Below are positions 1-36,841 of a DNA stretch of 36,841 bases, one piece after another. The stretch is from Pseudomonadota bacterium. Its GTDB lineage: Bacteria > Pseudomonadota > Gammaproteobacteria > Burkholderiales > JAKAFK01. Position 1 is the stretch's first letter. The number at the start of each line of letters is the position of its first letter. Position numbers and translations under genes: made by a program. The stretch is taken from NCBI GenBank assembly GCA_021817985.1, contig JAKAFK010000034.1, positions 1 through 36,841 of the forward strand. Reading direction: 5' to 3'. Below the pieces are notes generated by a model that saw only the letters and a list, made by a program, of their open reading frames with translations, was not told the origin of the DNA and did no database searches.

Positions 1-1
1 C

Positions 2-163
2 CGGGACAATCACCTGAAACAGGACGAAGCGGCGCAAATCCTGCATATCAGCCGGCCGCGCGTTTCCGACGTGGTCAACAAGAAAGTCGGCAAGTTCACT
101 ATCGATGCCCTGGTCAATATGCTGACCCGAGTCGGCAAACCCATCAAGCTGGTGGTCGGCTGA
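2..163 (+). CDS. XRE-family HTH protein (HigA-like antitoxin type), 3' part only
   Basis: The window opens inside this gene; 53 codons and a TGA stop are visible. The residues form the second half of a helix-turn-helix repressor: LKQDEAAQILHISRPRVSDV is the helix-turn-helix and FTIDALVNMLTRVGKPIKLVV is the trailing helix and short strand seen in the HTH_37/HigA-type antitoxins. Members of this family usually bind the promoter of a toxin-antitoxin pair and neutralise a RelE/HigB-like toxin encoded just upstream. That upstream gene is outside the window, so the toxin partner is inference. The stop TGA shares its A with an ATG at 163 (TGATG), the arrangement of translational coupling, which makes the open frame leading into apaG worth noting. 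Confidence 0.75.
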   Translation, partial: RDNHLKQDEAAQILHISRPRVSDVVNKKVGKFTIDALVNMLTRVGKPIKLVVG

Positions 164-420
164 TGGGCAAGAAGGCTGGCCGCTCAAACGGACCGAGCGC
201 TGTGGAGCTTGTAGGCAAAAAGGTGCGCGGCGGGAAGCGCAACGCGCTTACCACGGCAAGCGCTCCGGTGCGCCGCAGGCGCATTGTCCACAAATCCGGA
301 TGGCCGAGAATTCCAGACGTACAGCTCAAGCCACTTCCTGAGGTAGCGCAAATTCACCGTGGCGGACCCCCCGCACGCGAACGGCTTGCGATCCGCGCGG
401 AAATCGTGTGCAATAGCGGG
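163..420 (+). other. Open frame joining the HTH stop to apaG; coding status doubtful
   Basis: An ATG overlaps the preceding stop by one base and the frame stays open for 86 codons straight into ApaG. The predicted stretch is very basic (runs such as GKKAGRSNG, GKKVRGGKR, VRRRRIV), has low complexity and shows no domain I recognise. Two readings remain: it is non-coding DNA that holds the apaG promoter, or it is an N-terminal extension or separate small product coupled to the HTH gene. I favour the first, because normal ApaG length is reached from the ATG at 421. Confidence 0.4.
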
Positions 421-804
421 ATGGCCGAAAGCAAGAAGTACGAGATTACCGTCACGGCGCGTGCGTCGTTCGTTCCGGAACAGTCCGACGAAGCGCAGTC
501 GCGCTACGTGTTCGCCTATACGATCGAGATCGCCAACACGGGCACGGTGGCGGCCCAACTCATCAGCCGGCACTGGCTCATCACCGACTCCGCGGAGCAT
601 GTGCAGGAGGTGAAGGGCCTCGGAGTGGTGGGCGAGCAGCCGTTCCTCAAGCCCGGCGAGCGCTTCGAATACACGAGTGGGGCCGCCATCGCCACCCCTG
701 TCGGCACCATGCGGGGCACCTATCAGATGGTGGCCGAGGACGGCACCCGGTTCGACGCCGACATCGTGCCTTTCACCTTGAGCATACCCCGCACGCTGCA
801 TTGA
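421..804 (+). CDS. apaG: Co2+/Mg2+ efflux-associated protein ApaG
   Basis: A 127-residue protein of the ApaG/DUF525 family, an immunoglobulin-like beta-sandwich domain. Its exact biochemical role is unsettled; E. coli apaG mutants are linked to Co2+ resistance and Mg2+ efflux, and the same fold occurs in eukaryotic F-box proteins and the PolDIP2 protein. The diagnostic pieces are the N-terminal strand YEITVTARASFVPEQSD, YVFAYTIEIANTG, LISRHWLITD, the GxGVVGEQPFLKPGE stretch, and the C-terminal GTMRGTYQMVAEDG followed by FDADIVPFTL. The start at 421 gives the usual family length of about 125 residues; the frame is open upstream to 163, but the extra residues do not match the family. The gene is followed directly by mltA, and apaG-mltA neighbourhood is common in betaproteobacteria. 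Confidence 0.9.
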   Translation: MAESKKYEITVTARASFVPEQSDEAQSRYVFAYTIEIANTGTVAAQLISRHWLITDSAEHVQEVKGLGVVGEQPFLKPGERFEYTSGAAIATPVGTMRGTYQMVAEDGTRFDADIVPFTLSIPRTLH

Positions 805-851
805 CGACGCATCGCGCCGGGCGCGCAGACGTCTCACTTGTGATTCAAGAA

Positions 852-2030
852 ATGCCGCAAAGGAAGCTGCCTTCGTTTCGCGCCCTGCTCGCGCCCGTCC
901 TGCTCGCGCTCGTGGTCGTCGCCTGCGCCCCCGTCCCCCCGAAAGCCGTGACGCCTCCGAGCGCGCATCCGCCGCTCAGCCCGACCCGATGGAAAGACGT
1001 CCCCGGCTGGCCCGGCGCCCAGCCGGCCAATGCCTGGAAGGGCTTCCTGGCAAGTTGTCGTGCCCTCGAGAACCAAGCCGCCTGGGCAGCCGTCTGCCGG
1101 GACGCCGCCCTGCTGCCGCACCCCACCGATGACGAGGTACGGGCCTTCTTTGAAGGCCACTTCAGGCCTTTCCAGGTGACCAACCCGGACGGCAGCACGC
1201 AAGGACTGATCACGGGCTACTACGAGCCGCTGCTGCACGGCTCGCGCACCCGCTCCGCCCGCTATGCCTATCCGCTGTATGGCGTGCCGCCGGATCTCCT
1301 GACCATCGACCTGGCGAGCCTCTACCCGGAGCTTAAGGGCCTCAGGCTGCGCGGGCGGCTCGATGGCCACCACGTGGTCCCCTATTACAGCCGCTCGCAG
1401 ATCGACGACGGGGTACCTTCGCTCAGGGACCACGTCCTTTTCTGGGTTGACGACCCGCTGTCTCTCTTCTTCCTTCAAATCCAGGGCTCCGGCCGCATCA
1501 AGCTCGACGATGGGGAGACGGTACGGGTCGGCTACGCCAACCAGAATGGTTATCCGTATCGCGCCATCGGGCGCGTCCTGGTCGAACGCGGCGAACTCTC
1601 TCCGGCGCAAGCCTCCATGCAAGGCATCCGGCAATGGGCCAAGGCCCATCCGGATGACCTGCCTGGCCTTCTTGCAACCAATCAAAGCTACGTGTTCTTC
1701 AAGGTCCTGCCCGACGATCCCGGCGGGCCGATTGGCGCGCTGGGCGTGCCGCTCACCGCACGCCGAAGCCTCGCCGTCGACCCGACGGCCATCCCTCTCG
1801 GCGCCCCGGTCTTCCTCGCCACCACACTGCCCGGCTCCGCCGCACCGTTCGACCGCCTCATGCTGGCGCAGGACACAGGCGGCGCCATCCGCGGCGCGGT
1901 GCGGGCCGATGTCTTCTTCGGCTTCGGCGATGCGGCCGCGGACTTGGCCGGGCGCATGGAAAATGCCGGGAGTCTGTGGGTACTGCTGCCCAATCCGCCG
2001 CAAGCGGGAGTCCCGCCCGCTTCCCACTGA
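852..2030 (+). CDS. mltA: Membrane-bound lytic murein transglycosylase A
   Basis: This lipoprotein cleaves the glycan strands of peptidoglycan with formation of 1,6-anhydro-MurNAc ends, acting at the inner face of the outer membrane. From the ATG at 852 the product has 392 residues, with a basic start, a hydrophobic stretch and a lipobox ending in Cys25 (VVAC). The MltA domain follows (GLITGYYEPLLHGSR; VPYYSRSQIDDG; FLQIQGSGRIKLDDG) and then the double-psi 3D domain near the C-terminus, where AQDTGGAI carries the presumed catalytic Asp at about residue 341. Earlier in-frame starts exist (TTG 801, overlapping the apaG stop; GTG 840), but 852 gives the cleanest signal peptide; no strong ribosome site decides it. 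Products of this enzyme feed the recycling route of AmgK and MurU, encoded about 6 kb away. Confidence 0.9.
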   Translation: MPQRKLPSFRALLAPVLLALVVVACAPVPPKAVTPPSAHPPLSPTRWKDVPGWPGAQPANAWKGFLASCRALENQAAWAAVCRDAALLPHPTDDEVRAFFEGHFRPFQVTNPDGSTQGLITGYYEPLLHGSRTRSARYAYPLYGVPPDLLTIDLASLYPELKGLRLRGRLDGHHVVPYYSRSQIDDGVPSLRDHVLFWVDDPLSLFFLQIQGSGRIKLDDGETVRVGYANQNGYPYRAIGRVLVERGELSPAQASMQGIRQWAKAHPDDLPGLLATNQSYVFFKVLPDDPGGPIGALGVPLTARRSLAVDPTAIPLGAPVFLATTLPGSAAPFDRLMLAQDTGGAIRGAVRADVFFGFGDAAADLAGRMENAGSLWVLLPNPPQAGVPPASH

Positions 2031-2033
2031 AGT

Positions 2034-2062
2034 TGGCCAGAAATTCCGGCTAGACCTTTTTT
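2034..2062 (+). terminator. Probable weak intrinsic terminator after mltA
   Basis: Four bases past the mltA stop, TGGCC (2034-2038) can pair with GGCTA (2048-2052, one G-T pair) around a 9-base loop, followed after GACC by six T residues (2057-2062). The stem is short, so the call rests mostly on the T run and position. Confidence 0.4.
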
Positions 2063-2496
2063 CGCAGTATCCCAGGCCACCTGAAGGTTCACACGGGTGC
2101 CGCCTGTGATTTCCAGGATGCGGATGCCCCCCTGAACAAGATCGTCCGACAAAAAATCCGCCTCGCACCCGCCGGCCGTGGAGCGGCGACTCTTCGCGAC
2201 AGCAGGGTCCGGGCAGCCCAGGTCTCGCAGCGCTTTGCGCATGGAGGCCCGGCGCTTCGGCAACCGGGGCGTGCAACTTTGCGGGACGAGCCCATGCCGT
2301 CAGCAGTCCCCCTGGGAACGTCCAGGAGGAGATCCGACTCGCGGCCTTCGGCGTCATGGCCGCATGGGACGGAGACGAGCCCGCGAACATCCGGAGGCCT
2401 TCATGGATCGCCTTGATGCCGTGGTGCTTGCAATAAGGCACTCCTGCAAGATGTGAAGCTCACGCCCCGTCGAACGCGGATGCACGACGCACGCGT
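2063..2496. other. Gene-free stretch between convergent mltA and the TonB-like gene
   Basis: About 430 bases between the mltA terminator and the end of the TonB-like gene. Both strands have open frames, but none shows a recognisable domain, a plausible ribosome site or a sensible amino-acid mix. The minus strand has two overlapping frames (about 2441 down to 2230, and about 2263 down to 2040) whose residues look somewhat protein-like, for example DDLVQGGIRILEITGGTR, so a decayed gene is possible. I cannot identify it. Confidence 0.35.
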
Positions 2497-3186
2497 TCAA
2501 TGGGGCATGGGATTCAATACGCGAACCGGGCCGAGGGCGACACCGGGAACAGGGGACGGCGGGACGGCGGTGAAACGAACACGCACGAGAAAGCGGCTCG
2601 CGACGTCGCGCCCGTCTTTCTGCGCCGGATAGAACGCCGGCCGGGTTCCGGCGTGGCCGAAGGCATCCAGCACCGATTGGTCGAAGATTCCCTTAGGCAC
2701 CGCCTTCACCACTGATTCCTTCACCACGACGCCATGTTCATCGACCCAGAGAAGAAGCGTGACCGTCCCACTCGTGTTTGCCGCCCCTGGCGGATAGACG
2801 GGGTTGATCGGCTCCCGCGGACGCGGTCGGACATCCAGCACGTTCAACGGATAAAAAATAGCACCGTCCGGCACCGGGAGGCTCACGCCCGCCCTTGGGG
2901 AAGGGCCCCCGGCCCGCCGGGAGTGCGCGCGTTTGGGGGCAACGATTGGGGCTGGATGAGCGACGCCCGGATGAGCGACAGGGCGCGGGCGACGCGCCTC
3001 GTCGCCCCCGGCGGGCAAGAGGGTTGCCTGTAGCCCGAGATGCGCCTCTCCTCCGGCCCCACCCCCCCCCACGTGGACAACGTTCCAGATGAGCACATGC
3101 ACGCCGAGGGAGACCACAAGCGCGACCCCCAGGCGGATGGCGGATACGCGCAGCGGCTCGGATGCATCAGGGCGCTTGGGGGCCAC
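2497..3186 (-). CDS. TonB-like energy transducer / TonB C-terminal domain protein
   Basis: A 229-residue protein with the TonB layout: short cytoplasmic start, one N-terminal membrane helix at about residues 17-40 (IRLGVALVVSLGVHVLIW), a Gly-, Pro- and Arg-rich periplasmic linker, and a C-terminal TonB-like fold beginning near PINPVYPPGAANTSGTVTLL and continuing through WVDEHGVVVKESVV, DQSVLDAFGHA and FLVRVRFT. TonB proteins carry proton-motive-force energy from ExbB/ExbD to outer-membrane receptors. No exbB or exbD lies here, so the partner is unknown, and it may be one of the TonB paralogues with another role. The start codon is GTG (3184-3186), 14 bases after the upstream methyltransferase gene. 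It is the last gene of a minus-strand run that begins at amgK. Confidence 0.75.
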   Translation of the reverse strand: MAPKRPDASEPLRVSAIRLGVALVVSLGVHVLIWNVVHVGGGGAGGEAHLGLQATLLPAGGDEARRPRPVAHPGVAHPAPIVAPKRAHSRRAGGPSPRAGVSLPVPDGAIFYPLNVLDVRPRPREPINPVYPPGAANTSGTVTLLLWVDEHGVVVKESVVKAVPKGIFDQSVLDAFGHAGTRPAFYPAQKDGRDVASRFLVRVRFTAVPPSPVPGVALGPVRVLNPMPH

Positions 3187-3200
3187 CGACGGCTTCGCCT

Positions 3201-3815
3201 TTAGGTTTGGGGCTTCTGCGCCACCATGTCGATCAAGGCAGACATGCCGTGATGGTGCGTGCCCTCGGCGATGAAATCCTCATGCGTGTGCAGATGAAGA
3301 ATTTCCAGTTCGCCAAAGGATTCCTTCAGCAGCGATTCCGTATAGAGGTTCTCGGCCACCGGCGGCCCGCCGGTCTTGAATTCGAGCTGCTTGGGCGTAT
3401 AACCCTGCAGGAGGAGGAGCCCGCCCGGCTTGAGCGCATCGATCATGCCGCGAAAGATGTGCGCGCGCCCCTCGGGGCCGACAAACTGGATGAAGATGGC
3501 CGCGATCAGGTCGAAACGCGCCACGCCCCAATCCCAGGCGAGCAGGTCGGCGCATTCGAAATGCATCGACACGCCGCGCTCCTGCGCGAGTCTTTGGGCC
3601 TTCTCGATCGCCAAGGGCGAAATCTCGACCGACCGCACGTCGAGTCCCTGCTCGGCGAGCCACACGCCGTTTCGGCCCTCGCCGTCGGCCACCGCAAGGG
3701 CGCGCATGCCCGCCTTCAGGCGATCCCTTTGCGAAGCCAGGAATGCGTTGGGCTGCGTCCCGAAAATATACTCCGGCGCTGAATAGCGTTCGTCCCAGAA
3801 TTCTTTGGTGGTCAT
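3201..3815 (-). CDS. Class I SAM-dependent methyltransferase (TehB-like)
   Basis: A 204-residue Rossmann-fold methyltransferase. The opening FWDERYSAPEYIFGTQPN is typical of the small TehB/thiopurine-type group. Motif I is LAVADGEGRNG (residues 40-50, binding SAM), followed by the acidic motif II region VRSVEISPLAIEKA, then ADLLAWDW and FDLIAAIFIQF (motif IV area) and LKPGGLLLLQGY (motif VI). The C-terminus has HTHEDFIAEGTHHHGMSALI. The substrate cannot be read from the sequence; TehB-like proteins methylate tellurite or selenite or small nucleophiles. It lies 24 bases after the ubiquinone hydroxylase gene, but it does not resemble UbiG or UbiE closely enough to assign it to that pathway. Confidence 0.8.
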   Translation of the reverse strand: MTTKEFWDERYSAPEYIFGTQPNAFLASQRDRLKAGMRALAVADGEGRNGVWLAEQGLDVRSVEISPLAIEKAQRLAQERGVSMHFECADLLAWDWGVARFDLIAAIFIQFVGPEGRAHIFRGMIDALKPGGLLLLQGYTPKQLEFKTGGPPVAENLYTESLLKESFGELEILHLHTHEDFIAEGTHHHGMSALIDMVAQKPQT

Positions 3816-3839
3816 TCGGAGTCAGTCACCCTCAAGTCG

Positions 3840-5000
3840 TTAGCTCAGGGCGTGGCGCACGAGCGCGTTCTTGAGCCAGTCCTGGCGGTTGGTGAGATCG
3901 AGCCCGCGGTTGCGCCCCCATTTGACGAGGGGATGGCGCACCCGGAAAAGCTTCTCGAGTCCGTCCGTGACAAGCTGCATGGCGAGAATATCCTCCTTGC
4001 GCGCCCGGTCGTAACGCCGCAATCCCAGATGATCGCCGCAATCGCGCTCGGGTCCTGCCGCCTTGAGCGTGGCCGCGAGACAGCGCGCATCATGAAAACC
4101 CAGGTTGACGCCTTGTCCCGCCAACGGATGGACATTATGTGCGGCATCGCCGATGAGCGCAAGACGAGGCCGCACCAGCGAGGGAAGGCTCAGGAGGCGA
4201 AGCGGGAATCCCGCAGCCGGCGTGAGCAGGGTCAACGCTCCCAGGGCATCGTTGCCCGCCTCGCGCACGCGCTGACAGAAGGCCGCCTCGTCGAGGGCGA
4301 GAAGCGCACGCGCATGGGGCTCCGGGGTCGACCAGACGATGGACACGCGGTTGCCCGGCAGGGGCAGGAAAGCCAGGATCCCGTCCTCGCGGAACCATTG
4401 CCGGGCCAAATGGCCGTGCGGCTTCGCCGTCTCGAAGTTCGCCACCACCCCCAGCTGTCCATACTCGCGCGGATCCGCCTCGATGCCCGCTGCCGCGCGC
4501 ACCCAGGACCGCGCGCCATCCGCGCCGACGATGAGCCGCGCCCTGAGAGACCGCCCGTCGGAGAGCTCGAGCCTCGCGTGGGTGTCCTCGAAGCGCAAGG
4601 CGTGCGGGCTGGCCCCGCAAAAGCGCGCCAGGTTGGCCTGCTGATCGAGCCCGCGCCAGAGCGCGTGGCCCAATTGGCCGCTCTCAAGGATGAACGCGAG
4701 TTCGGACAACCCCGCGCCCAGGGCGTCGAATCGAAGCCGGCCACCGCCGTCCCCGCGCACGTCCATCCCGTGCACAGGCGCCACGCGAATGTCCGGTATC
4801 CGCGCCCAAGCGCCGAGGCTTGCAAGGAATGCCTGGTTCCCCGGGCTAATGGCGTAGACCCTGGCGTCCCAGGACTGCCCCGACGGCGGCCCTGGCGGCT
4901 TTGCCTCCACCAGCGCCACATGGAAGGCGCTGTCCTCGAGGGCGGCGGCAAAGGCGGAACCCACCAGTCCCCCGCCCACCACGATCACATCGAAATCCAT
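3840..5000 (-). CDS. FAD-dependent ubiquinone biosynthesis hydroxylase (UbiH/UbiF/UbiI family)
   Basis: A 386-residue flavoprotein monooxygenase that would hydroxylate the aromatic ring of a ubiquinone precursor with O2 and NAD(P)H. Features: N-terminal dinucleotide-binding motif VVGGGLVGSA (about residues 7-16), the DG motif IVGADGARSWVR, and the FAD ribose-binding motif ALIGDAAHNVHPLAGQG followed by NLGFHDA, which is the UbiH/COQ6 family signature. It sits 7 bases after ubiH, as visC/ubiI does in the pepP-ubiH-ubiI order of E. coli. Position therefore suggests the C5 hydroxylase (UbiI) or a broader-range family member (UbiF, UbiM), but the regiospecificity cannot be decided from sequence, so I give no symbol. 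Confidence 0.85.
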   Translation of the reverse strand: MDFDVIVVGGGLVGSAFAAALEDSAFHVALVEAKPPGPPSGQSWDARVYAISPGNQAFLASLGAWARIPDIRVAPVHGMDVRGDGGGRLRFDALGAGLSELAFILESGQLGHALWRGLDQQANLARFCGASPHALRFEDTHARLELSDGRSLRARLIVGADGARSWVRAAAGIEADPREYGQLGVVANFETAKPHGHLARQWFREDGILAFLPLPGNRVSIVWSTPEPHARALLALDEAAFCQRVREAGNDALGALTLLTPAAGFPLRLLSLPSLVRPRLALIGDAAHNVHPLAGQGVNLGFHDARCLAATLKAAGPERDCGDHLGLRRYDRARKEDILAMQLVTDGLEKLFRVRHPLVKWGRNRGLDLTNRQDWLKNALVRHALS

Positions 5001-5007
5001 CGTGCCC

Positions 5008-6189
5008 TCAAAATCCGCGCGTGCCGAACATCATGCGGCGGGCGACGAAGTGCTTGATCGGCGGCAAGCCGTCCAGGGCACCGAGCAACAGGCCCCGCCC
5101 ATGACCGAGCGTGCCCGGGTCGTTGGAGAAGAAGCGCACCAGGGCGTCCGTGAAAAAGATGCTGCCCGCCGTGTCGAGCCGACGACGCGCCGCATAGCGC
5201 GCCAGCATCGGGGCGCTCCCGAGCGCATCGGGCGGGGTGCCAAGAATTTCGTCCGCGAGATCCCAGGCATCGCGCAGGCCCAAGTTGAATCCCTGGCCGG
5301 CCACTGGATGCAGGGTCTGCGCCGCGTTGCCCAAGGCGACCGTGCGCACCCCGGCCACCGGGCGAACCGTCTTGAGGCTCAAGGGGAAACTGGAACGCGG
5401 CCCGACCTCCAGGAAACGGCCAAGACGATCGCCGAAATGCGCTTGCAGCGCCTCCAAAAAAACCGGCGCCTCCATGGCCATCAGCGCTTGCGCGCGCGCC
5501 GGCGGCGCGGTCCACACCAGGGAGAGGCGATCCTTCCAAGGCAGCAGCGCCGCCGGCCCGCTCGCCGTGAAGCGCTCATAGGCCACCTGGGCGTGCGGGC
5601 GCTGCGTGCGCACATTCGCCACCACGGCCGCCTGGCCATAATCGCGTATCTTGGGAGGCGTCGCGTCGGGCGGCACGCAGCCGCGCCCGCCGTCGGCGAT
5701 GGCCACAAGACGCGCCGTGAGGCCATCAGAGCCCGTCGCCGACGCGGTGTCCAAGGACACCTCAGCGTGTGTCGCCCGGAACCCGCTCACGCGGCATCCC
5801 CACGCCACGCACACGCCTTCGGCGCGCAAAGCCTCATGCATGGCCTCGTCGAGGTCGGCATAGTCGACCACGTAACCCAGCGCGGGCAGGCCTTCCTCCA
5901 CGGCGCGCATGCGCGTGCGCCCCAGGCTGCCCTTCTGCGAGACATGGATCTCGGTGATGGGCGTGGCGGCGCAAAGTCTCGCCCAGACCCCGAGGCGCTC
6001 CAGCATCAGGCGGCTGCCATAGGACAGGGCCAGCGCCCGCGGATCCGCCGCGTCGGCGCGCTGGCGTCTTTCCTCGAGCACCCTCACCGCAAGCCGGCGC
6101 CCCTCCCCCGTTCCCTTGGCCAACGCGAGCGCCGTCGCCGCGCCGACCGGGCCGCCCCCGACGATGACGACATCCGCGTGCTCAGCCAT
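5008..6189 (-). CDS. ubiH: 2-octaprenyl-6-methoxyphenol hydroxylase UbiH (ubiquinone synthesis)
   Basis: A 393-residue FAD-dependent monooxygenase of the UbiH/COQ6 family; UbiH itself adds the C1 hydroxyl in aerobic ubiquinone synthesis. The N-terminal VIVGGGPVGAATALAL binds ADP of FAD; ADPRALALSYGSRLMLERLG is typical of the family; the DG-like motif reads VAIADGGRG and the late FAD motif ALGNAAQTLHPVAGQG with NLGLRDA. The C-terminus is RRMMFGTRGF. The usual GD of the late motif is GN here, as in other UbiH proteins. Its start overlaps the pepP stop by 8 bases, which supports cotranscription. Which of this protein and its downstream neighbour acts at which ring carbon is by analogy with the E. 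coli gene order. Confidence 0.85.
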   Translation of the reverse strand: MAEHADVVIVGGGPVGAATALALAKGTGEGRRLAVRVLEERRQRADAADPRALALSYGSRLMLERLGVWARLCAATPITEIHVSQKGSLGRTRMRAVEEGLPALGYVVDYADLDEAMHEALRAEGVCVAWGCRVSGFRATHAEVSLDTASATGSDGLTARLVAIADGGRGCVPPDATPPKIRDYGQAAVVANVRTQRPHAQVAYERFTASGPAALLPWKDRLSLVWTAPPARAQALMAMEAPVFLEALQAHFGDRLGRFLEVGPRSSFPLSLKTVRPVAGVRTVALGNAAQTLHPVAGQGFNLGLRDAWDLADEILGTPPDALGSAPMLARYAARRRLDTAGSIFFTDALVRFFSNDPGTLGHGRGLLLGALDGLPPIKHFVARRMMFGTRGF

Positions 6190-7486
6190 CGCGCATCAAG
6201 GCCTCGATGTCGCTCACGCGCTTGGGCGCGTGATGGGTCAGCACTTCATGCGCGGCCGGCGTCACGACGACGTCGTCCTCGATGCGGATGCCGATGTTCC
6301 AGAAGGCCTCGGGCACGTCGGCAGCCGGCGCGATGTAACAGCCCGGCTCGACCGTCAGCACCATGCCCGGGACAAGGTCGCGCCATTGCCCGCCAACCTT
6401 GTATTCCCCCACGTCATGCACGTCGAGGCCCAGCCAATGACCCGTGCGATGCATGTAGAAGCGCTTGTAGTCGCCCGATTCGATGATGCCGTCGCGCGTG
6501 CCGCGCAGCAGTCCGAGATCGATGAGCCCCTGCGCGATGACTTGCACCGCCGCCTGATGGGGCGCATCCCACGCCTGGCCGGGGCGAATTTCGCCCATCG
6601 CCGCCGCCTGCGCCGCGAGCACCATCTCGTAGACGTCCCGCTGCGCGGCGTTGAACCGCCCGCCGACGGGCAGTGTGCGGGTGATGTCCGAGGCATAGCC
6701 ATCGAGTTCGCAGCCGGCATCGATCAGCAGGCAATCCCCGCCCTTCAACAGGCCGTTGTTGGCGACATAATGCAAGACGCAGGCATGCGCGCCCCCGGCG
6801 ACGATCGGCGTATAGGCGGGCGCCTGCGCGCCGTGCCGCCGGAACTCGTGCAGGAGCTCGGCCTCGATTTCATGCTCCCAACGGCCCGGGCGCACGGCCT
6901 GCATCGCACGGATATGCGCGCCGCCGGAGATGTCAGCGGCGCGGCGCATGATGGCCAACTCCTCCGCGCCCTTCACGAGCCGCATCTCGTCGAGCGCCTC
7001 ACGCACGTCGCGAATCTCCGACGGGGCCGCAACCCCTGCGCGCGACTGCCCGCGCACGCCATTGAGCCAGCCCAGCACCCGGGCATCCCAGGCAGGATCT
7101 GCGCAGACGGCGAAGAACAACGCCGGCTGATCGGCCAGCCATTTCGGTCCCAGGGTATCCAGTTCGCGCACCGAATAGGCCTCGTCGACGCCAAACCGCT
7201 CGCGCGCCGCCGCCGGGCCGTGACGGTAGCCATCCCAGGCCTCCCGCTCAGGGTCTTTGTCGCGGCACAGCAGGATGCTGTGCGGTGACTCGCCGGCAAT
7301 GAGCACCAGCACGGCCTCCGGCTCATCGAAGCCCGTCAGATAATAGAAATAGCTGTCGTAACGGTAAGGATAGTGCGCATCGCGATTGCGCACCCGTTCG
7401 GGAGCGGTCGGAATCACCGCCACGCCTCGCCCCATGAGGGAGGCCAGCCGGGCTCGCCTTTGCGCATAAACTGTCATGTCGGTCAT
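6182..7486 (-). CDS. pepP: Xaa-Pro aminopeptidase (aminopeptidase P)
   Basis: A 434-residue cytosolic metallopeptidase that removes an N-terminal residue preceding proline. The N-terminal creatinase-like domain (about 1-170) includes NRDAHYPYRYDSYFYYLTGF. The C-terminal pita-bread domain has all five dinuclear metal ligands in family context: Asp in LLIDAGCELDGYASD, Asp in SDITRTLPVGG, His in GHWLGLDVHDVG, Glu in VLTVEPGCYI, and Glu in GIRIEDDVVV, together with HYVANN and MHRTGH active-site residues. Length matches E. coli PepP (441). Start at ATG 7486; a second ATG three codons in is possible. pepP directly before ubiH is a widely kept order in beta- and gammaproteobacteria. Confidence 0.95.
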   Translation of the reverse strand: MTDMTVYAQRRARLASLMGRGVAVIPTAPERVRNRDAHYPYRYDSYFYYLTGFDEPEAVLVLIAGESPHSILLCRDKDPEREAWDGYRHGPAAARERFGVDEAYSVRELDTLGPKWLADQPALFFAVCADPAWDARVLGWLNGVRGQSRAGVAAPSEIRDVREALDEMRLVKGAEELAIMRRAADISGGAHIRAMQAVRPGRWEHEIEAELLHEFRRHGAQAPAYTPIVAGGAHACVLHYVANNGLLKGGDCLLIDAGCELDGYASDITRTLPVGGRFNAAQRDVYEMVLAAQAAAMGEIRPGQAWDAPHQAAVQVIAQGLIDLGLLRGTRDGIIESGDYKRFYMHRTGHWLGLDVHDVGEYKVGGQWRDLVPGMVLTVEPGCYIAPAADVPEAFWNIGIRIEDDVVVTPAAHEVLTHHAPKRVSDIEALMRDG

Positions 7487-7510
7487 AGGTTTCGGTCTCG
7501 CCGCTCGCCG

Positions 7511-7948
7511 TCAATCCGGCTCGTCTTCCTCGAAATACTGCGCGTCCAGTAAAGCCGCCCATGCCTGCTCCAGGGCTGCCAAGGGTCCGGCAATGTCGCC
7601 TCGCAGCACGCCCAGGCGCTGCCGGAACGCGGCAAGATCGGAGCCCCCATCGGCATCATCCGCCACATGATCCAATTGGGACAGGGACTCTTTGAGATTA
7701 TACGAAGACCCGAGCGCATGCTTGAGCCGCTCCCGCGGGTGCGGAAGCCATTCGCGGCTTCCCGTGAGCGAGCGCAGCTTCTCTCCCACGTCCAGGACCC
7801 GCTTGCGGATGCGCCCCATGGCGCCCAGCCTCGACGAGCGGAGATCGCCGAAAACGGCCTGATCCATCAGACCCAGCCAGTCATCATGCAACCGCTCAAC
7901 CCATCCCGGATCCAGCGCCAAGGCACGCCTGACGTCCTCGGCCTTCAA
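7511..7948 (-). CDS. Hypothetical protein, 145 residues, in frame after the murU stop
   Basis: I do not recognise this protein. It is mainly predicted helix, hydrophilic and acidic at the C-terminus (QYFEEDEPD), with no signal peptide, membrane segment or catalytic motif. The only start near its 5' end is a TTG (7946-7948) with no visible ribosome site. It lies in the same reading frame as murU: the murU TAG (7955-7957) is followed only by TCC ACC and then the TTG. It may therefore be translated by reinitiation, or be the tail of a read-through product. It sits between murU and pepP in a closely packed minus-strand run, and its codon use is like its neighbours, so it is probably a real gene. 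Confidence 0.65.
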   Translation of the reverse strand: MKAEDVRRALALDPGWVERLHDDWLGLMDQAVFGDLRSSRLGAMGRIRKRVLDVGEKLRSLTGSREWLPHPRERLKHALGSSYNLKESLSQLDHVADDADGGSDLAAFRQRLGVLRGDIAGPLAALEQAWAALLDAQYFEEDEPD

Positions 7949-7954
7949 GGTGGA

Positions 7955-8659
7955 CTACCGGTCTGAGACGAGCGCATCGCTCGAGCGCAACAGGCGATCG
8001 AGCGCGTGGAGCCGTTCCGGGGTGCCCACGTCCACCCATTGGCCGCCCCAATGGTCGCCTGTGACCGCGCCGTGACCGATCGCATCGCGCAGCAAGGGCG
8101 CAAGCTGCGCCTTCTGACCGGGTATCACGCCCGCGAAAAGCTCGGGACGGTATGCCCCGATCCCGCTGAAGGTAAGCATCCGGACACCGCCGAGCGCTAC
8201 CTGTGCGCCCGACAGGGCGAAGTCCCCCTGCGGATGGTGCGCCGGATTGTCGACGAGGACGAGGTGCGCAAGCAGCGCCGAACGCGACATCTCCTCCAGT
8301 TTGGGCAGCAGCCGCGCAAAATCGAAATCGCAGAAGACATCGCCATTGACGACCGGGAAGGGGCCATTGCCCAGCAGCGGCAAGGCCTTGGCAATGCCGC
8401 CCGCGGTTTCCAGCGCACTGCCTTCCGCCGAGTAGGCGAGCCTCACGCCGTAGCGGCTGCCGTTTCCCAAGGCCGCCTCGATCGCCTCGCCCAGATGGGC
8501 GTGGTTGATGACGATGTCGGTGAAGCCCGCCGCGCGCAGGCGCTCGATGTTCCACTCGATGAGGGATTTGCCACCCACCCGAAGGAGGGGTTTGGGCATG
8601 CGGTCAGTCAAGGGACGCATGCGCTCGCCCCGCCCGGCGGCAAGAATCATCGCCTTCAT
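7955..8659 (-). CDS. murU: N-acetylmuramate 1-phosphate uridylyltransferase MurU
   Basis: A 234-residue sugar-phosphate nucleotidyltransferase. MurU turns MurNAc-alpha-1-phosphate and UTP into UDP-MurNAc in the cell-wall recycling route that bypasses de novo (fosfomycin-sensitive) UDP-MurNAc synthesis. The N-terminus carries the nucleotide-binding signature [15 protein letters not shown] with the PKPLLRV lysine; [11 protein letters not shown] holds the metal-binding Asp, and [13 protein letters not shown] is the usual late motif. The start ATG (8659) overlaps the stop of amgK by four bases (ATGA). The identity rests on sequence family and pairing with AmgK, which is the known arrangement in Pseudomonas and betaproteobacteria; other small nucleotidyltransferases share the fold. 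Confidence 0.88.
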
Positions 8660-9666
8660 GGCGCGCTGCCGCCCACGGCCTGGCGGCCGTCCCGCGCGGC
8701 CGAGGCTTCGAGCCGCTCCAGAAGCCGAACCATGAATGACAGCTCGGGATAGCGCCGGCATGCGGACAACACGCCGCGCCTCACCAACGGCATGTCTTTC
8801 AGGTACCCGCTCTTGCCATCCCGATGGTAAAGCCGCGCGAAGATGCCCAGCACCTTGATGTGGCGCTGCACGCCCATCCACTCGAAATCCCGATAAAATT
8901 CGCCGAAATCCGCCTGCACCGGCAATCCGGCAGACCGTGCCCGTTCCCAGTAACGGACCGTCCATTCGCGCACCCGCGCCTCCTCCCATTCGATATAGGC
9001 ATCCTTGAACAGCGAGACCAGATCATAGGTGATCGGTCCGAAAACGGCGTCCTGGAAATCCAGGATGCCGGGATTGGGCTCGCTCACCATGAGATTTCTC
9101 GAATGGTAGTCCCGATGCACGTAGACCTGCGGCTGCGCGAGCGTGTTGCGCACGATACGCCGGAAGCCTTCTTCGAGCGCCTCGCGCTCCTCCGGGGCGA
9201 GCAGCGCGCGCAGGTGCCGGTCGACGAACCAGTCCGGAAAAAGATCGAGTTCCCGCCTCAGGAGAGGCTCATCGTAGTCCGGCAGTACGCCGGGCCGGCT
9301 ATGGCGCTGGATCCGGATCAGCGCATCGATGGCATCGCCGTACAGGGCATCGGCGTTGCCTTCGGTGAGAACCGAGAGATAGGTGGCATCGCCCAGGTCC
9401 GTGAGCACGAGAAACCCCTGCTCGAGATCCGCGGCCAGCACGTCCGGCACTGCGACGCCCGCCGCCCGGAAAAGCCTGGCCACGTGCACGAACGGCCGGC
9501 AGTCCTCGTGCTCGGGGGGGGCGTCCATGACGATCAGGGTGCGGTTGCCCTGCGCGACCCGGAAATAGCGCCGGAAGCTTGCATCGCTCGAGGCCGGCAC
9601 GAGGCCGGAGACATCATCGCCGAACTGCTCGCGCAGCCAGTTCTCCAGAAGTTCCGAACGGTCCAA
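8656..9666 (-). CDS. amgK: Anomeric MurNAc/GlcNAc kinase AmgK
   Basis: A 336-residue phosphotransferase of the aminoglycoside phosphotransferase (APH) fold. AmgK phosphorylates MurNAc and GlcNAc at the anomeric carbon, providing the substrate of MurU. Visible features are the N-terminal lobe ([19 protein letters not shown] with the ATP-contacting region), the catalytic loop [11 protein letters not shown] with its Asp at about residue 203, and the metal-binding [16 protein letters not shown]. The start is TTG (9664-9666), since no ATG or GTG fits the family N-terminus ([10 protein letters not shown]). It is the first gene of a long minus-strand run and is divergent from lptD with a 68-base gap, a neighbourhood known from other proteobacteria. 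Confidence 0.88.
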
Positions 9667-9701
9667 GTGTGCTCGCGTTGCCTAAAAGGTCGAAGTGTGC
9701 G

Positions 9702-9707
9702 ATTTTA
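9702..9707 (-). promoter_or_regulatory. Candidate -10 box for the amgK-murU run
   Basis: In the 68-base divergent gap the minus strand reads TAAAAT, about 36 bases before the amgK TTG. A weak -35 (TTGGTT or TTTGGT) lies 15-16 bases further upstream. For lptD, on the other strand, I see no convincing promoter in this gap. Confidence 0.35.
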
Positions 9708-9734
9708 TCACGTCCCGCGAACAACCAAATCATA

Positions 9735-12038
9735 ATGCGCCCCCTACGTCTACACCCCATCGCCTGGGCGATCGCCTGCCTGGTCCCGACCGGCGCGCTC
9801 GCAGGCACCGGCCTGCCGCCGCTTCAAGTCGACCCCGCGCTGCTCGGGGCCTCTCCGCCGCCCTCGCAGCCTTCTCCCGCCATCGCGGCGGGAACGGCCG
9901 CCGCACCGGCGGGCAAGCCAGGCCCGGCCGCGCCGAGCCTTCCGCCCGCCCCCCCTGTCGGGCCGCAGACGATCACGATCCAGGCCGATGAGCTGCGCGG
10001 GGTCCAGGGCGTGCAGATGCAGGCCCTCGGGAACGTCGCCGTGCACCAGGGCACGCGCGCCCTGTTTGCCGACAAGCTGACGTTCTTCCAGGCCCAGGAC
10101 CGCGTCGTGGCCGAAGGCCACGTCCGGCTGCACGAACAGGACGCGAGCGTGTTCGGGCCCTTGCTCAATCTCAAGCTCGACACCAACCAGGGCTTCATGG
10201 ACTTGCCCACCTACCTGTGGGGGCCGACCCATGGGCGCGGCCAGGGAACGCGCCTCTTGTTCAAGGGCCAAGGCCTTTATCAGGTGGAGAAAGGCAGCTA
10301 CACGACTTGCCCGGTGGGCAACAACGACTGGTTCCTCCACGTCAGCGACCTCAACCTGGACCGCATCACCCAGGTCGGCACGGCGTACAACGGGTACATC
10401 GACTTCAAGGGCGTGCCCATCCTGTATGTTCCGTGGTTCACCTTTCCCTTGAGCCGCGCGCGCAAATCCGGCTTCCTGACGCCCAGTCTCGGCACATCGG
10501 GCAACAATGGCGCTCAAATCACGACGCCGTACTACTTCAACTTGGCGCCCAACTTCGACGACACGCTGACCCCCACCGTGATGGCGAAGCGCGGGCTGCT
10601 GCTCGGCAACGAGTTTCGCTACCTGGAGCCCAAGTATTCCGGAGTGTTCGAAAGCCAGGTCCTGCCCAACGACCGGATCACCGGCACCACCCGCTACCTC
10701 CTGGCTTTCCAGCACACCCAAGTGCTGGCACCGGGCTGGTCGGCTTATGTCAATGCGGAAAAGGTCTCGGACGCCACCTACTTCACCGACCTGAGCACCA
10801 ACCTCGCCAACATCGCGACGGTGACTCTGCCGCAGGGGGCCTCGATCGTCTACACGGGGGGCGGTTGGTGGACCTTCTCCGGCCAGTTCCAGCGCTATCA
10901 GACGCTCCAGCTGCCCAACGCGCCGGTGGTGCCGCCCTACACCACGGCCCCCCAGCTTGCGCTCGGCGGGACCGACTACAACGGACCGTTCGGGACGACG
11001 TTCGCCTTCACCGCCCAATACGACAATTTCCTGCACCCCACCCTTCCCAGCGGGCAGCGCCTCGTCATCAATCCGAGCGTGAGCCTGCCCCTGGAAAACA
11101 GCTTCGCCTATGTCACCCCGAAGATCGGCCTGTGGGCCAGCGATTACGCGCTTAACGGGACGACGACGCCGCTGCCTGACGCCCACTTCGCGGTGCCGAT
11201 CTTAAGCGTCGACAGCGGGTTGACTTTCGAGCGCGACACCCGTTTCCGGGGCACCCGGTATGTGCAGACCCTGGAGCCGCGGCTCTATTACCTCTATGTG
11301 CCCTACCACAACCAGGACAACATCCCGCTGTTCGACACGACCGCCGCCGACTTCAATTTCGTTCAGATGTATTCGGACAACCAGTTCACCGGCTACGACC
11401 GCATCAACGATGCCAACCAAATCACGGCCGGCGTCACGTCGCGCTTCCTCGAGCGGGCGACCGGGATCGAGCGGCTGCGCGCGTCCGTCGGGCAGATCTT
11501 CTACTTCAAGAACCAGCAGGTGGGTCTTCCCGGCATCCCGCTGCGGACGCGACATACGTCCGACATCCTGTCGGAAGTCAGCGGCCCGATCACGACGATC
11601 TGGAACATCTATGGGCTTTGGGAATACAACCCCCAGGTCCGCGGGACCGCGCAATACGACGTCGGGACGCACTTCGACCCTGCGCCGGGGCGCGTCATCA
11701 ACTTCGACTACCGCTACAGCGCCGCGACCTTGTTGCCGACGCCCGCCATGCGCATGATCGACGTTTCCAGCGAATGGCCCATCACACGCCGCATCACCGG
11801 CCTCATGCGCTGGAACTACGACTTCCTCGGCCAAAGACTTTTGGAAGGCCTCGCGGGCATCGAGTATAATGGCGGCTGCTGGGCCTTGCGGCTCGTTGCG
11901 AATCACATCCAGACGACCACCTCGCAGGCAAGCAACTCGTTCTTCGTGCAATTGGAGCTCAACGGCCTGAGCATCGGCGAGAATCCGCTCGACGTCCTAC
12001 GCAGCAACATCGCAGGCTACGCCAAGACAAATGATTAA
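9735..12038 (+). CDS. lptD: LPS-assembly protein LptD (outer-membrane LPS translocon)
   Basis: A 767-residue outer-membrane beta-barrel that, with the lipoprotein LptE, inserts lipopolysaccharide into the outer leaflet. After a signal peptide (ending near GALAG) and a Pro/Ala-rich linker, the OstA/LptA-like beta-jellyroll runs from about residue 75 (ITIQADELRGVQGVQMQALG) to about 190; the large barrel domain follows, starting with the family pattern YNGYIDFKGVPILYVPWFTFP. Cys192 (TTCPVG) and Cys715 (GGCWAL) are the likely pair for the disulfide between the two domains; E. coli uses four cysteines. The start at 9735 is chosen because the signal peptide begins there; the frame is open upstream. 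Its end overlaps surA by 8 bases, and SurA is the chaperone that delivers LptD. Confidence 0.95.
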   Translation: MRPLRLHPIAWAIACLVPTGALAGTGLPPLQVDPALLGASPPPSQPSPAIAAGTAAAPAGKPGPAAPSLPPAPPVGPQTITIQADELRGVQGVQMQALGNVAVHQGTRALFADKLTFFQAQDRVVAEGHVRLHEQDASVFGPLLNLKLDTNQGFMDLPTYLWGPTHGRGQGTRLLFKGQGLYQVEKGSYTTCPVGNNDWFLHVSDLNLDRITQVGTAYNGYIDFKGVPILYVPWFTFPLSRARKSGFLTPSLGTSGNNGAQITTPYYFNLAPNFDDTLTPTVMAKRGLLLGNEFRYLEPKYSGVFESQVLPNDRITGTTRYLLAFQHTQVLAPGWSAYVNAEKVSDATYFTDLSTNLANIATVTLPQGASIVYTGGGWWTFSGQFQRYQTLQLPNAPVVPPYTTAPQLALGGTDYNGPFGTTFAFTAQYDNFLHPTLPSGQRLVINPSVSLPLENSFAYVTPKIGLWASDYALNGTTTPLPDAHFAVPILSVDSGLTFERDTRFRGTRYVQTLEPRLYYLYVPYHNQDNIPLFDTTAADFNFVQMYSDNQFTGYDRINDANQITAGVTSRFLERATGIERLRASVGQIFYFKNQQVGLPGIPLRTRHTSDILSEVSGPITTIWNIYGLWEYNPQVRGTAQYDVGTHFDPAPGRVINFDYRYSAATLLPTPAMRMIDVSSEWPITRRITGLMRWNYDFLGQRLLEGLAGIEYNGGCWALRLVANHIQTTTSQASNSFFVQLELNGLSIGENPLDVLRSNIAGYAKTND

Positions 12039-13377
12039 GCACATGTACCGCCCGCATGCGGGCCCCTTTCTCGGAACCGTTCTTTTGGCCTGTGCGCTCT
12101 TCGCGCTCTTCCTTTCGGCCGGAACGGTGCGCGCCTCCGAGAGCCCCTCCCCGGCGGTCGTCCCCATCGACCGCATCGTGGCCGTGGTCGACAACAGCGT
12201 CATCACCCAGGTCCAGCTCGACAACCAGGTGGCGCTCATCTCCAAGCAACTGCAAGCGCGCGGGACGCCGCTCCCGCCGAACAAGGTCCTGGAAAGGCAG
12301 ATCCTGCAGCGCATGATCAACGACACGGTGCAGCTCGAATTCGCCAAACGCTCCGGCATCCGCGTCGATCAAGGCGAGCTCAACACCGCCATCGACCGCA
12401 TCGCCGCGCGCAACCACATGAGCGCCGCCCAGTTCCAGGCGGCGCTGAAGAGCCAGGGAATCGACTGGGCGTCGTTTCGGAATGAAATCCGCAGCGAGAT
12501 GATCATCGGTCGCCTGAAGGAGCGCGACGTGGACAGCCGCGTGGTCGTCTCCGACGCGGAAATCGACAATTTCCTGCGCAAGCAGGCCGCCTCCGGCGGG
12601 GACATGCAGTACAACCTCGACAACATCATCGTGTTCGTGCCGGAAAACGCGAGCCCGGAGCAGATCGCCCGCTACCGCGAGAAGGCTCAGGCGGCCCTCG
12701 ACCAGCTTCGCCAGGGCACGGATTTCGGGCAGGTGGCCGCCTCCTTCTCAGACGCGCCGAACGCCATGCAGGGCGGGCAACTCGGTTGGCGCTCGGCGGC
12801 GCAGCTCCCCGAGTTCTATCTGGCCGCCCTCAAGACCATGCATCCGGGGGACGTCAGCGGCCTCCTGCGCGGACCCAATGGCTTCAACATCATCAAGCTG
12901 GTGGAGGCGCACGGGGCCAATGCGCCCACCTATGTCGAAGAGACGCATGTCCGCCAGATCCTGCTTCGCCCCGACGCGCTGCTCTCGAGCGCCCAGGCCA
13001 AGGCCAAGTTGTTGCAGCTCAAGACGCGCATCGAGCACGGCGAGCATTTCTCGACCCTCGCGCGGCAGTATTCGCAAGATGGCAGCGCGGCCAACGGGGG
13101 CGATCTGGGGTGGGTCTCGCCGGGCCAGACGGTGCCCGAATTCGAGAGCGCGATGAACGCGCTCAAGCCGGGCGAGATCAGCAATCCGGTCCACACCCAG
13201 TTCGGCTGGCACTTGATCCAGGTGCTCGGCAGGCGAAAAGTGGACGTGACGGAGCAACGCAAACGCGATCTCGCGCGCGACGCCATTCGCGCCCGCAAGG
13301 CGGACGAGGCCTACGAGGAGTTCGTGCGCGAACTGCGCGACCAGGCCTATGTCAAGATCCGCCTGGCGGGGGAATGA
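12031..13377 (+). CDS. surA: Periplasmic chaperone / peptidyl-prolyl isomerase SurA
   Basis: A 448-residue periplasmic chaperone for unfolded outer-membrane proteins. An N-terminal signal peptide (about 1-36, ending near VRASES) is followed by the SurA N-domain ([21 protein letters not shown]), then two parvulin-type isomerase domains at roughly 190-290 ([21 protein letters not shown]) and 300-395 ([19 protein letters not shown]), and a C-terminal helix. The start ATG overlaps the lptD stop by eight bases; a second ATG at 12043 is equally possible. Gene order lptD-surA-pdxA-rsmA is the same as in many gamma- and betaproteobacteria and couples LptD with its own folding factor. Confidence 0.95.
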
Positions 13378-13414
13378 GGACGCCCCGCCGGAACCGGACG
13401 ACGCCCAGCCTCGC

Positions 13415-14410
13415 ATGCGTGATCGCCATCCGCCTCGTCCCATCGCACTGACCGCCGGCGAGCCGGCCGGCATCGGGCCCGATCTCCTGGTGCTCGCCGC
13501 CCAGAAGGCGTGGCCCGCGCCGCTCGTCGCCATCGCCGATCGCGACCTTCTGGCGGAGCGCGCCCGGCGCTTGGGGGTGCCGCTTGCGCTCAGGCCGTTC
13601 GATCCGCGCCGCCCTACCCCGCCCACCCCCGGCGTTCTGGACCTCCTTCCCGAACCCCTTGCGGTGCCGGCGACCCCGGGCCGCCTGGATGCACGAAACA
13701 GCCGCTATGTCCTCAAGACCCTGGAGCGTGCCGCCCAGACCTGCCTGACGGGCGCCTGCGCCGCCATGGTCACGGCTCCCGTGCACAAAGGCGTCATCAA
13801 CGACGCGGGCATCCCGTTCACCGGCCATACCGAGTTCCTCGCCGAGCACACCGGCACCTCCCATGTCGTCATGATGCTCGTCGGCGGCGGCCTTCGGGTG
13901 GCGCTGGCCACCACGCATCTGGCGATGAAGGAGATCGCATCGGCCATCACGGAGGACGGCCTCGTGCGCACGGCCACCATCCTCCATGAGGCGCTCGTCA
14001 GCCGGTTTGGCATCCCCCGGCCGCGCATCCTCGTGGCCGGGCTCAACCCGCACGCCGGGGAATCCGGGCACCTCGGCCGGGAAGAGATCGAGGTCATCGC
14101 ACCGGCCCTCGCGCGCCTCCAGCGCCAAGGCCTCGACTTTCGGGGCCCGTTGCCGGCCGACACGCTGTTCACCCAGAAGAACCTCGCGGGATGCGACGCC
14201 GTACTGGCCATGTACCATGACCAGGGGCTGCCCGTGCTCAAATACGCCGCCTTCGGCCATGGCGTGAATGTCACCCTCGGGCTGCCCATCATCCGCACCT
14301 CCGTCGACCACGGCACCGCCCTGGAACTGGCGGGAACGGGGCACATCGACAGCGGCAGCCTCGCGGCGGCGATCGAACTCGCCACCGAGCTCGCCGGGCA
14401 GGCCGTCTGA
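13415..14410 (+). CDS. pdxA: 4-hydroxythreonine-4-phosphate dehydrogenase PdxA
   Basis: A 331-residue cytosolic enzyme of pyridoxal phosphate synthesis, which oxidises 4-phosphohydroxy-L-threonine with NAD+ before PdxJ acts. Family markers are the N-terminal [38 protein letters not shown] (metal-binding His), the [11 protein letters not shown] motif and [13 protein letters not shown] (further metal ligand), with [15 protein letters not shown] near the end. ATG 13415 gives a length close to E. coli PdxA (329); the frame is open upstream into surA, but those residues are not family-like. It begins 37 bases after the surA stop. Confidence 0.95.
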
Positions 14411-14412
14411 CC

Positions 14413-15222
14413 ATGCCGGCGCCCGCCCATACCCCGCGGCGGCGATTCGGACAGCATTTCCTGACGGATGCCGGAATCATCGATCGCATAGTCGCAGCAA
14501 TCGCGCCCTCCGCGGACGATTGCATCGTCGAGATCGGCCCCGGCTTGGGAGCCCTCACGCGCCCACTCCTTGAGGCGCTGCCCCGCCTCCATGCCGTCGA
14601 ACTGGACCGCGACATCGTCGCGCGGCTAGGGCGCGAGTTTCCGGCCGAGCGTCTCCTCGTGCATGCCGCGGACGCGCTGAAGTTCGATTTTGCGCGACTC
14701 GGCCCCCGATTCCGGGTCGTGGGCAACCTGCCCTACAATATCTCGACGCCGCTGCTTTTTCATCTGGCCCGCTTCGCGGACGCGATCATCGACATCCACG
14801 TCATGCTGCAGAAGGAAGTCGTGGATCGCATGGCGGCGGACCCCGGCACCAGCGACTATGGGCGCCTGAGCGTCATGCTGCAATACCGCTTCTCGATCGA
14901 AAAGCTCTTCGACGTCCCCCCCGAGGCTTTCCGCCCACCGCCCAAGGTGGATTCCGCCGTCGTGCGCCTCACCCCCTTCGAGCGCCTGCCCTTCCCGGCA
15001 AAGGACGAGCACCTGTTCGCGGCCCTCGTCGCCGCCGCCTTCAGCCAAAGGCGCAAGACGCTGCGCAATACGCTGAAAGGCTATCTGGGCCCGGAAGCGC
15101 TGGCGCGCCTCGGCATCGATCCGCAACTGCGGGCAGAGAACCTGTCAGTGGAGCAGTTCGTTCGGGCGGCGAATCATCTTTGCGCACCCGTGGCGGCAAC
15201 CGGCACGACGCCGGAGGAATGA
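14413..15222 (+). CDS. rsmA: 16S rRNA (adenine1518-N6/adenine1519-N6)-dimethyltransferase
   Basis: A 269-residue SAM-dependent enzyme (KsgA) that dimethylates two neighbouring adenosines in helix 45 of 16S rRNA and acts as a late checkpoint in 30S assembly. Motifs: RRRFGQHFLTD at the N-terminus, SAM motif I VEIGPGLGALT, acidic motif II VELDRDIV, AADALKFDF, and the catalytic NLPYNIS motif. The C-terminal helical domain includes FRPPPKVDSAVVRL and FSQRRKTLRNTLKG. It begins two bases after the pdxA stop. Its stop codon TGA (15220-15222) is also the first part of a repeated hairpin element. Confidence 0.96.
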   Translation: MPAPAHTPRRRFGQHFLTDAGIIDRIVAAIAPSADDCIVEIGPGLGALTRPLLEALPRLHAVELDRDIVARLGREFPAERLLVHAADALKFDFARLGPRFRVVGNLPYNISTPLLFHLARFADAIIDIHVMLQKEVVDRMAADPGTSDYGRLSVMLQYRFSIEKLFDVPPEAFRPPPKVDSAVVRLTPFERLPFPAKDEHLFAALVAAAFSQRRKTLRNTLKGYLGPEALARLGIDPQLRAENLSVEQFVRAANHLCAPVAATGTTPEE

Positions 15223-15311
15223 ACCACCGCCACTAAGCCACGGCTATAGTGCCGGCAGTTCATGCTTTGCACCCTGGCGGCAGGCGAACCGGCCAGTACC
15301 TGCCGCCGGGG
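15219..15311. repeat. Two-hairpin repeat element, copy 1 (after rsmA)
   Basis: Hairpin A: 15220-15235 pairs imperfectly with 15247-15262 (13 of 16 positions, from TGAAC/GTTCA outside to CACTA/TAGTG inside) around AGCCACGGCTA. Hairpin B: 15272-15284 (CCCTGGCGGCAGG) pairs with 15299-15311 (12 of 13 Watson-Crick plus one G-T) around a 14-base loop. Positions 15219-15251 align without gaps to 36739-36771 at 27 of 33 positions. There is no T run, so it is not a standard terminator, although as a stable hairpin between convergent rsmA and the YgjP-like gene it might stop or protect transcripts. The remainder of the gap up to 15490 shows nothing else recognisable. Confidence 0.6.
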
Positions 15312-15490
15312 TCGGCTTCGTTCGACCGACTCGCGCCATCCGCCGAGGCCCTGGCGCCCGGCTTCGGGGCGACAGCCGCGACCAACAGACGGTAACAGTC
15401 CATCAGAGACCACATGCGCGGCGCATGTTTGGGCAGGTCGCAAGGCGCGGCCAGATCCCTCCAGACATTGGGCGTCGCACTGAGCGGGAC

Positions 15491-16219
15491 TCAGAGCATC
15501 CCGTATCGGGGCCCGCTCAACCTCAAGGCCTTGCGCACCCGCGCATAGTCCGGGAAGACCCGCCCCACGTGAGCCCAGAAGGCCGGCGAGTGGTTCATCT
15601 CGAGGAGATGGGCGAGCTCGTGGGCCACCACATAATCCAGTTGCTCCTGCGGCGCCATGATGAGCCGCCAGTTGAGGCGCACCTCCCGGCGCGCATTGCA
15701 GCTGCCCCAGCGGGTTTTGGCGTTGGAAAGCAGGATGCGCGGGCGCAAGACGCCCATGCGGTCGCTGTAAATCGCGACGCGTTCGGCAAAGCACGCCTTC
15801 GCCTGCGCACGGTACCAGCGCACGATCGCCTGCTCGATGTCGCACAGGTCCCACTCGACGGCCTTGCCCACGCGCAATTCCCCGTCCACCAGCACAGGCT
15901 GCGGGACAAAAACGAGCGGGGCGAAGGACAGGCGAATGTCGTGCCCGCGGTAAGGCAGGCGCTCCCCCTCCCGCCATTGGATCGGCGTCGCCAGGCGAGC
16001 GGCGAGGGCGGCAAGGTGCTTGAGAATCCACGCGCTCTTTTCGAGCAGGACCGCATCGACGCGCGTCTGCGGCACCCCGCGGGGAATGCTGACCGCAAGC
16101 CCGCGTGCGCTCACGGTCAGGCGAATGTTGCGCGAACGTGCGCAGACGCGGGCGGTGTAGTCCGTTTCCTGCCCCGCCAAAACGATGGTGCGCCGCAAGC
16201 GCTGGGCCAGCGGCTTCAT
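15491..16219 (-). CDS. YgjP-like (DUF45) M48-family zinc metallopeptidase
   Basis: A 242-residue protein of the YgjP/DUF45 group of SprT-like zinc metalloproteases. The zinc site is AHELAHLLEMNH: HELAH at residues 200-204 gives two His ligands and the catalytic Glu, and His210 is the third ligand, followed by SPAFW as in the family. Upstream, SARGLAVSIPRGV and NAKTRWGSCNARREVRLNW are the characteristic conserved segments. The physiological substrate is unknown. The start ATG (16219) overlaps the plsC stop by four bases. The same neighbour order (glyQ-glyS-gmhB-plsC-ygjP-like) is kept in many betaproteobacteria. Confidence 0.88.
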   Translation of the reverse strand: MKPLAQRLRRTIVLAGQETDYTARVCARSRNIRLTVSARGLAVSIPRGVPQTRVDAVLLEKSAWILKHLAALAARLATPIQWREGERLPYRGHDIRLSFAPLVFVPQPVLVDGELRVGKAVEWDLCDIEQAIVRWYRAQAKACFAERVAIYSDRMGVLRPRILLSNAKTRWGSCNARREVRLNWRLIMAPQEQLDYVVAHELAHLLEMNHSPAFWAHVGRVFPDYARVRKALRLSGPRYGML

Positions 16220-16959
16220 GGCACCTGCGGCTGCGGCGCGCCGGCCGCCTTCGCGTGGGGCAGCCTGATCACTTCCGCTTCGATCCATGCCTCGATCCGC
16301 CGGGTGAGTTCCGACGCGCTCACGCCGCTCGGGTCGATCGGGGGACCAATGCTCACCGTGATGGTCCCCGGCCGCTTGAGGAAACCGTTCTTCCCCCAGA
16401 ATTCGCCGGCATTATGGGCAACCGGCACCACGGGCACGCCGGCATGGGTCGCCAGATGGGCCGCTCCGATCCCATACTTGCCTCGGGTGCCGGGCACCAT
16501 CCGCGTGCCCTCCGGGAAGATCACGACCCAGAAGCCCCGCTGGAGCCGGTCAACGCCTTGCGCCGCGATTTCCTTGAGTGCACCGCGTCCGTCCCGGCGG
16601 TTGATGGCGATCGGACTGAGCATGGCAAGCCCCCACCCGAAAAACGGAATCCGCAGCAGCTCGCGCTTGAGGACCCACACCTGCGGCGGGAAAATGCGCT
16701 GGAAGGCGAGCGTCTCCCATGCCGATTGGTGCTTGGAGGCAATGATGGCGGCGCCGGCCGGCAGGTTCTCGGCGCCCAGGACGCGATAGTCGAGCCTGCA
16801 GAGCAGCCGCAGCAGCGCGATCATCATCTTGGCCCAGCCCGAAATGACGCGGTAGCGAACCATGGGAGGAAACGGAAAGGTAAGGGTCGCGATGACGGCG
16901 TAGATGGGCGTCACCACAACCATGCAGAGCGCAAAAAGCGCCGAACGCAACACGATCAT
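16216..16959 (-). CDS. plsC: 1-acyl-sn-glycerol-3-phosphate acyltransferase PlsC
   Basis: A 247-residue inner-membrane acyltransferase that makes phosphatidic acid from lysophosphatidic acid. Residues 1-30 form an N-terminal membrane segment. Acyltransferase block I is KHQSAWE (His77, with Glu82 where many members have Asp), block II FGWGLAMLSPIAINRRD, block III IFPEGTR (148-153) and block IV VPVVPVAHNAG. The HX4E variant occurs in betaproteobacterial homologues as far as I recall, so I do not read it as loss of function. Its ATG overlaps the gmhB stop, and its stop overlaps the next start, each by four bases, so the three genes are probably translated from one mRNA. Confidence 0.92.
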   Translation of the reverse strand: MIVLRSALFALCMVVVTPIYAVIATLTFPFPPMVRYRVISGWAKMMIALLRLLCRLDYRVLGAENLPAGAAIIASKHQSAWETLAFQRIFPPQVWVLKRELLRIPFFGWGLAMLSPIAINRRDGRGALKEIAAQGVDRLQRGFWVVIFPEGTRMVPGTRGKYGIGAAHLATHAGVPVVPVAHNAGEFWGKNGFLKRPGTITVSIGPPIDPSGVSASELTRRIEAWIEAEVIRLPHAKAAGAPQPQVP

Positions 16960-17501
16960 CCGGCGGCCGCGGCGATGAGATGCTCGGCTGCTTCCTGCAA
17001 GCTGGCGAATACCAACGTCCGAGCAGGAAGGTTGCCTTGCGCGAAGGTCTGCTCGCCCTTGCCCGTGGTCACCAGAATCGGCTGCGCCTTCACGGCTTCG
17101 GCCGCTTGGAGATCGCGCAACGAGTCGCCGATGGCCGGCACGCCAACGAGCTCCATGTTGTAGCGGCTCGCGATTTCGTTGTACATCCCCGGCTTGGGCT
17201 TGCGGCACCCGCAGTCGGAATCGGCGGCATGCGGGCAGTAGAACAACGCGTCGATGCGCCCGCCATGGGCGGCCAGCGCCTTGTGCATCTTGTCGTGAAT
17301 GGCGTTGAGCGTCGCCATGTCGAGCAAGCCCCGTCCGACGCCCGACTGATTGGTCGCGACCACCACCCGGAAACCGGCCTGGTTGAGCCTGCCGATGGCT
17401 TCGAGACTGCCCGGGATCGGCTTCCATTCATCCGGGCTCTTGATGAACTTGTCGCTGTCGAAGTTGATCACGCCGTCACGGTCGAGAATCACGAGTCTCA
17501 T
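16956..17501 (-). CDS. gmhB: D-glycero-beta-D-manno-heptose 1,7-bisphosphate 7-phosphatase
   Basis: A 181-residue HAD-superfamily phosphatase that removes the C7 phosphate in the route to ADP-heptose of the LPS inner core. HAD motif I is LDRDGVIN (nucleophile Asp7, acid/base Asp9), motif II ATNQSGVGRG, motif III Lys in CRKPKPGMYN, and motif IV around AIGDSLRDLQAA. The structural zinc site is Cys89, His91, Cys97 and Cys99 (CPHAADSDCGC), which separates GmhB from other HAD phosphatases. It is between glyS and plsC, as in many betaproteobacteria. Confidence 0.95.
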   Translation of the reverse strand: MRLVILDRDGVINFDSDKFIKSPDEWKPIPGSLEAIGRLNQAGFRVVVATNQSGVGRGLLDMATLNAIHDKMHKALAAHGGRIDALFYCPHAADSDCGCRKPKPGMYNEIASRYNMELVGVPAIGDSLRDLQAAEAVKAQPILVTTGKGEQTFAQGNLPARTLVFASLQEAAEHLIAAAAG

Positions 17502-17553
17502 CGGCTTGCCCCACCCTTGCGATGCCAGCGCCGCTGTCGGAGCCGCTTGTTTC

Positions 17554-19620
17554 TCAGACCGCCAGCCTGGAGAGGTCCGCGACCTGGTTCATGAGTTCTC
17601 CCAGCCAAGCCAGGAGCGCCAGCCGGTTGTGGCGAACCGTTTCTTCGTCCGCCATCACCAGCACGTCCTCGAAAAACGCGTCCACCTGCACGCGCACCCC
17701 GGCCAGCGCTTTGAGCGCGCCCTCGTAGTCTTCGTTCTCCACCAGAGAATGCACCCTCGGCGACAGGGCGTTGACGGTGTCAAACAAGGTGCGCTCGGCC
17801 CCGGCCTCGAGCAGCGCCACGTCCGGCCGCCCCACGGGCGGCGGCGCTTTCTTCAGTATATTGTGGATGCGCTTGTGGGCCGACGCAAGCGCCTGCGCCT
17901 CGGGCAGGCGCTTGAAGCTCCGGACCGCCTGCAGGCGCGCGCCCACACGGTCGACGCGCGTGGGGCGCTGCCCCACCACCGCCTCGACCTCATCGGGCTC
18001 AAAGCCTTGTTCGCGCAGCCAATATCTGAGGCGCTCCAGAATGAAGTCATGGAGGTCCACCACCACGCCATCATTGAGCGTCTGGTCGGCGAACTGCGCC
18101 GAGGCCGCCGCGAGCCACTGGACAAGATCGAGGGGGAGCGGCGTCTCGATCAGGATGCGCAGCACCCCGAGCGCATGCCGACGCAGGGCGAACGGGTCCC
18201 GGTCCCCGGTAGGCACGAGTCCGATCCCGAAGATGCCGACCAGGGTATCCAACTTGTCCGCCAGCGCCAGGCTGGCGCTCACGTCGTCCGCGGGCAGAGT
18301 ATCGCCCGCGAAGCGCGGATGGTAATGGCCTTCGATGGCCCGCGCCACGGCCTCCGGCTCACCATCATGGCGTGCGTAGTAGGCGCCCATCACGCCCTGC
18401 AGTTCAGGGAACTCGCCGACCATGTCGGTCAGGAGGTCGGCCTTGCACAACCATGCGGCCCGCGAGGCGGCCTCGGCGTCGGTCCCCAGGGCCAGGGCGA
18501 TTTCTCCGGCAAGCTTGCCTATCCGCTGCACGCGCTCGAGTTGTGTGCCGAGCTTGTTGTGATAGACCACATCCCCCAGGCGCGCGACGCGTGCCTCAAG
18601 AGGTTGCTTGCGGTCCTGATCGAAGAAGAATTTGGCGTCCGACAGACGCGCGCGCAAGACGCGTTCGTTGCCGTGGATGATCTCGGCCGGATGGTCCGTG
18701 GGCAGATTGCTCACCATGAGAAATCGCGGCTCAAGTCGGCCGGCGGCGTCCTTGAGGGGGAAATACTTCTGGTGGCTTTTCATGGACAGCGAAAGGCATT
18801 CCTGCGGAACGCTCAGGAAATCCGGGCTGAATCGCCCCTCATAGACGGCCGGATATTCCACCAGCGCCGCGACTTCGGTGATGAGATCGGAGGGATCGTC
18901 CAGCGCCGACGGGTGCGCCGCCGCCAGCAACTGGCGCTCGATCTCCTCGCGCCGCGCCTGGAAATCCGCCATCACCCAGCCTTGCGCCTGCAGGATCTGC
19001 TCGTACTGGTCGCCATGGGGGACGGGGATCGGGCCTGCGGCTAGGAAGCGGTGCCCGCAGGTGCTTGCGCGAGAGGCCACGCCCAATACCGTGCCGGGTA
19101 CCAGACGGCGGCCGTGGAGCATCACGAGCCCATGGACGGGCCGCACGAATTCGACGTCGCGCTCGCCCCAGCGCATCAGCTTGTGCACCGGGAGCGCCTT
19201 GAGCGCCTCTTCGACGAGCCGCGCCAGATGATCGTGCAGCGGCTCGCCCGGCTTTTGCCTCCGGAAAACGAAGTATTCGCCCTTGGCGTCGCGCTCGCGG
19301 CCGAGGCTGTCCACGTCCACGCCGCACGAGCGCGCGAACCCGGCCAAGGCAGGGGTGAGGGCTCCGGCCGCATCGAAGCCTGCGGCCACCGCCGGTCCCT
19401 TGCGCTCGATCAGGCGGTCCGGCTGGCGATCCAGCACCTGTTCGACCCACACGGCCAAACGACGCGGCGTCGCAAAGGCACGGGCCCGCGCCTCGTCGGC
19501 CAGGAAGCCCTCCCTTTGCAGCCCCGCGACGAGGTTGCGTTGGAAGGCCCCGGACAGGCGGCCAAGCGACTTGGGCGGCAATTCCTCGGTCAGGAGTTCG
19601 ATCAGGAGGCTATCGGCCAT
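17554..19620 (-). CDS. glyS: Glycyl-tRNA synthetase, beta subunit
   Basis: A 688-residue subunit of the bacterial alpha2beta2 glycyl-tRNA synthetase; it contributes tRNA recognition. The N-terminus (LLIELLTEELPPKSL) and the stretches FATPRRLAVWV, RKGPAVAAGFD, VEYPAVYEGRF, SMKSHQKYFPLKD, FLMVSNLPT, GNERVLRARLSDAKFFFDQD and DKLDTLVGIF are family hallmarks; the C-terminal DALR-type anticodon-binding helices end with a motif like FFEDVLVMADEETVRHNRL. It starts 18 bases after the glyQ stop and is without doubt cotranscribed with it. Confidence 0.97.
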   Translation of the reverse strand: MADSLLIELLTEELPPKSLGRLSGAFQRNLVAGLQREGFLADEARARAFATPRRLAVWVEQVLDRQPDRLIERKGPAVAAGFDAAGALTPALAGFARSCGVDVDSLGRERDAKGEYFVFRRQKPGEPLHDHLARLVEEALKALPVHKLMRWGERDVEFVRPVHGLVMLHGRRLVPGTVLGVASRASTCGHRFLAAGPIPVPHGDQYEQILQAQGWVMADFQARREEIERQLLAAAHPSALDDPSDLITEVAALVEYPAVYEGRFSPDFLSVPQECLSLSMKSHQKYFPLKDAAGRLEPRFLMVSNLPTDHPAEIIHGNERVLRARLSDAKFFFDQDRKQPLEARVARLGDVVYHNKLGTQLERVQRIGKLAGEIALALGTDAEAASRAAWLCKADLLTDMVGEFPELQGVMGAYYARHDGEPEAVARAIEGHYHPRFAGDTLPADDVSASLALADKLDTLVGIFGIGLVPTGDRDPFALRRHALGVLRILIETPLPLDLVQWLAAASAQFADQTLNDGVVVDLHDFILERLRYWLREQGFEPDEVEAVVGQRPTRVDRVGARLQAVRSFKRLPEAQALASAHKRIHNILKKAPPPVGRPDVALLEAGAERTLFDTVNALSPRVHSLVENEDYEGALKALAGVRVQVDAFFEDVLVMADEETVRHNRLALLAWLGELMNQVADLSRLAV

Positions 19621-19638
19621 GGAGGGTCTTTCGGCGAG

Positions 19639-20526
19639 TTAGGAGGCTGCGTGCAACCGCGCAAGCATGGGAAAGCCCAGCGCCTCGCGGGAGGCATGGT
19701 AGCTTTGCGCCACCAGCCGGGCGAGTGCGCGCACCCGCGCGATGTAGGCGGCGCGTTCGGTCACCGAAATGGCGCCGCGAGCATCCAGCAGATTGAAGGT
19801 GTGGGAACAGCGCATCACCATCTCGAACCCCGGCAGGGGGAGCGCGAGTTCCAGCAGCCGCTTGGCTTCGGATTCGAAGGCGTTGAACTGCTCAAGCAGC
19901 CAGTTCACATTGCTGTGCTCGAAATTGTAGCGGGACTGTTCGACCTCGTTCTGGTGGTAGACGTCCCGATAGGTGATGCCCGGCGTCCAGACGAGATCAA
20001 ACACGTTCTCGACGCCCTGAAGATACATCGCCAGGCGCTCGAGCCCATAGGTGATCTCCCCGAGCACGGGCTTGCACCTGATTCCCCCCACTTCCTGGAA
20101 GTACGTGAACTGCGTCACTTCCATCCCGTCGAGCCACACTTCCCACCCCAGCCCCCACGCCCCCAGCGTTGGCGATTCCCAGTCGTCCTCGACGAAGCGG
20201 ACGTCATGGACGCGGGTATCGATCCCGAGCGCGCGCAGCGAATCCAGGTACAGATCCTGGATGGCGTCGGGGGAGGGCTTGAGGACGACCTGGAACTGGT
20301 AGTAATGCTGAAGGCGGTTGGGATTGTCCCCGTAGCGCCCGTCCTTCGGCCGCCGTGAAGGCTGCACGTAGGCGGCCCGCCAGGGTTCGGGACCCAGGGC
20401 GCGCAGAAAGGTGGCGGTATGGAAAGTCCCGGCGCCGACTTCCATGTCGTAGGGCTGCAGCAAGGCGCATCCCTTTTCGCCCCAATAGGACTGCAGCTTT
20501 AAGATGATCTCTTGAAATGTCAGCAT
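19639..20526 (-). CDS. glyQ: Glycyl-tRNA synthetase, alpha subunit
   Basis: A 295-residue catalytic subunit of glycyl-tRNA synthetase. The class II core is seen in [38 protein letters not shown], the motif-2-like [20 protein letters not shown], and the [31 protein letters not shown] and [12 protein letters not shown] blocks. ATG 20526 is chosen over an in-frame TTG at 20541 because family proteins begin with MxTFQ. Upstream lies a terminator-like hairpin whose T run ends 13 bases before the start. Confidence 0.97.
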
Positions 20527-20539
20527 GGCTTTCCGAGGC

Positions 20540-20576
20540 AAAAATAAATCGGGGCAGCTGAGGCACCCACCCCGAT
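20540..20576 (-). terminator. Intrinsic terminator-like hairpin between lnt and glyQ
   Basis: On the minus strand ATCGGGG (20576-20570) and CCCCGAT (20554-20548) form a perfect 7-pair stem with a 15-base loop, followed at once by TTATTTTT (20547-20540). The shape fits a Rho-independent terminator for the miaB-lnt transcript, but it ends only 13 bases before the glyQ ATG, leaving no room for a glyQ promoter after it. It may thus act as a leader attenuator. Confidence 0.7.
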
Positions 20577-20585
20577 CGTTCCCCC

Positions 20586-20614
20586 ATTTTAACCGATTGC
20601 GCGCGCCCGAGAAA
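20586..20614 (-). promoter_or_regulatory. Candidate glyQ promoter upstream of the hairpin
   Basis: TAAAAT (20591-20586, minus strand) is a good -10; TTTCTC (20614-20609), a poor -35, lies 17 bases upstream. Transcription from here would begin near 20579 and copy the hairpin at once. Confidence 0.35.
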
Positions 20615-20625
20615 CCGCGCAGGAT

Positions 20626-22170
20626 TCACCGGGCTGGACGCTGCCTGCGGCCACCGACCAGGCTGAAGGCCAAAACACCCGCCGCCAGCGCCGCGACCGC
20701 GTGGTCACCGAAGCGCACGTACGGCGTGCGTCCGGCGTAGCCTTGGACCTCGCCGTTGAGCGCGCCCACCTTGAACAAAGGCAGCGTGGCGGTGACCCGC
20801 CCGCGCGGGTCGACGATCGCCGTCACGCCGGTATTGGTGGCCTGCACCTCGTAGCGCCCGGTCTCGAGCGCACGCATCTGGGAGATCTGCAGCTGTTGAT
20901 AAGGTGCTGCCGAATCGCCGAACCAGGCATCATTGCTCACGTTCACGAGCATCGTGGCGGCAGGCAGCTGGCGGATGATCTCCCGTCCGAAGGCATCCTC
21001 GTAGCAGATGTTCACGGCCACCCGCTGTCCTGCGACCGCGAGCGGCTTCTGCACGCGCGGCCCGCGGGAGAAGTCGGACATGGGGATGTGCAGGAGATGA
21101 TGGATCACCCACCCGAACACGGATTTCAGCGGAATATATTCGCCAAAAGGCACCAGATGGGATTTGCGGTAGACCTGCGTGGGCGAGCTGCCGAAGCTGA
21201 ACACGCTGTTGTAATAGTCCTGGGTGTTCCCGTCGGGGACCATTTCCGGAATGCCCGCCAGAATGTCCCCGTGCAAGGCCCTCGCGTGTCGGGCGAGCGC
21301 CGCCAGGTAGCCGCGCGGCAGGTCTGTGTAGAACAGCGGCAAAGCGGTCTCGGGCAGCACGATGAGACGCGCGCGCGATTGGTTCACGAGCCGCGCATAG
21401 GTGGTCAGCGTGCTGACGACATGATCCGGGTTCCACTTGACGTCCTCGCCCATGTCGCCTTGCAGGAGACTGACGGTCAGGGGCGCGCCGGCCGGATGGG
21501 TCCATGCGATGCGGGTCGCCCCCCACGCGGCAAGCCACAGCACCGAGAGCCCCACCAGGCAGGCGGCGCGCGCGGAACGCGCACGTGCTGCGGCCGCCGT
21601 GCGCAGCAGCGCCCCGCTCGCCACCACCGCCCACGACACGCCGTAAACGCCCAGGATCGGGGCCAGGGCGCGCAGGGGGCTGTCCGGCACCTGGGAGTAT
21701 CCCAGCGCCAGCCAGGGAAAGCCCGTGAACAGCCAACCGCGCACCCACTCCGAGAGCACCCACGCCGCAGGCGTGAACGCGAGGGCCCTGGGCACCGCCT
21801 TCAGCCGGCAGCCCGCGTGCAGGAAGCCGACCAGCGCGGGGAACAAGGCCAGGAACGCACAGAAGATGAACGTCGCAAGCCCGGCGAGCCAGGGCGACAT
21901 CGCACCGAACTCGTGCAGGCTCACATAGACCCAGCTCACGCCTCCGCCGAAGAAACCGAGCCCCCACAGGAAGCCGAGGCGGGCGGCGGCCCGCCGCCCG
22001 GGAGCGCGATCCCAGGCCCACAGGAGCCATGCCATGCTCACGATCGGGGCCGCAAACCAGTCTAGCGGGGCAAAGCCCAGCACTGCGGCCAGCCCCGCGA
22101 CCAGGGCGCCCCCGCCCATCAAGAGCGGGCGGACAGCGGCCGCGGCGCCCGGGGCCGGGGGATGCTTCAT
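20626..22170 (-). CDS. lnt: Apolipoprotein N-acyltransferase
   Basis: A 514-residue inner-membrane enzyme that adds the third acyl chain to the N-terminal Cys of lipoproteins. Several membrane helices fill residues 15-220; the periplasmic nitrilase-like domain follows. The catalytic triad is visible: Glu274 (LPETALPLF), Lys336 (YRKSHLVPFGEYIP) and Cys389 (ICYEDAFG), close to E267/K335/C387 of E. coli. A final helix is at 490-506. ATG 22170 is chosen because it gives the family length (E. coli 512); an in-frame GTG at 22236, three bases after the corC stop, is the alternative and would add 22 residues. lnt next to corC, ybeY and phoH is a conserved order. Confidence 0.93.
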   Translation of the reverse strand: MKHPPAPGAAAAVRPLLMGGGALVAGLAAVLGFAPLDWFAAPIVSMAWLLWAWDRAPGRRAAARLGFLWGLGFFGGGVSWVYVSLHEFGAMSPWLAGLATFIFCAFLALFPALVGFLHAGCRLKAVPRALAFTPAAWVLSEWVRGWLFTGFPWLALGYSQVPDSPLRALAPILGVYGVSWAVVASGALLRTAAAARARSARAACLVGLSVLWLAAWGATRIAWTHPAGAPLTVSLLQGDMGEDVKWNPDHVVSTLTTYARLVNQSRARLIVLPETALPLFYTDLPRGYLAALARHARALHGDILAGIPEMVPDGNTQDYYNSVFSFGSSPTQVYRKSHLVPFGEYIPLKSVFGWVIHHLLHIPMSDFSRGPRVQKPLAVAGQRVAVNICYEDAFGREIIRQLPAATMLVNVSNDAWFGDSAAPYQQLQISQMRALETGRYEVQATNTGVTAIVDPRGRVTATLPLFKVGALNGEVQGYAGRTPYVRFGDHAVAALAAGVLAFSLVGGRRQRPAR

Positions 22171-22239
22171 CGAACGTCGGGCCTGCGCGAGGGGAGGCGA
22201 GAGCACGGCACTTTCGCGCCGAGAGGGAGGCGTCACGGT

Positions 22240-23088
22240 TCAGGCCAATGGGGGGAGCATGCCCTCGCGCTCGGCGAGGCGTTCGACGAGAAGCGTGTGG
22301 AGCCTGCGGCTGTCCGCCCGCAGCACCTGGAAGCGGAGGGCGTCGATCGTCACCTGCTCGCCCCGCTTGGGGACGCGTCCGAACTTGCTGATCACGAGTC
22401 CGCCCACGGTATCGTAGTCGGCATGGCTGAACTGCGTGCCCAGCGCTTCGTTCAAATCCTCGATCTCGGTCAGCGCCTTGACGCGGTAACGGCCGCTGCG
22501 GTCGCGAATGATGTTGTCCTCCGCTTCGTCGAAATCGTACTCGTCTTCGATCTCGCCCACGATCTGCTCGAGCACGTCCTCGATGGTCACGAGCCCCGCG
22601 ACGCCCCCGTATTCGTCGACCACGATCGCGATGTGATTGCGGTTCGAGCGAAAATCCTTCAGGAGGACGTTGAGGCGCTTGGATTCCGGGATGAAGATGG
22701 CCGGCCTCAGCATGTCGCGCACGTTGAATTCCTCGCCGGCATAGTAGCGCAGCAAATCCTTCGCGAGCAGGATGCCGATGACATCGTCTTTTTGCCCGTC
22801 AACGACCGGAAAACGCGAATGGGCCGTCTCGATGACGAAGGGAATGAATTTCTCGGGAGGGTCCTTGATGTCGATGAGATCCATCTGCGAGCGCGGGATC
22901 ATGATTTCCCTCACCTGCATCTCGGAGACCTGCATCACGCCCTCGATCATGCTCAGGGCGTCCGCGTCCAGCAGATTGCGCTCATAGGCGGAGTGCAACA
23001 ACTCGATCAATTGGCTGCGGTCCTCCGGTTCGCGCAGCAACAGCGCACCCAGCCGTTCCAGCCAACCCGGTTTCGCGGGCTCATCCAT
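22240..23088 (-). CDS. corC: CorC/HlyC-family CBS-domain protein (YbeX)
   Basis: A 282-residue soluble protein with two CBS domains (starting near VREIMIPRSQMDLIDI and DMLRPAIFIPESKRLN) and a C-terminal CorC/HlyC transporter-associated domain (YDTVGGLVISKFGRVPKRGE). The AIVVDEYGGVAGLVTIEDVLEQIVGEI segment is typical. CorC (YbeX) was first linked to Mg2+/Co2+ efflux and more recently to ribosome assembly in E. coli; its molecular action is not settled. ATG 23088 begins the family N-terminus; the frame extends upstream into ybeY without family-like residues. Confidence 0.92.
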   Translation of the reverse strand: MDEPAKPGWLERLGALLLREPEDRSQLIELLHSAYERNLLDADALSMIEGVMQVSEMQVREIMIPRSQMDLIDIKDPPEKFIPFVIETAHSRFPVVDGQKDDVIGILLAKDLLRYYAGEEFNVRDMLRPAIFIPESKRLNVLLKDFRSNRNHIAIVVDEYGGVAGLVTIEDVLEQIVGEIEDEYDFDEAEDNIIRDRSGRYRVKALTEIEDLNEALGTQFSHADYDTVGGLVISKFGRVPKRGEQVTIDALRFQVLRADSRRLHTLLVERLAEREGMLPPLA

Positions 23089-23137
23089 CAATGTTCGATT
23101 CCTCCGGTACGTTCCCGCCGCGACCTCGGCACCCGAG

Positions 23138-23629
23138 TCACGCTGCGGCATAAGGGTCAGGGTAGCCCAGCTTCATGACGATTCGAGACTCGAGCGCTTC
23201 CATGACAGCCGCCTCGCTCTCCGTCTCGTGATCATAGCCTTGCATGTGCAGCAGGCCATGCACCACGAGGTGGGCATAATGCGCCTCGAGGCTCTTGTGC
23301 TGCTCGTGGGCCTCGCGCTCCACCACCGGGGCGCACAGCACGATATCCGCGCAGTGGGCGAACTCGGGCGCAAGCGCGTCGTCCAGACTGAAGGTCAGCA
23401 CGTTCGTCGCATAGTCCTTGCCGCGGAACTGCCGATTGAGCTCGCGGCCTTCCGGCTCGGATACGATCCGGACCGTGACCACCGCCGAATCGGAGAGCGC
23501 CGCGCCCGCCCATCGGCGAATCTGGGCCCGCGTCGGCACCCGATCCCCGGGGGGCGCGACGGCGTACTGGACGGACAAGGAAAGCCGCGAAGGCGCCCGA
23601 GGGCGGGGCTTACGCGTTCCGGCGACCAT
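23138..23629 (-). CDS. ybeY: Endoribonuclease YbeY (16S rRNA 3'-end maturation)
   Basis: A 163-residue UPF0054 zinc protein that takes part in 16S rRNA 3' maturation and ribosome quality control. The zinc motif is HGLLHMQGYDH at residues 124-134, with three His ligands. LNRQFRGKDYATNVLTF is the other family signature. Residues 1-20 are basic and variable, so the true start may be a little further in. It stands in the phoH-ybeY-corC-lnt order; a 140-base gap separates it from phoH. Confidence 0.95.
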   Translation of the reverse strand: MVAGTRKPRPRAPSRLSLSVQYAVAPPGDRVPTRAQIRRWAGAALSDSAVVTVRIVSEPEGRELNRQFRGKDYATNVLTFSLDDALAPEFAHCADIVLCAPVVEREAHEQHKSLEAHYAHLVVHGLLHMQGYDHETESEAAVMEALESRIVMKLGYPDPYAAA

Positions 23630-23769
23630 GTCTCGTGCCGATCATCTGGATCCATCGTGCCCCGGTCAAACCGAAAGCGCTCCCCTGATCATTTTTAGAT
23701 TACCACTTCCCCGCGCGGCGCGACGCCGAGGGCTGTCCTTCTCGGCGCACGCGGTCGCGCCGCCCGGGG

Positions 23770-24711
23770 CTAGGAACGGTTATCCCGCCGTTCATACGCG
23801 TTCACGATCTGCAACACGAGCGGGTGACGGACGACATCGTCGCTCTTGAAGAACGTGAAGGCGATGCCGCGAACCCCCTCCAAGACGCTTTTCGCATCGA
23901 CGAGGCCGCTCAACTGGCCCCGCGCCAGGTCGATTTGCGTGACATCGCCGGTGATCACCGCCCGCGTGCCGAAACCGATGCGGGTCAGGAACATCTTCAT
24001 CTGTTCAGGCGTGGTGTTTTGCGCCTCGTCGAGAATGATGAAGGAGTGGTTGAGCGTGCGCCCGCGCATATAGGCGAGCGGGGCGATTTCGATGGTGCCG
24101 CGCTCGAAAAGCCTTCCGACCTTCTCGAACCCCATGAGGTCGTACAACGCATCATAGAGCGGGCGCAGATACGGATCGACCTTCTGCGCCAGATCGCCCG
24201 GCAGGAAACCGAGGCGCTCGCCCGCCTCGACGGCCGGGCGCACCAGCACGATGCGCTTGACGAGATCGCGCTCCAGGGCATCGACGGCGCTCGCCACGGC
24301 GAGATAGGTCTTCCCGGTGCCGGCCGGCCCGATGCCGAAGGTGATGTCATGCCCCTGGATCTGATGCAGGTACTGCTTCTGGCGCGGCGTCCGCCCATGC
24401 AGGTCGGCCTTGCGGGTCAACAGCACCGGTGTGGCGAGTTCCTCATAGGGTGACTCCTGGCGCTTGCCCACTTCCACCAGCCCAAGCTGAATATCCTCGA
24501 CGCCCAGCGGGTTCTCCGCCCTGTCGTAGAACGCGCGCAAGGCGGTGGCCGCCAGTCGCGCCTGCACCGTTTTGCCCTTGATCACGAAGGTCTCGCCGCG
24601 GCGCGCGATGACAACGTCGAAGGCCGCTTCGACCTGGCGCAAATTCTCGTCCAGGGCACCGCACATGTTGGCGAGCCGCGCATTGTCAACCGGCGTGAAG
24701 GAGACGTCCAC
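23770..24711 (-). CDS. ybeZ: PhoH-family ATPase (YbeZ)
   Basis: A 313-residue cytosolic P-loop ATPase of the PhoH family. Walker A is GPAGTGKT at residues 128-135, Walker B FIILDEAQN, and the family segment NTTPEQMKMFLTRIGFGTRAVITGD follows; the end reads DVVRHPLVLQIVNAYE. YbeZ interacts with YbeY in E. coli and is thought to help rRNA processing. The start is GTG (24711), one base after the miaB stop; residues before it do not fit the family. Confidence 0.93.
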   Translation of the reverse strand: MDVSFTPVDNARLANMCGALDENLRQVEAAFDVVIARRGETFVIKGKTVQARLAATALRAFYDRAENPLGVEDIQLGLVEVGKRQESPYEELATPVLLTRKADLHGRTPRQKQYLHQIQGHDITFGIGPAGTGKTYLAVASAVDALERDLVKRIVLVRPAVEAGERLGFLPGDLAQKVDPYLRPLYDALYDLMGFEKVGRLFERGTIEIAPLAYMRGRTLNHSFIILDEAQNTTPEQMKMFLTRIGFGTRAVITGDVTQIDLARGQLSGLVDAKSVLEGVRGIAFTFFKSDDVVRHPLVLQIVNAYERRDNRS

Positions 24712-24712
24712 C

Positions 24713-26053
24713 TCAGGCGCCCGCCGCGGCCAATTCTCCGCGCAGCGAATGCGGCATGGCCTCGGTGATGCGAACCTCGACAAAGCCGCCAATCAGGTCG
24801 TCGCTGCCAGGGAAATTCACGACCCGGTTGTTGTCGGTGCGGCCGGCGAGTTCCCGTTCGTCCTTCCTGGCATGGCCGTCGACCAGCACGCGCTGGACGG
24901 TACCCACCATCCGGCGGCTGATGGCCTGCGCGCTTTCTTCCAGCGCGCGTTGCAGGCGTTCCAGGCGCGCCTGCTTGTCGGCGTGCGGGACGCCATCGGG
25001 CATCTCCGCCGCCGGCGTGCCCGGGCGGGCGCTGTAGAGGAAGCTGAAGCTGGCGTCGAACCCCACCTCCGCGACGAGCCGCAGTGTCGCCTCGAAGTCG
25101 GCGTCGCTCTCGCCCGGGAAGCCCACGATGAAATCGGACGAGATGGCTATCTCCGGGCGCACCGCGCGCAACCGGCGGACGATGGACTTGTATTCCAGCA
25201 CGCTGTAGCCGCGCTTCATGGCCGCGAGCACCTGGTCGGAACCGCTTTGCACCGGCAGGTGCAGATGGCTCACGAGCTGAGGCAGCCCCGCATAGGCATC
25301 GATCAGGCGCGAGGTGAACTCCACCGGATGCGACGTGGTATAGCGCACCCGCTCGATCCCCGGGATGTGGGCGACATAGGTGAGCAGGAGGGCAAAGTCG
25401 GCGGCCTCGCCGTCGTCCATCACGCCCCGATAGGCGTTGACGTTCTGCCCCAGCAGGGTCACCTCCTTGACGCCCCCGGCGGCAAGCCCCGCCACCTCCG
25501 CCAGCACGTCGCCCAAGGGCCGCGAGACCTCTTCCCCGCGCGTGTACGGCACCACGCAATAGGTGCAATACTTGCTGCAGCCTTCCATCACCGAGACGAA
25601 CGCCGTGACGCCCTCGACTCGGGCCGCCGGCAGATGGTCGAATTTCTCGATCTCGGGGAAGGACACGTCGACCTGCGGCCGGCCCGTGGCCCTGCGCTGC
25701 TGGATCAGATGCGGCAGCCGATGCAGCGTCTGCGGGCCGAACACGAGATCGACATGCGGCGCCCGCCGGACCAATGCCGCCCCCTCCTGGCTGGCGACGC
25801 ACCCCCCCACGCCGATCAGCAGATCCGGCCTGGACTTCTTGAGTTCCTTCCAGCGCCCCAAATGGTGAAAGACTTTCTCTTGCGCCTTCTCCCGCACCGA
25901 GCAGGTGTTGAACAGGATGAGATCGGCCTCTTCGGGCGATTGCGCGGGCTCCATGCGTTCCGATGCCCGCAGCAGATCGACGATCCTCGCCGAATCGTAC
26001 TCGTTCATCTGGCAGCCGAATGTCTTGATGTAGACTTTTTTTGCGGCGCTCAT
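24713..26053 (-). CDS. miaB: tRNA-2-methylthio-N6-dimethylallyladenosine synthase MiaB
   Basis: A 446-residue radical-SAM methylthiotransferase that modifies A37 of tRNAs reading UNN codons. The N-terminal domain holds the auxiliary cluster Cys14, Cys51 and Cys85 ([31 protein letters not shown]). The radical-SAM cluster is Cys159, Cys163 and Cys166 in [16 protein letters not shown]. The C-terminal TRAM domain is near [18 protein letters not shown] run of seven A follows the start codon region (26042-26036 on the minus strand), but the frame is intact. It is first of the phoH-ybeY-corC-lnt order. Confidence 0.96.
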
Positions 26054-26066
26054 ACGGGGCCAGGAC

Positions 26067-26378
26067 TCACGGGGTGGCGGACGAGGCCGCTTCTTCGGCG
26101 GGGGTCATGATCCACGCCTTCTGGAGCTGGCCTTGGGCATCCAGGCGATAAAACACCTTCGCCTGCGGCGGCAACGAAACGGGAAGGATGGACCGATTGA
26201 AGGCATCGAAGATGACTGCGCCCGGCGCCATTCGCACCGGGACCTGATCGATGTCCACGAAGGGATAAGGCGCCGGCGTCAGGATCCCGACCTTGGCATC
26301 CGATGGCAATATCCTTCCGGCGACAGCCGCCGGTGCCCAGGCGAGGGCGATTGCCAAGAAAAATAGGACGTTGCGCAT
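26067..26378 (-). CDS. Small exported hypothetical protein
   Basis: A 103-residue protein I cannot assign. From ATG 26378 it starts with a clear signal peptide ([20 protein letters not shown], cleavage near residue 20-22). The mature part has [43 protein letters not shown] and [21 protein letters not shown], which suggests a small beta-rich periplasmic domain. No Cys and no lipobox. It is upstream of miaB by 13 bases and downstream of the tRNA. The frame is open above 26378, but those residues do not form a signal peptide. Confidence 0.7.
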
Positions 26379-26453
26379 TACGCTGAGAATAGCACAAGCG
26401 CAGCGGCAGGACCATCCTGCGCCCTCCGGCTGGCTGCGCAAAGAAAAGAGATT

Positions 26454-26529
26454 TGGTGGCGAATCAGGGATTTGAACCCCGGACCAAAGGATTATGATTC
26501 CTCTGCTCTAACCACTGAGCTAATTCGCC
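26454..26529 (-). tRNA. tRNA with CAU anticodon, probably tRNA-Ile2
   Basis: The minus strand folds into a complete cloverleaf: acceptor GGCGAAT/ATTCGCC, D arm GCTC/GAGC, anticodon stem GAGGA/TCCTT with loop ATCATAA (anticodon CAT), T arm with TTCAAAT loop, discriminator A, and an encoded CCA. CAU can be elongator Met, initiator Met or lysidine-modified Ile2. The first acceptor pair is G-C and the D arm lacks initiator features. TTAGCTCAGTGGTTAGAGCA and CATAATC followed by TTGGTC match E. coli tRNA-Ile2 better than tRNA-Met, so I favour Ile2. Confidence 0.9.
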
Positions 26530-26581
26530 ACGACTCGAGGGGTATGGATTATCCGATGAAATCGGCGGACTGTCAATGGCA

Positions 26582-26893
26582 TCACCGCCCCGCCGACCGA
26601 TCGGCGGGTTCGAGCCGTTCGCAACAGGGCACCGGCGCTTCGCCCGCGATGATTCGCCGCTTCTGGGCGGCGCTGAGCCGCTTCAGCCGATATTCCGCCT
26701 TCGAAGCCGTCGAGCGGTCCGGATAAGCCCACATGGCCGCCACGCGGACAGGCGGATGCGCCCGCGTATACCGGGCACCCTTGCCTTCGGCGTGCCGGGC
26801 ATAACGGTGGGCCACGTCCACGGCAATCCCGGCATACAGGCTGCCGTCGGCGCATTCGAGGAGGTAGAGCCACCAAGGGCGGGGGTTACGCAT
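26582..26893 (-). CDS. GIY-YIG domain protein (UPF0213/YhbQ-like)
   Basis: A 103-residue single-domain GIY-YIG nuclease-fold protein. The motif pair is WWLYLLECADGSLYAGIAVD (the GIY is LYLL, the YIG is YAG), followed by the conserved Arg in HRYARHAEGKGARYTRAH, PVRVAAMWAY, and Glu in KAEYRLKRLS. Small members of this group (UPF0213, YhbQ) have reported DNA/RNA nuclease activity but no settled role. It is encoded 52 bases from the tRNA gene, on the same strand. Confidence 0.85.
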   Translation of the reverse strand: MRNPRPWWLYLLECADGSLYAGIAVDVAHRYARHAEGKGARYTRAHPPVRVAAMWAYPDRSTASKAEYRLKRLSAAQKRRIIAGEAPVPCCERLEPADRSAGR

Positions 26894-26968
26894 AGTCGAT
26901 CCTGGTCGCGAGAGCCGCAGGCGCCGAGCATCGCGCCGACGGCACGGATGCGGCCGCCTCCGTTCGAT

Positions 26969-26974
26969 TATAAT
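26969..26974 (+). promoter_or_regulatory. Perfect TATAAT box upstream of the CPBP gene
   Basis: TATAAT lies about 120 bases before the CPBP start in the gap after the divergent GIY-YIG gene. No -35 sequence is recognisable at the right spacing, so it is a weak promoter call. An AGGAAGGAGA run at about 27041-27050 resembles a ribosome site but is 44 bases from the ATG. Confidence 0.3.
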
Positions 26975-27094
26975 GGGGATCGCAGGCTCGGCCAACGACT
27001 CCGCCCGACGGGCCTGCGGCCATCGCCCCCACCCGCCATCCGAGGAAGGAGAGCCAAGACAGGCGCGACCGCGTGGACGCCCTGCCCGCCACCC

Positions 27095-27823
27095 ATGACA
27101 GACCTGCCCAACGAGATGCCTCGCCCAAACGAGCGCTTCCCCCGCTCGCCTGTGCGCCGAAGCCACCAGGCGATCGAGCTCGCCGTCTTCCTTTTTCTCG
27201 TGCTGCCGGCCATGCTGCTGCCCTCGCCGGGGCACCGGCTGACGCACGCCAGCTTTTACGAGGTCGTCGTGAACGCGGCGTTCCGGGACTTGGCACTGCT
27301 CATTCTGGTGCTTTATTTCGTCTGGCGCAACCGGGAGCCGCTCACGCTGGTCGGCTGGGGGACCGCTCGCCCCTGGGCGGAGATCGGCCTGGGCTTTGCC
27401 TTGTTCGTGCCTTTCTTCGTCGGGGCGGCCGGGCTCGCGGGCTTGTTGCGCCAGGCCGGACTGTCCGCGCCCGATCACATCCCTGCCTTCCTCGCCGCCA
27501 AGAGCACCGGACAGCTCGTCTTCGCCGGCCTCCTGGCGCTCATCGTGGCGATCGCGGAAGAGACGATTTTCCGCGGCTACCTGATCCTGCGCTTCCGCGC
27601 CTTTGCCAGCCCCGCGGTGAGCGTCGCCCTGTCGACCTGCATCTTCGCCCTCGGCCACGGCTATGAGGGCTCCGCGGGCGTGTTGACCGTCGCCGCCATG
27701 GGCCTCGTGTTCGCGGCCCTGTATCTTTGGCGCAAGAGCCTGATCGCCCCGATGACCCTCCATTTCCTGCAAGATTTCGTCGCACTCGTCCTCGTGCCTT
27801 TGCTGGGCAAGAAATTCCTCTGA
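27095..27823 (+). CDS. CPBP-family intramembrane metalloprotease (Rce1-like)
   Basis: A 242-residue integral membrane protein with about six to seven hydrophobic segments. The Abi/CPBP (CAAX protease and bacteriocin-processing) motifs are EETIFRG in the middle of IVAIAEETIFRGYLILRF (catalytic Glu pair), FALGHGYEG (His of motif 2) and the closing APMTLHFLQDF (motif 3 His). Members are intramembrane glutamic-type proteases; bacterial substrates are mostly unknown, and some members confer bacteriocin self-immunity. No bacteriocin gene is visible here. ATG 27095 is the first Met with a basic leader; no strong ribosome site is nearby. Confidence 0.88.
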   Translation: MTDLPNEMPRPNERFPRSPVRRSHQAIELAVFLFLVLPAMLLPSPGHRLTHASFYEVVVNAAFRDLALLILVLYFVWRNREPLTLVGWGTARPWAEIGLGFALFVPFFVGAAGLAGLLRQAGLSAPDHIPAFLAAKSTGQLVFAGLLALIVAIAEETIFRGYLILRFRAFASPAVSVALSTCIFALGHGYEGSAGVLTVAAMGLVFAALYLWRKSLIAPMTLHFLQDFVALVLVPLLGKKFL

Positions 27824-27948
27824 CTTCCACCCGCCGCGCGCGCCGCCGGACCCGGCGATGCGCCCTGCGACATGGAACTCCGACCCCCGCCGCTTGTCCG
27901 AAGGATCTTCGGTCAGGGCACTGGCCGCGCGCCCCCCGCACATCGCAC

Positions 27949-27977
27949 TTGACAGGCGCCGCGTATGAGTCGAAAGT
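27949..27977 (+). promoter_or_regulatory. Candidate promoter of the decarboxylase gene
   Basis: A perfect TTGACA (27949-27954) is 17 bases from GAAAGT (27972-27977), a weak -10. It lies about 65 bases ahead of the decarboxylase start, in the 218-base gap after the CPBP gene. The ribosome site AGGAG at 28031-28035, six bases before the ATG, supports the start. Confidence 0.35.
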
Positions 27978-28041
27978 CGCGTCTCGAGAGCGGGGAGGCC
28001 GTCCACCCGAGCCGCTTGCCGCCCCCGATCAGGAGTCACCC

Positions 28042-30297
28042 ATGCGCTTTCACTTTCCCGTCGTCGTCATCGACGAAGACTTTCGCTCCGAAAACGCTTC
28101 GGGCCTCGGTATTCGCGCCCTGGCCAAGGCGATCGAGGAAGAGGGGGTGCCGGTGCTCGGCGTCACGAGCTACGGCGACCTGTCCACGTTCGCCCAACAG
28201 CAGTCCAGGGCGTCCGCCTTCATCCTGTCGGTGGACGACGAGGAACTGGTCAATGACGCCGAGCGGACCATCGGGCAGTTGCGCGCCTTCGTTCAGGAGA
28301 TCCGTTTCCGCAACGCGGACATCCCCATCTTCCTGCACGGCGAGACGCGCACCTCCCGGCATATTCCCAGCGATGTCCTGCGGGAGTTGCATGGCTTCAT
28401 CCACATGTTCGAGGACACGCCCGAATTCATCGCCCGCTACGTCGTGCGGGAGGCACGCACGTACCTCGACTCGCTGCCGCCGCCCTTCTTCCGGGCGCTG
28501 ACCCACTACGCCGCGGACGGCTCCTATTCCTGGCATTGCCCTGGACACTCCGGTGGCGTGGCCTTCCTCAAAAGCCCGGTGGGACAAATGTTTCACCAAT
28601 TTTTCGGCGAGAACATGCTGCGCGCCGACGTGTGCAATGCCGTCGACGAGCTCGGCCAGTTGCTCGACCACACCGGCCCGGTTGCCGCCTCCGAGCGCAA
28701 TGCGGCGCGTATTTTCAATGCCGACCACCTGTTTTTCGTGACCAACGGCACCTCTACGTCCAACAAAATCGTGTGGCACTCGACGGTGGCCCCCGGCGAT
28801 GTCGTGGTCGTCGACCGCAACTGCCACAAGTCGATTCTCCACGCCATCATCATGACCGGCGCCATTCCGGTATTTCTGATGCCCACCCGCAACAACCTGG
28901 GCATCATCGGTCCGATTCCGAAAAGCGAGTTCGAGTGGGAGAACATCCAGCGCAAGATCCTGGCCAACCCCTTCGCCCGCGAGACCGCCAAGGACGGACA
29001 AGTGCCCCGGCCGCGCGTGCTCACCATCACCCAGTCGACCTACGACGGCGTCGTCTATAACGTCGAGGAAATCAAGGAGATGCTGGACGGCAGGATCGAC
29101 GTGCTGCACTTCGACGAGGCGTGGCTGCCGCACGCGGCGTTTCATGACTTCTACGGCGACTACCACGCGATCGGCGCCGATCGCCCGCGCTGCAAGGAAT
29201 CCATGGTCTTCTCGACCCAGTCCACCCACAAGCTGCTGGCCGGGCTTTCCCAGGCCTCGCAGATCTTGGTCCAGGATGCCGAGCACAACAAGCTCGACCG
29301 CGACGTCTTCAACGAAGCGTTCCTCATGCACACGTCGACCAGCCCCCAGTACGCCATCATCGCCTCCTGCGACGTGGCAGCCGCCATGATGGAGGCGCCC
29401 GGGGGCACCGCGCTGGTGGAGGAATCGATCCGCGAAGCGCTTGATTTCCGCCGTGCCATGCGCAAGGTGGCGGAGGAATTGGGGAACGAATGGTGGTTCA
29501 AGGCCTGGGGCCCGGACGACCTGTCCGAAGAGGGCATCGAGGAGAGGGAAGCGTGGATGCTCAAGGGGGGCGACCGCTGGCACGGCTTCGGCAACCTGGC
29601 CGAAGGCTTCAACCTGCTCGACCCCATCAAGGCCACCATCGTCACGCCGGGCCTCGGCGTGGACGGCGATTTCGCCGAGTGGGGCGTGCCGGCCTCGATC
29701 GTGACGAAATACCTGGCAGAGCATGGCGTCATCGTCGAGAAATGCGGCCTTTACTCGTTTTTCATCATGTTCACGATCGGCATCACCAAGGGCCGCTGGA
29801 ACACGCTGGTCACCGAACTCCAGCAATTCAAGGACGACTACGACAAGAACCAGCCCCTGTGGCGCGTGCTGCCCGCCTTTGTGGCAAAGTTTCCGCGCTA
29901 CGAGCGGATGGGGCTACGGGACCTGTGCGGGGAGATCCACAGCGTCTACGAGGCCAACAACGTCGCGCGCCTGACCACGGAGATGTACCTCTCCGACATG
30001 GTGCCCGCCATGCGTCCGACCGATGCGTTCGCCAAGATGGCCCACCGCGAGATCGAGCGCGTGCCCATCGACGCGCTCGAAGGGCGCATCACCAGCGTGC
30101 TGCTGACCCCCTACCCGCCGGGCATTCCTCTGCTCATTCCTGGCGAGCGGTTCAACAGCACGATCGTGCGCTACCTGCAGTTCGCCCGCAACTTCAATGA
30201 GCGATTCCCCGGCATGGAAACCGACATCCACGGTCTTGTCACCGAAGTCGTGGACGGCAAGAGGCACCATTACGTGGACTGCGTCGCGCAGGCCTAG
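28042..30297 (+). CDS. Arginine/lysine/ornithine decarboxylase, AdiA/LdcC type
   Basis: A 751-residue fold-type I PLP decarboxylase. The N-terminal wing domain (about 1-130, flavodoxin/REC-like, VVVIDEDFRSENASG) precedes the core with WHCPGHSGGVAFLKSP, VTNGTSTSNKIVWHS, VVVDRNCHKS, HFDEAWLPHAAFHDFYG and the Schiff-base lysine at residue 397 in STHKLLAGLSQAS; the C-terminal domain has PYPPGIPLLIPGE. Length and the NCHKS-plus-MPTRNNLGIIGPI stretch are closest to inducible arginine decarboxylase AdiA (755 residues), but Lys and Orn decarboxylases share these motifs, so the substrate is open. It would make a polyamine or agmatine and consume a proton. A good ribosome site (AGGAG, six bases before) supports ATG 28042; the open frame continues upstream. 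No antiporter gene is nearby. Confidence 0.9.
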   Translation: MRFHFPVVVIDEDFRSENASGLGIRALAKAIEEEGVPVLGVTSYGDLSTFAQQQSRASAFILSVDDEELVNDAERTIGQLRAFVQEIRFRNADIPIFLHGETRTSRHIPSDVLRELHGFIHMFEDTPEFIARYVVREARTYLDSLPPPFFRALTHYAADGSYSWHCPGHSGGVAFLKSPVGQMFHQFFGENMLRADVCNAVDELGQLLDHTGPVAASERNAARIFNADHLFFVTNGTSTSNKIVWHSTVAPGDVVVVDRNCHKSILHAIIMTGAIPVFLMPTRNNLGIIGPIPKSEFEWENIQRKILANPFARETAKDGQVPRPRVLTITQSTYDGVVYNVEEIKEMLDGRIDVLHFDEAWLPHAAFHDFYGDYHAIGADRPRCKESMVFSTQSTHKLLAGLSQASQILVQDAEHNKLDRDVFNEAFLMHTSTSPQYAIIASCDVAAAMMEAPGGTALVEESIREALDFRRAMRKVAEELGNEWWFKAWGPDDLSEEGIEEREAWMLKGGDRWHGFGNLAEGFNLLDPIKATIVTPGLGVDGDFAEWGVPASIVTKYLAEHGVIVEKCGLYSFFIMFTIGITKGRWNTLVTELQQFKDDYDKNQPLWRVLPAFVAKFPRYERMGLRDLCGEIHSVYEANNVARLTTEMYLSDMVPAMRPTDAFAKMAHREIERVPIDALEGRITSVLLTPYPPGIPLLIPGERFNSTIVRYLQFARNFNERFPGMETDIHGLVTEVVDGKRHHYVDCVAQA

Positions 30298-30571
30298 GGC
30301 TGCGGCGTCGCACGCACGAGCCGCATCGAAGACCATTCTCCCGCAAGCCTCCGGTCGAGGGTTGACGCCCAACGGTACGCATCGCGAGGGAATGCACCAT
30401 CCGGCCGGCACGCATCTCGGCCCGTCCCTGGCGGGAGGACCTTCGGTCACAGGGCGCGCGCGGGACGACGAAGCGTCGCGGACGGCTGCGCCAAAGCGAC
30501 TTGAATGCCTTCCTTCGCCTTTCCCGACGCCACCGCCCGCTCTCCGAAAGGGGAGACGGATAGGCAAAGGA
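30298..30571. other. Gap between convergent decarboxylase and PEP-CTERM genes
   Basis: No gene or RNA family recognised. It contains a small GAAA-loop hairpin (CTCTCC, GAAA, GGGGAG) near 30540-30555 and the stronger hairpin listed next. Confidence 0.4.
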
Positions 30572-30597
30572 ATCGGCGGGACCGCATCCCCGCCGAT
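30572..30597. terminator. Hairpin between convergent genes, possible bidirectional terminator
   Basis: ATCGGCGGGA (30572-30581) pairs with TCCCCGCCGAT (30587-30597), one bulged C, 5-base loop. It lies 22 bases after the stop of the PEP-CTERM gene on the minus strand and within the run-out of the decarboxylase. There is no T run on either strand, so Rho-independent termination is uncertain. Confidence 0.45.
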
Positions 30598-30619
30598 GGG
30601 GCACTGGCGGCCTTTCTGA

Positions 30620-31354
30620 TCAGGCCCTGCGGCGCCTAACCGCGCTCAGCGCGACAAGGCCCACGCCCAGCAAGGCGATGCTAGGCGGTTCCGGGACCGT
30701 GGGGCGAGGGACCACTTGTGAAGCGGTGCCGACCGAGAAGTTGTCAAAGCCGAAACCATCCACGCCACCGGAACTGTTGCCGAACGTCACGTTTGTATAC
30801 GTATCGCCGGTATCGTAGAAGCCATAGTACAGCACGGAGCCGTTCTCCGGTTGGCTTCCGCCGCTCCCTATGAGGTTGGGCACAGTCAGGCTCGTGTGCG
30901 CGTTGTTGATATCGGTCAGCGTCAGGGTGAGTTGCCCGCCGAAATCGCCGATGTCCGTGGCATAAAAGCCAAACGCCGCAATCGGGCTGCTGAAGCCGAT
31001 GTCGAAGGTGTCGCTGAAGGTGTTGTAGTAGTTTGGGCTCGATATGGCGAAGCGCCCGGCACTGCTATAGTTCTGGATCGTTCCCCCGGTCAAGGTCGCC
31101 GTAACGCCGTTAGCGAAGTTCACCGGGACGGTCGTCACGCCACTTGCAACCGTGTCCATGCCGTCCGTGCCGATGTTTGTCAGGTTGGCGAAGAAACTCG
31201 CCTGGGCCGCATCCGAGTTCGGATGCGCAATCGGGGTGCTTCCTGTCGGATTGCCGTCTTCGCCGAAAAACGTGACGGGTGTCGCCTGCGCGCTGCCGAC
31301 TGCGAACAGTCCCATGACCGCGAGCGCGCAAGCCGTTAACGTTGCCGATTCCAT
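30620..31354 (-). CDS. PEP-CTERM sorting-domain protein
   Basis: A 244-residue exported protein. It has a signal peptide (residues about 1-25, ending in GSAQA), a Ser/Thr/Gly/Asn-rich beta-sandwich-like body (residues about 25-205; FDIGFSSPIAAFGFYATDIGDFGG and GGVDGFGFDNFSVG are typical of such proteins), and a C-terminal sorting signal: the VPEPPS motif, the hydrophobic IALLGVGLVALSAV and the basic tail RRRRA. PEP-CTERM proteins are processed by exosortase (EpsH) at the inner membrane and are tied to exopolysaccharide and floc formation. No exosortase gene is in the window. Upstream is AAGGGGG, a good ribosome site, and a sigma-54 promoter sequence. Third codon positions look less GC-biased than in the neighbours. 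Confidence 0.92.
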   Translation of the reverse strand: MESATLTACALAVMGLFAVGSAQATPVTFFGEDGNPTGSTPIAHPNSDAAQASFFANLTNIGTDGMDTVASGVTTVPVNFANGVTATLTGGTIQNYSSAGRFAISSPNYYNTFSDTFDIGFSSPIAAFGFYATDIGDFGGQLTLTLTDINNAHTSLTVPNLIGSGGSQPENGSVLYYGFYDTGDTYTNVTFGNSSGGVDGFGFDNFSVGTASQVVPRPTVPEPPSIALLGVGLVALSAVRRRRA

Positions 31355-31418
31355 CTCAAACCCCCTTTCGATAAAACGAACCCTAAGGACGAAATTTCAG
31401 AGCGCTGCTCAGTTTCGA

Positions 31419-31434
31419 TGCAATCGGCGTGCCA
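31419..31434 (-). promoter_or_regulatory. Consensus sigma-54 (RpoN) promoter of the PEP-CTERM gene
   Basis: The minus strand reads TGGCACG (31434-31428), four bases CCGA, then TTGCA (31423-31419). This matches the -24/-12 consensus TGGCACG-N4-TTGCW fully. It is placed about 65 bases upstream of the start codon, giving a leader of roughly 50 bases. It suggests control by an RpoN enhancer-binding protein, such as the PrsR regulator known from PEP-CTERM systems. Confidence 0.85.
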
Positions 31435-31455
31435 ACCTTACAATAATCCTTACAT

Positions 31456-31466
31456 ATCAATTTGAT
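31456..31466. promoter_or_regulatory. Perfect 11-bp palindrome upstream of the sigma-54 site
   Basis: ATCAATTTGAT reads the same on both strands apart from the central base. It is in an AT-rich patch (about 31360-31550) unlike the surrounding GC-rich DNA. It might be a regulator or bending-protein site for the RpoN promoter 22 bases away, but enhancer sites normally lie further upstream. Confidence 0.3.
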
Positions 31467-32154
31467 GCACATTCACTCGCAATCTTCATGGCGACGCAAT
31501 GGAACCAAACGTAAAAAATATCGACAACAACCTCCCCTTATCCTAATGACCACCGGCGAGCGCGGGGCAGTCGGCGAACCCTTGTTCAAAGGCGATCCGA
31601 GCAGCGCCGAACACGCCCTTGCCTCCGGTGGGCTGCGCGACAAAGCCGAACGATCTTCATCATTGCTCCAGCCAGTTCGCCGAGGACGAGGACCACTGAA
31701 ACTCCGAGGCCTTGCCTTGTGCTGTGAGACGGCTCCCTCATCACGGTGGACAAGGTGGCACCTGCAGGGCACGACGCCGCTCGCTGTCCACCCAATTTCT
31801 GCCCGCTTCCCGTCGCTTTGGGCGCCTCGTGGGCAGATTCCGCATCGGCACGGACCCACAAGACGCCACGTTGGACGGCAGGTCTATGGCGGCGCGGCTT
31901 CCCCGCCCCGGCCGGGCCTGCGTCTTGCCCTGGGGCGCGTTGCCGGACGAGCGCGCGGCCTGTGTAAGAAATATTGACAATCGGATATCGGGGCAGGGAA
32001 GGCAGCGGTTTCGCTGAGGAAGACACCCGGAATGGGGTGCGCCCGCCCCAGGGATGCGCGGAATGGCCCACGGCTCGGCGTGCCCGTCCGCGAGTCAGCC
32101 CGTGCCCGGCCACACGCCACTTCGTCCACCGGGACACAGGAAACCGGTCAGGGT
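31467..32154. other. Gene-free stretch upstream of the PEP-CTERM gene
   Basis: About 690 bases. The first 90 are AT-rich and belong to the promoter area; the rest is GC-rich with open frames on both strands, none of which I can identify. On the minus strand, residues switching between frames around 31600-31980 look faintly protein-like, so a decayed gene is possible, but no transposase motif or inverted-repeat ends were found. Confidence 0.35.
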
Positions 32155-34305
32155 CTATGGCGCCGGACGCGGCATCTCCAAGGCATCAAACAAGGGACCC
32201 AGATGCTTGGCGTACGGGCGCCAGCGCTGGATTGAAGTGCTGTAAATGGGCTGGCGCACCTGCCAAAGGCTATAGGTATAAACGGGACGCCCGCTCTGGT
32301 AGAAAGCAAGGCAGCGCTCGTCCCAGGGCAGACCGAGAAAGTCAACCAGCTTCCGGCTCCATCCCTCCTGGTCGCCCACGAGCGCCTCATAGGAGACATC
32401 GAACATCGAAATGGGCAGAACAGCGCGCCAGTGCGCCATGAGTTCCGCATAGTAGCGGTAGAAGCGCCCCAGGGCGTCAAGGTCATAGGTGTGGCGGTGG
32501 TCCGAAACGAAATCATGGAAGTAATTGGAAAGGCAGGTGTCGACGGGGTCACGCATGCAGTGAATGACACGGGCTCGCGGAAAAAGCAAAGCGATCAGGC
32601 CGAGACGCTCGAAGTTGTGCGGCATCTTGTCGACGCTGCGAAGCGCCTCGGGTGCATCCTGTTCGAGCCGCGCGAGGTACTCGCCAGCGAGAGATACCGC
32701 CACTTCGGAAGACAGTGCGGTGATGCATTCCGGATACGGTCGGGTGCCGCCCAACCGGCGGGGCAGCTGCCATTCGATTTTGCGGATGCCATCAAGCTCG
32801 CCGTGGCCGTGCACCTGCGGATGGCTGGCCAGGATCTGCTCCACGAGCGTCGTCCCGGACCGGGGCATCCCGACGACGAACACCGGACGCTCCGAATCGC
32901 TGCCCACTGCGCCTGCGTTGTTCGCGAAGCGGTCTTGGCCGAAGATAGCCCTCAACCGCGCCGCCTTGCTCCGCAGGTCCGCGATGTCGATCGGGAACTG
33001 CGCATGCCTCAGGTCGTTGGCGATGCGGTAGGAGGCAAAGGCGGCATCGGTATCGCCCATTTTCTCATAGCCGCTGCCGAGCGCGAACGCCAGTGACGCA
33101 CGTTGTTCGGTATCCAGCGTACCGAGATCCCGAACGCGCTCCAGCTCGCGAACCTGCGCCGTGGGATCGGCGCTCTCACTGATCAGGGCAAGGCAGAGAT
33201 GGGCATGGCCGTGAGCGGGATTGGACGCGATGGCATGCTCGAAGTCGATGATCGCGGCGTCAAAATCTCCCTGCGATTGATGGACCAAGCCGAGCATCGT
33301 GTGGCACTCCGCTGTGTCGCCGCCCTTCGCGAGCGCCTGAGCAAGGAGTAGTCGCGCCTCCTCGCAGCGACCTTGAAGATGGCGCGTGCGAGCCAACCCG
33401 TGATAAAGGAGGGGCGAGTTCGGGTCTAGGTTGAGTCCGCGCTCGAAGCAATCCGCCGCCGCCTCGAAATCCTGCAATCGATTGAGTACCTGACCGCGCT
33501 CGTAGAGCGCCGGTACCATGCCTGGACGAAGCTTGAGCGCTTCGTCCAGTGCGCGTACCGCATCATCGAGCCGATCAAGGGCATGGAGGACCACCCCCAC
33601 CTGATAGCGAGCCTCCGGCAGTCTGGGATCGAGCACGGCGGCACGCGCCAAGTGACGACAGGCGGCGGGAAGATCGCCCTTTCGTCTCAGCGCCATACCA
33701 AATTTGAAATGGATGCCGGCACTGTCGGGCTTGAGGGCCAAGGCGCGCTCGAACGCCATAATCGCGTCGTCGTGCCGACCAAATTCGGACAGCGCCGTCC
33801 CAAGATTCGAACACGCATCGACGTGGTTGGGCTGCGCCTTGACCACGATCTCGAGCTCCCTCGCCGCAGCGGGAAACGCCTTGAGCCCGAGGTGGGCCAT
33901 GCCTAGGCCGAAGTGGGCAAGCAGCGAATCCGGCTCGAGTTCGAGCGCCCGGCGATAGCAGGCGGCGGCCTCCTCAAATCGCTCCGACATCAGGTAAGCA
34001 TTGCCGAGATTGCCATGATAGGGCGCGATGCGTCCCTCGATGGCGATTGCCTGCCGCAGCCAGTCGACGGCGCGAGCATTCTCCCCGCGCTCGCGCGCCA
34101 GGACACCGAGAAGATGGAGGGCGGCGTGATCGGCCGGCGCCGCCGCGATGCCCACCCTCAGCAGATTTTCGCATTCGCCGTGCCTGCCCCGGCGAAGCAA
34201 TTCCACGGCTTGTGCCACGAGCGGGCCGGCTCCCGCCCCCAGGCGACCGGTGGACGGCATGCGTCCCCGCGGCGGACCGCCGCATCGCTTCCTCCCCTTG
34301 CTCAC
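32155..34305 (-). CDS. TPR-repeat protein with C-terminal sulfotransferase domain
   Basis: A 716-residue two-part protein. Residues about 30-400 carry nine or more tetratricopeptide repeats, for example GNLGNAYLMSERFEEAAACY and SNLGTALSEFGRHDDAIMAF. The C-terminal part from about 470 is a sulfotransferase of the Sulfotransfer_3 type: FVVGMPRSGTTLVEQILASH near 475-495 is the 5'-phosphosulfate loop of PAPS, and RDPVDTCLSNY near 583-595 is the 3'-phosphate site. Such enzymes move sulfate from PAPS to sugars, proteins or lipids. The substrate is not evident; the TPR part may recruit a protein. No signal peptide is seen. The neighbours are a PEP-CTERM gene and ychF, without an obvious sulfation cluster. 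Confidence 0.88.
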   Translation of the reverse strand: MSKGRKRCGGPPRGRMPSTGRLGAGAGPLVAQAVELLRRGRHGECENLLRVGIAAAPADHAALHLLGVLARERGENARAVDWLRQAIAIEGRIAPYHGNLGNAYLMSERFEEAAACYRRALELEPDSLLAHFGLGMAHLGLKAFPAAARELEIVVKAQPNHVDACSNLGTALSEFGRHDDAIMAFERALALKPDSAGIHFKFGMALRRKGDLPAACRHLARAAVLDPRLPEARYQVGVVLHALDRLDDAVRALDEALKLRPGMVPALYERGQVLNRLQDFEAAADCFERGLNLDPNSPLLYHGLARTRHLQGRCEEARLLLAQALAKGGDTAECHTMLGLVHQSQGDFDAAIIDFEHAIASNPAHGHAHLCLALISESADPTAQVRELERVRDLGTLDTEQRASLAFALGSGYEKMGDTDAAFASYRIANDLRHAQFPIDIADLRSKAARLRAIFGQDRFANNAGAVGSDSERPVFVVGMPRSGTTLVEQILASHPQVHGHGELDGIRKIEWQLPRRLGGTRPYPECITALSSEVAVSLAGEYLARLEQDAPEALRSVDKMPHNFERLGLIALLFPRARVIHCMRDPVDTCLSNYFHDFVSDHRHTYDLDALGRFYRYYAELMAHWRAVLPISMFDVSYEALVGDQEGWSRKLVDFLGLPWDERCLAFYQSGRPVYTYSLWQVRQPIYSTSIQRWRPYAKHLGPLFDALEMPRPAP

Positions 34306-34860
34306 AGGCCTCCATGCCGGCTTGCGGCTTGGCCACGCGCACGTAAGGCGATGTCAGGCACCTTCCGGGCCCGCCCATCGGGTAGGGAAATGCGCTCGAC
34401 AAACAAAATCTCGCCTTACGGCGGCTTGCACCCGCCATGATCAGAGAGTCAAGAACCACCCGGCGCCACGGGCAGGGCCGATTCGCGCTTGCCGAACGGC
34501 GCCCGCAGCGCCGTGGTTGCGCGATAGGTCTCCCTCCGCTTTCCGAGGAGCTTCCACAAATGAAGGGTAGCACCTGGCTGCCGATTTGCACCCGGACGAC
34601 CTCACACGGCCCCGTTGATCGGCCCAAACGACTCACTGCGCGGGATCGGTGACCGGGGGCAGGCATTGCCGGCTGTATGACCGGACGGCCATCGGGGCAT
34701 CGGCCCCGCATGCGGCGCCGCCGCGCAGCATCACCGAGAGGTGGCGTGCGACCTCGAGAGGGGGAGAGGAAAGGGCATCCGAGAATCGGGACGCGCTGTG
34801 GCCAAACGCCGGCGGATCAAGATTGAGCGCGCATCCCGAGCCGGAATCGATGCAAAGTGC
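34306..34860. other. Gene-free stretch between the sulfotransferase and ychF genes
   Basis: About 550 bases without a supported gene. It should contain the promoter of the sulfotransferase gene, but I see no clear box. Apart from the 10-base inverted repeat at 34342-34420, nothing recognisable was found. Open frames on both strands lack domain-like composition. Confidence 0.4.
34342..34420. repeat. Perfect 10-bp inverted repeat upstream of the sulfotransferase gene
   Basis: CGTAAGGCGA (34342-34351) and TCGCCTTACG (34411-34420) are exact reverse complements separated by 59 bases. They start 37 bases upstream of the sulfotransferase start. They could be operator half-sites or the base of an RNA hairpin. 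Confidence 0.5.
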
Positions 34861-34877
34861 CCCCGCGCCATGCGGGG
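34861..34877 (-). terminator. Hairpin after ychF, possible terminator
   Basis: CCCCGC (34861-34866) and GCGGGG (34872-34877) form a six-pair stem with a 5-base loop, 13 bases past the ychF stop on the minus strand. The following minus-strand bases (GCACTTTGC) give only a short T run. Confidence 0.35.
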
Positions 34878-34889
34878 TGGTGGAAAGCG

Positions 34890-35975
34890 TCAGACGTTGA
34901 ACCGAAAATGCATGACATCGCCATCGGCTACGATGTAATCCTTGCCTTCCAGGCGCATCTTCCCGGCCTCCTTCGACCCTTGTTCGCCTTTGTACGCGAG
35001 GAAGTCCGCATAGCTGATCACTTCCGCGCGAATGAATCCGCGCTCGAAGTCGGTGTGGATGGCGGCGGCCGCGCGCGGCGCCGTGTCGCCTTGATGGATG
35101 GTCCAGGCGCGGACCTCCTTCTCGCCCGCGGTAAAATAGGTCTGCAGCCCCAGGAGGCTGTAGGCGGCGCGGATCAACCGCGCAAGCCCCGGTTCCTGCA
35201 GCCCGAGATCGGCCAGGAACACCGCCTTCTCATCGGCATCAAGGCCTGCAATCTCCGCTTCCAGCGCCGCACAGATCGGCACCACAGGCGAGCCCTCCTG
35301 AGCCGCGAAAGCTTCGACTTTGCGCAGCAGCGGATTGTCCGCAAAGCCCGTTTCGTCCACGTTGGCCACATACATGGTGGGCTTCGCCGTCAACAGGCAC
35401 AGGGGCTTGAGCAGCGTTCGCTCATCCTCCGACAGGGCGAGGGCGCGCACCGGGCGGCCCTGATCGAGTTCGGCGATGACCTTCTCCAGCAGGGCAGCCA
35501 GCCGAATCGCCTCCTTGTCGCCTGTGCGCGCGGCCTTCCCATAACGCTGCAGGGCCTTGTCCGCTGTCGCCAGATCCGCGAGCGCCAGTTCGGTGTTGAT
35601 CGTCTCGATATCGGCGATCGGGTCAACCTGTCCGGCCACATGCACCACATTCTCGTTCACGAAGCAGCGCACGACATGGGCAATGGCATCCGTTTCCCGG
35701 ATGTTGGCAAGGAACTGATTGCCAAGGCCCTCCCCTTTGGACGCCCCGGCCACGAGCCCGGCGATGTCGACGAACTCCACCGTGGCCGGCTGCACCCGCT
35801 GCGGCTTCACGACCTCGGCCAACGCGGCAAGTCGCGGATCGGGGACTTCCACGATGCCCACGTTGGGCTCAATCGTGCAGAAGGGATAGTTCTCCGCCGC
35901 GATGCCCGCCTCGGTGAGGGCGTTGAACAAGGTGGATTTCCCCACATTCGGCAGGCCGACGATTCCGCATTTCAT
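34890..35975 (-). CDS. ychF: Redox-regulated ribosome-binding ATPase YchF (OBG family)
   Basis: A 361-residue P-loop protein that binds ribosomes and hydrolyses ATP rather than GTP. G1 is GLPNVGKST (residues 7-15), G3 is [18 protein letters not shown], and the base-specificity motif is NVDE in place of NKxD, the hallmark of YchF. A coiled-coil region (about 130-200) and the C-terminal TGS domain ([34 protein letters not shown]) complete the usual layout, and length matches E. coli YchF (363). AAGGAA before ATG 35975 is a fair ribosome site. The usual neighbour pth is absent. Confidence 0.96.
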
Positions 35976-36168
35976 GACGACAATGTTCCTTTTATAATCA
36001 GCGCATCACCGTGGCGTGGCGGCACCATCCATCCCTGCTCGGGGCAGACATGAACGCTCGCCAACAACGGCTGCAATGAGAGGCAAAACCGCAAAATCGA
36101 CAGGTCGATTCAACGAATCTGGATCGGCTTTGTCTCGAGAAAACGGTTATTGTAACCCGCGCGGATGC

Positions 36169-36474
36169 CTACTTGTTGAGTAGCGTGGCGCGCTCGATCA
36201 CGACGTTCTCAAGAGGAACGGCCGTTGGAAGGAGCCCTCGAAATCCGGCGGGAACTCGGGCAATCTTCATTGCCGTCTTCCGGCCTTTCACGACCCCGCC
36301 AAGCACCGCATAGCCCCAGCCTTGCAAGGTGGGGGAAGTGTAATCCAGGAAGTCGTTGTCCTTCACGTTGATGAAAGACTGCGCCGTTGCGGAATTGGGG
36401 TCCATGGCGACGGTGTAAATCGTGTTCTTGAGACCGTTCGCTTCGTTGAGATGCGGTGCCCCGTTTGTGGTCAT
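36169..36474 (-). pseudogene. Cyclophilin-type peptidyl-prolyl isomerase, 5'-truncated (ppiB remnant)
   Basis: The frame covers the C-terminal half of a PpiB-like cyclophilin: ANGLKNTIYTVAMDPN, SATAQSFINVKDNDFLDY, LQGWGYAVLGGVVKG and ENVVIERATLL match E. coli PpiB segments in order. The N-terminal 75-80 residues, including the strand and active-site Arg/Phe region (FHRVINGFMIQGG in E. coli), are absent; upstream frames do not supply them. Within the rest, residues such as GRKTAMKIARVPAGFRGLL deviate from the family. I read it as a truncated and drifting pseudogene. Confidence 0.75.
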
Positions 36475-36579
36475 CCGCAAGGCAGCCAACGGCCACTGTC
36501 CATTTTTTGATCGCCCACCGATCGTTCATCGGCGAACCGCTCCGCCAGCGGCATGCGCGCCGCCGATGCGGCGGGCGCG

Positions 36580-36738
36580 CTAAGTCCTTCCCAGCATGAG
36601 TTGTGTGGCCACCAACAGGAGCAGTACGCCGAAGATTCGTCTGAGGTGCCTCACCGGCAAGCGATGCGAAAGGCCCACCCCGATCGGCGCGAGCAGCATC
36701 GAGGCCGCCGCGATGCCCGCGACCGCCGGCAGGTTCAC
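36580..36738 (-). pseudogene. TauE/SafE permease, C-terminal fragment only
   Basis: The last 52 codons before a TAG encode VNLPAVAGIAAASMLLAPIG, VGLSHRLPVRHLRRIFGVLL and LLVATQLML, which is the final two-helix end of a TauE/SafE (sulfite exporter/UPF0721) membrane permease. Homology ends exactly at 36738. The frame continues upstream through the repeated hairpin element into sequence with no permease character, so the first four-fifths of the gene are gone. No start codon suited to the fragment is visible. Confidence 0.75.
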
Positions 36739-36815
36739 ATGAACGACTCCCGCTAAGCTGCGGCTATAGTGGGAGTTTCGGACAGGCGCGGCGTTCCGCC
36801 GCAATCCTCGCCTGT
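36739..36815. repeat. Two-hairpin repeat element, copy 2 (at the permease break)
   Basis: Hairpin A: 36745-36755 (GACTCCCGCTA) pairs with 36767-36777 (TAGTGGGAGTT), allowing G-T pairs, around AGCTGCGGCTA. Hairpin B: ACAGGCG (36782-36788) pairs with CGCCTGT (36809-36815), with an inner stem CGGCG/CCGCC type (36789-36793 with 36797-36801). Positions 36739-36771 align gaplessly with 15219-15251 at 27 of 33 positions, and outside that block the sequences differ while the hairpin shapes persist. Confidence 0.6.
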
Positions 36816-36841
36816 GCGGCTCGTTCCAAGCCAAAAATCCC

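Follow-up and report, generated by a model that had tools for sequence, protein, structure and literature searches.

The DNA analyzed here (the window, 36,841 nt) carries a PEP-CTERM protein gene away from the exosortase loci of its genome, and the question raised by this locus is which regulatory system reads such a gene. The preliminary description had placed it, as a lone gene behind a perfect sigma-54 promoter, in a PEP-CTERM regulon governed by PrsK/PrsR and RpoN. The features from which the answer is built are collected in table 1.

Table 1. Features of the PEP-CTERM locus and its promoter region in the window
Feature	Coordinates	Strand	Remarks
PEP-CTERM protein gene	30620..31354	minus	244 aa; PF07589 and TIGR02595 above cut-off
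Likely ribosome binding site AAAGGGGG	31361..31368	minus	Read by eye, upstream of the ATG
-24/-12 sigma-54 promoter element TGGCACGCCGATTGCA	31419..31434	minus	Exact consensus match
IHF-like box CATCAAATTGATA	31455..31467	minus	One mismatch to YAANNNNTTGATW; between activator box and promoter
Activator box TGTCGATATTTTTTACG (Haft motif 1, predicted PrsR site)	31510..31526	minus	75 nt before the promoter element
Second, distal activator box TGTCAATATTTCTTACA	31963..31979	minus	528 nt upstream of the promoter, same intergenic region
TPR-repeat sulfotransferase gene	32155..34305	minus	716 aa; adjoins the PEP-CTERM gene

The promoter element is as perfect as had been claimed. From 31434 to 31419 the minus strand reads TGGCACG-CCGA-TTGCA, with 0 mismatches to TGGCACG-N4-TTGCW; the GG-N10-GC spacing is kept in TGGCACGCCGATTGCA, and 64 nt (about 65 in the earlier estimate) separate the element from the ATG at 31354. 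It is the sole exact match in the window (shuffle mean 0.00). At two or fewer mismatches the window holds 4 matches against 6.85 expected, so that only the perfect match is informative. In the whole genome (3.97 Mb in 184 contigs) there are six exact matches and none to the reversed-pattern control. Three of the six (in the window and on contigs C102 and C128) have an activator box 62-75 nt upstream; another, on C161, lies inside an ORF, and the one on C22 is followed by an ORF of 229 codons whose start resembles a signal peptide. The sixth, on C68 (28604-28619, minus strand; locus L102), has an NtrC-type regulator gene on one side and on the other a gene read from its sequence as fliE, where a flagellar sigma-54 promoter would be expected. 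A search of 30400-32200 for sigma-70-like sites found none, which says little because shuffles yield just 0.4.

Upstream of the promoter, the activator box scores 28.1 of 32.7 bits, the top value among 73,650 positions in the window, which none of 5000 shuffles of the region reaches. The matrix behind these values comprises 13 sites, all from genomes other than the window's, and is partly circular: its sites were chosen for an in-register promoter and for likeness to a consensus drawn from the upstream regions of this genome, the window's included, and a weaker candidate (L062) was omitted. The last base of the window box is G rather than A (TTTACG vs. TTTACA). The distal box scores 21.7 bits, second best in the window, where the third best reaches only 8.4; no -24/-12 element was seen in the 123 nt that follow it. 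Double activator boxes also occur on C11 (33341 and 33530) and C78 (50019 and 49768). Two other readings of the upstream DNA were abandoned. Motif 1 as a TGTAAA-N5-TTTACA inverted repeat failed, the shared sequence of the upstream regions being TGTCGG-N4-TTTTACA, and TGTAAGG repeats between box and promoter were dropped as activator sites, with a best reading of 6.4 bits. Taken alone, motif 1 is uninformative genome-wide because at two or fewer mismatches it gives 38 matches vs. 35 in the reversed control. Box matches become informative once a promoter in register is demanded, as is the case for 11 of the 38.

These 11 pairs precede eight PEP-CTERM-like genes and three other positions. In detail, the PF07589 search of the genome gave nine hits at E ≤ 1, one of which (C36) was removed as a false positive, since the ORF reads by eye like the lipoprotein enzyme Lgt; a further PEP-CTERM-like gene behind the site C78:62942 (14.2 bits, below cut-off) brings the total to nine. 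The scan proposed in the preliminary description thus shows an activator box and an in-register -24/-12 site before eight of nine genes, a pair being counted when a box was followed by a strict GG-N10-GC site with three or fewer mismatches; in the eight pairs, box and promoter are 51-95 nt apart. The exception, on C54, has a promoter with one mismatch and no box in register.

Of the three other pairs, one is followed by a DsrE2 gene (C78:56272), one by a lipoprotein-like ORF (C102), and the third, on C128, by no evident ORF. This last site (L090, C128:9186-9280, minus strand) joins a perfect -24/-12 element to a box 62 nt upstream, with no evident gene for about 700 nt, and perhaps drives an untranslated RNA. 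The pair in front of the DsrE2 sulfur-carrier gene (L095, C78:56193-56288, minus strand) lies about 14 kb from the gene for XrtD; the DsrE2 gene adjoins an outer-membrane transport protein gene. On the XrtD contig (L095 and L096, C78:48-71 kb), genes with VPLPA-type or PEP tails have the same box and promoter, so a single regulator may serve the substrates of both XrtA and XrtD; the VPLPA-type tail there scores 25.0 bits (cut-off 25.35).

The proteins that such a regulon calls for are all encoded in this genome. There is one match to the DNA-binding domain of RpoN. PrsR (C11:27095-28426) scores 722.7 bits (cut-off 502.6), and beside it on C11 are PrsK (818.8, cut-off 300), PrsT (798.9, cut-off 312.2) and EpsB_2, the sugar transferase of the XrtA system (546.1, cut-off 393.35). 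Two exosortases of the EpsH family exceed their NCBIfam cut-offs, namely XrtA on C159 (325.6, cut-off 208), with an amidotransferase and a glycosyltransferase of the XrtA system nearby, and XrtD on C78 (556.2, cut-off 400). The search for IHF covered the alpha subunit, which is encoded on C94 (144.7 bits, cut-off 120.25).

The 244-aa product, predicted to be a cell-surface protein, has a signal peptide, recognized by eye, and a C-terminal VPEP...RRRR tail VPEPPSIALLGVGLVALSAVRRRRA. It scores 24.1 bits with PF07589 (cut-off 20.7) and 23.1 bits with TIGR02595 (cut-off 16); every named PEP-CTERM subfamily model that it matches stays under cut-off, and the flocculation-associated PepA model NF033554 is absent from its family matches at E 0.001. 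That the gene stands alone holds only in part. The next gene downstream is convergent, and a TPR-sulfotransferase gene sits 800 nt upstream. These 800 nt, from the ATG to the end of the sulfotransferase gene, are noncoding, above a threshold of 200 nt. The six mechanical ORFs of at least 90 aa that are inside the stretch or overlap one of its ends have no Pfam match at E 0.1, and the stretch has no match in a plasmid collection.

Eight relatives of the window protein were found in the scan of named genomes. The closest (L104, 77% identity over residues 1-242) is from an uncultured Nitrosomonadales genome, and its promoter region consists of TGTCGGAGTTTTTTACA, 63 nt and TGGCATGAAAGGTGCT. Box and promoter in register are present in only two of the eight relatives (L104 and L109). 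A list of 25 PEP-CTERM loci from relatives, with one locus entered twice, has such a pair in 12 of the 24 distinct entries. In L104 the neighborhood is also shared, with a TPR-sulfotransferase 64% identical to that of the window (L104 3803-5947) beside the PEP-CTERM homologue. A distant TPR-sulfotransferase adjoins another PEP/VPLPA-type gene on C78 (L095 6822-8651), and further loci are L133 and L139. By a strict pattern, a PEP-type tail is near the TPR-sulfotransferase in two of ten stretches, which come from 10 of the 15 matching relatives. Sulfation is possibly tied to exported PEP-CTERM proteins, judging from this gene order.

In a genome of the same genus (L063, G001:C96) the match is confined to residues 176-225 (67%), and L111 gives a similar hit near a contig end; these are perhaps decayed or cut copies. 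In L105-L110, from a Phycisphaerae MAG, a cyanobacterial MAG, a Gammaproteobacteria MAG, Comamonas and Rubrivivax, the same secreted domain ends by eye in PEP, PAP or VPSLG/VPTLG tails, an instance of tail swapping.

By its -24/-12 element and activator box, by the pathway genes and by the homologous pair in L104, the window gene joins the known PrsR/sigma-54 regulon as a new member. The earlier proposal is supported: rpoN and exosortase genes, whose absence would have spoken against it, are both present in the genome.

The arrangement of the promoter was then placed against that of related genomes. A search of 399 genomes of the order for TGTCGN6TTTACA followed, after a gap of 35-96 nt, by GGCN8TGCT gave 74 and 55 genomes with matches and at least 150 and 89 sites, of which the 239 listed sites were analyzed; the reversed-pattern control gave none among the matches listed. 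This strict pattern misses 10 of the 11 sites of the window's own genome, including that of the window (box end TTTACG, promoter TGCA). In the first 61 sites (L141-L200), an ORF with a PEP-CTERM-like tail recognized by a simple pattern follows within 350 nt in 44 cases; among the 17 without such a tail, two (L166 and L168) have PIPAP- or PIPG-like tails.

The spacers of the 239 listed sites, measured from box end to TGGC, form peaks at about 41 (three sites only), 52, 63, 73-74, 85-86 and 95 nt, the last coinciding with the end of the searched gap range, and the valleys between them are nearly empty. A period of 11.0 nt fits best (R = 0.739), and none of 500 uniform nulls reaches this R. Four sites with a spacer of 55 nt appear by eye to be one conserved coding stretch; when they are left out, R rises to 0.755 and, with peaks every 11.04 nt, 220 of 235 spacers are no more than 2.5 nt off a peak, where 43.5% are expected. 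Outside the main class the respective figures are 98 of 111 and 40%. The window, which is outside the 239-site set, has a spacer of 75 nt, 1.1 nt off a peak. The box-to-promoter spacing in the listed sites is thus helically phased, which is an addition to the published picture. In the parts of the open-licence literature covered by the search, neither helical phasing nor IHF is described at PEP-CTERM promoters: the main text of Haft et al. 2006 (PMC1569441) has nothing on either at the promoter, and the two papers found to contain both "PEP-CTERM" and "integration host factor" have the latter in their reference lists only.

A second regularity lies within the spacer, where WATCAANNNNTTR or its complement recurs. 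Among the first 61 sites, 34 have an IHF-like box at one or no mismatch (shuffle mean 9.25, maximum 16). From these sites, preferred positions were fixed by eye at 18-20 or 29-31 nt before TGGC for the complement and at 6-8 or 17-19 nt for the forward orientation; the positions are themselves about one helical turn apart. They were then applied to a held-out set, for which 100 of the 179 listed sites without a locus were fetched and 99 proved new; these are different sites, though they often share a genome with first-set sites, and the window belongs to neither set. A box is present anywhere in the spacer in 62 of the 99 (shuffle mean 15.2, maximum 23), at the preset positions in 52 (2.0, maximum 7) and as a perfect match at those positions in 18 (0.1, maximum 2).

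In the window the order is activator box, 42 nt, IHF-like box, 20 nt and TGGC, which is the geometry of L174, and the box falls in a preset position class; matches of the same quality number seven in the window, both strands considered. In the ten other sites of this genome the box is found in only two (C90 and C128). The window promoter shows the predicted, phased three-part layout in full. Very probably it is a PrsR-activated, sigma-54-dependent PEP-CTERM promoter with its three parts in fixed helical register.

The identity of the middle element is the point on which a different reading survives best. The phased layout may be real while the element is bound by a factor other than IHF, or is simply AT-rich DNA with an intrinsic bend. 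What is matched is no more than a consensus, AT richness is common among the spacers, and 47 of the 99 held-out spacers lack a match at one mismatch at the preset positions. Furthermore, one PEP-motif gene rose, instead of falling, in Geobacter ihf mutants (PMC7962754), a result that does not fit a simple activating role of IHF. On the contrary, the shuffles, which preserve AT content and dinucleotides, average only 2.0 at the preset positions vs. the 52 observed and 0.1 vs. 18 for perfect matches, and the gene for IHF alpha is present in the genome. A middle element other than an IHF site is accordingly judged possible but rather unlikely.

A second alternative concerns the activator. The genome encodes seven other NtrC-family proteins, any of which might drive this sigma-54 promoter in place of PrsR; their scores with the PrsR model (268-388 bits) stay under the cut-off of 502.6. 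The distribution of the box speaks for PrsR. Among the 399 genomes, PrsR is above cut-off in 81 of the 94 that bear sites (missing from 13) vs. 18 of the 305 others (Fisher p ~3e-52, kinship ignored), and within this genome the box stands before eight of the nine PEP-CTERM-like genes. Activation by another member of the family is thus improbable.

The phasing itself could be a legacy of shared ancestry among the promoters instead of a constraint, given that the sites are related and the statistics ignore kinship. A common origin would have to account for several distinct peaks with nearly empty valleys. Moreover, the signal persists in 163 unique genus-by-spacer values from 46 genera (R = 0.705, kinship not modeled by a tree), where again 0 of 500 uniform nulls reach the observed R, and in the 89 unique values left when the main peak is removed (R 0.68, reached by none of 1000 nulls). 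Ancestry as the whole cause is considered quite improbable, and constraint is preferred. Finally, that the -24/-12 match is fortuitous and the gene read from an ordinary promoter is barely credible: exact matches do occur elsewhere, one within the ORF on C161, but here the activator box is in register with the promoter and both elements are present in the homologue L104.

What is seen directly are the sequence elements, how they occur and are phased in relatives, and the protein genes; from these we infer the following course of phosphorylation, binding, bending, transcription and sorting. RNA polymerase with RpoN would wait at the -24/-12 element in a closed complex. PrsR, phosphorylated by the kinase PrsK, would bind the 17-nt box 75 nt upstream, and IHF would bend the intervening DNA at the IHF-like box. 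Since whole helical turns separate the activator box from the promoter, the AAA+ domain of PrsR would meet sigma-54 on the correct face and open the complex. The exported protein would then be handled by an exosortase, probably XrtA.

By this assignment a gene remote from the exosortase loci enters the PEP-CTERM regulon. As a member of a known regulon the gene itself is unremarkable, and the wider interest is in the phased three-part layout. The natural PrsR promoters, more than 200 among those listed, form a ready-made spacing series, which makes it directly testable when an enhancer-binding protein needs the right face of the helix and when it acts anywhere. Taking phasing and the IHF-like box into account should also make the prediction of PEP-CTERM regulons more precise.

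Among known systems, the closest is the element of Haft et al. 2006 (PMC1569441). It comprises a 17-nt motif 1 with the 3′ end TTTACA, sometimes repeated, a spacer (mean 62.8, SD 10.6, range 32-92, which includes the 75 nt of the window) and a motif 2 of the -24/-12 type, on average 71 nt before the start, and phylogenetic profiling linked it to PrsR, PrsK and PrsT. The window resembles it in having motif 1, spacer, motif 2, a single gene and a large noncoding upstream region, as well as PrsR, PrsK, PrsT and EpsH in the genome. It departs from that account, where the spacer is given as mean, SD and range, in the helical phasing and the IHF-like box added here.

In Aquincola tertiaricarbonis RN12 (PMC9850573), the mapped start site of pepA follows TGGCAC and CTGCTT, and the gene depends on RpoN1. 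The window gene is similarly a PEP-CTERM gene behind a -24/-12 element, whereas pepA encodes a different protein and lies upstream of prsT. Flocculation was not restored there by a prsK-prsR plasmid. The preliminary description, which took control by PrsK/PrsR and RpoN as established, was therefore too strong for this species, the sole case checked: the role of RpoN1 stands, and that of PrsK/PrsR was only inferred in the source.

IHF aids looping at sigma-54 promoters (PMC7057263). The layout found here is like that of IHF-assisted promoters with looping by a bacterial enhancer-binding protein (PMC7057263, PMC7408454), with an activator box, bent DNA in between and a -24/-12 element, the bend in our case being predicted. 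At glnA the distance is flexible, the NtrC site lying anywhere from 70 to 1000 bp or farther from the start site, and another, two-site NtrC system depends on the face of the helix (PMC7408454). Unlike at glnA, the spacers of the PrsR promoters are about 40-95 nt (box end to TGGC), with peaks one turn apart over the regulon. It is reasonably likely, though held with less assurance than the reading of the window promoter, that PrsR promoters constitute a sigma-54 class with a rigid, stereospecific short loop, in which a near box, the polymerase site and a bend made by IHF are kept in whole-turn register and the distance evolves mostly in one-turn steps, in contrast to the distance-tolerant NtrC enhancer of glnA.
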